NCBI GenBank assembly: GCA_028280565.1 | Contig: JANQLQ010000126.1 | Location: 1-44,680, forward strand | Source of the DNA: Fulvivirga sp. | GTDB taxonomy: Bacteria; Bacteroidota; Bacteroidia; Cytophagales; Cyclobacteriaceae | Length of the DNA stretch: 44,680 nucleotides | Reading direction: 5' to 3' | In this document: in pieces, positions 1 through 44,680 of the stretch | How the letters are laid out: each line of letters begins with the position of its first letter | How positions within the stretch are numbered: position 1 is the stretch's first letter | Translations under genes and position numbers: made by a program | The notes under the pieces: model-generated | Database searches by the model: none | Seen by the model: only the letters and a program-made list of their open reading frames with translations | What the model was told of the DNA's origin: nothing

Positions 1-11
1 GTTAATAGTCG

Positions 12-344
12 GGGGATCGCTTCACGCAAACCCATGAACCCGCCCGCTGGGTTCGCGATGACGAAAAATGATAGTTTTTTAAGCTTGTTATACCCAAAAA
101 TAGATTTTGTAAAATTTTGATTTTCATCACTTTGAAAAAGTATGTCATAGGTAGGCTGGCGTAGTTTGTGGGCGGGTTACGAAGCTGCCCCCTTCTCGTG
201 CGAATGGATCCTGTTCTCGTTCCACGAGCAGGGGATCGCTTCACGCCTTGCCGAAGCCAACACGCTGGGTTCGCGATGACGAAAGAACAAAAATATGTCA
301 TAGGTAGGCTGGCGATGCCCATGCAGGGGTTACGAAGCCATCCC
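12..344. repeat. Two interleaved dispersed repeats (A-B-A-B)
   Basis: Element A (about 12-68 and 231-287) shares GGGGATCGCTTCACGC at one end and CTGGGTTCGCGATGACGAAA at the other. Element B (about 142-186 and 295-344) shares ATGTCATAGGTAGGCTGGCG and a following GGGTTACGAAGC. The order is A-B-A-B with unequal spacing. Read on the minus strand, A resembles the short GTCATCGCGAACC...GAAGCGATCCCC intergenic repeats seen in many bacteria. No convincing gene lies in 1-561; open frames here run through the repeats. Confidence 0.75.
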
Positions 345-382
345 CTCCAAGAGTTATACCCCATGAACTTTGCTACCGAAAA

Positions 383-437
383 TTAGCTTTGATAGGAGAG
401 CGTTTAATTTTGGAAAACTGGGCTTACATGATGCCCT
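383..437 (+). repeat. Left-end fragment of the ~300-bp dispersed repeat
   Basis: The segment beginning AATTAGCTTTGATAGGAGAG matches the left ends of the longer copies at 14411 and 43477 for roughly 40-50 bases and then diverges. It looks like a truncated or decayed copy of that family. Confidence 0.55.
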
Positions 438-561
438 TTGTACTTTCCCGGGACAAATTGGTTTTATGAACCAATGAAAAGATAAGTGCCTCTTTTCTCA
501 GCTTGTTTTTGTTATTAAGAGGCAACTCAAAAGCAGTAACGAACCTTTTAATAGGGCTAAA

Positions 562-1116
562 CTACTTCAATGTGGCCTCTACCTTATCGCGTTTTTCGAT
601 CAATATTTGCTTTACGGTCTCCCGGGCTACGGGAACGCTCACAGAGACAAGCAAGTCGTTTTCCTCAATTTTCCTCAAGGCTTTATGTACTCTTTTCATC
701 GTGGCTTTTTCTTTGAATGGCTCACGGAATACACTAAGGTCGTACCCTTCGATCTTTATATGTTTCAGGCCGATGTCGAACACCTGGTCTAGGTCATGTA
801 GCTCGGTGTTTTGCAACTCCTCGATGGTACTGAATACCTGGTCAGCTTCGGCCACCTCTACCATGTGGATGATATCGTCAAAAGTAAGTCCCACCTCTGT
901 AAGCTGTGCCGGGATGTCTTCTGCTTCCGCTGCATCTACGGCCGCTTTTACTTCCTGTATAGATTCTTGAACCTTTGCCGGTAAAATACTCGGTGCTACT
1001 TCTTCCGAAACAATGGTTTTGGCTACCATTTTAGGTAAATAATAGCGATAGGCCAAGTAAGCGCCAGTGCCCACTACTACACCCGCGACCAATAAGATGA
1101 TGACTACTTTCTTCAT
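562..1116 (-). CDS. Membrane-anchored protein of unknown function
   Basis: I do not recognise this 184-residue protein. Residues about 4-24 form one hydrophobic segment after a short basic start (MKKVV), suggesting an inner-membrane signal anchor. The rest is soluble, acidic and rich in Glu, Val and Ala, with helical-looking stretches (about residues 50-110) and a basic C-terminal helix. It begins 58 bases downstream of the serine hydrolase on the same strand and may be the last gene of the Mla-type operon. No catalytic motif is visible. The plus-strand open frame across 503-970 is its shadow. Confidence 0.75.
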   Translation of the reverse strand: MKKVVIILLVAGVVVGTGAYLAYRYYLPKMVAKTIVSEEVAPSILPAKVQESIQEVKAAVDAAEAEDIPAQLTEVGLTFDDIIHMVEVAEADQVFSTIEELQNTELHDLDQVFDIGLKHIKIEGYDLSVFREPFKEKATMKRVHKALRKIEENDLLVSVSVPVARETVKQILIEKRDKVEATLK

Positions 1117-1174
1117 TTTACATGGAGTTATAACCCTAAAAATACTTCATTTATTTTATATAATCTTTCAACTT

Positions 1175-1699
1175 TTAGGTGAACTTGTGTAAGATTTTTA
1201 GTCCTTCCTCCCATGGCCCGTACCCGCTGCCCCCTTCAATATGACCTGCATTTTCGATTTGCTCGAATTCGCTGCCCCAATGGCGGGCAAAAAAGCGGGC
1301 TCGTTCCGGCTTTACTACATGATCATTAGAACTGGCCACCACAAAAGAAGGGAAGGGGAGCGAATCCAAAGGCATGGGGTCAAAGCCTTGGATATAGCAG
1401 GGATAATCTTCCCGGTCTACATCACTAGGAGCCACCAGTAGGGCACCTTTGATCATTCGCCGGTATATTTTATACCAATGTACTATAGCGGCACATCCTA
1501 CACTATGACCTATCAAAACGATCTCTTGATCCCGGTAAGAAGATGTGACCTCTTGGATGCGCGAGATCCAGGCGGTTTTTTCGGGCGTTTCCCAATTATC
1601 TTGTACGATACGTTTGAATTGTCCCGGGGATTGGGTTTCCCAAAAGGTCTGCCAATGATCGTAACCTGAATTCCTTAACCCGGGAATAGTGAAAAACAT
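1175..1699 (-). CDS. RBBP9/YdeN-type alpha/beta serine hydrolase
   Basis: This compact 174-residue alpha/beta hydrolase matches the RBBP9/YdeN family (about 170-190 residues). The nucleophile motif GHSVG places the serine at residue 66. The likely acid is Asp126 in SSNDHVV and the histidine is His153 in NAGHIE. There is no signal peptide, so it is probably cytoplasmic. The substrate is unknown; family members are small esterases or peptidase-like enzymes. The start codon directly abuts the stop codon of the 56-residue membrane protein, which indicates translational coupling within the Mla-type operon. Confidence 0.88.
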   Translation of the reverse strand: MFFTIPGLRNSGYDHWQTFWETQSPGQFKRIVQDNWETPEKTAWISRIQEVTSSYRDQEIVLIGHSVGCAAIVHWYKIYRRMIKGALLVAPSDVDREDYPCYIQGFDPMPLDSLPFPSFVVASSNDHVVKPERARFFARHWGSEFEQIENAGHIEGGSGYGPWEEGLKILHKFT

Positions 1700-1870
1700 C
1701 TATGCCTTCCTAAGTCTTAGAATGCCGAGTGCGACCAGGCCAATGGGGATTACAATAGAAGAGATGTAGTCAAAAGTGAAGCTGGGTGATCCTAATATAA
1801 AGTCTTGCCGTATGTAGGCATACCAAAGCGCAAATACAATGTAAATAACCCCAAAAATCTTTTTGATCAT
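1700..1870 (-). CDS. 56-residue membrane protein in the Mla-type operon
   Basis: This short gene starts MIKKIFGVIYIVFALWYAY and ends GLVALGILRLRKA. It has two hydrophobic segments (about residues 5-19 and 35-51) with positively charged ends, so a two-helix hairpin in the inner membrane is likely. Its ATG overlaps the stop codon of the ATPase gene by four bases (ATGA), and its stop codon directly abuts the start of the hydrolase, so it sits tightly inside the operon. These junctions are the main evidence that it is translated. Its function is unknown; an accessory subunit of the lipid transporter is an inference. Confidence 0.75.
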   Translation of the reverse strand: MIKKIFGVIYIVFALWYAYIRQDFILGSPSFTFDYISSIVIPIGLVALGILRLRKA

Positions 1871-2625
1871 GATTGGCTGTTGTTTCTTAGTTTCTGCATG
1901 ACTTTATTCGCAAAGACAAAATCGTCAAATTCTTTTACGCCTGTTTCCATAATTTCGTCTTTGGTACCCTCCCAGCATTTCACGCCTTGGTAGAGGAACA
2001 TGATACGTTCCCCGATCCCCAATACAGAATTCATATCGTGGGTCACGACAAGGGTGGTGATGTTGTACTCTTCGGTGATCTCCATGATCAGGTCATCGAT
2101 GAGGATCGAGGTTTGTGGGTCCAGTCCACTATTAGGCTCATCACAAAACAGGAAGCGTGAGTTGTTAACGATGGCCCGGGCTATTCCTACACGTTTTTTC
2201 ATCCCCCCACTTATTTCAGAAGGCATTTTGTTGTTCTGCCCGGCCAGCCCCACCCGTTCCAGGCAAAAATTGACACGGTCGATCTTTTCACTATTTGACA
2301 TCTTGGTCAATACATCCAGTGGGAACATCACGTTCTGCTCCACTGTCTTAGAGTCAAACAGGGCGCCACCTTGGAACAGCATGCCGATTTCACGACGGAT
2401 CTCCGTTTTCGTGTCGCGATTCGCATGTGTGAACTCTTTGTCATAATAAAACACTTCGCCCCGGTCCGGGGGTATCAGTCCAACAATGCATTTTAACAAT
2501 ACACTTTTCCCCGTACCGCTGGCCCCTATGATAAGGTTAGGCTTACCCTGCTCAAAAACGAAACTTATCCCTTTCAAGATCGCTTTACCCTGGAACGATT
2601 TTTGGATACCTTCTATCCTGATCAT
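1867..2625 (-). CDS. mlaF: Mla-type ABC transporter ATP-binding protein
   Basis: This 252-residue ABC ATPase should power the adjacent MlaE-type permease, a system that moves phospholipids between the inner and outer membrane. Visible motifs: Walker A GASGTGKS at 34-41, Q-loop Gln85, signature SGGMKKR at 139-145, Walker B RFLFCDEP at 157-164 and switch His196. The SGGMKKR signature and the following NSGLDP are typical of the MlaF/Ttg2A group. It overlaps the permease gene by four bases and the small membrane-protein gene by four. No MlaD (MCE-domain) gene is present in this cluster. Confidence 0.93.
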   Translation of the reverse strand: MIRIEGIQKSFQGKAILKGISFVFEQGKPNLIIGASGTGKSVLLKCIVGLIPPDRGEVFYYDKEFTHANRDTKTEIRREIGMLFQGGALFDSKTVEQNVMFPLDVLTKMSNSEKIDRVNFCLERVGLAGQNNKMPSEISGGMKKRVGIARAIVNNSRFLFCDEPNSGLDPQTSILIDDLIMEITEEYNITTLVVTHDMNSVLGIGERIMFLYQGVKCWEGTKDEIMETGVKEFDDFVFANKVMQKLRNNSQS

Positions 2626-3353
2626 TGTAATAAAAGTTGGGCCAATAGATAATCAGCTGTCAAGATAGCGATCACACTTTGTGTAACCGCCGAGGTACTG
2701 GCTTTGCCCACCTCTACGGCGCCACCCGTGGTATAATATCCTTTAAAAGAGGAGATGGAAGCTACTAAAAAAGCAAAAACAAATGATTTGATCAGTGCAA
2801 AAGTCACCATATACTCGTTGAACTCAAAACGTATCCCGTAAACATACTCCGTAGGGGTTACTACTCCTGTGAACTCCCCGGCAAGGTACCCGCCTACAAT
2901 GGAAAGCAAACCGGCAAGAATGACAAGCAAAGGGTACATTAGTAAGGACCCTAAGATCTTGGGTAGTACCAGGTAGCTCGTAGAATTGATCCCCATAACT
3001 TCTAACGCGTCAATTTGCTCACTAATGCGCATGGTGCCTAATCCACTGGCCATGCTGGAGCCCACCTTCCCGGCATAGATCACTCCAATAATGGTAGGAG
3101 CAAGCTCCAAAATGGTCATGTCACGCACTACCAGTGAGATAACGTAATCGGGAATAAGCGGGCTAATGAGGTTGTAGGCCGTTTGGATCGTGGTCACCGC
3201 TCCCATAAAGAAAGAGACCAAGGATACCAAGAAAATGGAATTGATCCCGATGGCAACGCACTCATCGATCACCAGCCTGAAATACGTGCCGAAGGTCTCA
3301 CGATTAATAAAAAGCCTGCCTAAGAAGATAAAATACTTACCGAGTGCTTCCAT
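2622..3353 (-). CDS. mlaE: MlaE-type ABC transporter permease
   Basis: This 243-residue integral membrane protein is of the MlaE/Ttg2B family, the permease of the phospholipid-transport ABC system. It has an amphipathic N-terminus, several hydrophobic helices, and the family hallmark ISEQIDALEVMGIN near residues 110-125. It is first in the minus-strand operon (permease, ATPase, 56-residue protein, hydrolase). Upstream, a TATATTTTG sequence resembles the -7 box but has one base too many, so I do not call a promoter. Confidence 0.93.
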   Translation of the reverse strand: MEALGKYFIFLGRLFINRETFGTYFRLVIDECVAIGINSIFLVSLVSFFMGAVTTIQTAYNLISPLIPDYVISLVVRDMTILELAPTIIGVIYAGKVGSSMASGLGTMRISEQIDALEVMGINSTSYLVLPKILGSLLMYPLLVILAGLLSIVGGYLAGEFTGVVTPTEYVYGIRFEFNEYMVTFALIKSFVFAFLVASISSFKGYYTTGGAVEVGKASTSAVTQSVIAILTADYLLAQLLLQ

Positions 3354-3500
3354 GCGCTGCTAAGATAAACTTTTCAGTCGGGCGATCATTATTTTTCAAA
3401 ATATAACAATATTATGTCAAATGGTCTTGGCTGCACAATCTTTTAATAATAAATTCGACCGCGACCAGCACAAACAGCATTTTATTGATATTCTTAAACC

Positions 3501-4205
3501 ATGAACAAACTTTTAGTCATCACAGGGGGCACGAAAGGGATCGGCAGGGCGATCATCGAACGATTTGCCCGGGAGGGGTTCCATATTGCTACATGCGCCC
3601 GTAATGAAAAAGACCTGGCAGCACTGGAGACCTTCATTAAAGAAACTTATCCCGCCACAGTCTTTACCATGAAAGCGGATGTATCGAAAAAGGAAGAGGT
3701 CATGCGTTTTGTGCAGGCCGTAAAGGATAAGTACAATAAGGTGGATGTCTTGGTCAATAATGCCGGGGTGTTTATTCCCGGTACCATCCATGAAGAAGAA
3801 GAGGGTGCCTTAGAGCTAATGATCAACACCAACCTGTATAGCGCCTACCACATGGCCCGCGGATTTATCCACGAGATGAAGGCAGCCCGGTCCGGGCATA
3901 TATTTAATATGTGCTCTACTGCTTCCATTATGCCCTATGCCAACGGAGGCTCTTATTGCATTTCAAAATTTGCATTACTGGGGATGTCCAAAGTGCTCCG
4001 CGAGGAAATGAAGGAGCACAACGTCCGTGTTACCTCCATTTTACCTGGCGCCACGCTCACCGCCAGCTGGGAAGGGGTCGACCTCCCCGAAGAACGGTTC
4101 ATGAAACCGGGAGACGTAGCAGAAAGCGTTTGGAGCGCTTACCAACTATCGGATCGCACGGTAATTGAAGAATTGGTGATGCGACCTCAACTGGGCGATA
4201 TTTAG
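3501..4205 (+). CDS. Short-chain dehydrogenase/reductase (SDR)
   Basis: This 234-residue classical SDR has a Rossmann fold binding NAD(P)H. The nucleotide-binding motif TGGTKGIG is at 8-15 and NNAG at 86-89. The catalytic residues are Ser139, Tyr152 and Lys156 (YCISK). ARN at 33-35 after strand beta-2 suggests NADP(H). The substrate cannot be inferred; the overall look is of the 3-oxoacyl-ACP reductase/sepiapterin-reductase-like SDRs. It is transcribed alone, divergent from the Mla-type operon, and is followed by a dispersed-repeat copy. Confidence 0.9.
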   Translation: MNKLLVITGGTKGIGRAIIERFAREGFHIATCARNEKDLAALETFIKETYPATVFTMKADVSKKEEVMRFVQAVKDKYNKVDVLVNNAGVFIPGTIHEEEEGALELMINTNLYSAYHMARGFIHEMKAARSGHIFNMCSTASIMPYANGGSYCISKFALLGMSKVLREEMKEHNVRVTSILPGATLTASWEGVDLPEERFMKPGDVAESVWSAYQLSDRTVIEELVMRPQLGDI

Positions 4206-4210
4206 TTTAG

Positions 4211-4290
4211 GGGTTTGCTACCTGTTGGCCGGGTTACAAACCCTAGTTACTATAAAAAAGGCACAAGTTACAAACTTGCGCCAGTTTGGG
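4211..4290 (+). repeat. Dispersed terminator-bearing repeat, short copy
   Basis: This matches the right-hand part of the repeat at 4340-4622 and 7823-8045 almost base for base: GTTGGCCGGGTTACAAACCC, then a run of A and a GGCACAAGTT/AACTTGCGCC hairpin. It lies just 3' of the SDR gene. Confidence 0.85.
4254..4282 (-). terminator. Intrinsic terminator-like hairpin (minus strand)
   Basis: On the minus strand GGCGCAAGTT-TGT-AACTTGTGCC forms a 10-bp stem (one G-U pair) followed by six T. It is embedded in the dispersed repeat. No gene immediately upstream on this strand clearly uses it. Confidence 0.6.
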
Positions 4291-4339
4291 GATAATGAAA
4301 GACAGTCGCTTGTGTTTCACGAGTGAGGGCTATTCTTTA

Positions 4340-4622
4340 GGTCTCCTTATTTCCTAGCACCGTCATTCCTTGCGGCTTTAGCGTAAGGAATGCGCGTGAC
4401 AAGGAATCTGCGAAGTCGCGAAACGAAAACCTATTATATTTCCAAAAAGAACGGTTTGCGTTCAACGACCGAACAGATTCCGGCTCTCGCGGAGGCCTGC
4501 CCCCTCACCACCGGCCGGAATGACGATCCTTTTTTAGTGGTTGGTTTTGCTACTTGTTGGCCGGGTTACAAACCCTAGTTACTATAAAAAAGGCACAAGC
4601 TGAAACTTGCGCCAGTTTAGGG
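4340..4622 (+). repeat. Dispersed repeat, full copy, left bracket of the island
   Basis: This aligns with 7823-8045 in the same orientation. The shared core, from CAACGACCGAACAGATTCCG (4463 / 7887) to the end, is nearly identical for about 155 bases. About 60 bases (4401-4462) are missing from the right copy. It holds a GTCATTCC-type segment, an AGATTCCGG...CCGGAATGACG inverted pair and the terminator hairpin at its right end. An open frame of 62 codons over 4390-4578 is a repeat artefact. Confidence 0.85.
4586..4613 (-). terminator. Terminator of the 4679-5260 lipoprotein gene
   Basis: On the minus strand the stem GGCGCAAG/CTTGTGCC is followed by six T. It starts 66 bases past the stop codon of the lipoprotein gene, so it is well placed to end that transcript. 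It is the repeat-encoded hairpin. Confidence 0.7.
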
Positions 4623-4678
4623 TATTACCTGCAACAGCTGAATGCAAGCAGTTCCTTAAGCTGACGGCTATGGGTTGA

Positions 4679-5260
4679 TTACAAAATGTTAAGTGCCTTT
4701 TTATTCAACCGAAATAAATAAAAGCGACTTTCAATATTCAATACTTCAGTTTTCAAAAGTTCTATGATTATCAATGCTTGTCCTGCAGTGGTATTGGAGA
4801 AATAGAATTGTTCAAAAGGTGTCAGTGATTGAGGACTATCTAGATGTAAATTTATGTCTTTCGCATCTGTTGCAATATTCCAAACTTTGAAATCTGGTCT
4901 GCTCATAAACCTGCAGTAATTGTTCAATACATTTTTGAGTTCTAGCCCATAACCAGAATTAAAAATTACTTCACTTACAATGCCTTTTGATTTATTGCTG
5001 AACCAATTGGGTTTAGGAGAATTTTTAAGCTTGTCTTGTAAGCTATTAATCCAATAAATTATACTTGCCGTTGAGTCACGAAAAGCTATTAGACTGGAAT
5101 CCTGCTTAAGGATTTTTACATATAGAACTTTATTTTCCTTTTCTATAGAATAATTTAATCTTTGTGCTTGGTTCAGTATAAAGTTTTGAGTTTCATAATC
5201 CGACTCACTGCATGAAATGCTCAGAACAAAAAGTGTAATTAAAAAACATAGTTTCCTCAT
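4679..5260 (-). CDS. Lipoprotein, possibly GldM N-domain-like
   Basis: This 193-residue protein has a lipoprotein signal peptide: short basic start, hydrophobic core, lipobox SISC with Cys17. The mature part is predicted helical, with no enzyme motif. The pattern SIEKENKVLY ... AFRDSTASIIYWINSLQDKL ... TTAGQALIIIELLKTEVLN resembles, by eye, the order of segments in the N-terminal helical domain of the gliding/T9SS motor protein GldM (its VASVAKLSAWQNDVK-like segment). The similarity is weak and needs a profile search. The gene is visibly AT-richer than the housekeeping genes and lies in the repeat-bracketed island. Confidence 0.75.
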   Translation of the reverse strand: MRKLCFLITLFVLSISCSESDYETQNFILNQAQRLNYSIEKENKVLYVKILKQDSSLIAFRDSTASIIYWINSLQDKLKNSPKPNWFSNKSKGIVSEVIFNSGYGLELKNVLNNYCRFMSRPDFKVWNIATDAKDINLHLDSPQSLTPFEQFYFSNTTAGQALIIIELLKTEVLNIESRFYLFRLNKKALNIL

Positions 5261-5398
5261 ATCGTAATCGCACTTAACGTCTAGATAAGCTCAATGAACA
5301 TATCTCTTCTTTTTGCTTCTAAAGTTACCATTTCGTGCCAAAATAGCTTATAGCTCAGCCTACTCATTGAGCTTATCGCCTGTTGTACCCCCCGAATG

Positions 5399-5456
5399 GC
5401 ACAATTTTTTAACTTGTGCCTTTTTTATAGTAACTAGGGTTTGTAACCCGGCCAAC
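5399..5456 (-). repeat. Dispersed terminator-bearing repeat, inverted partial copy
   Basis: Its reverse complement contains GTTGGCCGGGTTACAAACCC, then CTAGTTACTATAAAAAAGGC and CACAAGTTAA, matching the right half of the direct copies. With the copy at 4544-4622 it forms an inverted pair around the lipoprotein gene. On the plus strand GGCACAA...TTGTGCC followed by six T (5399-5426) is itself terminator-like. Confidence 0.8.
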
Positions 5457-5595
5457 TTTAGACGAAACTGCCATCATTCGATCTACAGCGAATGTTACAA
5501 AGTGTAGATGGGTTTGGTCTAGTATTTTATATTCTATGCTCAATTTTTAGGTTTGTTTTTATTTTTCCGAGTCAAAGACTCTCATTTTCAGCATT

Positions 5596-5618
5596 AAAAC
5601 GCAAGTCACAGACTTGCG
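5596..5618 (-). terminator. Terminator of the 5628-6953 hydrolase gene
   Basis: On the minus strand CGCAAGTC-TGT-GACTTGCG is a perfect 8-bp stem followed by TTTT, ten bases past the stop codon. Its stem is a variant of the hairpin in the nearby dispersed repeats. Confidence 0.75.
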
Positions 5619-5627
5619 CTAGGTGGA

Positions 5628-6953
5628 TTAGCGTTTCGTTATTTCTTTTTCAATCCAATTTTCAATATTTTCAGTATACCCCTCAATTAATCTTGGAAAA
5701 TCAAATTCAGTATCAGTGGTTGGGTCAAATGACTTTTTTAAAGAATGATTAGCTTGTGGAAATAGTATTATATCAATATTATCATTATCAAGGCTTTTTA
5801 GATGAGATGTATTTCTATCAGGATCAACAAAACTGTCCCTTTCTCCAAATAAGACAATGGTTGGGATATCCAGGCTATTCCAATAAGAATAAAAATTTTC
5901 AGTTCTACCTTTCCAATAGTAGCCATTAAACTCACTTTCATTTATACTAATTCTGTCGTGTAATCCAGTTTGGTTCATAAAGCTATTTTGTTGAGCTCTG
6001 TTCTGAATAAAACGCTCAACCTCCTTGTAGTTTGCTCCATTGTTAATCATCTTTTCAACTTCTCTATGGCTATTTGCTGCATATTGCCCATTTGAAACCG
6101 ACCCCCCGAAATTTACAACTCTTAAGCTATCAGAATATGCTGCTGCTTCGGTAACACTGACCACTTCAGGTGATTTTGCAATTAGGAATTTTGGAATATC
6201 TGTTTTTAATGCAATTCTTGGTAAAAGCATTGCTCCTTGGCTATACCCCCAAAGACCTATTTTGTTCTTGTCAACACTTTCTTTATTACTCATGAATTCT
6301 AAACAAGCAATAGCGTCTTCAATAATATCTCCATAATTTGAAGTTGAATAATTACCCGTTGATTTTCCGTTTCCTCTTTTATCAAATATTAAAACTTCAA
6401 ATCCCAGTTTAGCAAAAAAGTCAGCATCGTAGACATAATCACTTCTTAAACTGGTAGATGACCCATGTAGTAAAACAAGAGCAGGAAAATTTCCCTTTGC
6501 TTTCTGTTTATAATAGTTAGCTGACAGAATAACGTCTTTACTTTTTATCGTCAAGCCTTCAACAGAATATGGCTTTTCTAAAGTGTGGACTTGTTTTCTT
6601 AAACGGAATGCCATATTCATGTTTGGAGGAGCATTTTGCATTTCAATGCTCCCTTGTATTTGGTCATTTTTTAGTACCCCATTAAAATGCAATTCAACAT
6701 CAAGAACAAGTGAAAAAATGATAGTACTGTTATTCATTTTCAAATCACTTATCGGTTGCTCTATCAGCATTAAATCATAGCTCGAAAATATTTGTCTTTC
6801 TGAATCTAAATCAAGGGTTAAATCCACTTCTTTTCCATTCATTTCTATAATTCCTGTCCAATATCCAGTTGCAGTCTCTGAATTGGCACAACCATTTATT
6901 GAAATTGCAATTATTAGAAGAATGAATTTTAGTTTTAATAAGTCTTTTGTCAT
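5628..6953 (-). CDS. Alpha/beta-hydrolase lipoprotein
   Basis: This is a 441-residue secreted lipoprotein; the lipobox SINGC places the lipidated Cys at 22. Residues about 25-125 form a beta-rich N-terminal domain (TGYWTGIIEMNG...). The hydrolase domain follows: oxyanion HGSS at 163-166, nucleophile GYSQG with Ser238, acid Asp373 or Asp377 in FGERDSFVDP, and His403 in QANHSL. This is the architecture of dienelactone-hydrolase/S9-like lipoprotein esterases common in Bacteroidota; the substrate is unknown. The gene is AT-rich and sits in the repeat-bracketed island, compatible with acquisition. Confidence 0.9.
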   Translation of the reverse strand: MTKDLLKLKFILLIIAISINGCANSETATGYWTGIIEMNGKEVDLTLDLDSERQIFSSYDLMLIEQPISDLKMNNSTIIFSLVLDVELHFNGVLKNDQIQGSIEMQNAPPNMNMAFRLRKQVHTLEKPYSVEGLTIKSKDVILSANYYKQKAKGNFPALVLLHGSSTSLRSDYVYDADFFAKLGFEVLIFDKRGNGKSTGNYSTSNYGDIIEDAIACLEFMSNKESVDKNKIGLWGYSQGAMLLPRIALKTDIPKFLIAKSPEVVSVTEAAAYSDSLRVVNFGGSVSNGQYAANSHREVEKMINNGANYKEVERFIQNRAQQNSFMNQTGLHDRISINESEFNGYYWKGRTENFYSYWNSLDIPTIVLFGERDSFVDPDRNTSHLKSLDNDNIDIILFPQANHSLKKSFDPTTDTEFDFPRLIEGYTENIENWIEKEITKR

Positions 6954-6990
6954 AGTGGATGATATTTTTAGGGGTATCTGCCATGCTTGA

Positions 6991-7225
6991 GCGGTACAGT
7001 GTGATTTTTTACCGGTACGCAGTGATTTTCTCTAGGTAAAGTGCGATTCCCGGGCGATACAAAATGATTTTTGGGTGGTACACTGTGATTCCTAAGCGGT
7101 ACGGAATGATTTTTTAGTAGTACACTGTGATTCCTAGGGGGTACAGAATGATTTTTTAGCGGTACAATGCGATTCTTGGGCGGTACATAATGATTCTGTA
7201 CCGGGTATCAATGACTCTGTACCAC
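6991..7225. repeat. Tandem array of a 21-bp unit (minisatellite)
   Basis: The motif GGTAC (or a one-base variant) recurs at 6993, 7014, 7035, 7056, 7077, 7098, 7119, 7140, 7161 and 7182, exactly every 21 bases, then at 7204 after a one-base slip. Each unit reads roughly GCGGTACA-nTGnGATT-yyTA. Alternate units resemble each other more (CTGTGATTCCTA versus AATGATTTTTTA), implying a 42-bp higher-order unit in the middle. Because 21 is divisible by 3, one frame shows heptads such as AVQCDFL and AVRNDFL, but in-frame stops make coding unlikely. Confidence 0.92.
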
Positions 7226-7548
7226 GTTCCTGGTTATGAATCTTGTCTCGTGTAAACCTGGGATAGATAAAGTGATATTTTTTCATCGATTCTTTGTTAT
7301 TTGGGTGTATGATAAATGACAGTCATGAGATGCTTTGCGGTGGCTGGCGGTGGGGGTAAAGCTGTGCCAGGTGCTCCACTATTTGGCAGTCAAGGCTTTG
7401 AAAATATTCTCATTTACAGCAAGTTATGGAGATCTTATATGACTTGTATGCTATAAATATATAAATTTTTACTTAGTGAGCCAATCGTGCATAGGTTTTT
7501 AGAGGCGAGTTCTTATTTGCATGCTCTTACTGGAGCACCCTGGTCTTC

Positions 7549-7808
7549 GGTTAAGCGTAGCGATCCTAAGACCTACAAATCACCAAGAGCGTCCGCTCGC
7601 TCTTTCTCGTCAATGACGGCCTGTTTAAAAAAGAATGGATGATTCTTCGGGCAGCACTTCGAAAAAAAGTTGCTATGAAAATTTAAACCTGAGGGTTGAT
7701 TTCGAATGTATATGGCGTACCCTCCTAGTTTATAAGTATACGATCAAAGACCACTTACCGAGCGGACGCTATCCCTGTAGTTAAGTCGTAGAACCGCTAT
7801 GCTTAACC
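7549..7808. repeat. Imperfect inverted-repeat element (~260 bp)
   Basis: GGTTAAGCGTAGCGATCCTA (from 7549) pairs with the complement of 7785-7808 with about five mismatches in 24 bases. Farther in, AGCGTCCGCTCG (7588-7599) pairs perfectly with CGAGCGGACGCT (7759-7770). The arms of about 50 bp enclose about 160 bp with no gene. This could be a MITE-like element or a long structured transcript. Confidence 0.6.
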
Positions 7809-7822
7809 TACGATTAGGGTTA

Positions 7823-8045
7823 GGCCTTCTTATTTTAGCATCTTCATTCCTTGCAGCCTGGGCGTTTGGCTAGGCGTGACAAGCCCCAACGACCGAACAG
7901 ATTCCGGCTCTCGGGGAGGCCTGCCCCTCACCACCGGCCGGAATGACGATCCTTTTTTAGTGGTTGGTTTTGCTACTTGTTGGCCGGGTTACAAACCCTA
8001 GTGATCATAAAAAAGGCACAAGTTATAAACTTGCGCCAATTTGGG
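7823..8045 (+). repeat. Dispersed repeat, full copy, right bracket of the island
   Basis: Same orientation as 4340-4622 and nearly identical from CAACGACCGAACAGATTCCG (7887) on, but lacking about 60 internal bases. It ends with the terminator hairpin used by lepB. Confidence 0.85.
8009..8037 (-). terminator. Terminator downstream of lepB
   Basis: On the minus strand GGCGCAAGTT-TAT-AACTTGTGCC forms a 10-bp stem (one G-U) followed by six T. It begins about 115 bases after the lepB stop codon and is carried by the dispersed repeat. Confidence 0.65.
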
Positions 8046-8152
8046 TGAATATCTCTATGCCTCTCTGTGGTCTACTCCGTTTTCTCTGCGGTTAAGAACT
8101 CCACATTTTGCCTTAAAATGAGTTATTTCCGAATGCTTTCTTAAGCCAAAAT

Positions 8153-9619
8153 CTACTCGATCAACTGGAAGAATCGGTTCCACCTGACTTTACTGAAAAA
8201 ACTTTTGTTTGCATTGAGTGAAAGCCAGATAAAGAACCCTTTGCCTACGATATGATCTTCTGGCACAAAACCCCAATAGCGAGAGTCTAATGAGTTATGA
8301 CGATTATCCCCCATCATGAAATAATAGTCTTGTTTGAAGGTATATTCGGTCACCTCTTGGTTGTCGATGTAAAGCTTACCCTCTCGGATTTCGGCATTTT
8401 CATTATGATCATATAAAGTAATGGCCTTGCCATAGGTAGCTAATGTTTCTTTATTGATCTTGATCGTTTGGCCCGCCTTTGGGATCGTTAGGGGGCCGTA
8501 CCAGTCAGAGTTCCATGGGAAGAGTTCTTTGTCGTTTGGAAAAATATTGGATTCCCATTCCCCTTGCCCATAGCTGCGAAAAGGCTTTACTTCGATCACA
8601 AAAGGCTGTTCTTCCAGGGTTTGTTTTTCACTTTCTGTGAGGTAAAAAAGTTGTACAGCGCGGTCTCCCTGGAAATTCGGTGCCCCCGTGGCTTCTATAT
8701 CCAGCTTATCCAGTACCCTTTCGCTCAGCTGGGTTTTCGACTGTACAATATAAGAGAATTGCATTTTATCGGGGTTATCAATGGATTCACCATTTACGAT
8801 CACCTGCTTGTTTTCGATCTTCAAAACATCCCCGGGCAGGGCGACACACCTTTTAATGTAATTGGTTTTAAGGTCTACCGGGTAATCGATCCATTTACTC
8901 CGGTCGTATTCCTCGAAGTTATTCTCTGCAATGCCCGGTACATTAAATACGACCACATCGTTTCGTTTTATCTCAGTAAGGCCGGGTAGCCTGTACTGCT
9001 CCAGTTCAACCCAGTCAAGGTAAGAAGGCAAGTTGGTAAGCCATATCTTTTGGTGTGTTAAAGGGAGCTGGAGCGGGGTTTTCGGGGTTCGCGTACCGTA
9101 GTGGAATTTACTGACAAAAAGAAAATCCCCGACCATAAGGGACTTCTCCATGGAGGGTGTAGGAATGGTAAAAGCTTCCATGATCAACCACCGGATCAGT
9201 GTGGCGGCAAATACGGCAAACACGATCGCCTCGGTCCATTCCCGGGCCGTGGATTTTTTTTGTGCGGGTAACTCCTCGAGCGTACCGATGTATTTTACAT
9301 CTTCTTTAAAACCAATGTAGGGTAGGTAAACAAACGAAAATAAGATACCCAATGCATGATCTTTCAGCCGGGTTTTTCCAAAGCAATTGAGAAGGTCTAC
9401 ATACACGCCGATCCCAACGAAAATATTGATCAAAGGGATCAAAGAATAAAATACCCACCACCAGGGGCGCCCTACAATTTTCAAGACGATAAAAAAGGAA
9501 TAAAAGGGGATCAATGCTTTCCATCCGTCTTCTCCTGCCTTTTCAAAGAGCTTCCAATACCCCACAAGTTGGGCTATAATTATCGGGGAGAAAACCAGGT
9601 AAATAAATATTTCGTCCAT
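8153..9619 (-). CDS. lepB: Signal peptidase I
   Basis: This is a type I (S26) signal peptidase that cleaves signal peptides on the outer face of the inner membrane. At 488 residues it is much longer than the E. coli enzyme. Residues 1-110 hold hydrophobic helices of a DUF5684-like domain (about 5-20, 36-50, 54-75, 88-104), followed by another helix at 130-148. The catalytic Ser156 lies in PTPSMEKSL and the catalytic Lys256 in YIKRCVALPGD. The box GDNRHNSLDSRYWG is at 437-450. A large insertion separates the Lys box from the C-terminal box. It follows dapB by 66 bases and is probably the last gene of the minus-strand cluster. Confidence 0.95.
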   Translation of the reverse strand: MDEIFIYLVFSPIIIAQLVGYWKLFEKAGEDGWKALIPFYSFFIVLKIVGRPWWWVFYSLIPLINIFVGIGVYVDLLNCFGKTRLKDHALGILFSFVYLPYIGFKEDVKYIGTLEELPAQKKSTAREWTEAIVFAVFAATLIRWLIMEAFTIPTPSMEKSLMVGDFLFVSKFHYGTRTPKTPLQLPLTHQKIWLTNLPSYLDWVELEQYRLPGLTEIKRNDVVVFNVPGIAENNFEEYDRSKWIDYPVDLKTNYIKRCVALPGDVLKIENKQVIVNGESIDNPDKMQFSYIVQSKTQLSERVLDKLDIEATGAPNFQGDRAVQLFYLTESEKQTLEEQPFVIEVKPFRSYGQGEWESNIFPNDKELFPWNSDWYGPLTIPKAGQTIKINKETLATYGKAITLYDHNENAEIREGKLYIDNQEVTEYTFKQDYYFMMGDNRHNSLDSRYWGFVPEDHIVGKGFFIWLSLNANKSFFSKVRWNRFFQLIE

Positions 9620-9685
9620 GTCAGTGCTATTCTATCTTTAAGAGTGTGCTGCGTTACAAAATCTTACAAAGAAAGTCGATTTTTT

Positions 9686-10402
9686 TTAAATCTTAAGGAA
9701 ATCATCCATTCCCAATATCCCCTTTTTTCCCGGTAGCCATTCGGCAACCTTAAGTGCCCCTTGGGCAAATCCTTGGCGGGAATGGGCCGTGTGTTTGATT
9801 TCGATATCATCGACCAGGGAGGAATAGGTGATAAGGTGGGTGCCGGGTACAGTACCTTGTCGCTTAGAAATGATAGGGATGGTCTCCCGGCTACTTCCTG
9901 TGCCCAAAGCCCAGCTTTCTTTATGTTTATTATTTGTGATTATGCCTTCTGCAAGGGTAATAGCAGTTCCGCTAGGCTCGTCTTTTTTCTCGGTGTGATG
10001 GATCTCCTCCATGCCAACGGAGTACCCCATAAAAGGCTCCATCATTTTTGCTAGCCGTTCGTTGAGCTTAAAAAAGAGGTTTACGCCAATGCTAAAATTG
10101 GAAGCATAGAAAAAAGTGCCTTCATGCTCTAAGCATATCTTATGGACTTGTTCTTTTTTATCTAACCAGCCGGTAGTACCCGATACCACGGGGATCTTGT
10201 TTTCTAGGCAGTAACGAATATTGTCAAAAGCTGTACTAGGCTGGCTGAATTCAATGGCTACTTCTACATTAGAGCCATTGTATCGCGATAGGTCGGACAG
10301 GTTATGGCGGTCGATGCGGTCTACAATTTCATGTCCTTTTTCCAAGGCGATCGCTTCGATGGTCTTGCCCATTTTGCCATAGCCTACCAGTAAGATGTTC
10401 AT
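9686..10402 (-). CDS. dapB: 4-hydroxy-tetrahydrodipicolinate reductase
   Basis: DapB catalyses the NAD(P)H-dependent reduction step of the diaminopimelate/lysine pathway, supplying cell-wall DAP. The 238 residues include the Rossmann motif GYGKMG at 7-12, SGTTGW at 74-79, the catalytic EEIHHTEKKDEPSGTA segment at 132-147 with the paired His135/His136, and a C-terminal dimer/substrate domain. The length is normal for the family. Its start lies one base from the stop of the DUF5683 gene, indicating an operon. Confidence 0.96.
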   Translation of the reverse strand: MNILLVGYGKMGKTIEAIALEKGHEIVDRIDRHNLSDLSRYNGSNVEVAIEFSQPSTAFDNIRYCLENKIPVVSGTTGWLDKKEQVHKICLEHEGTFFYASNFSIGVNLFFKLNERLAKMMEPFMGYSVGMEEIHHTEKKDEPSGTAITLAEGIITNNKHKESWALGTGSSRETIPIISKRQGTVPGTHLITYSSLVDDIEIKHTAHSRQGFAQGALKVAEWLPGKKGILGMDDFLKI

Positions 10403-10403
10403 T

Positions 10404-11012
10404 CTAAAATTTCAGTTTAACAGAAAGCCCGGCCCTGTAACTTTCAAACTGCGGGCGTTCGAAAGTAGGCTCGATCTTTACCCTTAGATCGGGATTAAGC
10501 TTGAATTCCTTGAGGTGGGCGGAGATGTGTGCTTCTGCGATTTGTAATAAATAAAAAACCCCGGTGATGACCATGTAAAAATCACGTTCTCTACGGGTGT
10601 CTTCAATGATGGTCCTGAGCTGGGCTTGGTTGAGATTGCGGGGCGATACCCCGTCCGGGTTATCGGATTCTAGTAAGGTGAACAGCTCGGCCCGGGCTTC
10701 ACGGTATTGGTCATTGTAAAAATCCACGACCAAGGCAAAACTGATCAATCCCCCGTACACCAGGGGGAGTTTCCAATAATCCTTATTGTAGATCTGTCCC
10801 AGGCCAGGCAGTATGGCTGCATACAAAGAGGCTTTCCTAGGCACAAACTGGGTGGCATACGATTGGATCTCCTGGACATTTGCAGTGTCTGCGCTGCTGA
10901 TCAGCACATCCTCGGTACGTGTAGAGTCTACATTGACCGCCGGGGGTGTCACCTGCGCCCAACCCACAAAACCTCCTAAGACCAACCAACAAAGTAAAAC
11001 CCCGGTTCTCAT
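10404..11012 (-). CDS. DUF5683-family membrane protein
   Basis: This 202-residue protein has a signal peptide (MRTGVLLCWLVLGGFVGWAQ), a Pro/Thr/Ser-rich linker and then SLYAAILPGLGQIYNKDYWK, the hallmark of DUF5683 proteins of Bacteroidota. Hydrophobic stretches near 75-92 and 140-160 may be membrane-associated. The function is unknown. Its ATG overlaps the parB stop codon by one base, and dapB follows after one base. Confidence 0.85.
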   Translation of the reverse strand: MRTGVLLCWLVLGGFVGWAQVTPPAVNVDSTRTEDVLISSADTANVQEIQSYATQFVPRKASLYAAILPGLGQIYNKDYWKLPLVYGGLISFALVVDFYNDQYREARAELFTLLESDNPDGVSPRNLNQAQLRTIIEDTRRERDFYMVITGVFYLLQIAEAHISAHLKEFKLNPDLRVKIEPTFERPQFESYRAGLSVKLKF

Positions 11013-11905
11013 TACATATCAAGAATATCCAAGATACGATTGAGGTCTTCTACGGAAAGAAAAGGAATCTTGATCTCTCCTTTCTTACCGTCAGACTTCA
11101 CCTGTACCCTGGTGCCAAAATGTGATGCAAGTTTTACCTGCAGGTCAGCAATTTCCTTGCCAGCCCCGGGAGTTTCTTCTACTTTTTTGACTTCTTTTGG
11201 CTTTTGCCCCATGGAGCGCACCAGCTCTTCTACCTTTCTTACGGAAAGGTCCTGCTCGATGATCTTCTTGAAAATGTCTAACTGGAGGTCTACATTTTCA
11301 ATATTGATCAGTGCCCGGGCGTGCCCCATCGATATTCTCTTATCGCGTAAGGCCGCTTGTATGTCCGGCGGGAGCTTGAGAAGCCGTAAGTAGTTATTGA
11401 CCGTGGTCCTGTTTTTTCCAACACGGTCACCTAGCTCTTCTTGCTTCAACTCGCATTCTGAGAGCAGCCGCTGGTAACTCAAAGCGATCTCGATGGCATT
11501 GAGGTTTTCTCGCTGGATATTCTCGATCAGCGCCATTTCCAGCATTTGCTGATCATCGGCTGTGCGTACATACGCTGGTATCGCGTCAATGCCGGCCAGT
11601 TTCGAAGCTTGGTATCTACGCTCCCCCGAGATCAGCTGGTATTTATTTTTTGCAAGCTTTCTTACGGTGATAGGTTGGATGATACCTTGCACCTTGATCG
11701 AATCTGCCAATTCCCCCAGCGCCTCTTCATCGAAATGTGTGCGGGGCTGGAAAGGATTCACTTCGATCTCGCTCAGCGCTATTTCATTGGTGGAACCCAC
11801 CTGGGGCTCGCTTAAAGGGATATTTTTATCCATTGAGGGAGAATCTTCCAACAACGCTCCTAACCCACGGCCTAAGGCATTTTTTCTCTTTGTCTGTTTT
11901 GCCAT
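11012..11905 (-). CDS. parB: Chromosome-partitioning protein ParB
   Basis: ParB is the CTP-dependent DNA clamp that loads on parS sites and works with ParA in origin segregation. The 297 residues contain the N-terminal LGRGLGALL motif (11-19) that contacts ParA, the ParB/Srx CTP-binding domain with GERRYQA at 94-100 and ENIQRENLN at 128-136, a helix-turn-helix around 155-180, and a C-terminal dimerisation domain. parA lies 16 bases upstream in the same operon. I saw no parS-like palindrome in the window. Confidence 0.96.
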   Translation of the reverse strand: MAKQTKRKNALGRGLGALLEDSPSMDKNIPLSEPQVGSTNEIALSEIEVNPFQPRTHFDEEALGELADSIKVQGIIQPITVRKLAKNKYQLISGERRYQASKLAGIDAIPAYVRTADDQQMLEMALIENIQRENLNAIEIALSYQRLLSECELKQEELGDRVGKNRTTVNNYLRLLKLPPDIQAALRDKRISMGHARALINIENVDLQLDIFKKIIEQDLSVRKVEELVRSMGQKPKEVKKVEETPGAGKEIADLQVKLASHFGTRVQVKSDGKKGEIKIPFLSVEDLNRILDILDM

Positions 11906-11921
11906 TCTACCTCAAATTAAT

Positions 11922-12689
11922 CTAAATGCCATTTTTATCTACGATCTCCCGAGCTAGGTTCAAATAGCTTACGGATCCCTTGCTTTCCGCGTCATGGGCT
12001 ATGGCCGGTACCCCGAAGCTTGGAGATTCACTTAGCTTGATATTACGCGGAATGATCGTATTGAACATAATGGACTTAAAATGCTTTCTCACTTCTTCCA
12101 CCACCTGGTTGCTAAGCCTGAGCCGTACGTCATACATGGTAAGAAGGATGCCTTCGATCTCTAGGTAGGTATTCAAACGCGACTGGATGATCTTAATGGT
12201 ATTCAGCAGTTTGCCTAATCCCTCCAAAGCAAAATATTCACATTGTACAGGGATCAGGACAGAGTTAGCGGAGGTCAGCGCATTGATCGTGATCAAACCT
12301 AGGGAAGGGGAACAGTCGATAATGATGAAATCGTAATCGCCTGCCACATTTTGCAGTGCTTCTTTCATTTTTTCCTCCCGTCGGTCTATGCTTACCATTT
12401 CTACTTCGGCGCCCACCAGGTCGATGTGGGAGGGCAGCACGAACAGGTAATCTATTTCAGTAGACCGGATAGCGTCTTTTACATTCACGCCATCTACCAT
12501 GCATTCATAGATACTTGTTTCTACCTCTTTAGGGTCTAAGCCCAGGCCCGAGGTGGAGTTAGCCTGTGGGTCGGCATCTACCACCAGGGTTTTGTATTCC
12601 AAAGCCGCCAAGCTGGCCGCTAAGTTAATGGCGGTGGTCGTTTTCCCTACCCCCCCTTTTTGATTAGCAATTGCTATTATTTTACTCAT
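11922..12689 (-). CDS. parA: Chromosome-partitioning ATPase ParA/Soj
   Basis: This 255-residue ParA/Soj ATPase is the partner of ParB. The deviant Walker A motif KGGVGKTT at 11-18 with Lys11 is diagnostic. Walker A' is [11 protein letters not shown] (37-47) and the Walker B region is [11 protein letters not shown]. There is no N-terminal helix-turn-helix, so it is the chromosomal short form. It starts 8 bases after the upstream metallo-hydrolase gene. Confidence 0.96.
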
Positions 12690-12697
12690 CTACAAGA

Positions 12698-13378
12698 TCA
12701 AATGTTAGTAGTTTCACCAATACCCATCAATATCAACTCCAGTCCTTTCTTATTGAAAGTCTCCCGTGCCTCGTCATGATCTATTTTGATGTAAGGAAAG
12801 GTGTCATAATGCATTCCTATCACCTTTTTGGTCTTTACAAACTCCGCAGCAACAGAAGCATCATTTATCCCCATGGTAAAGTTATTGCCCACGGGAAGAA
12901 AGGCGAAATCCAACGAAAACTCCTCTGCGATAAGTTTCATATCCCAGGTAAGTGCGGTATCGCCGGCATAATAAAACGTAGCTTCTTCGTTGGTGATGAC
13001 AAAACCGGCAGGGTTACCACCATGGCTTCCATCCGGGAGGCTACTGGAATGTACCGCATTGACCATTTTCAACTTCCCAAAATCAAATTGCCACTCTCCG
13101 CCCAGGTTCATAGGGTGATAATTGTCCAGCCCCTTTTCTTCAAACCATGAAACCACTTCGAAAGAAGAGATCACCTGTGGTTGGGAGGTCTTATATATCC
13201 TCTCCACATCGGCCACGTGGTCTTGGTGACCATGGGAAAGAAGGATATAATCCGGCTTTATCGCGTCTACATCAATGCTCCCAGCCAATTCATTAGGACT
13301 TATAAATGGATCAAAAAGAAGCTTTTTGCCCTGTGTTTGAACCAAAAAGCTAGCATGTCCATAGTAGGTAATTTGCAT
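12698..13378 (-). CDS. UPF0173-family metal-dependent hydrolase
   Basis: This 226-residue metallo-beta-lactamase-fold protein is of the UPF0173/YtkL type. The metal-binding motif HGHQDH covers residues 49-54 (His49, His51, Asp53, His54). Further ligand candidates are the His in VHSSSLPDGSHGG and the Asp in YYAGDTALT, and a C-terminal GMHYDTFP is also typical. The substrate is unknown. A TATCTTTG -7 box lies 38 bases upstream, so this gene probably heads the hydrolase-parA-parB-DUF5683-dapB-lepB cluster. Confidence 0.92.
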   Translation of the reverse strand: MQITYYGHASFLVQTQGKKLLFDPFISPNELAGSIDVDAIKPDYILLSHGHQDHVADVERIYKTSQPQVISSFEVVSWFEEKGLDNYHPMNLGGEWQFDFGKLKMVNAVHSSSLPDGSHGGNPAGFVITNEEATFYYAGDTALTWDMKLIAEEFSLDFAFLPVGNNFTMGINDASVAAEFVKTKKVIGMHYDTFPYIKIDHDEARETFNKKGLELILMGIGETTNI

Positions 13379-13416
13379 CAGGTATTAGTGTAGTTTTATG
13401 CTCGAAATCAAGGGTA

Positions 13417-13424
13417 CAAAGATA
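13417..13424 (-). promoter_or_regulatory. Putative -7 promoter box for the hydrolase-parA cluster
   Basis: On the minus strand the bases read TATCTTTG, an exact match to the Bacteroidota -7 consensus TAnnTTTG. No clear -33 TTTG was found at the expected distance. Confidence 0.45.
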
Positions 13425-13455
13425 TAAGTTTAATTGAATTATGGATGTGTACATC

Positions 13456-13551
13456 TTATATCAATTCATGAAAATGCCCTAGCTTATTGATAACCAAGGT
13501 ATTCACTGCGTTGTAGGCCTTGGCAGCGATGGATTGTGTTTTTGTACCCAT
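13456..13551 (-). CDS. Possible 31-residue small ORF or gene remnant
   Basis: The frame reads MGTKTQSIAAKAYNAVNTLV and ends GHFHELI. It is hydrophilic and protein-like in composition, but there is no ribosome-binding site, no recognised homologue and no operon context. It could equally be a fragment of a lost gene or chance. Confidence 0.2.
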   Translation of the reverse strand: MGTKTQSIAAKAYNAVNTLVINKLGHFHELI

Positions 13552-13689
13552 TAAAGAAAGATTTTCATGAAAAAGATGAGGATAGGTTTTTTACGCGTTC
13601 CAACCATCGAGGAGGCTTACTTGCTTGGAAAAGAAAAAATATGATCTTTTTTCTTTTAAGTATGTAAAATTAATGTTATGGAAGTCAAA

Positions 13690-13800
13690 TGTTGCGCCAA
13701 AACACTAAAATGTGGTACAGGGTCATCCCAGGGTACTGGAGTATCATCCTAACGCTTCGGTCAATCCCTAAAGCGTGCGCAGTAAACGCTAAAACGCAGT
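13690..13800. repeat. Decayed array of the same 21-bp unit
   Basis: Motifs ACACTAAA (13702), TCATCCCA (13723) and TCATCCTA (13744) are spaced 21 bases apart, with related blocks at about 13764 and 13785. Segments such as GTGGTACAGGGTCATCCCAG resemble units of the 6991-7225 array (GTGGTACACTGTGATTCC). An 89-codon minus-strand frame across 13685-13954 runs through these units and is probably an artefact of the 3n period. Confidence 0.5.
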
Positions 13801-13999
13801 CATGAAGGAGACAAATGTTTAAAAGAATCATCCCAATGCCTGTATGATTCGGTAAACCGCATCCAGGGACGATAAAAACGATGAGAGGAGTTAAAAAAAA
13901 TTCTGACTGTCCCATTGACTTAAACTTGGACTCGATTAAAAAAATGACTGGCATTCTGGGGCGGTGGTTGTGAGAGGGCTCATTGGGAGAGCCGAGATT

Positions 14000-14300
14000 T
14001 GCTTTGTTGGGAAAAGTCTATTTTAGAAAATTAGGCTGCATTTTTAAATTGTTTCGGGTAATGGGAGCCTTGAAATGAGCAGTATACGCGGGATTTTGTG
14101 GTTCTAAGTCCAGTTTTCATTTTCTTTTGTGCGCCCAACAGAAAACGAAACAAAAGAAAAGGGCGCCAGGAACAAAGCCCATTTTCCGCGCTAAACGCGC
14201 TACCCAACCTCTATAGGCTGCTTACCCAAGGCCTCACATGTGCGGCGCTGTTCCTGGATGTCCTCCCTCCATACTGCACTTGAATTTTCAACTCTTCACC
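14000..14300 (+). repeat. ~300-bp dispersed repeat, copy 1
   Basis: From GAGCAGTATACGCGGGATTT through CATTTTCCGCGCTAAACGC to GCGCTGTTCCTGGATGTC this aligns with copies at 14411-14712 and 43477-43780. The left end is more divergent. A conserved core has TTTTCTTTTG (14120-14129), GCGCCC (14131-14136), CAAAAGAAAA (14151-14160) and GGGCGC (14161-14166). Short open frames over it are repeat artefacts. Confidence 0.88.
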
Positions 14301-14410
14301 CTCAACTAGTGCGCATTTAGCGCGGCGTAATGCGTACTTATCGAGCAATAGGATTTGTAATCCGGGCGTTGTCGTTTGTGACTCATAATCATATAAAAGT
14401 GCGTTCTTTA

Positions 14411-14712
14411 AAATTAGCTTTGATTGTAGAACGTCTAATTTTGGCAAATTAGTCTATATTTTAAGGTGTTCCAGGTAATGGGAACCTGGGAATGAGCAGA
14501 ATAAGCGGGATTTTGCGGTTCTAAGTCCAGTTTCATTTTTTTTTTGCACGCCCAAAAGAAAACGAAACAAAAGAAAAGGGCGCCAGGAACAAAGCCCATT
14601 TTCCGCGCTAAACGCACTGTCCATCCCCTATAGGCCGCTTACCCACAGGCCTCAAATGTGCCGCGCTGTTCCTGGATGTCTCCCCTCCAAACACCCTTGA
14701 ATTTTTGATGAT
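14411..14712 (+). repeat. ~300-bp dispersed repeat, copy 2
   Basis: This copy has the full left end (AATTAGCTTTGATTGTAGAA) and the same core and right end as copy 1, with scattered substitutions. Copies 1 and 2 are direct repeats about 110 bases apart. Confidence 0.9.
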
Positions 14713-14863
14713 GCCTTTTGATAGTGTAACTGGACAGTAACGATTTTAGAAAGCAAATTGATCTAAGCAGATCTTAGAGATTGTTCTAAAAAGGCCAACA
14801 AATTCAACACAACCACTTATTTAAAGCATTCAACGCGGCCAACAAGGATAAGACCTTGTCTTG

Positions 14864-16678
14864 TTACTTCTTAGACCGGGCCTGCTGGCTGGCTTTCATC
14901 GCCTCTTCCAATCGCGCTTGGAATTTTGATTTTTTCTTGCTTCCGCCGCGTTTCCTGTTTTCTTCTAACACTTTTTTGATCTTATCCTCGTCGATCATCT
15001 TGCGGATGGCCGCTTGCTGCCCGAAGGTAACCAAGTTGGATACAAAGTAGTAAAAGCTAAGCGCGGCAGGGTAAGAATTCAAAACAAACATGAAAATGAC
15101 AGGCATCATGTATGAAAATGCTTTCATAGGTCCCTGTACTGTGCTCACTTGCTGGTTTTGCCAGGTGATAACGATAGTGGAAACTGTCATTAACAAAACG
15201 AAAAGGCTCACGTGACTCCCGTAAAAGGGAATGGTGAAGGGAAGATCTAAAATGGAATCATAAGACGACAAGTTGTCCGCCCAAAGGAAAGATTTTCCCC
15301 GCAGTTCGATCGATTGGGGAAAGAAATAGAACATGGACAGCAATATAGGCATTTGAAGAAGCATAGGCACACACCCGCTGATCGGGTTTACGCCCACCTG
15401 CTGGTACAACTTCATTTGTTCTTGTTGGGCCTTCGTCATATCACCGTCATGCTTTTCCCTGATCTGGTCCAGTTCCGGCTTCAATACTTTCATTTTAGCC
15501 ATGGAAACGTACGATTTGTACGAAAGCGGGGACAACGCCAGCTTAATAATGAACACCATGATAATGATGATGAATCCATAGTTATCCAAGAAGTTATTGA
15601 GCAGGTCGAAAAGCGGGATGATCACAAACTTATTGACCCAGATCATAGGGGGCCAGCCCAGCCAAAGGTTCTTGGAAAAATCTTCCGCTACGTCTTTGGT
15701 AATGTGGTAGTCGTTGGGCCCGAAATAATACTTGAAATTACCTTTACCTGATTTTAGATCCTCGTAGGGCAGGCCTAACGTTACCTGGGCAAATTTCACC
15801 TGGTCGGTCTTTTCCGGGTCATATAGTGTGCTTACACGGGCTTGGCTGAATTTATTTTCTGCAATAAGCCCGGCAATAAAGAAACGCTGCTTAATGGAAA
15901 CCCATTTTACCGCCTCGTCCAGTACTTCTTCCTCTAGCCCCTGGGAGCGTTCACTGAGGTAGTCGAAATCACCATCAAGGGTAAAATAGTTGACGGTGGT
16001 ATTCGTCCGGCTTAGCTCTATGTCTTTTTCCTGGGGGATGATGTGATCGTCCCAGCGGTAAATGAGGTCTTCGCGGGTCACCACGTTATCTAGGCCGATC
16101 AGCTCAAGATGATACCCCATTTCATAGCCTTTAGGACCTAACTTATACGTGTGCTTCACATATTGCCCATTTCCCATGGCCAGTTGGAAACTGTGTATCA
16201 AGGTGTCTCCAATTGTTTGTGTGCTATGGTCGTAGTATAGATCCGTGAGATCCACAACCCTGCCCGGGGAGTTTAAAGCAAGTGAGAACTGGTTACTATT
16301 GGGGGTGAGCAAGACCACGGGCTGATCGTCGTGGGTCTTAAAGGATTTTAGCTCAACCTCGTTTATTTTGGCGCCTAATGTGCTCAGTTGGATCTTAACC
16401 TCTTCGTTTTCTACTACAATGATCTGCTCTTCTCCCGTAGCACCTGCCCCGAAAACCCCATATTTTTGCAAGTTCAGTGCCTGTTGCGCAGAATCTTTGA
16501 CTTGCAAAAAGGAACTATCACTATCGTAGACCGCAGGCTCACTAGGTGCGGGCTCGCTGGTTTGCTCGGCAACTTCCGGTTCCGGCGCGGGAGGAGGTGG
16601 CTCGGGAGCAAAAAATGTAAAGTAGGTTATCACCATTAGGGCGATAAGTATTAAGCCCGTGGCTTGATTTCTATCCAT
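14864..16678 (-). CDS. yidC: Membrane protein insertase YidC
   Basis: YidC inserts and folds inner-membrane proteins, alone or with SecYEG. The 604 residues show TM1 at about 6-23, a Pro/Glu-rich linker (25-50), the large periplasmic beta domain up to about 340, and the conserved C-terminal membrane core from about 350 on (VFIIKLALSPLSYKSYVSMAKM). The hydrophilic-groove charge is Lys379 where E. coli has Arg. The tail after the last helix is strongly basic (RKRGGSKKKSK...ARSKK), as expected for ribosome contact. It lies 17 bases after pyrG on the same strand. Confidence 0.97.
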   Translation of the reverse strand: MDRNQATGLILIALMVITYFTFFAPEPPPPAPEPEVAEQTSEPAPSEPAVYDSDSSFLQVKDSAQQALNLQKYGVFGAGATGEEQIIVVENEEVKIQLSTLGAKINEVELKSFKTHDDQPVVLLTPNSNQFSLALNSPGRVVDLTDLYYDHSTQTIGDTLIHSFQLAMGNGQYVKHTYKLGPKGYEMGYHLELIGLDNVVTREDLIYRWDDHIIPQEKDIELSRTNTTVNYFTLDGDFDYLSERSQGLEEEVLDEAVKWVSIKQRFFIAGLIAENKFSQARVSTLYDPEKTDQVKFAQVTLGLPYEDLKSGKGNFKYYFGPNDYHITKDVAEDFSKNLWLGWPPMIWVNKFVIIPLFDLLNNFLDNYGFIIIIMVFIIKLALSPLSYKSYVSMAKMKVLKPELDQIREKHDGDMTKAQQEQMKLYQQVGVNPISGCVPMLLQMPILLSMFYFFPQSIELRGKSFLWADNLSSYDSILDLPFTIPFYGSHVSLFVLLMTVSTIVITWQNQQVSTVQGPMKAFSYMMPVIFMFVLNSYPAALSFYYFVSNLVTFGQQAAIRKMIDEDKIKKVLEENRKRGGSKKKSKFQARLEEAMKASQQARSKK

Positions 16679-16695
16679 TTTAAATAGATCTTAAA

Positions 16696-18318
16696 TTAAC
16701 TCTTGTTTTCTTTTTTATTGTGCAGCGCAGCTTCAACAAACTTAACAAACAGGGGGTGAGGGTTGAGGACTGTGCTCTTGAGTTCAGGGTGATACTGTGT
16801 TCCCACAAACCAAGGGTGATCTGTAAGCTCCACCACTTCTACCAATCCCGTGTCGGGGTTGATGCCGGAGGCTATCATCCCGGCTTTTTCGATTTTTTCC
16901 AGGTACTTATTGTTAAATTCATACCTATGCCGGTGCCGCTCGCTGATCTTTGTTTTACCGTAGATCGCGCTGGTCCTGCTGCCTCGTTTCAGGTTGCAAG
17001 GATAAGCCCCTAATCGCATTGTGCCTCCCATATTGGTCACCTTTTTTTGCTCTTCCATCAGGTCGATCACAGGGCTCTTCGTTTTTTCGTCGAACTCCGT
17101 AGATCCTGCGTCTTTTATTTTCAGTACGTTCCGGGTAAATTCAATTACGGCGCACTGCATGCCTAAACAAATGCCAAAAAATGGGATTTTGTTTTCACGT
17201 ACATACTGGACCGCCAATATTTTCCCCGGGATACCCCGCTCTCCAAAACCGGGAGCAACTAAGATGCCATCAAACTGACCTAAGACAGAATGGCAGTTAT
17301 CTTCATTCAGACTTTCCGAAGAAACGGGCTGCAGGTCCACTTTGCATTCATTGTCTACCCCGGCATGGATAAATGCCTCCATAATAGATTTATAGGCGTC
17401 CGGAAGTTCTACATACTTACCGATCAGCCCGATCTTTACCTCGTCGGTCGGATTTTTTAACCTGCCCAGGAACTCCTTCCACTGGTCCAGGGCGGGTTCC
17501 GTCTTATTGGATATCTTAAGCTTCGTCAGCACACGCTCTGCTAGCTTTTCCTTCCTCATCAGTATAGGCACATCGTAGATCGTCTCCGCATCCAGCGCTT
17601 CGATCACCGAGTTATACTTTACGTTGCAAAACAGGGCCAGCTTTTTCCGGATATCATCCGGTAGTTTCATTTCAGACCGGCATACCAGGATGTCCGGCTG
17701 GATACCTGCTTCCAGTAGCTGTTTTACAGAGTGCTGGGTAGGCTTGGTCTTCAGCTCCTTGGCAGCTTTTAGGTACGGGATAAGGGTCAAATGGATAACA
17801 ATGGAATTATTCTGGCCTACATCCCATTTGGTTTGCCTCACAGCTTCAATGAACGGTAGTGATTCAATATCACCCACACAGCCACCGATCTCGGTGATCA
17901 CAAAATCGTACTCCCCGCTTTCCCCTAACAAAAAGATGTTCCGCTTGATCTCATCTGTTATGTGGGGCACCACCTGCACGGTTTTACCCAGGTATTCTCC
18001 CTTGCGCTCTTTCGTGATCACGTTGTTATAGATCCTGCCCGTGGTAATGTTGTTCGCTTGGGAGGTGGGAGTATTCAGAAATCGCTCGTAGTGACCGAGG
18101 TCCAGGTCCGTTTCCGCACCGTCATCCGTTACATAGCATTCCCCATGCTCGTAAGGGTTTAATGTACCCGGATCTATGTTAATGTAAGGATCAAATTTTT
18201 GGATGGTGACTTTAAAGCCCCTTGCTTGTAATAGCTTTCCTAAAGATGCCGAGATTATTCCCTTTCCTAATGAGGACGTTACACCGCCGGTAACGAAAAC
18301 ATACTTAGCCTTGGCCAT
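16696..18318 (-). CDS. pyrG: CTP synthase
   Basis: PyrG makes CTP from UTP with ATP and glutamine. The 540 residues have an N-terminal synthetase domain ([16 protein letters not shown] at 6-21, [12 protein letters not shown] at 41-52) and a C-terminal class I amidotransferase domain with nucleophile Cys384 in FGICLGMQC and the His/Glu pair in QYHPE. I place the start at the ATG giving [13 protein letters not shown] longer frame from 18357 would begin inside the putative -7 box (18355-18362) and adds 13 non-conserved residues. pyrG heads the pyrG-yidC pair. Confidence 0.97.
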
Positions 18319-18354
18319 AAGTTTTTTATGAGTTGTTGATAAACTTATGGGGCA

Positions 18355-18362
18355 CAAAGGTA
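18355..18362 (-). promoter_or_regulatory. Putative -7 promoter box for pyrG
   Basis: The minus strand reads TACCTTTG, an exact TAnnTTTG match, 36 bases before the chosen pyrG start. No -33 element at consensus spacing was seen. Confidence 0.5.
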
Positions 18363-18683
18363 GCAGAATTCAAAACTAAATTAGTAAGTTATTTCATAAA
18401 TAAATCAACTTACCCTGGGGGAGCGTCGAGAAGTAATAGAACACAAGATGCGGCCTTTCAATTTCCACCTGTTTTTTCATGTACGCGTTTTTCTTTGCGT
18501 GTTACTATGTGCGTCATAAGTAGTTGGTTGGCATAAAGTTAAACCACAAAACGCCGGTTCACTGGCGAGAACCTACCTTTTAACAGCGCACTTTTAACGT
18601 CAAATTAGCCCGCTGATTGACCAGATCGTTACCTTCATCGATAATGGGCATCTACCGCTATGCTTTTGTGGCTTTTTAAGTGG
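18363..18683. other. Intergenic region between pyrG and the PKD protein gene
   Basis: This stretch separates the divergent pyrG and PKD-protein promoters. I see no gene, RNA or strong repeat in it. Confidence 0.5.
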
Positions 18684-18691
18684 TAACTTTG
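18684..18691 (+). promoter_or_regulatory. Putative -7 promoter box for the PKD protein gene
   Basis: TAACTTTG matches TAnnTTTG and lies 43 bases before the ATG at 18735. A TTTG at 18665-18668 is 15 bases upstream, closer than the usual spacing of about 19, so the -33 element is uncertain. Confidence 0.45.
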
Positions 18692-18734
18692 AGTTTGATT
18701 AGAAGGATGTCGTGGTTGGTTTTGAAATGGTAGT

Positions 18735-21700
18735 ATGTCCCATTTTAGAACTATGTTGAGAGGATTTTTTGCTTTGCTAGTATTTTTTGCAGTGGGCCTG
18801 TATGGGTCAAGACCTGCTTACGCCCAGTGCAGTTCATTACGCCCCCAGATCTCGATAGATTTTGACACGGATCAAGACTGCGCTCCTGTAACGGTCACGG
18901 ACTTTACCATCACTTATTTTTTCAACTCGGCACAAGACCCCAACGACATCGAGATCCGTTTTGAGTGGAACGATCCCGGGAATACTGTCGATGTCGTTAA
19001 CGTGGGTTCAGGACTGATCTCGGCCGCCGGGAATACTGAATTCACTGCTTCGGCACCCACTTTCACCTATTTTGACAATGATGGACAATGTACCATCATA
19101 CCAACAGCCTATGTCTATATCAATGGTGTTTTATGTCCTACTTCCGAAGAGGTCCAAACTGCTTTTTTCTGGGGCACGGACGAGCAAGCGAACGCACAGC
19201 TTTCCATTGTGCCGGCAAACTACGACGTGTGCTACAACAACCCCGTGGTGAATGCAGTCTTTAGGGATAACTCGGAGTTTAACTGCAACCGGAATGTAGA
19301 GCCCGACCGGCCTAACGAAGATGCCCGGCACGTGCAGTTTGTGTATGGCACCAACCATACTCCTGCCGCCACGATCTTGGATCTTTCTCTTCAAGATGGA
19401 GGCACTCAACCCCTTACCAACGGGGCTGGTACGTTGGTAAATCCGCAAACAAGGGGAACCGCAGGGCTCCAGGTCACAGGCGGCTATTTTGGTCCTGTGG
19501 AAACCATACCTTTCCCTGCCAACGGTCCTAACGCTCAAACCTTTCCCATGAGCGCCCCGGCTAACTTGGCCAATTTGGTCAATAACCGGTTCGAGGTGAC
19601 CCTTTTCAATTGGAACATCTGTAACCCCTGGAATGGCGACCCACTCAACCCGAACTATGACGACGCGATCTCCACCACGGCCTATATTGTCATTGTAGAT
19701 GGCCCGGAACCGGATTTCTGGACACGTGAAAATAATGCCGCGGGCGATACCACGAGCTTTTTTTGTGTTGGGGACAATATTTATTTTGACAACCAGACCC
19801 CGGGCATGGGCGGACTGGATTTCCGTTGGGAGTTTTACGACGATGCAGCGGGCACTACTTTGCTCGATACGCGTAACCGCAATAACCCTACCTATGCCTT
19901 TAACACCGAGGGGCAAAAGCTTATCCGGTTGATCGCTGAAAATCCTACGGCACAAGGATCTTGTGTGGAGGAGTTTGAAAAGATCATCACCATATCTGCT
20001 GCCATGGTGGCCCAGGTCGGCATAACCGACTTGGCGGGGAACCCCATCCCGGGATTGTTTTGCCAGGACCTTTCTACCCCACAGGATTTCCCCGTACGGT
20101 TTACCGACCAATCCTCCGGTACCCCTAATGCCTTTACACGATGGCGGTGGGAGTTTTATGATGAAAACAACACACTTACCCGGGAGGAGCCTGCGGGCGG
20201 ATTGTTTTCTAGCACGCCACTAGGCCCCTTCGATGAGGTATTCACTGATCCGGGGAATTACCGGGTACGTTTGATCACCAGGGATGAAGCTACGGGATGT
20301 CAATCCGAGAATGACACTTGGATAAGGGTATTTGAAAATCCTATAGCTGATTTCAACTCTACCCGGGTGTGCGAGGGAGAAATGACACGTTTCGAAGACG
20401 TCTCTACCGTAAATGCTATCAATGGGGAAACGATTGTTTCATGGGAATGGGATTTTGACTATGATGGGACCACTTTTAACAAAAATGCCGCGTTTGACAA
20501 TGAAACATCCTTTGACCACGCCTTAGGTGCTCCCGGCACGTATAACGTGGCACTTCGCGTGATGACAGACCAAAACGCTTGTGCTGGCCTTACGGTCATC
20601 CCTGTAATCGTAGACCCCCTGCCCATCGCCGATATTAGTACAAACCAGCCGAATGGGTGTAGTGTGCTGGAAGTAGTTTTTAATAATAACGGGGTAGGCG
20701 TGCAACCTGCCCCTGTACAGCAATACATTTGGGAAGTTAACGATGGGTCCGGGTATGTTGTAGATTCCGTCCAAAACCCTTCAGACCCGGGCTTTTCCGC
20801 CCAGTATACCCGGTATTTTGAAAATTTGACCTCTTCGGACCTTACCTATGATGTGCGCTTGAGGGCAATCACAACAGACGGCTGTGAGCAAATCAGTGCC
20901 CCGGTAACCGTGGTGGTGGGGCCGGGACCGGTTTCAGGATTTAACTCACTCAATTATTCCCCTTTTGATGACAATTGCAGCCCGGTGGCAGTGGATTTTG
21001 AAGTGGATAATGCCACCTTGGCCTTAAACCCGGCATCGTTTCTTTGGACCATCGTAGATGAAGGTGATACCGTCGACCAGCAGGATACGGGGACAGATCC
21101 TAATTTTTCTTATGTCTTCAATAACCAAGGTATGGGCATCAAGGATTTTTGGGTCACTTTGACCAGCACGTTGAGCAATGGCTGTTCCAGGGATTCCACG
21201 CGGCTCATACGTGTTAATCCGGTGCCCTCGGCTGATTTCACCGTGGATACGTTACAGTTTGATTGTGAAGTAATGCATCTCGATTTTGAAGCCATTACAA
21301 AGGGCTTAAGTGAATACCGCTGGGAGTTGAGGATCAATAACGTGGTGATGCTTTCTTTGTCGGCGGAAGGTGACCGGTTCGATTATCGAATAGACCGTGG
21401 GGCAGTAGATCAAAATGTAGAAGTATCCCTGCAAACCACGAATTTTGCCAATTGTACCAGTTCTACGGTGACAAAGGCAGTTTTTGTTGGGCAACGCCCG
21501 GAGATACTCACTTCGTTCGAGGTTACTCCTATCAGCCAAACTTTACCGAACCGGACGGTCACACTTGTGAACACCACTAACCCCGGTCCATGGACCTATG
21601 AATGGGACCTGGGAGATAGCACGACTTCTACTGACCCTAACCTGGGTAGTCATCAATATGCTACGTTTGGAACGTACATCATCACGCTTACGGCACGTTT

Positions 21701-22556
21701 GGATGAATGTATCGAGACCGCGACCCGTACGATCACCATTAACCCAATACCCCCGATCGTGGATTTTGACTATGCTCCGCCTTCCGGCTGCGCCCCATTG
21801 GAAGTGCAGTTTACGAACCTGTCCCAATTTGCAGATTCTACGAGCTATTCCTGGAGATTTGGCGCCAATGAAGGGATCTCCAGGGCTGTCAATCCCACCT
21901 ACACCTACTTTACACCGGGTGTATACACCGTAAGTTTGAGCGCTACAAATGTGCTCGGAGATACGATCACGGAGACTAAATCCATGATCATCGAGGTGTT
22001 TGAGCCTCCCAGGGCACAGTTTAACGTGCGTCCGCGCGTGGTTTTGATCCCTGACCAGCCCCTGTTTACGGATAACAACAGCTTCGGGGCCAACTCCTTT
22101 CTGTGGGATTTCGGGGATGGCAGCACGTCCACAGAATTCGAGCCCCAGCATTTTTACCAGCAAGAAGGGACCTACGACATTTCTCTTATTGCATACAGCA
22201 CTGACGGCTGTACGGACACCACACGACGCGAAAGTTTGGTGCAAGCGAGGACCGGGGGAAGGCTTCTGATCCCCAACGCTTTTACCCCTGACCCCTTAGG
22301 TAGTTCCGGGGGAAGGGTAGGGAATGGCCTCAACGATGTGTTCCTACCCCTGACCCAAGGAGTGGCGGAGTTTGAAATGTTCATTTTCAACCGCTGGGGG
22401 GAGCTGCTTTTCAGGAGTGATGATAAAACCATTGGCTGGGATGGATACTTCCGGGGCCGGCTGTGTGCACAAGATGTGTATGTCTACAAGTTGAATCTCG
22501 TCTTTGAAAACGGGGAGAGTACAGTGCGAACAGGAGATGTGAATTTGATACGATGA
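18735..22556 (+). CDS. PKD-repeat surface protein with T9SS type-B sorting domain
   Basis: This 1273-residue secreted protein has a signal peptide (about residues 1-30, ending RPAYAQ). Several PKD-like beta-sandwich modules start near residues 536, 631, 832, 1006 and 1092, each with a P-x-A/V-D/Q-F opening and a later DGS/GPGTYNV- or GTYDISL-type strand. The C-terminal ~97 residues (from LLIPNAFTPD near 1177, with FNRWGELLF and GWDGYFRG) are the gliding-motility-associated CHU_C domain that directs export through the type IX secretion system. The many Cys residues fit an extracellular location. It overlaps the PorP/SprF gene by four bases. The ligand is unknown; adhesion or a structural surface role is inference. 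Long antisense frames here (19131-20111, 21543-22244) are shadows. Confidence 0.93.
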   Translation: MSHFRTMLRGFFALLVFFAVGLYGSRPAYAQCSSLRPQISIDFDTDQDCAPVTVTDFTITYFFNSAQDPNDIEIRFEWNDPGNTVDVVNVGSGLISAAGNTEFTASAPTFTYFDNDGQCTIIPTAYVYINGVLCPTSEEVQTAFFWGTDEQANAQLSIVPANYDVCYNNPVVNAVFRDNSEFNCNRNVEPDRPNEDARHVQFVYGTNHTPAATILDLSLQDGGTQPLTNGAGTLVNPQTRGTAGLQVTGGYFGPVETIPFPANGPNAQTFPMSAPANLANLVNNRFEVTLFNWNICNPWNGDPLNPNYDDAISTTAYIVIVDGPEPDFWTRENNAAGDTTSFFCVGDNIYFDNQTPGMGGLDFRWEFYDDAAGTTLLDTRNRNNPTYAFNTEGQKLIRLIAENPTAQGSCVEEFEKIITISAAMVAQVGITDLAGNPIPGLFCQDLSTPQDFPVRFTDQSSGTPNAFTRWRWEFYDENNTLTREEPAGGLFSSTPLGPFDEVFTDPGNYRVRLITRDEATGCQSENDTWIRVFENPIADFNSTRVCEGEMTRFEDVSTVNAINGETIVSWEWDFDYDGTTFNKNAAFDNETSFDHALGAPGTYNVALRVMTDQNACAGLTVIPVIVDPLPIADISTNQPNGCSVLEVVFNNNGVGVQPAPVQQYIWEVNDGSGYVVDSVQNPSDPGFSAQYTRYFENLTSSDLTYDVRLRAITTDGCEQISAPVTVVVGPGPVSGFNSLNYSPFDDNCSPVAVDFEVDNATLALNPASFLWTIVDEGDTVDQQDTGTDPNFSYVFNNQGMGIKDFWVTLTSTLSNGCSRDSTRLIRVNPVPSADFTVDTLQFDCEVMHLDFEAITKGLSEYRWELRINNVVMLSLSAEGDRFDYRIDRGAVDQNVEVSLQTTNFANCTSSTVTKAVFVGQRPEILTSFEVTPISQTLPNRTVTLVNTTNPGPWTYEWDLGDSTTSTDPNLGSHQYATFGTYIITLTARLDECIETATRTITINPIPPIVDFDYAPPSGCAPLEVQFTNLSQFADSTSYSWRFGANEGISRAVNPTYTYFTPGVYTVSLSATNVLGDTITETKSMIIEVFEPPRAQFNVRPRVVLIPDQPLFTDNNSFGANSFLWDFGDGSTSTEFEPQHFYQQEGTYDISLIAYSTDGCTDTTRRESLVQARTGGRLLIPNAFTPDPLGSSGGRVGNGLNDVFLPLTQGVAEFEMFIFNRWGELLFRSDDKTIGWDGYFRGRLCAQDVYVYKLNLVFENGESTVRTGDVNLIR

Positions 22557-23569
22557 GAAAATTACTCGTAATAGGCTTGTTGATGTTCTGCATTTTACAA
22601 AGTGGGGCCCAAGACCCCCATTTCTCACAATACTATGCAGCACCTACTTACCTGAATCCTGCTTTTGCAGGTACGGGGGCCGATCATCGCTTTATTGCGA
22701 ACTATCGCAACCAGTGGCCCGAGATCAGTAATGGGTTTGTCACTTATGCTTTTTCTTATGACCACAACATGTCAGACTTGAAAAGCGGTGTAGGTATTTT
22801 GGTCATGTCCGATAGGGCCGGTTCAGCGGCATTGCAATCCACTACGGTAAACTTTTTATACTCTTACAAAATCCAACTGGCCAATAAGTGGATCGTTACT
22901 CCCGGGCTTTATTTTGGCTACGGATACCGTGATATAGATTTCAATAGCCTCGTTTTCGGGGACCAACTGGAATTTCAAAGCGACGGGCAGGTGCCCACCC
23001 AAGACTTACAAGCCAGCCAGTTGGGCAGCGTACATTACTTTGATGTGGGCAGTGGACTGCTGATATACAATAAAACGTTCTGGGTGGGGTTTGCTGCGAG
23101 CCATATCAATGAACCTAACCGGTCTTTGCTTGGCGAAGAAAGCCAGGTACCGATGAAAACCTCGGTACATGCCGGGTTTAGGGTGCCCCTATATTCCGGG
23201 ATGTTCAAAAAGAAAAGGATATCCAGCCTGGCGCCTTCCATGGTATACCAGCGCCAAGGCGATTTTGATCAATTAGACATTGGCCTGCACTTTTTATATG
23301 AGCCGATCATGATCGGCCTGTGGTACAGGGGCATTCCCATACAGCAAGATGTTAACGATAATGTAAGCCAGGATGCCATCGTATTGATCCTTGGCGTACG
23401 TTTTGATCGCCTGGAAACCGCTTACAGCTATGATTTTACCGTCTCTGAACTAGGCCCTATTTCCGGTGGTGCCCATGAAGTATCCTTAAAATATAGCCTG
23501 GACCTTTCCCTGAGGTCTAAAGTGAAGAAACCGGAAAAGTTCATTCCCTGCCCTACGTTTAATAAATAG
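22553..23569 (+). CDS. PorP/SprF-family T9SS outer-membrane protein
   Basis: This 338-residue beta-barrel-like protein starts with a signal peptide (MRKLLVIGLLMFCILQSGAQ) and the family signature DPHFSQYYAAPTYLNPAFAG. Family members accompany PKD/CHU_C cargo proteins and help attach or secrete them through T9SS. The coding region is translationally coupled (ATGA overlap) to the preceding cargo gene, so the two are very likely functional partners. The C-terminus (KKPEKFIPCPTF) is short and has no OmpA domain. Confidence 0.93.
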   Translation: MRKLLVIGLLMFCILQSGAQDPHFSQYYAAPTYLNPAFAGTGADHRFIANYRNQWPEISNGFVTYAFSYDHNMSDLKSGVGILVMSDRAGSAALQSTTVNFLYSYKIQLANKWIVTPGLYFGYGYRDIDFNSLVFGDQLEFQSDGQVPTQDLQASQLGSVHYFDVGSGLLIYNKTFWVGFAASHINEPNRSLLGEESQVPMKTSVHAGFRVPLYSGMFKKKRISSLAPSMVYQRQGDFDQLDIGLHFLYEPIMIGLWYRGIPIQQDVNDNVSQDAIVLILGVRFDRLETAYSYDFTVSELGPISGGAHEVSLKYSLDLSLRSKVKKPEKFIPCPTFNK

Positions 23570-23582
23570 CGGATCGTTGCGG

Positions 23583-23618
23583 GGTGATCGTGGGCCGCGC
23601 AGGCTTCTCACGATCACC
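23583..23618. other. Perfect 10-bp inverted repeat after the PorP/SprF gene
   Basis: GGTGATCGTG (23583-23592) and CACGATCACC (23609-23618) can form a stem with a 16-base loop, 14 bases after the stop codon. There is no T-run, so this is a 3'-end stabilising hairpin or a factor-dependent end rather than a clear intrinsic terminator. Confidence 0.6.
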
Positions 23619-23657
23619 TGGAATGGACCAACCCTCCGCAGTTTCCCATTTTAATAC

Positions 23658-23665
23658 TAACTTTG
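23658..23665 (+). promoter_or_regulatory. Putative -7 promoter box for the nucleotidyltransferase gene
   Basis: TAACTTTG is an exact TAnnTTTG match, 18 bases before the ATG at 23684. It overlaps the TTG at 23663, which argues against that TTG as the start. No -33 TTTG is evident. Confidence 0.5.
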
Positions 23666-23683
23666 CGCTTCGAAAATAATTCT

Positions 23684-25132
23684 ATGTTGGAAAAGCCTGG
23701 CAGCGAGATCATGAATCATTCCCCCTCTCTTTCTAAAAACCCGATTTTTGACTTAGTGGGCCGTGTGGCCCGGGAGCAAGGTATCGAGACCTACGTTATC
23801 GGGGGCTGGGTGCGTGACCTGCTTCTCAAAAGACCTTCGAAAGATGTGGATTTTGTATGTGTAGGCAGTGGCATCGAATTGGCACAGCGGGTAGCAGGGC
23901 AAATGGATCATGCCAAGGTGAATGTATTTAAGAATTTTGGTACGGCCATGATCCGGTATAAGGAATGGGAGCTGGAATTCGTAGGGGCCAGGAAGGAGTC
24001 TTACCGTGAAGATTCTCGTAAGCCGGTGGTAGAGAATGGCACGCTGGAAGATGATCAGAACCGGAGGGATTTCACGATCAACGCCATGGCCATCAGCTTG
24101 AACGAAGGTGACTTTGGGAACTTGGTAGATCCCTTTAACGGGGTCAAAGACTTAAGATCTAAAATACTCAGGACACCCCTGGATCCCGGGATCACTTTTT
24201 CGGATGATCCCTTACGGATGATGAGAGGCATCCGGTTTGCCAGCCAGCTCAACTTTGATATTGAGGCCGATACTTACCAGGGCATTGTAGATCACCTGGA
24301 TAGGATCAAGATCGTATCACGAGAACGCATTTCAGACGAGCTGAACAAGATCATCCTCTCACCGAAACCCTCGTATGGTTTTAAGCTTTTATTCCATACC
24401 GGGATATTGAAGCTGATTTTTCCAGAGATGGTGGACCTGCATGGTGTCGAAACCATTAATGGAAAGTCGCACAAAGATAATTTCTACCATACCTTGCAGG
24501 TGCTGGATAACCTGTCGGACATGTCCGGTTATCTCTGGCTAAGATGGGCGGCGATATTGCACGATATTGCTAAGCCTCCCACAAAACGGTTTGATCCTAA
24601 AGTAGGATGGACTTTCCATGGCCATGAGGATAAAGGAGCCCGGATGGTACCGGGGATATTTCGAAGGCTCAAGCTACCACTCAATGACAGGATGGAGTAT
24701 GTGAAAAAATTGGTCAAGCTCCATTTACGTCCTATAGCGCTGGTAAAGGATGATATTACGGATACCGCGCTTCGGAGGCTGCTCTTCGAGGCAGGGGAAG
24801 ATATAGACGACCTGATGAAGCTGTGCAAGGCAGACATTACCTCCAAAAACCCGGAAAAGGTTAAAAAATACCTCGCTAATTTTAAAAAGGTAGAAGCTAA
24901 GTTGCTGGAAGTAGAAGAAAAGGACAAGATCAGGAATTTCCAACCCCCGATCACGGGTGACGAGATCATAAAAGCTTTTGACCTTAAGCCGGGCCGCATC
25001 ATTGGTGACATCAAAGAAGAGATAAAGGAATCGATCTTAGAAGGGATCATTAAAAATGATCGCGAGGAGGCCTGGCAGTTGATGCTGGAGATTGGTAAGA
25101 AGAAAGGTTTGGAATTAGTAAATGAAAAGTGA
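23684..25132 (+). CDS. cca: CCA tRNA nucleotidyltransferase / poly(A) polymerase family, HD domain
   Basis: This enzyme of the class II CCA-adding/poly(A) polymerase family (482 residues from the chosen ATG) builds or repairs tRNA 3' ends. Motifs in order: the nucleotidyltransferase signature GGWVRDLLLKRPSKDVDFV, the flexible-loop and B motif RRDFTINAMAIS, DPLRMMRGIRFA, and a C-terminal HD domain (RWAAILHDIAKP ... HEDKGA). CCA-adding and poly(A) activities cannot be separated by eye. An upstream in-frame TTG at 23663 lies inside the promoter box and is rejected; the ATG at 23711 (MNHSPSLSK) is an alternative start. Confidence 0.9.
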   Translation: MLEKPGSEIMNHSPSLSKNPIFDLVGRVAREQGIETYVIGGWVRDLLLKRPSKDVDFVCVGSGIELAQRVAGQMDHAKVNVFKNFGTAMIRYKEWELEFVGARKESYREDSRKPVVENGTLEDDQNRRDFTINAMAISLNEGDFGNLVDPFNGVKDLRSKILRTPLDPGITFSDDPLRMMRGIRFASQLNFDIEADTYQGIVDHLDRIKIVSRERISDELNKIILSPKPSYGFKLLFHTGILKLIFPEMVDLHGVETINGKSHKDNFYHTLQVLDNLSDMSGYLWLRWAAILHDIAKPPTKRFDPKVGWTFHGHEDKGARMVPGIFRRLKLPLNDRMEYVKKLVKLHLRPIALVKDDITDTALRRLLFEAGEDIDDLMKLCKADITSKNPEKVKKYLANFKKVEAKLLEVEEKDKIRNFQPPITGDEIIKAFDLKPGRIIGDIKEEIKESILEGIIKNDREEAWQLMLEIGKKKGLELVNEK

Positions 25133-25140
25133 TACTTTTG
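25108..25140 (+). promoter_or_regulatory. Promoter of the TPR protein gene
   Basis: TTTG at 25108-25111 and TACTTTTG at 25133-25140 (TAnnTTTG) are separated by 21 bases, close to the Bacteroidota -33/-7 layout. The promoter lies over the 3' end of the nucleotidyltransferase gene, 15 bases before the ATG at 25156. Confidence 0.6.
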
Positions 25141-25155
25141 AGGTTTGAAAATTTT

Positions 25156-25866
25156 ATGAAAATGAAGATGAGATACTTAGGTCTAGTTCTTTTTTTAAGC
25201 CTAACATCCGGTGCATGGTGCCAGGAAGAAGCTGCCCAGCCTCCTACAGCTTCACAGATCTTTTCGTCGCATTATGCCCGTACGTACCAAGCTGCCCTTA
25301 GGTACAACGACTATGGTGTAGCCAAACAAGCTCTTTACAGCCTCTTGGTAGAGAATCCTCAAAATGACTCTATTCTTTATTCATTATCACTGTTATACAT
25401 CCAAAGCCAGCAATATGCTTCCGCGGTGCTTTCGGCCAATGATATTTTAGCCGTAAAATCCGATCATACCGGTGCTTTGGAGATTGCAGCCATATCGTAC
25501 GAAAACCTGGGATTAAAAGATAAGGCGTTAGACAATTATGAAACGCTGTATTTAAACACGGATGATTACCAGACGCTTTACAAGATCGCCTTTTTGCAAT
25601 TTGACCTCTCAAAATACACCGAGGCAAAAACCAATGTAGACATACTCATGACCAAAAAGGAAACGGAAGAGCTCAAGAGCGTTTACACCCTAGCCAATAA
25701 TGAACAAAAAGAATTCCCAATTAAAGTGGCTTTACTCTCATTGAAAGGAATGATCCTCAAGGCGGAAGGTGACAAAGATGGCGCTAAAAAACACTTTGAC
25801 GATGCGTTGGCCATAGCGCCTGATTTTGAACTCGCCAAGGAAAACTTAGCTAACCTGGATAAATAA
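25156..25866 (+). CDS. Secreted TPR-repeat protein
   Basis: This 236-residue protein has a signal peptide (MKMKMRYLGLVLFLSLTSGA) and a helical mature part with tetratricopeptide repeats: YNDYGVAKQALYSLLVENPQ, then SLLYIQSQQYASAVLSANDIL, ISYENLGLKDKALDNYETLY and a C-terminal AEGDKDGAKKHFDDALAIAP. It is probably periplasmic and mediates protein contacts; no partner can be named. A frame extending to 25129 would start upstream of its own -7 box, so the ATG at 25156 is preferred. Confidence 0.85.
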   Translation: MKMKMRYLGLVLFLSLTSGAWCQEEAAQPPTASQIFSSHYARTYQAALRYNDYGVAKQALYSLLVENPQNDSILYSLSLLYIQSQQYASAVLSANDILAVKSDHTGALEIAAISYENLGLKDKALDNYETLYLNTDDYQTLYKIAFLQFDLSKYTEAKTNVDILMTKKETEELKSVYTLANNEQKEFPIKVALLSLKGMILKAEGDKDGAKKHFDDALAIAPDFELAKENLANLDK

Positions 25867-25928
25867 ATCCTTTCCGAATGCAACTTCCGTTCGCCAGCGT
25901 GGTCTTTAATAAGAACTACAGCCGCTGA

Positions 25929-26477
25929 TTGGAACAGAAGGTTCATAACATTCATGCCGATTTGATCGATCGATGCCTGGAGGGGGATACTGCTGCCCAA
26001 CATCAGCTGTACCGCCTTTACGCTAAAGCTATGTTCAATGTATGTTACCGCATGCTCAATGATCACGATGACGCGGAGGATGTGCTTCAAGATGCCTTTG
26101 TAAGCGCTTTTCACAGGTTGAGTTCTTATCATGGCGAGGCTACCTTCGGGGCTTGGCTTAAGCGGATCGTTATCAACAAAGCGATCAATTTCTTAAGTAA
26201 AAAGAGGATCGAGGTAGTGACTTTGGACGAAGGGCATGAATATGTAGAGGAAGAAAATACGAAAATCGATCATTTGACCGTTAATAGGGTAAAAGAAGCG
26301 ATTGGTCGATTGCCTGACGGTTACAGGATCGTGTTTTCGTTATATTTATTAGAAGGATACGATCACGGGGAGATCGCCCAGATCCTTGGGATCACGGAGT
26401 CTACCTCTAAATCGCAATACAACCGGGCAAAGAAAAAGATCAAGGAGTTACTTAAAGCCACAGGTTATGAAGGATGA
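25929..26477 (+). CDS. ECF-type RNA polymerase sigma factor
   Basis: This 182-residue sigma-70 family protein has a sigma-2 region (MFNVCYRMLNDHDDAEDVLQ...SSYHGEATFGAWLKRIVINKAI) and a sigma-4 helix-turn-helix (LPDGYRIVFSLYLLEGYDHG...ITESTSKSQYNRAKKKI). No ATG precedes the conserved region; a TGA stop lies immediately upstream, so TTG at 25929 is the most likely start. Its last 11 bases overlap the next gene, a membrane protein that may control it. Regulated genes are unknown. Confidence 0.9.
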   Translation: MEQKVHNIHADLIDRCLEGDTAAQHQLYRLYAKAMFNVCYRMLNDHDDAEDVLQDAFVSAFHRLSSYHGEATFGAWLKRIVINKAINFLSKKRIEVVTLDEGHEYVEEENTKIDHLTVNRVKEAIGRLPDGYRIVFSLYLLEGYDHGEIAQILGITESTSKSQYNRAKKKIKELLKATGYEG

Positions 26478-27000
26478 TCTTGAAAAATTTATAGGGGAAA
26501 ACAGGGAGCTTTTTGACGATAAAGAGCCTACAGGAAAAGTATGGTCCAAGATCAAGGACCGTGTACCTGCTCGGCGGCATCGTTTCTTGTGGCTGTGGAA
26601 AGCGGCTGCCGTTCTCTTCTTTTTAACCTCGCTTACCTTATATTTCCGGGGAGACCTTAGGACCAAAGCCCAACTGCTAGCCCAAAAAGAAAAGATCTCG
26701 TCGGATTTTAAAGATGTAGAGTCCTTTTATTTTGAGCTTATCTCCGAGAAAAAAAGCCTGATAAACAACTTTGAAGACGAGGTGGAAATTGACTACGGTT
26801 ATGAACAAGATCTCCAAAACCTGGACGCCATGTACGAGGTGCTCAAAGATGAGCTCAGGTCCAATCCCAGCAAAAAAGTGGTCGACGCCTTATTGTTGAA
26901 CCTGGTGGTGCGTATAGATATCCTCAATAAAAAACTGGCAGAACTAGAAGCTGATGACCTAGAGCAGGAGACATGGGAGGCGAATGACCCCGAAATCTAA
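26467..27000 (+). CDS. Single-pass membrane protein, putative sigma-factor partner
   Basis: This 177-residue protein starts MKDDLEKFIGENRELFDDKE. It has a cytoplasmic N-terminal region of about 40 residues, one transmembrane helix near 41-59 (LWLWKAAAVLFFLTSLTLYF) and an acidic, coiled-coil-prone periplasmic part. Position and topology suit an anti-sigma factor, but the N-terminal region lacks the His/Cys zinc motif of the ZAS anti-sigma domain. The start overlaps the sigma gene by 11 bases; a longer frame from 26386 lies wholly inside the sigma gene and is rejected. The 3' end overlaps the convergent FtsE-like gene by four bases. Confidence 0.82.
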   Translation: MKDDLEKFIGENRELFDDKEPTGKVWSKIKDRVPARRHRFLWLWKAAAVLFFLTSLTLYFRGDLRTKAQLLAQKEKISSDFKDVESFYFELISEKKSLINNFEDEVEIDYGYEQDLQNLDAMYEVLKDELRSNPSKKVVDALLLNLVVRIDILNKKLAELEADDLEQETWEANDPEI

Positions 27001-27728
27001 AAATTACCGGGAGTAAGATCAAACGACTCTACCTTGGAATCCATAAGTTTGCCATTTTCGCATTTTAAGACCCTGTAATCGTAGTTTTTGACCAACGAAT
27101 GATCATGGGTAGCCATAAGTACCGCGGTACCGCTTCGGTTAATTTCTTGGAAGAGTTGGAAGATCCCGATAGATACTTCGGGATCTAAGTTACCGGTAGG
27201 CTCGTCCGCTACTAAGATCAACGGTTCGTTTAACAGCGCCCGTGCGATGACAATACGCTGCTGCTCACCGCCCGAGAGCTGGTGAGGCATTTTGGATCCC
27301 ACTGATCCCAGCCCCACACGCATTAAGACCTCTGCTTGCCGGGCTTTAATCTTGGCATTGTCTTTCCACCCCGTGGCTTTGAGTACAAACTTCAAATTAT
27401 CCGTTACCGTTCTGTCTGGGAATAGCTGGAAATCCTGGAAAATGATACCAACCTTTCTCCTCAGCATCGGCACATCGGCAGCTTTTATACTTTTAATATT
27501 AAAGCCAGCTACCGTCATCTCCCCAGTCCTAAGGGGCAGGTCCGCGTAAATGGTTTTGAGTAAGGAGGACTTTCCTCCGCCGGTCCGTCCTATGAGAAAG
27601 GCAAATTCTCCCTTTTCTATCTCAAAATTCACATGGCTGAGGACCGTATTGTGCTCTTGGAAGATAGCGACATCACGCACCTGTATGACCGGGTCGGAGG
27701 AAAAAGATGTATTTTGCGATGTACCCAT
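26997..27728 (-). CDS. ftsE: FtsE-like ABC transporter ATP-binding protein
   Basis: This 243-residue ABC ATPase is of the FtsE/LolD-type group. Walker A is GRTGGGKS at 47-54, followed by a Q-loop (IFQDFQLFPDRTVTDNL), signature LSGGEQQR and Walker B LILVADEPTGNLD. The Q-loop context and GNLDPEVS segment favour FtsE, which works with FtsX to control peptidoglycan hydrolases at division. No ftsX is adjacent here. It is convergent with the sigma partner gene. Confidence 0.85.
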   Translation of the reverse strand: MGTSQNTSFSSDPVIQVRDVAIFQEHNTVLSHVNFEIEKGEFAFLIGRTGGGKSSLLKTIYADLPLRTGEMTVAGFNIKSIKAADVPMLRRKVGIIFQDFQLFPDRTVTDNLKFVLKATGWKDNAKIKARQAEVLMRVGLGSVGSKMPHQLSGGEQQRIVIARALLNEPLILVADEPTGNLDPEVSIGIFQLFQEINRSGTAVLMATHDHSLVKNYDYRVLKCENGKLMDSKVESFDLTPGNF

Positions 27729-27806
27729 AAAATCCGAAAAAGTGGTCCTCGTTATGTAAGTTGTACTTTTATGCTTATTCGTCTAGAGCTAGCCGATCTT
27801 AAAGGA

Positions 27807-28463
27807 TCACCCGTTGACTTTCTTGTGATCTGCTAAGAACTTCTCTAGCCCAATATCCGTCAGGGGATGGTTCAGCAGCCCAGTGATCACTTTCAGCGGA
27901 CAGGTGACTACATCGGCGCCGATTTCCGCACATTGGACCAGGTGCATAGTATGTCTTACGCTGGCAGCCAGGATCTCGGTTGTAAATCCATAATTATCAT
28001 AGATCTCCACGATCTGCTCTATCAAAGCCAATCCATCATGGGAGATATCGTCTAGCCTCCCGATGAACGGCGACAAATAGCTTGCCCCGGCTTTAGCCGC
28101 TAGGATCGCTTGCCCCGGGGAGAAGACTAACGTACAATTTGTACGGATCCCCTCGCTGGTAAAGTACTTTATGGCCTTAACGCCATCCTTGATCATGGGC
28201 ACTTTCACCACGATTTTATCATCAATTTTGGCCAGCTCTTTCCCCTCTTTAACAATATTTTCAAAATCCGTGGCGATGACCTCTGCACTGACATTATTAT
28301 CTACAATCCCGCAAATGGCCTTATAATGCGCGGTAATATTTTCTGATCCACTGATCCCTTCCTTAGCCATGAGTGAGGGGTTAGTGGTTACGCCGTCAAG
28401 GACTCCTAAGTCGTAAGCTTCTTTGATTTCATCAAGATTGGCGGTGTCGATAAAGAATTTCAT
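27807..28463 (-). CDS. fsa: Fructose-6-phosphate aldolase / small transaldolase
   Basis: This 218-residue TIM-barrel protein is of the TalC/FSA type. Its diagnostic segments are [11 protein letters not shown] (6-16), [13 protein letters not shown] (24-36), the Schiff-base Lys87 in [26 protein letters not shown] and the C-terminal TCPLKVI. This short form acts either as transaldolase in the pentose phosphate pathway or as fructose-6-phosphate aldolase; sequence reading alone does not separate them. It is a single minus-strand gene, with the SRP RNA gene upstream on the same strand. Confidence 0.95.
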
Positions 28464-28525
28464 AATAGTTATGCTAGGAAGTTAAATTTTAGTGTTAAGA
28501 TAGCCAGCAAGAGGCAAAGAAAAAA

Positions 28526-28617
28526 GGCAAATCAAGTATCGCACCGCTACAACCGCCTACCCTTGCTACCTTCCGGTCCTGGGGGAGTTCAGCAGGAGCT
28601 GGTCGTACTGATTTGCC
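28526..28617 (-). ncRNA. ffs: Signal recognition particle RNA (small bacterial 4.5S type)
   Basis: The minus strand begins GGCAAATCAGTACGACC and ends ACTTGATTTGCC, so the ends pair. The apical domain reads CAGGACCGGAAGGTAGCAAG, the conserved SRP asymmetric loop and GGAA tetraloop that bind Ffh. The length of about 92 nt fits the small bacterial form. It is followed on the minus strand by TTTTTTC, a terminator-like U-tract (28520-28525), and preceded by a TACCTTTG -7 box. The RNA with Ffh targets inner-membrane proteins. Confidence 0.93.
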
Positions 28618-28621
28618 GCTT

Positions 28622-28629
28622 CAAAGGTA
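28622..28629 (-). promoter_or_regulatory. -7 promoter box of the SRP RNA gene
   Basis: The minus strand reads TACCTTTG (TAnnTTTG). The RNA 5' end inferred from the closing stem lies four bases beyond the box, a useful internal calibration of where transcription starts relative to this box in this genome. Confidence 0.7.
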
Positions 28630-28975
28630 AGAGGAATCCTGCAATCGAGGAAAGAACTGGTGAATTAATTGTAAGGCACGGCCAGCATGCCTTAAATAAT
28701 ATTTGGCTATCATCCCTTTTTTAGTGGCTATGTGAAAACATAAAGGCCAGATTTCACAACGAAATAAAATTCTGTTCTGTTTAGTGCTTTGCGAGCGAGG
28801 GGCATTTTGTAGTCTTGGTAACCAATGGGTGACAGGGTGAGTTAGTGTGATAACTTGTACAATATGGACTCCAAATATAAGTTGGATGAAAATAAATTCG
28901 TTCGTATTTACGCAGCCTCTCCCAAGTGCACCGGGGCCACCGCAAAATGGTACTTCAGTGAAAGTATGACTTAAT
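28630..28975. other. Intergenic region with no recognised content
   Basis: About 350 bases between the SRP RNA promoter and the next gene. I see no gene, RNA or repeat here. Confidence 0.5.
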
Positions 28976-29197
28976 TTACGCTAATCCCTTGAGATACAAA
29001 TTGAATTCCAATGGGCTGGCAGGTACAAACCCATCCACTTGCAAGTCATCATAGATCTCTTCGTCGAATTGTAGCTTACGTTTTTCCACGTCACCGTTTT
29101 GTGTCACTACTAGCTCTAGCCCGGCTAGGCTCGCCGGGTTGACCCTGACTAAGACTTTTAACTCTTCTAGTTCTTTTTTGAAGTATTCATGTACCAT
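28976..29197 (-). CDS. Small conserved-looking protein of unknown function
   Basis: This 73-residue soluble protein (MVHEYFKKELEELKVLVRVN...) is acidic, with alternating charged and hydrophobic residues suggesting a small alpha/beta fold. There is no signal peptide or known motif. It lies 53 bases downstream of the 154-residue gene on the same strand, probably co-transcribed. Codon use looks like that of neighbouring genes, which supports it being real. I do not recognise the family. Confidence 0.65.
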   Translation of the reverse strand: MVHEYFKKELEELKVLVRVNPASLAGLELVVTQNGDVEKRKLQFDEEIYDDLQVDGFVPASPLEFNLYLKGLA

Positions 29198-29250
29198 CCT
29201 ACGGTATATACCCTGTAATTCCCTTTATCACAGTTCAAAGAAAAAGGAAT

Positions 29251-29715
29251 TTACGCAAACACGCGGCCCGTAGTAAGGGCGGGGATCTTTATAGTGTCGA
29301 GCAAGGATCCTTCTAACAGGTCAGCCCAGCAATCTAAGTATTTCACCACATCGTCCCGTTTGTTGTGTTTGAGATGACGCTGGTCTAAAGGAAGCTGCTG
29401 CAAGACGTCCGGGTCAGAAAGCTTTTCAAGGTGTTTAAGGTCGTCAGAATCAAAACCGAAATCCAGCATTTGGGTGATCAGATCGTCCATAAGGAGCCCA
29501 CTGGTAGGACAATAATCATTGAGCTGCTCATTCCAATCCCCGTACTTTTCCATGGCCCTTGAGTGGATCTCGGACTTGCTGAGCCGAGTCACTTGCTGGG
29601 CGAGATGTCCGCAATTACAACTTCCCATATGCCCCCATTGGTAGGCTTTGCTTTGTGCTAATGTTTTAGCCGTATTTCTTAATGCTTGGATAAGCTCGAT
29701 CGTTGCCTTTGCCAT
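29251..29715 (-). CDS. Conserved hypothetical protein with CNC motif
   Basis: From the preferred start MAKATIELIQALRN this is a 154-residue soluble protein. A notable segment is WGHMGSCNCGHLAQQVTRLSK, with a Cys-x-Cys pair flanked by histidines that could bind metal. The middle is helical and acidic. A longer frame from 29742 adds nine residues (MLKYQKNKV) and is less likely. It appears to form a two-gene unit with the 73-residue gene. Function is unknown. Confidence 0.75.
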   Translation of the reverse strand: MAKATIELIQALRNTAKTLAQSKAYQWGHMGSCNCGHLAQQVTRLSKSEIHSRAMEKYGDWNEQLNDYCPTSGLLMDDLITQMLDFGFDSDDLKHLEKLSDPDVLQQLPLDQRHLKHNKRDDVVKYLDCWADLLEGSLLDTIKIPALTTGRVFA

Positions 29716-29880
29716 AACCTTATTCTTTTGATACTTTAACACAATTTAGGCTATAAAGTTTTTATCTGCCACTCCTTGATCGTTCAAATCATGGATTTAT
29801 CCGGGTATGCAGCCGCTGGCATAACATTATTATATTCCGTAAATTAATTTTTAGAATTTCATGCTTTAAACTTAAACTAT

Positions 29881-31950
29881 ATGAAGATTATTTCAAGAAA
29901 TAAACTTTTGATCTTTGGTTTTGTGCTATCCGTGTCCTTTGCCTGTAGCCCGGGACAGGAAGAGGCAGGACCCGAAAAAGTGGTTGCCGTTAATTTTGAC
30001 TACATGGATTCGACGGTACGCCCATCCGACGATTTTTTTAGGTTCGTCAATGGAGGATGGGTGGACAAAACCGAAATACCGGCTGACCAAGGTCGTTGGG
30101 GGAGTTTCAATGAGTTGAGAGAAATGACCAATGAAACGGTGCTCGACGTTTTAGAGTCGGCGGCCGGCAACGAAAAATATAGCGAAGGAACAGACCAGCG
30201 AAAGGCAGCGGATTTTTACAGCATAGGCATGGACTCCCTACTGGCCGAGCGGACGGGGATAACGCCATTACAGCCTTTGTTTGATCAAATAGAAGCCATA
30301 AACAATGTCCAGCACTTACAGGAGTACCTCTCTAAGCAGCAAGTATATGGTGGAGGGGCATTCTTCGATTTTAGTATATTTGCAGATCTTAAGAATAGTA
30401 AAGAGACGGCTGCCTACATTAGCCAAGGTGGCTTGGGGCTGCCGGATCGAGACTATTACACGAAGACAGACGCCCGGTCAAAGGAGATACGCGAAAAATA
30501 CTTGCCTCACGTAGCACATATGCTGGGGCTGGCCGGAACCCCTGCCGAAGAAGCAGCGGAACAGGCGTCAAGGATCATGGCCTTGGAGACCCGGCTGGCA
30601 GAGGCCTCTATGACCAATGTAGAACGGCGTAACATTCCTGCGCTCTACAATAAGATGTCCTTGCAGGAGCTATCCGAAATTGCTCCATCCTTTGATTGGA
30701 AAGCTTATCTATCCAATATGGGCGCAGACCAGTTGGATACGCTGATTGTCACACAGCCGAAGTTTATAGAGGAGTTTGAAACCATAGTCAAGGAAGAGCC
30801 TATTTCCACCTGGAAAGAGTATTTGCGCTGGACCACAATTAACGTCAATGCGCCATTGTTAAGCCATGATTATGTAAAGGCAGACTTTGATTTTTATAGT
30901 AAGGAGCTGAGAGGGATTGAAGAGATGCAACCCCGTTGGAAGCGAGTGTTAGGCGTTACTAACGGTTCATTGGGAGAGGCCATTGGGCAACTATATGTTG
31001 ACCAGGTATTTCCCCCGGAGGCCAAACAAAAGGCCGAAGCTATGGTAGAAAACATCAAGCTGGCGTTTGCCGCCAGGATCAAAGACTTAGATTGGATGAC
31101 AGACTCCACCAAAAGGAAGGCGCTGGAAAAGCTGGAGACCATGACGGTAAAAATAGGATACCCGGAAGAATGGCGCGATTACTCTGCACTACAAATAGAC
31201 AATGACCCTGAAAAATCCTCCTACCTGCAAAACGCGATGAATGCCGCCAAATTTGGTTTTGATTACCAAATCAGCAAGCTGGGTAAGCCTGTAAACAAGA
31301 AGGAATGGGCCATGACTCCCCAAACGGTAAATGCTTATTTCAATCCTCTTTTTAACGAGATCGTGTTCCCGGCGGCTATTCTACAACCTCCCTTCTATAA
31401 CTACCAGGCCGATGAAGCGGTCAATTACGGGGGGATCGGGGCCGTTATAGGCCACGAGATCTCGCATTGTTTTGATGATCAAGGTAGCCGTTTTGATGCC
31501 GAAGGCAACCTCAAAAACTGGTGGACCGAACACGATGCAGAGCAGTTCAAAGCACGTACTGGCCTGCTAGTGGCCCAGTACGATGCATACGAGCCATTGG
31601 ATAGCGTAAAAGTGAACGGGCAATTTACCTTAGGAGAGAATATTGGTGACCTGGGCGGAGTAAATGCTGCGTATGACGGTCTACAACGCTTTTTGGCACA
31701 AAATGGGAACCCCGGACCCATAGACGGTTTTACGCCAGAGCAACGTTTTTTTATTTCTTGGGCTACGGTATGGCGGATCAAGTATAAAGACGAAACGTTA
31801 CGGACACAGGTATTAACTGACCCTCATTCACCGGGCATGTACCGTGCGAATGGTCCACTGGAGAATATAGAAGCTTTTTACCAAGCTTTTAATGTACAGC
31901 CGGGGGATGGCATGTACCGGGCAGATAGCCTGAGGGTTAAGATATGGTAG
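29881..31950 (+). CDS. M13-family (neprilysin-like) zinc metallopeptidase lipoprotein
   Basis: This 689-residue PepO/neprilysin-type endopeptidase is exported as a lipoprotein: signal peptide with lipobox SFAC and Cys22. The N-terminal helical M13 domain begins DSTVRPSDDFFRFVNGGW. The catalytic site is HEISH at 525-529 (zinc ligands His525 and His529, catalytic Glu526), with third ligand Glu586 and Asp590 in GENIGDLGG. NAYFNPLFNEIVFPAAILQP just before the active site is typical, and the C-terminus ends VKIW, as in the family. It probably degrades oligopeptides in the periplasm or at the surface. It is transcribed alone. Confidence 0.95.
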   Translation: MKIISRNKLLIFGFVLSVSFACSPGQEEAGPEKVVAVNFDYMDSTVRPSDDFFRFVNGGWVDKTEIPADQGRWGSFNELREMTNETVLDVLESAAGNEKYSEGTDQRKAADFYSIGMDSLLAERTGITPLQPLFDQIEAINNVQHLQEYLSKQQVYGGGAFFDFSIFADLKNSKETAAYISQGGLGLPDRDYYTKTDARSKEIREKYLPHVAHMLGLAGTPAEEAAEQASRIMALETRLAEASMTNVERRNIPALYNKMSLQELSEIAPSFDWKAYLSNMGADQLDTLIVTQPKFIEEFETIVKEEPISTWKEYLRWTTINVNAPLLSHDYVKADFDFYSKELRGIEEMQPRWKRVLGVTNGSLGEAIGQLYVDQVFPPEAKQKAEAMVENIKLAFAARIKDLDWMTDSTKRKALEKLETMTVKIGYPEEWRDYSALQIDNDPEKSSYLQNAMNAAKFGFDYQISKLGKPVNKKEWAMTPQTVNAYFNPLFNEIVFPAAILQPPFYNYQADEAVNYGGIGAVIGHEISHCFDDQGSRFDAEGNLKNWWTEHDAEQFKARTGLLVAQYDAYEPLDSVKVNGQFTLGENIGDLGGVNAAYDGLQRFLAQNGNPGPIDGFTPEQRFFISWATVWRIKYKDETLRTQVLTDPHSPGMYRANGPLENIEAFYQAFNVQPGDGMYRADSLRVKIW

Positions 31951-31983
31951 GACAGGATCTTAAAAAAGAAACCTAATTTTTTA

Positions 31984-32014
31984 TTTGTTAATTGATCTTA
32001 GCTTACTAGTTTTG
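31984..32014 (+). promoter_or_regulatory. Promoter of the trp operon
   Basis: -33 TTTG at 31984-31987 and -7 TAGTTTTG at 32007-32014 (TAnnTTTG) are separated by 19 bases, a textbook Bacteroidota promoter. Using the SRP RNA calibration, transcription should start near 32018-32019, only about four bases before the leader-peptide ATG. Confidence 0.75.
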
Positions 32015-32022
32015 ATTCCATA

Positions 32023-32082
32023 ATGAGACATAATTATTTCAATAGTGCATGGTGGTGGTACTTTCTGCAGAAGAGAAAGTGA
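32023..32082 (+). CDS. trpL: trp operon leader peptide
   Basis: The frame encodes MRHNYFNSAWWWYFLQKRK (19 residues) with three consecutive Trp codons (TGG at 32050-32058). It lies between the trp promoter and an intrinsic terminator just upstream of trpE. Ribosome stalling at these codons under tryptophan shortage would leave the segment at 32080-32088 free. The start codon lies 8 bases past the -7 box, so translation probably begins at a nearly leaderless 5' end. Too short for homology support; context and the Trp run are the evidence. Confidence 0.85.
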   Translation: MRHNYFNSAWWWYFLQKRK

Positions 32083-32148
32083 ACAGCGCTATTGAGATGT
32101 AAAAATAAAGTCCACGAAAGGGCCCGCTGTTCAACAGCGGGCCTTTTT
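32080..32148 (+). terminator. trp attenuator: antiterminator and terminator
   Basis: Terminator: GGCCCGCTGT (32121-32130), loop TCA, ACAGCGGGCC (32134-32143), a perfect 10-bp stem followed by TTTTT. Antiterminator: TGAACAGCG (32080-32088) is perfectly complementary over 9 bp to CGCTGTTCA (32125-32133), which would destroy the terminator's 5' arm. A third stem, ACTTTCT (32060-32066) with AGAAAGT (32074-32080), can form just after the Trp codons. The leader stop codon overlaps the antiterminator strand, so a ribosome finishing the leader would block antitermination. Confidence 0.85.
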
Positions 32149-32167
32149 GCTTTTGACCCTAAAAGAA

Positions 32168-33568
32168 ATGAAACAGTACCCATTCAAAACTCACTACAAG
32201 AAGCTATTGTCAGATACCCTGACACCGGTCAGCATTTACCTGAAATTAAGGGATAAGTATGCCCAAAGCATCTTATTGGAAAGTTCCGATTACCACGGGA
32301 ATGACAATAGCTTCTCCTATATCTGTTGTGATCCTATTGCCTCTTTCGAAGTGGAAAATGGTATCCTACACCTGTCATGGCCGGATGGATCGTCTAGTAA
32401 AAAGCCAGTAGACCGGGATATCCTGGTCCGTGAACTGCAAGAGTTCAGCCAATCCTTCAAGGCTGACGAGGCACTTGAGTTTAAATTCACCACCAATGGA
32501 TTGTTCGGGTACCTTTGTTACGACGGCGTGAAATATTTCGAAGATATTGACCTTGCCAATAAAAATGCAGAGATTGCCGATGCCGTATATAAGGTCTACA
32601 GGCATGTCATAGTCATTGATCACTTCAAAAACGAGTTGTACCTGTTCGAGCACCTGCTGGAAGGAGAGATAGGTAGCAATCTCGAGCGGGTAGAAGCACT
32701 GGTCAAGGTCAATAGCGACCCCCAATTTACCTTTACACAATCCGGGCAGGAGCTGTCTAACTATACCGACGAACAGTTTTTGGAGATCATTGAAAAGGGT
32801 CGTTCCCATTGCCTTCGTGGCGACGTCTTCCAAGTAGTGCTCTCGCGACGCTTCCAGTCGAAATTTAAAGGAGATGAATTTAACGTTTACCGCGCATTAC
32901 GCTCGATTAATCCCTCTCCTTACCTTTTTTATTTTGATTACGGGAGTTACAAGCTTTTCGGTTCATCGCCCGAATCCCAGATCGTGATCAAGAATGGAGA
33001 AGCGATCATTTACCCGATTGCCGGCACCTTTAGAAGGACAGGGAATGATACTGCTGATGCCGAGCTCGCGCAAAAGCTCTCCGAGGACGAGAAGGAAAAT
33101 AGCGAACATGTCATGTTAGTGGACCTGGCCCGGAATGACCTGAGCCGTAATTCAGAAGAAGTGGCGGTAGAAGTATTTAAAGAGATACAATATTACTCTC
33201 ATGTGATCCACTTGGTGTCAAAGGTCACAGGTAAGCTGGCTGCCGAGGCTAATCCTATCCAACTGGTGGCGGATACTTTCCCGGCGGGCACACTGTCCGG
33301 GGCGCCTAAACATATGGCCATGCAGTTGATTGATAAGTATGAAAATTCCAGCCGAAGCTACTACGGCGGGGCCATTGGCTTCTTAGGTTTTGACGGTGAT
33401 TTTAACCATGCCATTATGATCCGGTCTTTTCTTAGCAAAGACAACACCCTGAGCTACCAGGCCGGGGCGGGTGTAGTGGCCAAATCAGTCGTTGAAAATG
33501 AATTACAAGAGGTGAATAATAAACTTGCCGCACTGAGAAGTGCGCTGAAAATGGCAGAAGAGATATGA
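32168..33568 (+). CDS. trpE: Anthranilate synthase component I
   Basis: TrpE makes anthranilate from chorismate with ammonia supplied by TrpG, the first step of tryptophan synthesis. From the ATG it has 466 residues. The N-terminal regulatory segment ILLESSD carries the LLES motif involved in Trp feedback inhibition. The chorismate-binding domain includes DVFQVVLSRRF, YLFYFDYGSYKLFGSSPE, PIAGTFRR, ENSEHVMLVDLARNDLSR, TFPAGTLSGAPK and YYGGAIGF. An in-frame TTG at 32147 lies in the terminator U-run and is rejected as start. It overlaps trpG by four bases. Confidence 0.96.
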   Translation: MKQYPFKTHYKKLLSDTLTPVSIYLKLRDKYAQSILLESSDYHGNDNSFSYICCDPIASFEVENGILHLSWPDGSSSKKPVDRDILVRELQEFSQSFKADEALEFKFTTNGLFGYLCYDGVKYFEDIDLANKNAEIADAVYKVYRHVIVIDHFKNELYLFEHLLEGEIGSNLERVEALVKVNSDPQFTFTQSGQELSNYTDEQFLEIIEKGRSHCLRGDVFQVVLSRRFQSKFKGDEFNVYRALRSINPSPYLFYFDYGSYKLFGSSPESQIVIKNGEAIIYPIAGTFRRTGNDTADAELAQKLSEDEKENSEHVMLVDLARNDLSRNSEEVAVEVFKEIQYYSHVIHLVSKVTGKLAAEANPIQLVADTFPAGTLSGAPKHMAMQLIDKYENSSRSYYGGAIGFLGFDGDFNHAIMIRSFLSKDNTLSYQAGAGVVAKSVVENELQEVNNKLAALRSALKMAEEI

Positions 33569-34140
33569 AAATATTGGTCTTGGATAATTACGATTCCTTC
33601 ACCTACAACCTTGTGCATATTATTCGCAAGCTGGGATATGCACAGAATATGGAGGTCCATCGCAACGACCATATCGGGTTGGAAGAGGTTGCGAACTACG
33701 ATAAAATTCTCCTTTCGCCCGGCCCGGGTATCCCCAGCGAAGCTGGGATCATGAAACAGGTGATCCAAGAATTTGCCCCTACCAAAAGTATTTTGGGAAT
33801 CTGCCTGGGACACCAGGGGATTGCCGAGGTTTTTGGGGCCGAACTTTATAATATGCCGCTAGTGTTACACGGTATTACCGGTAGGATGAATGTAGAGGAC
33901 ACAGATGAAGCCCTTTTTAAAGGCCTCCCAGCTTCTTTCCAGGGGTGTCATTACCACTCATGGAGTGTAGTGCCAGGGTCAATTAATGGTAGGTTAAAGA
34001 TCACCGCCAGGGACGATCGTGGCCTGGTGATGGGGATCCGCCATACCGAATACGACGTAAAAGGGCTGCAGTTCCACCCCGAGTCGATACTTACTGAAAA
34101 CGGTAGAAAGATCATTGAAAACTGGTTAGCAAATGCATAA
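33565..34140 (+). CDS. trpG: Anthranilate synthase component II (glutamine amidotransferase)
   Basis: This 191-residue class I glutamine amidotransferase feeds ammonia to TrpE. The nucleophile is Cys80 in LGICLGHQGIAE; the other triad residues are His171 and Glu173 in LQFHPES. The oxyanion loop SPGPGIPSEAG is at 51-61. A stand-alone subunit, not fused to trpD. It may also serve para-aminobenzoate synthesis, as in many bacteria. Coupled to trpE by an ATGA overlap. Confidence 0.96.
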   Translation: MKILVLDNYDSFTYNLVHIIRKLGYAQNMEVHRNDHIGLEEVANYDKILLSPGPGIPSEAGIMKQVIQEFAPTKSILGICLGHQGIAEVFGAELYNMPLVLHGITGRMNVEDTDEALFKGLPASFQGCHYHSWSVVPGSINGRLKITARDDRGLVMGIRHTEYDVKGLQFHPESILTENGRKIIENWLANA

Positions 34141-34181
34141 AAATGAAAACGGGAGGTATTTGACCCACAAAAAAGAGTAGC

Positions 34182-35192
34182 ATGAAAGAGACGCTAAATC
34201 AATTGATAGAATATAAAACGCTGGACAAAAAGCGCTCGAAAGAGGTGCTCATGGACCTGGCCCAAGGGAAGTACAACCAGGCGCAGGTAGCGGCCTTCCT
34301 TACGGTTTTCATGATGAGAAGCATCACCGTGGAGGAGCTAGAAGGGTTCCGGGATGCCATGTTGGAGCTATGTGTACCGCTGCACATTGAAGAATATGAC
34401 GCTATCGACTTGTGTGGCACCGGTGGTGACGGAAAAGATACTTTTAATATTTCTACGCTTTCTTCTTTTGTCGTGGCGGGGGCGGGGCAGCCGGTAGCTA
34501 AACATGGCAATAACGGGGTATCTTCGGTATGCGGTTCTTCTAACTTACTGGCCCATTTCGGGTACCAATTCACTAACGATGCGGACCATTTGAAAAAAAG
34601 TTTGGATAACGCCAATATCTGTTTTTTGCATGCCCCCCTTTTCCATCCGGCCATGAAAAATGTGGCGCCTATCCGAAAAGAGCTAGGGGTAAAGACCTTT
34701 TTTAACATGCTCGGCCCTATGGTTAACCCTTCGTTTCCTAAAAAACAACTGGTAGGGGTATTTAACCTGGAGCTGGCCAGGCTTTACGGTTACCTGTACC
34801 AGCAAACGAATAAGGATTTTGTCATTTTACATTCTTTGGACGGTTACGATGAAGTTTCACTGACCGGCGATTTTAAAATGATCTCTAACGACGGAGAGCA
34901 AATATTGAATCCAGCTGACCTTGGGTTAGATGAGATTGACCCTGCTAAGATCTACGGGGGCAGTTCAATCGCCGAATCGGCCAAAATATTCGAAGATGTA
35001 CTCAAAGGCCACGGAACGAGCGAACAGAACGCTACGGTAATTGCAAACGCCGGGATGGCGCTTTATTGTGCCCGCCGAATAGAAGGTATCGAGGAAGCCA
35101 TAGCCCGGGCGCGGGAGTCTTTGGAATCTGGGAAAGCCCTCGCCGCATTTAAAGCATTAATAGACCAAGACACAAAAATTTCAATGAATTGA
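34182..35192 (+). CDS. trpD: Anthranilate phosphoribosyltransferase
   Basis: TrpD joins anthranilate and PRPP. The 336 residues carry the PRPP site CGTGGDGKDTFNIST, the KHGNNGVSS motif, and NVAPIRKELGVKTFFNMLGPMVNP lining the anthranilate tunnel. The C-terminal part, DPAKIYGGSS..., is normal for the family. It lies 41 bases after trpG and four before trpC. Confidence 0.97.
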   Translation: MKETLNQLIEYKTLDKKRSKEVLMDLAQGKYNQAQVAAFLTVFMMRSITVEELEGFRDAMLELCVPLHIEEYDAIDLCGTGGDGKDTFNISTLSSFVVAGAGQPVAKHGNNGVSSVCGSSNLLAHFGYQFTNDADHLKKSLDNANICFLHAPLFHPAMKNVAPIRKELGVKTFFNMLGPMVNPSFPKKQLVGVFNLELARLYGYLYQQTNKDFVILHSLDGYDEVSLTGDFKMISNDGEQILNPADLGLDEIDPAKIYGGSSIAESAKIFEDVLKGHGTSEQNATVIANAGMALYCARRIEGIEEAIARARESLESGKALAAFKALIDQDTKISMN

Positions 35193-35196
35193 CACA

Positions 35197-36006
35197 ATGG
35201 ATATTTTACAAGAAATACTAGCCCATAAGGAAGCCGAGGTAAAACGGAATAAAGCGTTATACCCGGTAAAGCTGCTGGAGCAAAGCCTTTACTTCGGCTC
35301 GCATACGGTATCTATGAAAAAATACCTGCTGCGTGAAGATAAATCCGGCATAATTGCAGAGATCAAAAAGAAGTCCCCTTCTAGGGGGGTGATCAATGCC
35401 TACACCTCCATCGAACGAACGTCCATTGGTTATATGCAGGCAGGAGCATCTGCACTGTCGGTATTGACAGACAAGCAATATTTTGGAGGTACGAATGAAG
35501 ACCTTGTCACCGCCCGTAAATTTAATTTTTGCCCGATCCTGCGCAAGGACTTTATTATCGATGAATACCAGGTCATAGAGGCAAAATCTATCGGGGCTGA
35601 TACCATCCTGCTGATCGCGGCCGCACTCAAGCCTGCCGAGATCAAAGCATTGGCAGAGATGGCAAAGTCATTGGGCCTGGAAACACTCTTGGAAGTGCAC
35701 GATCAAGAAGAATTGGACCGTTCGGTGAACGAATACATTGACCTGGTAGGGGTGAATAATCGTGACTTGAAGACTTTCGAAACCAATGTCCAAACTTCTC
35801 TAGACCTGGTAGGATCGATCCCAGCAGAGTTTGTGAAAGTTTCGGAGAGCGGTATCAGTGAGCCGGAAGATATCTTGGAGCTAAAAAAAGCCGGTTTCCA
35901 TGGCTTTTTGATCGGCGAAAAGTTCATGAAAACCGGTAGGCCCAGCAGGGCGTGTTCCCGGTTTATCGAAGCCCTCAGCCATTTGGAAAACAAGGTCTAT
36001 GCTTGA
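35197..36006 (+). CDS. trpC: Indole-3-glycerol-phosphate synthase
   Basis: This TIM-barrel enzyme closes the indole ring. The 269 residues include IIAEIKKKSPSRGVIN (catalytic Lys in EIKKKSPS), SVLTDKQYFGG, ILRKDFIIDEYQ, DTILLIAAAL, LEVHDQEELD, VGVNNRDLKTF and SESGIS. A stand-alone enzyme; its last 8 bases overlap trpF, so the two are translationally coupled rather than fused. Confidence 0.97.
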   Translation: MDILQEILAHKEAEVKRNKALYPVKLLEQSLYFGSHTVSMKKYLLREDKSGIIAEIKKKSPSRGVINAYTSIERTSIGYMQAGASALSVLTDKQYFGGTNEDLVTARKFNFCPILRKDFIIDEYQVIEAKSIGADTILLIAAALKPAEIKALAEMAKSLGLETLLEVHDQEELDRSVNEYIDLVGVNNRDLKTFETNVQTSLDLVGSIPAEFVKVSESGISEPEDILELKKAGFHGFLIGEKFMKTGRPSRACSRFIEALSHLENKVYA

Positions 36007-36625
36007 CCTCTCACCCATCCAGCTTAAAGTTTGTGGACTCCGGGATAACATCGAGGAGGTGGTAGACCTAAGGCCGGGTTTCATTGGCCTGATCTTTTAC
36101 CCCAAATCCTCCCGGTATGTCGGTGATTTGGACGTGAGTATTGTCCGGCAAATCCCCAAGTATGTTAAAAAAGTAGGGGTATTTGTAAATGAAACCAAGG
36201 AGGAGGTGAGCCAGGTCGTCGATAAGTACGATTTGGACCTGGTCCAGCTTCATGGGGAAGAGTCGCAAGAATATTGTGCTGGGCTAAAAGCGAGGGGGAT
36301 AAGGCTGGTGAAGGTCTTCTCCGGCAACAACTTGCCGGGCCGTAAAGTGCTTGATGCCTACAGCTCATTTATTGATTATTACCTCTTTGATACCCGGGGA
36401 GCAACCTATGGCGGAACGGGTAAAACATTTGACTGGAGGCAGTTAAAGGACCTGCATTTGAAAAAACCGGTATTCATAAGCGGGGGTATCAGCCTGGATA
36501 ATATCTCACAACTGTCAGGACTGGACCTGGATCTTTTTGCCGTGGACGTGAACAGCAAATTCGAGGTGAGCCCGGGATTAAAAGATATAGAAGCGTTGAA
36601 AAAACTGCGAGCAATTTTAGGGTAG
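35999..36625 (+). CDS. trpF: Phosphoribosylanthranilate isomerase
   Basis: TrpF converts phosphoribosylanthranilate to the ribulose form. The 208 residues show the catalytic Cys/Asp pair in KVCGLRD...GFIGLIFYPKSSRYV, VGVFVNETKEEV, LVQLHGEES and GGTGKTFDW, FISGGISLDN, and VDVNSKFEVSPGLKD near the C-terminus. It overlaps trpC by 8 bases and precedes trpB by 12. Confidence 0.95.
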   Translation: MLDLSPIQLKVCGLRDNIEEVVDLRPGFIGLIFYPKSSRYVGDLDVSIVRQIPKYVKKVGVFVNETKEEVSQVVDKYDLDLVQLHGEESQEYCAGLKARGIRLVKVFSGNNLPGRKVLDAYSSFIDYYLFDTRGATYGGTGKTFDWRQLKDLHLKKPVFISGGISLDNISQLSGLDLDLFAVDVNSKFEVSPGLKDIEALKKLRAILG

Positions 36626-36637
36626 AAAAAGAAGAAA

Positions 36638-37858
36638 ATGACGATGGATCAAGAAAATCAATACCTGGAGGATAAAATGAAGTATTCGGTAGATAAAAAA
36701 GGCTATTATGGGCAGTTCGGTGGTGCATATATCCCTGAAATGCTTTATCCAAACATAGAAGAACTCCGCGAAAATTACCTGCAGATCGTAGAAGAGCCCG
36801 GGTTCCAGTCGCAATTCAGGAAGTTGTTAAAAGATTATGTAGGCAGGCCTACCCCTTTATTCTTGGCAGAACGGTTGTCAGAAACCTATGGCGCCCGCAT
36901 TTACTTGAAGCGTGAAGATCTGTGCCATACTGGGGCTCACAAGATCAATAATACGATTGGGCAGATCATACTGGCAAAGAAGCTTGGTAAACAGAGGATC
37001 ATAGCAGAAACAGGTGCGGGTCAGCACGGGGTAGCCACCGCCACGGTCTGTGCTTTAGTAGGAATGGAGTGCATCGTTTACATGGGCAGTGTGGATATGG
37101 AGCGTCAAAAGCCGAATGTAGAACGCATGCGTATATTGGGGGCACAAGTGGTACCGGCCACCAGTGGCAGCCAGACCCTGAAAGATGCCACCAATGAAGC
37201 TATGCGGCATTGGATCAATAACCCAACAGATACACACTATATCATCGGTTCAGTGGTAGGGCCTCACCCTTACCCTGATATGGTGGCAAGGTTCCAGTCC
37301 GTGATCAGTGAAGAGATCAAATTGCAACTAAAAGAGGCTACAGGAGAAGAATACCCGGGTTATGTATTAGCATGTGTGGGAGGAGGAAGTAATGCGGCAG
37401 GCGCTTTCTACCATTTCTTGGATCATGAAGCGGTGAAATTGGTAGCGGTAGAAGCCGCCGGACGAGGTGTAGATTCCGGTGAATCAGCGGCTACCACTGT
37501 ATTGGGTAGACCCGGGGTGCTGCATGGCAGTAAGACCTTGCTGATGCAAACCACGGATGGGCAAGTAGTAGAGCCTTATTCTATCTCTGCTGGGTTGGAC
37601 TATCCCGGTATAGGTCCTATCCATGCCCACTTGTTTGATACAGGACGGGTTTCATTTTTAAACGCTACGGATGAAGAAGCTATGAATGCCGGGATTGAGC
37701 TGAGCCGGTTGGAAGGGATCATCCCTGCCATAGAATCGGCCCATGCTTTTGTGGCGCTTCAAAAATTAGGTCTCAGCCCAAATGACGTGGTGGTGATCAA
37801 CCTCTCGGGGCGCGGGGATAAAGACCTGGAGACCTATATCAAATGGGGGAAATATTAA
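36638..37858 (+). CDS. trpB: Tryptophan synthase beta chain
   Basis: TrpB condenses indole with serine, using PLP. The 406 residues carry [13 protein letters not shown] at the start, [12 protein letters not shown], the PLP Lys102 in [22 protein letters not shown], the phosphate-binding [13 protein letters not shown], and [10 protein letters not shown] at the C-terminus. The start may be either of two closely spaced ATGs (36638 or 36644). It pairs with the alpha chain encoded next. Confidence 0.97.
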
Positions 37859-37928
37859 AAACGGGAGCCCGAGATCAATAAGTCCTGTGTCAATATTGGG
37901 TACGCGCATAGGGCTTTAAACCAAAAAC

Positions 37929-38711
37929 ATGAAAACTATGAACCGGATCAACCAATTGTTTGCCAGGAAAAAGCATGATATTCTTTCTATTTATTATACC
38001 GCGGGATTTCCTGCTTCAAATGATACCTTGAGGGTGGCCAAGTATTTAGAAAAGGCCGGGGCGGATATGATTGAAATAGGCATCCCATTTTCTGACCCGC
38101 TGGCAGACGGCCCTACGATCCAAGAGAGCAATAAGATGGCATTGGACCAGGGAATGACGTTAGAATTACTGTTTGAGCAGCTCGCTGACTTACGGTCATC
38201 AGTGTCTATCCCGGTAATTTTAATGGGATATATCAATCCCGTGATCCAATACGGTGTGGAAAAGTTTTGCCGATCCTGCCAGCAAAGAGGCGTTGACGGA
38301 CTTATATTACCCGACTTGCCGATGCAGGAGTACCAGCAAGAGTATAGGGAGATGTTTGAAGCCTATGGGTTAAAAAATATTTTCCTTATCACCCCTCAAA
38401 CGTCGGACGAGAGGATAAGAGAAGTAGATGCCCATTCTGACAGCTTTATTTATATGGTGTCATCGGCCAGCACCACGGGAGCGAAGAATTCATTTGGGAG
38501 CGCCCAGGATGAATATTTTAAAAAAGTAGATAGGTTAAAATTGACTAACCCAACGTTAGTAGGTTTTGGGATCTCCAATAGATCCACTTACGAGCAAGCC
38601 ACCAGGTATAGTGCCGGTGCCATTATTGGCAGTGCTTTCATCCACCTGCTATCCGGTGCAAAAGACCTGGAAAATGACATTACGAAATTTGTAAAAGAAA
38701 TAAAAGAGTAA
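37929..38711 (+). CDS. trpA: Tryptophan synthase alpha chain
   Basis: TrpA releases indole from indole-3-glycerol phosphate. This 260-residue TIM barrel has catalytic Glu49 (DMIEIGIPFSDPLADGP) and Asp60, the same numbers as in the Salmonella enzyme. GYINPVIQYG, LILPDLPMQE, YMVSSASTTGAKN and VGFGISN follow in the family order. A 70-base gap separates it from trpB and no terminator is visible in it. Confidence 0.97.
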   Translation: MKTMNRINQLFARKKHDILSIYYTAGFPASNDTLRVAKYLEKAGADMIEIGIPFSDPLADGPTIQESNKMALDQGMTLELLFEQLADLRSSVSIPVILMGYINPVIQYGVEKFCRSCQQRGVDGLILPDLPMQEYQQEYREMFEAYGLKNIFLITPQTSDERIREVDAHSDSFIYMVSSASTTGAKNSFGSAQDEYFKKVDRLKLTNPTLVGFGISNRSTYEQATRYSAGAIIGSAFIHLLSGAKDLENDITKFVKEIKE

Positions 38712-38715
38712 GCCC

Positions 38716-39726
38716 ATGATCATTCAATTGGAAAAAGAAATCGCTGAAAAGGATAAACAGAAGATTATTAAAAAGGTCCAGGACCTGAAGTATAAGATCA
38801 CCGATGTGCGGACGCAGAAAGGGGACTACCTTGTTGGTATCGGTAAAAAAGAGTTCGATATCCGAGATGTAGGCCATATGCCGGGGATTTCCGATATACA
38901 CATCGTATCCGATGCTTATAAATTAGTTTCAAAAAAGTGGAAGGTAAAACCTACCATCATCGATTTGGGAAATGGTATTACCATCGAAAAGGGAGGCATG
39001 GCCATAATGGCAGGTCCTTGTTCGATAGAAGGAGAGGAGCAAATAGAAAAAACGATCGCCCACCTGGTAGAAAATGATGTGAAGATCATGCGTGGGGGAG
39101 TGTATAAACCGAGAAGCTCACCCTATTCATTCCGGGGATTAGGAATAGAGGGCCTTAAGCTCTGGTACCAGGCGGCGAAAGAGGCAGGTATTAAGATCAT
39201 CACGGAAGTGATGCAAGTCTCGCAAATTGAAGAAATGTATGAATACGTGGATATCTACCAGGTAGGGGCAAGGAATACCCAGAACTTTAATTTGTTAGAC
39301 GAGCTGGGTTTGGTGGATAAGCCGGTCCTTATCAAACGGGGAATTTCTGGTACAATCGACGAGCTTTTATCTTCCGCGGAGTATGTTTTTTCGGCGGGGA
39401 ATGAAAACTTGATGCTTTGCGAACGCGGCATAAGAACCTACGAAAAAGCTAGCCGCAACACAATGGATATTAATGCGATAAGTATTTTAAAGGAAAAGTC
39501 ACACCTTCCCGTGATCGCAGACCCATCTCATGGTATTGGTATTCGAGATCATGTCGGGGCTATTGCACTGGCCTGTATTATGGCGGGAGCTGACGGGGTG
39601 ATCTATGAGACGCACGAAAAACCGGAAGAAGCTTACTCCGATGGACAACAGACGTTGGATTTTAGGGAATCTGCCCGGTTGATCTCTAAAATGCGAAAGG
39701 TGTTTGAATTAAGGGAAAGTTTTTAG
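38716..39726 (+). CDS. aroF: 3-deoxy-7-phosphoheptulonate (DAHP) synthase
   Basis: This is the first enzyme of the shikimate pathway, of the I-beta type with an N-terminal ferredoxin-like regulatory domain (about residues 1-70, as in Thermotoga). The 336 residues include MAGPCSIEGEEQ, KIMRGGVYKPRSSPYSFRGLG, TEVMQVSQ, QVGARNTQNFNLL, VLIKRGISGTIDELL, ERGIRTYE, PVIADPSHGIGIRDHV and a C-terminal YETHEKPEEAYSDGQQTLD. No chorismate mutase domain is attached. It follows trpA by four bases, so the Trp attenuator should also control carbon entry into the aromatic pathway. Confidence 0.95.
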   Translation: MIIQLEKEIAEKDKQKIIKKVQDLKYKITDVRTQKGDYLVGIGKKEFDIRDVGHMPGISDIHIVSDAYKLVSKKWKVKPTIIDLGNGITIEKGGMAIMAGPCSIEGEEQIEKTIAHLVENDVKIMRGGVYKPRSSPYSFRGLGIEGLKLWYQAAKEAGIKIITEVMQVSQIEEMYEYVDIYQVGARNTQNFNLLDELGLVDKPVLIKRGISGTIDELLSSAEYVFSAGNENLMLCERGIRTYEKASRNTMDINAISILKEKSHLPVIADPSHGIGIRDHVGAIALACIMAGADGVIYETHEKPEEAYSDGQQTLDFRESARLISKMRKVFELRESF

Positions 39727-39789
39727 CGAGGAATAGGGTGGAGATGGCACCGGCAGGTAGTAGGCAAAGAAAATTAATTAAGCCTTCAG

Positions 39790-39819
39790 CTTGTATTTTA
39801 AAATTATCTGCTATCTTTG
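39790..39819 (+). promoter_or_regulatory. Promoter of the Tyr-codon leader and phhA
   Basis: CTTG at 39790-39793 and TATCTTTG at 39812-39819 (TAnnTTTG) are separated by 18 bases. The expected start, four to five bases beyond the box, is about 39823-39824, four to five bases before the leader ATG. Confidence 0.7.
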
Positions 39820-39827
39820 AAATTCAA

Positions 39828-39893
39828 ATGAGAAACTTTAACACATATTATTACTACTATTTTAGCACCGATCGTTCGGAGCGGGTAGTATAG
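39828..39893 (+). CDS. Tyrosine-codon leader peptide upstream of phhA
   Basis: The frame encodes a 21-residue peptide starting MRNFNTYYYYYFSTDRSE and ending RVV, with five consecutive Tyr codons (39846-39860) flanked by Phe codons. It lies between an exact -7 box and an intrinsic terminator in front of phenylalanine 4-monooxygenase. The ATG is 8 bases beyond the -7 box, the same distance as in trpL. The codon content predicts stalling when charged tRNA-Tyr is scarce. Confidence 0.82.
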   Translation: MRNFNTYYYYYFSTDRSERVV

Positions 39894-39953
39894 TGTGTTT
39901 ATAAATAAAAATTTAAATACGAAGCCTGGTTCCGAAAGAGCCGGGCTTTTTTT
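39875..39953 (+). terminator. Tyr attenuator: antiterminator and terminator
   Basis: Terminator: AAGCCTGGTTC (39922-39932), loop CGAAA, GAGCCGGGCTT (39938-39948), an 11-bp stem with two G-U pairs followed by a T-run to 39953. Antiterminator: TTCGGAGC (39875-39882) pairs with GTTCCGAA (39929-39936), 8 bp with one G-U, overlapping the terminator's 5' arm and loop. The Tyr-codon segment TACTAC (39852-39857) can pair with GTAGTA (39885-39890), a competing upstream stem that a ribosome stalled on the Tyr codons would block. Confidence 0.78.
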
Positions 39954-39976
39954 ATGATCTATTTTAACTAAAAGCA

Positions 39977-40747
39977 ATGAAGACAAAGCAGAACATCCCG
40001 ACCCTCAAAGACATGAAACAGGTGTACGAAGCGTACACCGAGGAGGATCATAAAGTTTGGAAGATCCTGTTCGAACGGCAGATCGTTAATCTTCCCAAAG
40101 CGGCTACAAAAGAATACCACGTTGGGTTAAAAAAGATCAACTTTACGGCAGATCGTATCCCGAACTTCGAAGAGACGAATGAGATCTTAAGATCGTTGAC
40201 CGGTTGGGAACTCGTAGCCGTAGAAGGGATCGTTGATGATAAGCTCTTTTTTGAGCTCATGTCTAACAAGAAGTTCCCTGCTACCACATGGTTACGGAAA
40301 ATGAGCGAGCTGGATTACCTAGAAGAGCCGGACATGTTCCATGATGTTTTTGCCCATGTGCCTCTATTGACTAACCAAGCTTTTGTAGATTTCTTGCAAG
40401 CCATTAGCAGTATAGGCCATGAGTATGCTGATGATCCTGTGGCTATCGATCTCCTCTCCCGTGTATATTGGTTTACCGTGGAGTTTGGCCTGATCAGGGA
40501 AAACGGCGAGCCCCGCATCTACGGCGCAGGGATCCTTTCTTCTGCCGGTGAGACTGATTTTTCCTTGGGTACAGAACCTAAGCACTTTGAATACCACGTA
40601 GAGCAGATCCTAAACACACCTTACCGAAAAGATGTATTTCAAGACCGGTACTTCATCGTGGACTCTTATGAGCAGCTTTTTGATTCTATAGACGAGATCA
40701 AGAACGGGCTGACAGAAAAGCTTAATAAGCTATTGATTTTTGGCTGA
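39977..40747 (+). CDS. phhA: Phenylalanine 4-monooxygenase
   Basis: This pterin-dependent aromatic amino-acid hydroxylase converts phenylalanine to tyrosine. The 256-residue bacterial form lacks the regulatory domain of animal enzymes. Iron ligands are His122 and His127 in FHDVFAHVPLL and Glu169 in FTVEFGLI. WELVAVEGIVDD and FPATTWLRKMSELDYLEEPDMFHD are typical of the family, and YGAGILSS follows. It is preceded by a Tyr-codon attenuator and sits directly after the trp/aroF operon, pointing to tyrosine synthesis rather than Phe breakdown. Its 3' end overlaps the convergent kinase gene by 26 bases. Confidence 0.95.
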   Translation: MKTKQNIPTLKDMKQVYEAYTEEDHKVWKILFERQIVNLPKAATKEYHVGLKKINFTADRIPNFEETNEILRSLTGWELVAVEGIVDDKLFFELMSNKKFPATTWLRKMSELDYLEEPDMFHDVFAHVPLLTNQAFVDFLQAISSIGHEYADDPVAIDLLSRVYWFTVEFGLIRENGEPRIYGAGILSSAGETDFSLGTEPKHFEYHVEQILNTPYRKDVFQDRYFIVDSYEQLFDSIDEIKNGLTEKLNKLLIFG

Positions 40748-41822
40748 GATCATCGCCAGGCTGTTCTGCCACCACCTTTGTCAACATGGGAACGGGCACG
40801 CTGAAATAGAAGGTAGTGCCCTTCCCAATACCGCTTCTTACCCAAATATGTCCACCAAGCTTATCGGCTACGTTCTTACACAAATTCAGTCCTAGTCCTG
40901 TCCCTTTTTCTTGCTGGGTGCCATATTCACTTTCAATGTGCCTAAGTTTTACAGGTGAATTCACCCTATCGGGATTCATACCTATCCCATTATCTTTGAC
41001 TTGGAATACCAACAGGTTGCCCATAACCCTAAAATCTAACTGAACTTTACCGTTTTCATGGGTGAATTTGATGGCGTTGGATAGTAAATTCCGTATTACG
41101 ATCTTGATCATCTCGGGGTCTGACTCCGTCTCATAATCTTCCTCGCAACTCACGGTTAACGTTATTTTTTTGTCCGAGGCCATAGTATGATAGATCTCCA
41201 CGGTTTCTTGTAGCAAGACATGTACCCGGGTCTTTACGATCTTTGGCTTAAAATCGTACTGCTGGACGTGGATCCATTTGATCAAGTTATTGGTAAGGTT
41301 CAGTGTGCTGTCTACATTTTTAGATAGTAAAAGGACCAATTGGTCAAATTCCTCTTCATCTAGCATGTTTGAGTTCAGCATGTACAGCGTTTGTTTGATA
41401 TTATTGAGTGGACTTTTAATGTCGTGCCCCAGTACATTGATCAGCTTACTCTTAGTTTCATCATTGGCTATGGCTTCTCTTCGTTGATTCCGTATCTTTT
41501 CCGCGTACCCCACCATTAAAAAACTAACCGGGGAGGCCACTACTAAAGCAATAACGGCCGCTATAGCCATCCCCGTCCAGAACGAGGTGAACGGGATCAC
41601 TAGATAAAGAATGGAGTACAATACCAACACAAGCACATTAATAATGGTCGTAAATATGATATGACCCTTGACGTTGGATAAGTTATTGATGATGATGTAT
41701 CTCCATCGCATATTCAAATGTAGCCTATTCCAGCGCGCGATAGTATACCGAGAAATACCTAATATTATTTTTAAAATACTTATTTTCAGTAGGTTCGGAA
41801 TTAACTTAACGGTTTTATTCAA
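40722..41822 (-). CDS. Membrane-bound sensor histidine kinase
   Basis: This 366-residue kinase has two transmembrane helices (about 55-77 and 83-106), almost no periplasmic domain between them, a HisKA dimerisation domain with phospho-acceptor His133 in NVLGHDIKSPLNNIKQTL, and a HATPase_c domain: N box NLLSNAIKF, G1 DNGIGM, G2 GTGLGLNLCKNVADKLGGHI. The lack of a sensor domain suggests it senses through the membrane or a partner. No response regulator is adjacent. Start uncertain: Met38 (41711) is an alternative. Divergent from the flavoprotein gene. Confidence 0.93.
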   Translation of the reverse strand: MNKTVKLIPNLLKISILKIILGISRYTIARWNRLHLNMRWRYIIINNLSNVKGHIIFTTIINVLVLVLYSILYLVIPFTSFWTGMAIAAVIALVVASPVSFLMVGYAEKIRNQRREAIANDETKSKLINVLGHDIKSPLNNIKQTLYMLNSNMLDEEEFDQLVLLLSKNVDSTLNLTNNLIKWIHVQQYDFKPKIVKTRVHVLLQETVEIYHTMASDKKITLTVSCEEDYETESDPEMIKIVIRNLLSNAIKFTHENGKVQLDFRVMGNLLVFQVKDNGIGMNPDRVNSPVKLRHIESEYGTQQEKGTGLGLNLCKNVADKLGGHIWVRSGIGKGTTFYFSVPVPMLTKVVAEQPGDDLSQKSIAY

Positions 41823-41858
41823 GATTTATTTATATTGAAATCTACAATTTAGGTAGGT

Positions 41859-43340
41859 ATGGAAAAATACGATTTGGTCATTATAGGGGCCGGTCCTTCT
41901 GGGTATGCTGCGGCTATGAGGGCGATGGATTTTAAGAAGAAAGTATTGTTGGTAGAAAAAGACCATGTGGGTGGGGCAGGGGTCACCAACGGCGCCTTAT
42001 CTTCTAAGACGTGGTGGGAGCTAGCCCGGGAGGCTTACCTTTTTAACAAAAACCTAAAAAGGTACCACCTGCAAAGTCCGAAGGTCAATTTTTCCGAGAT
42101 TAAAGAAGAAGTGGCCCGGGCGGTTAGGGAAAGGAAAGAAATGCTGGTGGGGCATATGGAACTATTGAACCATTCTAATTATTCAAACCTGCTAAAGTTT
42201 CAAAAAGGTACCGCTAAACTCTTGAATTCCCACGAAATTGAAATAACAGCAGGGGACGAAAATGAAACGGTATGGGCGGATTATATTATCCTGGCTACGG
42301 GAAGCCGCCCTAGAAAATTACCCGGTATCCCGGTCGATGAAAAGATCATCCTGACCAGTGATGGGATTGAGCACTTGCAGGATTTTCCCAAGAGTATGGT
42401 CATCCTTGGGGCAGGGGTGATCGGGTGCGAGTTTGCCACCATTTTTTCCGGGTTTGGTCAAACAAAGGTCCACTTGATCGATAAAGGCGACCGGATATTG
42501 CCGTTTGAAGATGAGGATGTGGTGGGGGTGATAGAGCGGAATATGGAAAAAAATGGTGTATTCATCCATCGCAATAGCCGGTTAATAAGAATGGAGGTGG
42601 TAAATGGACAAGTGGAGTACGAATTAGAATATGACTCTGGCGAAAATAGGGTGTACCATGTAGAAAAAGCATTGATCTCCGTGGGGCGTATCCCGAATTA
42701 CGAGGGGTTATGGGATCATTCCGTGGAAATAAACCTTAATGCCAGGGGAATTGAAGATGAGGAGACCCAGACCACCGTACCTAATATCTACGCGGTGGGC
42801 GATATCACGTCGGATATCGCATTGGTCAACGTGGGGGAATTAGAAGGACGTTATGCGGTAGAAAGGATCTTTGGAAAGCCAAAGCGAAAATTGGTGTATG
42901 AAAATATTTCCACGATCATGTTCTTACAGCCGGAGGTAGCCGGGGTAGGACTGAATGAAACGCAAGCTCAAAAGAAAGGGATTGCCTATAAAGTAGTGTC
43001 GTTGGATTACAGTTGCATCCCAAGAGCCATAGCCAAGCGTAACACCCAAGGTTTCATAAAACTCTTGGTGACAAATGACGATGATATGAAGATATTGGGG
43101 ATGCGTGTAGTAGGGAATCATGCCTCTAGTGCTATACAGGCAGTAGCCTTATTGATCAGCATGGATAAAGGGATAGAAGAGCTGGCAGAATGTGTTCATC
43201 CTCATCCCTCGATCATAGAAGGCATCCAAGAATGTGTTCGTATGCTTCTGGGTAAGTCTATGTTTAAGCCAGAGGCCTTGAAGGGCCGATTGACCTGTAA
43301 GACGTGCGAGAATGGTGTCTATGCGGATATTGTGTTTTAA
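41859..43340 (+). CDS. Dihydrolipoyl dehydrogenase-like flavoprotein lacking the redox disulfide
   Basis: This 493-residue protein has the pyridine nucleotide-disulfide oxidoreductase fold: FAD motif GAGPSGYAAA (10-19), NAD motif GAGVIGCEFA, second FAD motif TVPNIYAVGDIT, and C-terminal dimerisation domain with HPHPSIIEGIQE, the usual active-site His/Glu region. Where family enzymes have GGTCLNVGCIPSK this one reads GGAGVTNGALSSK, so both active-site cysteines are absent. A Cys-x-x-Cys pair (TCKTCENG) sits near the extreme C-terminus. It cannot be a standard lipoamide dehydrogenase; a transhydrogenase-like or NADH-oxidising role is possible but unproven. Confidence 0.88.
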   Translation: MEKYDLVIIGAGPSGYAAAMRAMDFKKKVLLVEKDHVGGAGVTNGALSSKTWWELAREAYLFNKNLKRYHLQSPKVNFSEIKEEVARAVRERKEMLVGHMELLNHSNYSNLLKFQKGTAKLLNSHEIEITAGDENETVWADYIILATGSRPRKLPGIPVDEKIILTSDGIEHLQDFPKSMVILGAGVIGCEFATIFSGFGQTKVHLIDKGDRILPFEDEDVVGVIERNMEKNGVFIHRNSRLIRMEVVNGQVEYELEYDSGENRVYHVEKALISVGRIPNYEGLWDHSVEINLNARGIEDEETQTTVPNIYAVGDITSDIALVNVGELEGRYAVERIFGKPKRKLVYENISTIMFLQPEVAGVGLNETQAQKKGIAYKVVSLDYSCIPRAIAKRNTQGFIKLLVTNDDDMKILGMRVVGNHASSAIQAVALLISMDKGIEELAECVHPHPSIIEGIQECVRMLLGKSMFKPEALKGRLTCKTCENGVYADIVF

Positions 43341-43393
43341 ACCGGCCTGTGTCCAGTCACATCTACTTTGACGTTAGTTTCTTTGTTTTTGTA

Positions 43394-43893
43394 GTCGGCA
43401 GTCGGCAATAAGCCACGGGCAACCCTATGTTTTGCCTATGGCTGACAGGTCGAGAACTTCCTAGGGCGTCCTCTCAAATTAGCTTTGATGGTAGAACGTT
43501 AACTTTGACAAGTTAAGCTGCATTTTTAAAGTGTTCCGGGTATGCCAGCCTGTAAATGAGCAGTATACGCGGGATTTTGAGGTTCTAAGTCCAGTTTTCC
43601 TTTTCTTTTGCCCGCCCAAAAGAAAACGAAACAAAAGAAAAGGGCGCCAGCAACCAAGCCCATTTTCCGCTTGAAACGCACTGCCCAGCCCCTATAGGCT
43701 GCTTGCCCACAGGCCTCAAATGTGCCGCGCTGTTCCTGGAGGTCTCCCCTGCATACGCCAATTGAATTTTTAGTGATGTCCTTAAATGACGGTTAAACTA
43801 TTTTTTCGATCTCGTTCTTAATGTCGGCAGCTGTCAATAAACAATCGGCAACCCTATAGTTTACCTACTGCTGATAGGTCGAGAACTTTCCTA
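43394..43893. repeat. Direct repeats flanking a dispersed-repeat copy
   Basis: A segment of about 70 bases starting GTCGGCAG and ending GGTCGAGAACTT-CCTA occurs at 43394-43463 and again at 43823-43893, roughly three-quarters identical, in the same orientation. The pair brackets copy 3 of the ~300-bp repeat. No gene lies in 43341-43945. Confidence 0.7.
43477..43780 (+). repeat. ~300-bp dispersed repeat, copy 3
   Basis: This aligns with the copy at 14411-14712 along its whole length: left end AATTAGCTTTGATGGTAGAA, core GAAAACGAAACAAAAGAAAA followed by GGGCGCC, right end GTGCCGCGCTGTTCCTGGAG. It lies nearly 30 kb from the other copies. Confidence 0.9.
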
Positions 43894-43945
43894 ATACCGC
43901 AAATATAATTGGTCATGTAGTGTGTCGGTCAATCAACTTGTGACG

Positions 43946-44383
43946 CTAGTCGCTGATGCCGCCTGCTTTTGCATAGGCCAAGCCTGGGCCGTCGCACGGC
44001 AGACTTCCACCTATGAGCCTGTTACCTTTCTCTAACCTCAGGTATTCTATTCCAGAACAACTTTCTAATAGGGTGGTGTTTTCATCGTTGAAAGCTACTT
44101 CTACGTAAACACCGTCGCTGAGTTCTTTTATGGTATAAGTGCCCGAGGCGGATTGTCCATTGGATCGTGTCTTAAGAAAGGTGCCGTCCTCGTAGAAAAC
44201 TAAGTATTGCCTGTAGTCCAGAACAGAAGCAGGCGAGACTTTCCCTGTCCACCCTGCAATTACTTCTACCAGCTCCCAACGGCCTGTGATTGTATCTTCA
44301 CCCTTCATAGTTCCCTCTTTTTCTGAAGCACAAGCAGAGATAAGCAAGATAACAGGAAGTACACTACCTATTTTCATAATCAA
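43946..44383 (-). CDS. Small lipocalin-like lipoprotein
   Basis: This 145-residue lipoprotein (143 if started at the second Met) has lipobox ISAC with Cys18. The mature part (TGRWELVEVIAG...YRQYLVFYEDGTFLKTRSNG...GTYTIKELSDGVYVEV) has the beta-strand rhythm of lipocalin-like or META-type domains common in Bacteroidota lipoproteins. It has a pair of cysteines (ESCSG and SLPCDG) that could form a disulfide. No partner gene is adjacent and the function is unknown. Confidence 0.8.
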   Translation of the reverse strand: MIMKIGSVLPVILLISACASEKEGTMKGEDTITGRWELVEVIAGWTGKVSPASVLDYRQYLVFYEDGTFLKTRSNGQSASGTYTIKELSDGVYVEVAFNDENTTLLESCSGIEYLRLEKGNRLIGGSLPCDGPGLAYAKAGGISD

Positions 44384-44680
44384 TTGCGTGTTTGGATAGA
44401 GACACGGGATAGGGAGAAAAGGTTGGAATCGGAATGATTTTGATCCAGGCTATAGAAACAAGGAAAGAAAGAGGTGCTAGAACAGCAAGATCACTTTTGC
44501 CATAAAGTATAAACCTGGACTCGATATCCATTTATCATTTTGATGTTACCTGGGATAGTTTTGGCTAGTAAGCTTAGTGAATCTTGGTTTGTGCCATGAA
44601 GTTAAAGCGAAGTTCTTTAACATGCTGTACTGAAGATGATACAGTTCCACTTTAGTGGGATGGCGTATCGGTAACGCCTT
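44384..44680. other. Right end of the window, no recognised content
   Basis: No gene, RNA or clear repeat is supported in the last 297 bases; a feature extending beyond the window cannot be excluded. Confidence 0.4.

Follow-up and report, generated by a model that had tools for sequence, protein, structure and literature searches.

Bacterial phenylalanine hydroxylase is often read as a catabolic enzyme. Three things are known already: leader-peptide attenuation, a biosynthetic role of the hydroxylase in bacteria and, in the Bacillus cereus group, a T-box acting on its gene. The accessible part of PMC7311316 describes Echinicola vietnamensis, Dyella japonica and Legionella as making tyrosine with phenylalanine hydroxylase, and that of PMC2494555 places a T-box before the phenylalanine-4-hydroxylase gene of the B. 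cereus group. As for leaders of other aromatic operons, the Bacteroid-trp leader RNA (Rfam RF01692) is named in a table within the available part of PMC2864571, while the available part of a 2005 TyrA paper (PMC1173090) presents predicted attenuators of tyrA operons, one of them from Bacteroides.

Herein, we describe a predicted tyrosine-codon attenuator in front of phhA, the gene of phenylalanine 4-monooxygenase, in a window of 44,680 nt (the whole stretch of DNA analysed) from Fulvivirga sp. A sequence-only reading of this DNA had proposed the device and knew of no earlier description of one for this enzyme. Among the matches listed, which cover open-access titles and abstracts, we recognised no Tyr attenuator of phhA, but a biosynthetic hydroxylase and T-box control of its gene had been published before, as the accessible parts of the papers above indicate.

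The phhA Locus and Its Leader

The genes trpE-G-D-C-F-B-A, with DAHP synthase (38716..39726, forward strand) as the final gene, form a cluster at 32171-39726 according to Pfam. On the same strand, 250 bases past the end of this cluster, begins phhA (39977..40747), the putative controlled gene, recognised from its ORF of 256 aa and from Pfam and PDB matches; the next large ORF beyond it lies on the opposite strand. The phhA product scores 159 bits against Pfam Biopterin_H (cut-off 22.7), has phenylalanine-4-hydroxylases as its best matches among solved structures (PDB) and contains His-Asp-x-Phe-x-His, the metal motif of biopterin-dependent aromatic amino acid hydroxylases. By domain and motif, it would clearly be an enzyme of this kind.

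Upstream of phhA, the predicted promoter box TATCTTTG (39812..39819, forward strand) fits TAnnTTTG, the promoter box consensus typical of Bacteroidota, exactly, and stands 16 nt upstream of the ATG of a 21-codon ORF, MRNFNTYYYYYFSTDRSERVV (39828..39893, forward strand). Given the position of this predicted box, transcription would start just upstream of the ATG, and the leader mRNA would be nearly leaderless. The predicted leader peptide, MRNFNTYYYYYF..., is encoded by a short ORF in which codons for the pathway product stand in a row: five consecutive Tyr codons (TAT TAT TAC TAC TAT) occupy 39846..39860, a run that is conserved in relatives. The segment 39843..39898 forms a 1:2 hairpin in the minimum free energy fold (duplex z -2.5 versus shuffles) and encloses the 5' strand of a predicted antiterminator, GTTCGGAGCGGGTA (39874..39887). 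The 3' strand of the latter (39923..39937), found by duplex and stall folds, is shared with the terminator, where it belongs to the 5' arm and the loop; the antiterminator duplex has a dG of -16.7 (z -3.5), recurs in stalled-ribosome folds and excludes the terminator, just as the 1:2 hairpin excludes the antiterminator. Between the leader and the first gene, a terminator scan and folding identify an intrinsic terminator at 39921..39953, predicted to be a hairpin (39921-39949) of 12 pairs, counting G-U, with a dG of -18.1, followed by T's. The box, the 21 codons with their five consecutive tyrosines and the antiterminator-capable segment had all been noticed by the sequence-only reading and were recovered as described; the terminator with its T-run is likewise there, but with 12 pairs including G-U instead of the 11 reported. 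Overall, the leader RNA of 135 nt folds at -37.7 kcal/mol against a shuffle mean of -22.6 (z -4.3), and 0 of 200 shuffles folded as well.

No T-box reached its gathering score anywhere in the window, a search of 39780-39990 up to E 5 gave none either, and RF01692 is absent from the 24 matches of the Tyr leader up to E 5. The best sub-threshold Rfam match of this leader is Thr_leader, with 28.8 bits versus 55.

Before trpE, at 32007-32148 on the forward strand, there is a Trp attenuator made up of a box (TAGTTTTG), a leader with three Trp codons (MRHNYFNSAWWWYFLQKRK, 32023-32082) and a strong terminator (32120-32143) followed by T's. The window therefore holds two attenuators of one design, a Trp leader for trpE and a Tyr leader for phhA. 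Compared with Rfam Bacteroid-trp (RF01692), the Trp leader gives a weak match of 26.5 bits (cut-off 49, E 0.46). At gathering scores, Rfam detected nothing in the whole window except a Bacteroidales-type small SRP RNA, which lies on the reverse strand at 28522-28624 (RF04183, 79 bits).

A Model of the Switch

In the ribosome-free fold, the stretch with the Tyr codons is base-paired to the second half of the leader (39843-39898), and the terminator hairpin is present. When a stall was modelled at Tyr 1, 3 or 5, the antiterminator appeared at -18.6 kcal/mol in RNA extending up to the terminator 5' arm, and with the ribosome modelled at the stop codon, the antiterminator was gone (-0.1) and the terminator (-18.7) formed. 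At equilibrium, with the complete terminator included, the terminator is preferred in every state, stalled ones among them; therefore, the switch needs kinetic, co-transcriptional folding. Attenuators work during transcription.

We propose that, when Tyr-tRNA is plentiful, a ribosome would clear the five Tyr codons, reach the stop codon and mask the antiterminator strand, so that the terminator would form and phhA would be off. When Tyr-tRNA is scarce, the ribosome would stall at the Tyr codons, open the 1:2 hairpin and free 39874-39887, which could then pair with the terminator 5' arm and let the polymerase continue into phhA, whose enzyme would convert phenylalanine to tyrosine. Without a ribosome on the Tyr codons, the 1:2 hairpin would keep the antiterminator strand hidden. 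Read-through from the trp cluster may also reach phhA. Overall, we might conclude, with a probability of roughly 0.9, that a ribosome-mediated transcription attenuator makes the expression of phhA depend on charged tRNA-Tyr.

Conservation of the Leader

The family (Cyclobacteriaceae) was sampled evenly with 196 genomes; phhA was matched in 130, and 122 upstream regions (30 plus 92) were read, the other 8 being partial, weak or distant hits, which were excluded. With a threshold of 4 Tyr or His codons in 9, a Tyr/His-rich short ORF was found in 45/122 regions; 43 of the 45 also possess a terminator, and the 2 lacking one were dropped. Leader and terminator are thus present together in 43/122 regions, spanning 19 genera, and were not detected as a pair in the remaining 79. 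Conservation of the Tyr run among relatives was one of two points on which the sequence-only reading had allowed itself to be overturned, and it has survived this comparison. The same numbers bear on the mode of action. Some leader peptides act on translation or mRNA stability, and the phhA leader might do mainly this instead of controlling termination, but of the 45 genomes whose phhA is preceded by a Tyr/His-rich ORF, 43 also have a terminator-like hairpin with a T-run there, and we regard this explanation as very improbable indeed.

One could also suppose that the hairpin does no more than end the transcription of the trp genes and DAHP synthase, and that an open frame rich in Tyr stands there by chance. 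A terminator at the end of an operon is ordinary, and a consensus scan of the forward strand from DAHP synthase to phhA found no second one. The five-fold TAY pattern occurs once in the 9.05-Mb genome, at the phhA leader; such a run is not improbable in this genome because the pattern read backwards is found 5 times, and what counts is where it lies, with a promoter box ahead of it and a terminator behind it. Against a chance frame stands the recurrence of ORF and terminator in 19 genera, behind differing upstream genes. Besides, Tyr-rich ORFs (4 or more Tyr per 9 codons, no more than 330 nt upstream) are present in 34/122 regions versus 0-2 after shuffling (20 dinucleotide-preserving rounds on the same 122 regions), and at 5 of 9 codons Tyr/His-rich ORFs number 40/122 versus 0-1. 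The residues ranking next in this test were Leu (13), Ser (6), Ile (5), Arg (5) and His (4), and Phe is absent from the residue list for these 122 regions.

Pairing preferences point in the same direction. In 37/43 leaders and 17/19 genera, the antiterminator strand prefers its own terminator arm over the mean of those from other genera (Wilcoxon on genus means, p 2e-5), with only 16/43 leaders reaching the best tenth in this partner-swap control. Taken singly against shuffles, the leaders show modest significance, with 25/43 reaching p<0.05 for the antiterminator and 26/43 for the 1:2 pairing. The chance-frame explanation thus appears to be largely refuted already by conservation, and we give it next to no credence.

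Returning to the attenuator, 23/43 leaders have a TAnnTTTG-like box no farther than 60 nt from their start (shuffle mean 2.3). In 17 of those 23 (17/43 leaders), it stands 13-19 nt ahead of the ATG, and the mRNAs from which these 17 peptides would be made are probably nearly leaderless. The nearest relative of our locus, L032, with a phhA 90% identical, keeps the Tyr run with one synonymous change; past the run its peptide is in a different frame, yet the RNA is still alike. It seems that codons matter within the run and RNA pairing behind it.

Outside the family, we read the best 25 of 92 matched genomes (L268-L292) and found Tyr leaders in 2 of these loci (G247 and G212), the terminator-like hairpins being judged by eye. 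In G212, the leader precedes phhA and, as judged by eye, an apparent pterin dehydratase gene.

Codon Content and Gene Order

In many relatives, His codons are mixed into the run (YHYHYYH and YVHHSYH, for example), and in one locus (L105) it consists almost entirely of His. This composition matches the operon: a phhA without partners, or with an aminotransferase gene and tyrA behind it, has a Tyr run, and the run is mixed Tyr/His where hisH (usually with hisA and hisF) comes behind phhA on the same strand. In the family sample, counted on 42/43 leaders (G002 was excluded, its downstream part lying beyond the contig), at least two His are found in the run of 27/30 leaders with hisH behind versus 0/12 without, and at least one in 30/30 versus 3/12. 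A second, overlapping set of mostly named genomes, comprising 67 rows (leader-bearing loci and 11 added genomes), gave at least two His in 50/53 with hisH versus 0/14 without. The His count of L032 was set from 1 to 0 by hand, its His being four codons behind the run, which leaves the table for at least two His unaffected. Even within one genus (g55), the two genomes with hisH behind phhA have HYYYYYH and HNHYYYYH, and the three without it HNTYYYYY, YYYYY and HNTYYYYY.

For the phhA tree, 110 loci were reduced to 104 usable ones with 87 distinct proteins. The best tree contains 4 gene-order changes, 2 of them on well-supported branches, and in random pairings the His trait changed in the same direction in 1.8 of 2 and in the opposite direction in 0. 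The association of His codons with hisH thus appears striking, though it rests on two to four independent changes and is not phylogenetically significant, because such changes are too few.

Twelve leader genomes have no hisH behind phhA, and the hisG search covered ten of these (all but G116 and G191). In eight of them (G000, G107, G036, G186, G142, G011, G076 and G075), hisH lies about 4.2 kb behind hisG, and in G023 and G055 it is apart from both phhA and hisG. The hisG upstream regions of the same genomes (L207-L236) contain a His-rich ORF in 30/30 cases and a Tyr-rich one in 0/30, a count of ORFs alone. Many of the ORFs upstream of hisG end in HHFHHSS. Belliella pelovolcani (L089) has hisH, hisA and hisF behind phhA, yet no leader with terminator was found before its phhA.

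Two other origins of the His codons were considered. Queuosine is carried by the tRNAs for Tyr as well as by those for His, and it has a precursor in common with the pterin of the hydroxylase. Sensing of queuosine was rejected, since Asn accounts for 5 and Asp for 0 of 307 codons inside runs (each counted from its first to its last Tyr or His, a choice that works against Asn at the edges), and since His becomes frequent only ahead of his genes. Drift from TAY to CAY is unneeded as an explanation: His follows hisH, and 0/30 hisG regions are Tyr-rich.

In relatives with hisH-A-F behind phhA, the device with its Tyr and His codons would open on a shortage of either amino acid. We think it fairly probable that the phhA leader is a retunable bivalent attenuator sensing Tyr, or Tyr and His, whose codon mix kept in step with the downstream genes while hisH-A-F changed places between the his operon and phhA. 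In species lacking prephenate dehydrogenase, such a leader would govern the sole source of tyrosine, an enzyme that depends on oxygen and pterin.

The Role of phhA

Prephenate dehydrogenase (PF02153) had no match in 17/196 family genomes, 13 of which are at least 90% complete. Of these 13, phhA is present in 12, and the second TyrA domain (PF20463) is absent from all 12. The leader is carried by 8 of these 12, compared with 35/110 of the others (p 0.02, uncorrected for relatedness). One further family genome, G164, is 99% complete and matched neither tyrA nor phhA; it might possibly belong to a tyrosine auxotroph or to an organism with an unrecognised route.

Neighbouring genes were named by likeness. 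In two tyrA-less genomes without the leader (G141 and G165), phhA is the gene directly after a group of trp genes with DAHP synthase, an arrangement shared with G106, where the PF02153 match is weak and PF20463 missing. In tyrA-less G109, phhA is situated between trpA and hisH, and in tyrA-less G022 it has neither of these placements. In the Fulvivirga-like G036, G186 and G142, phhA, an aminotransferase gene and tyrA follow one another on the same strand behind a pure Tyr leader.

The sequence-only reading had taken phhA for the tyrosine biosynthetic step, and had singled out tyrA and the homogentisate-pathway genes for a survey. The source genome has tyrA, and because of this phhA would be a second tyrosine route there, not the sole one. 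HPPD is present as well, and a catabolic side role of phhA may exist. Before the aminotransferase and tyrA genes of the source genome, 2.9 kb read on their strand contained neither four Tyr/Phe nor three His in a row. Echinicola, which we take to belong to the same family as the source genome, is probably represented by G190 (presumably E. vietnamensis), whose leader MKNLSVKYYSYYYHFLPEKD is accompanied by a terminator. For E. vietnamensis, fitness data led the authors of PMC7311316, in its accessible part, to propose that hydroxylase and dehydrogenase both make tyrosine.

Might phhA serve the breakdown of Phe and Tyr, with the leader tuning this to tyrosine? HPPD, found in the source genome and above the family cut-off in 152/196 genomes, would fit such a switch, but a Tyr-codon attenuator closes its gene at high Tyr, which is the wrong direction for breakdown. 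We consider a catabolic switch very unlikely, and favour the biosynthetic reading because the neighbours of phhA are trp and DAHP synthase genes, aminotransferase-tyrA or hisH-A-F, because near-complete genomes without tyrA keep phhA, and because of the Echinicola fitness data (PMC7311316, accessible part). The original claim is thus supported as to the kind of step, qualified by the tyrA and HPPD of the source genome.

Comparison with Known Systems

With this leader, a bacterial phenylalanine hydroxylase gains a regulatory signature of tyrosine synthesis that is legible from sequence alone, and the tyrA-less genomes point to species whose tyrosine synthesis may need oxygen. Tyr and Tyr/His leaders offer a natural experiment on how sensing changes when an operon changes. 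To our knowledge, few descriptions exist of amino acid attenuators in these bacteria; the Tyr, Trp and His leaders together suggest that such devices are a general habit of theirs. His-rich ORFs before hisG (30/30) and the Trp leader before trpE would likewise suggest transcription-translation coupling in the phylum.

Among described systems, the hydroxylases of Echinicola vietnamensis, Dyella japonica and Legionella share the enzyme and its role with phhA (PMC7311316), the accessible part of that paper being silent on how the gene is regulated. Bacteroid-trp (RF01692) is also a leader RNA of an aromatic operon in Bacteroidetes, but for Trp. The T-box of the B. cereus group controls the same gene by tRNA-dependent antitermination, its RNA binding the tRNA directly (PMC2494555, accessible part), whereas in our window a predicted translated leader takes the place of the T-box. 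The closest likeness in design is to the trp, his, thr, ilv and pheA attenuators of E. coli, which also combine an ORF with product codons, competing hairpins and an intrinsic terminator. The thr and ilv attenuators have mixed codons, each of these operons serving more than one amino acid, and the mixed Tyr/His leaders of phhA resemble them in this respect. Unlike the E. coli attenuators, the phhA leader would sense Tyr, has phenylalanine hydroxylase as its target, shows Tyr/His mixtures in relatives and follows a Bacteroidota-type promoter box very close to its start.
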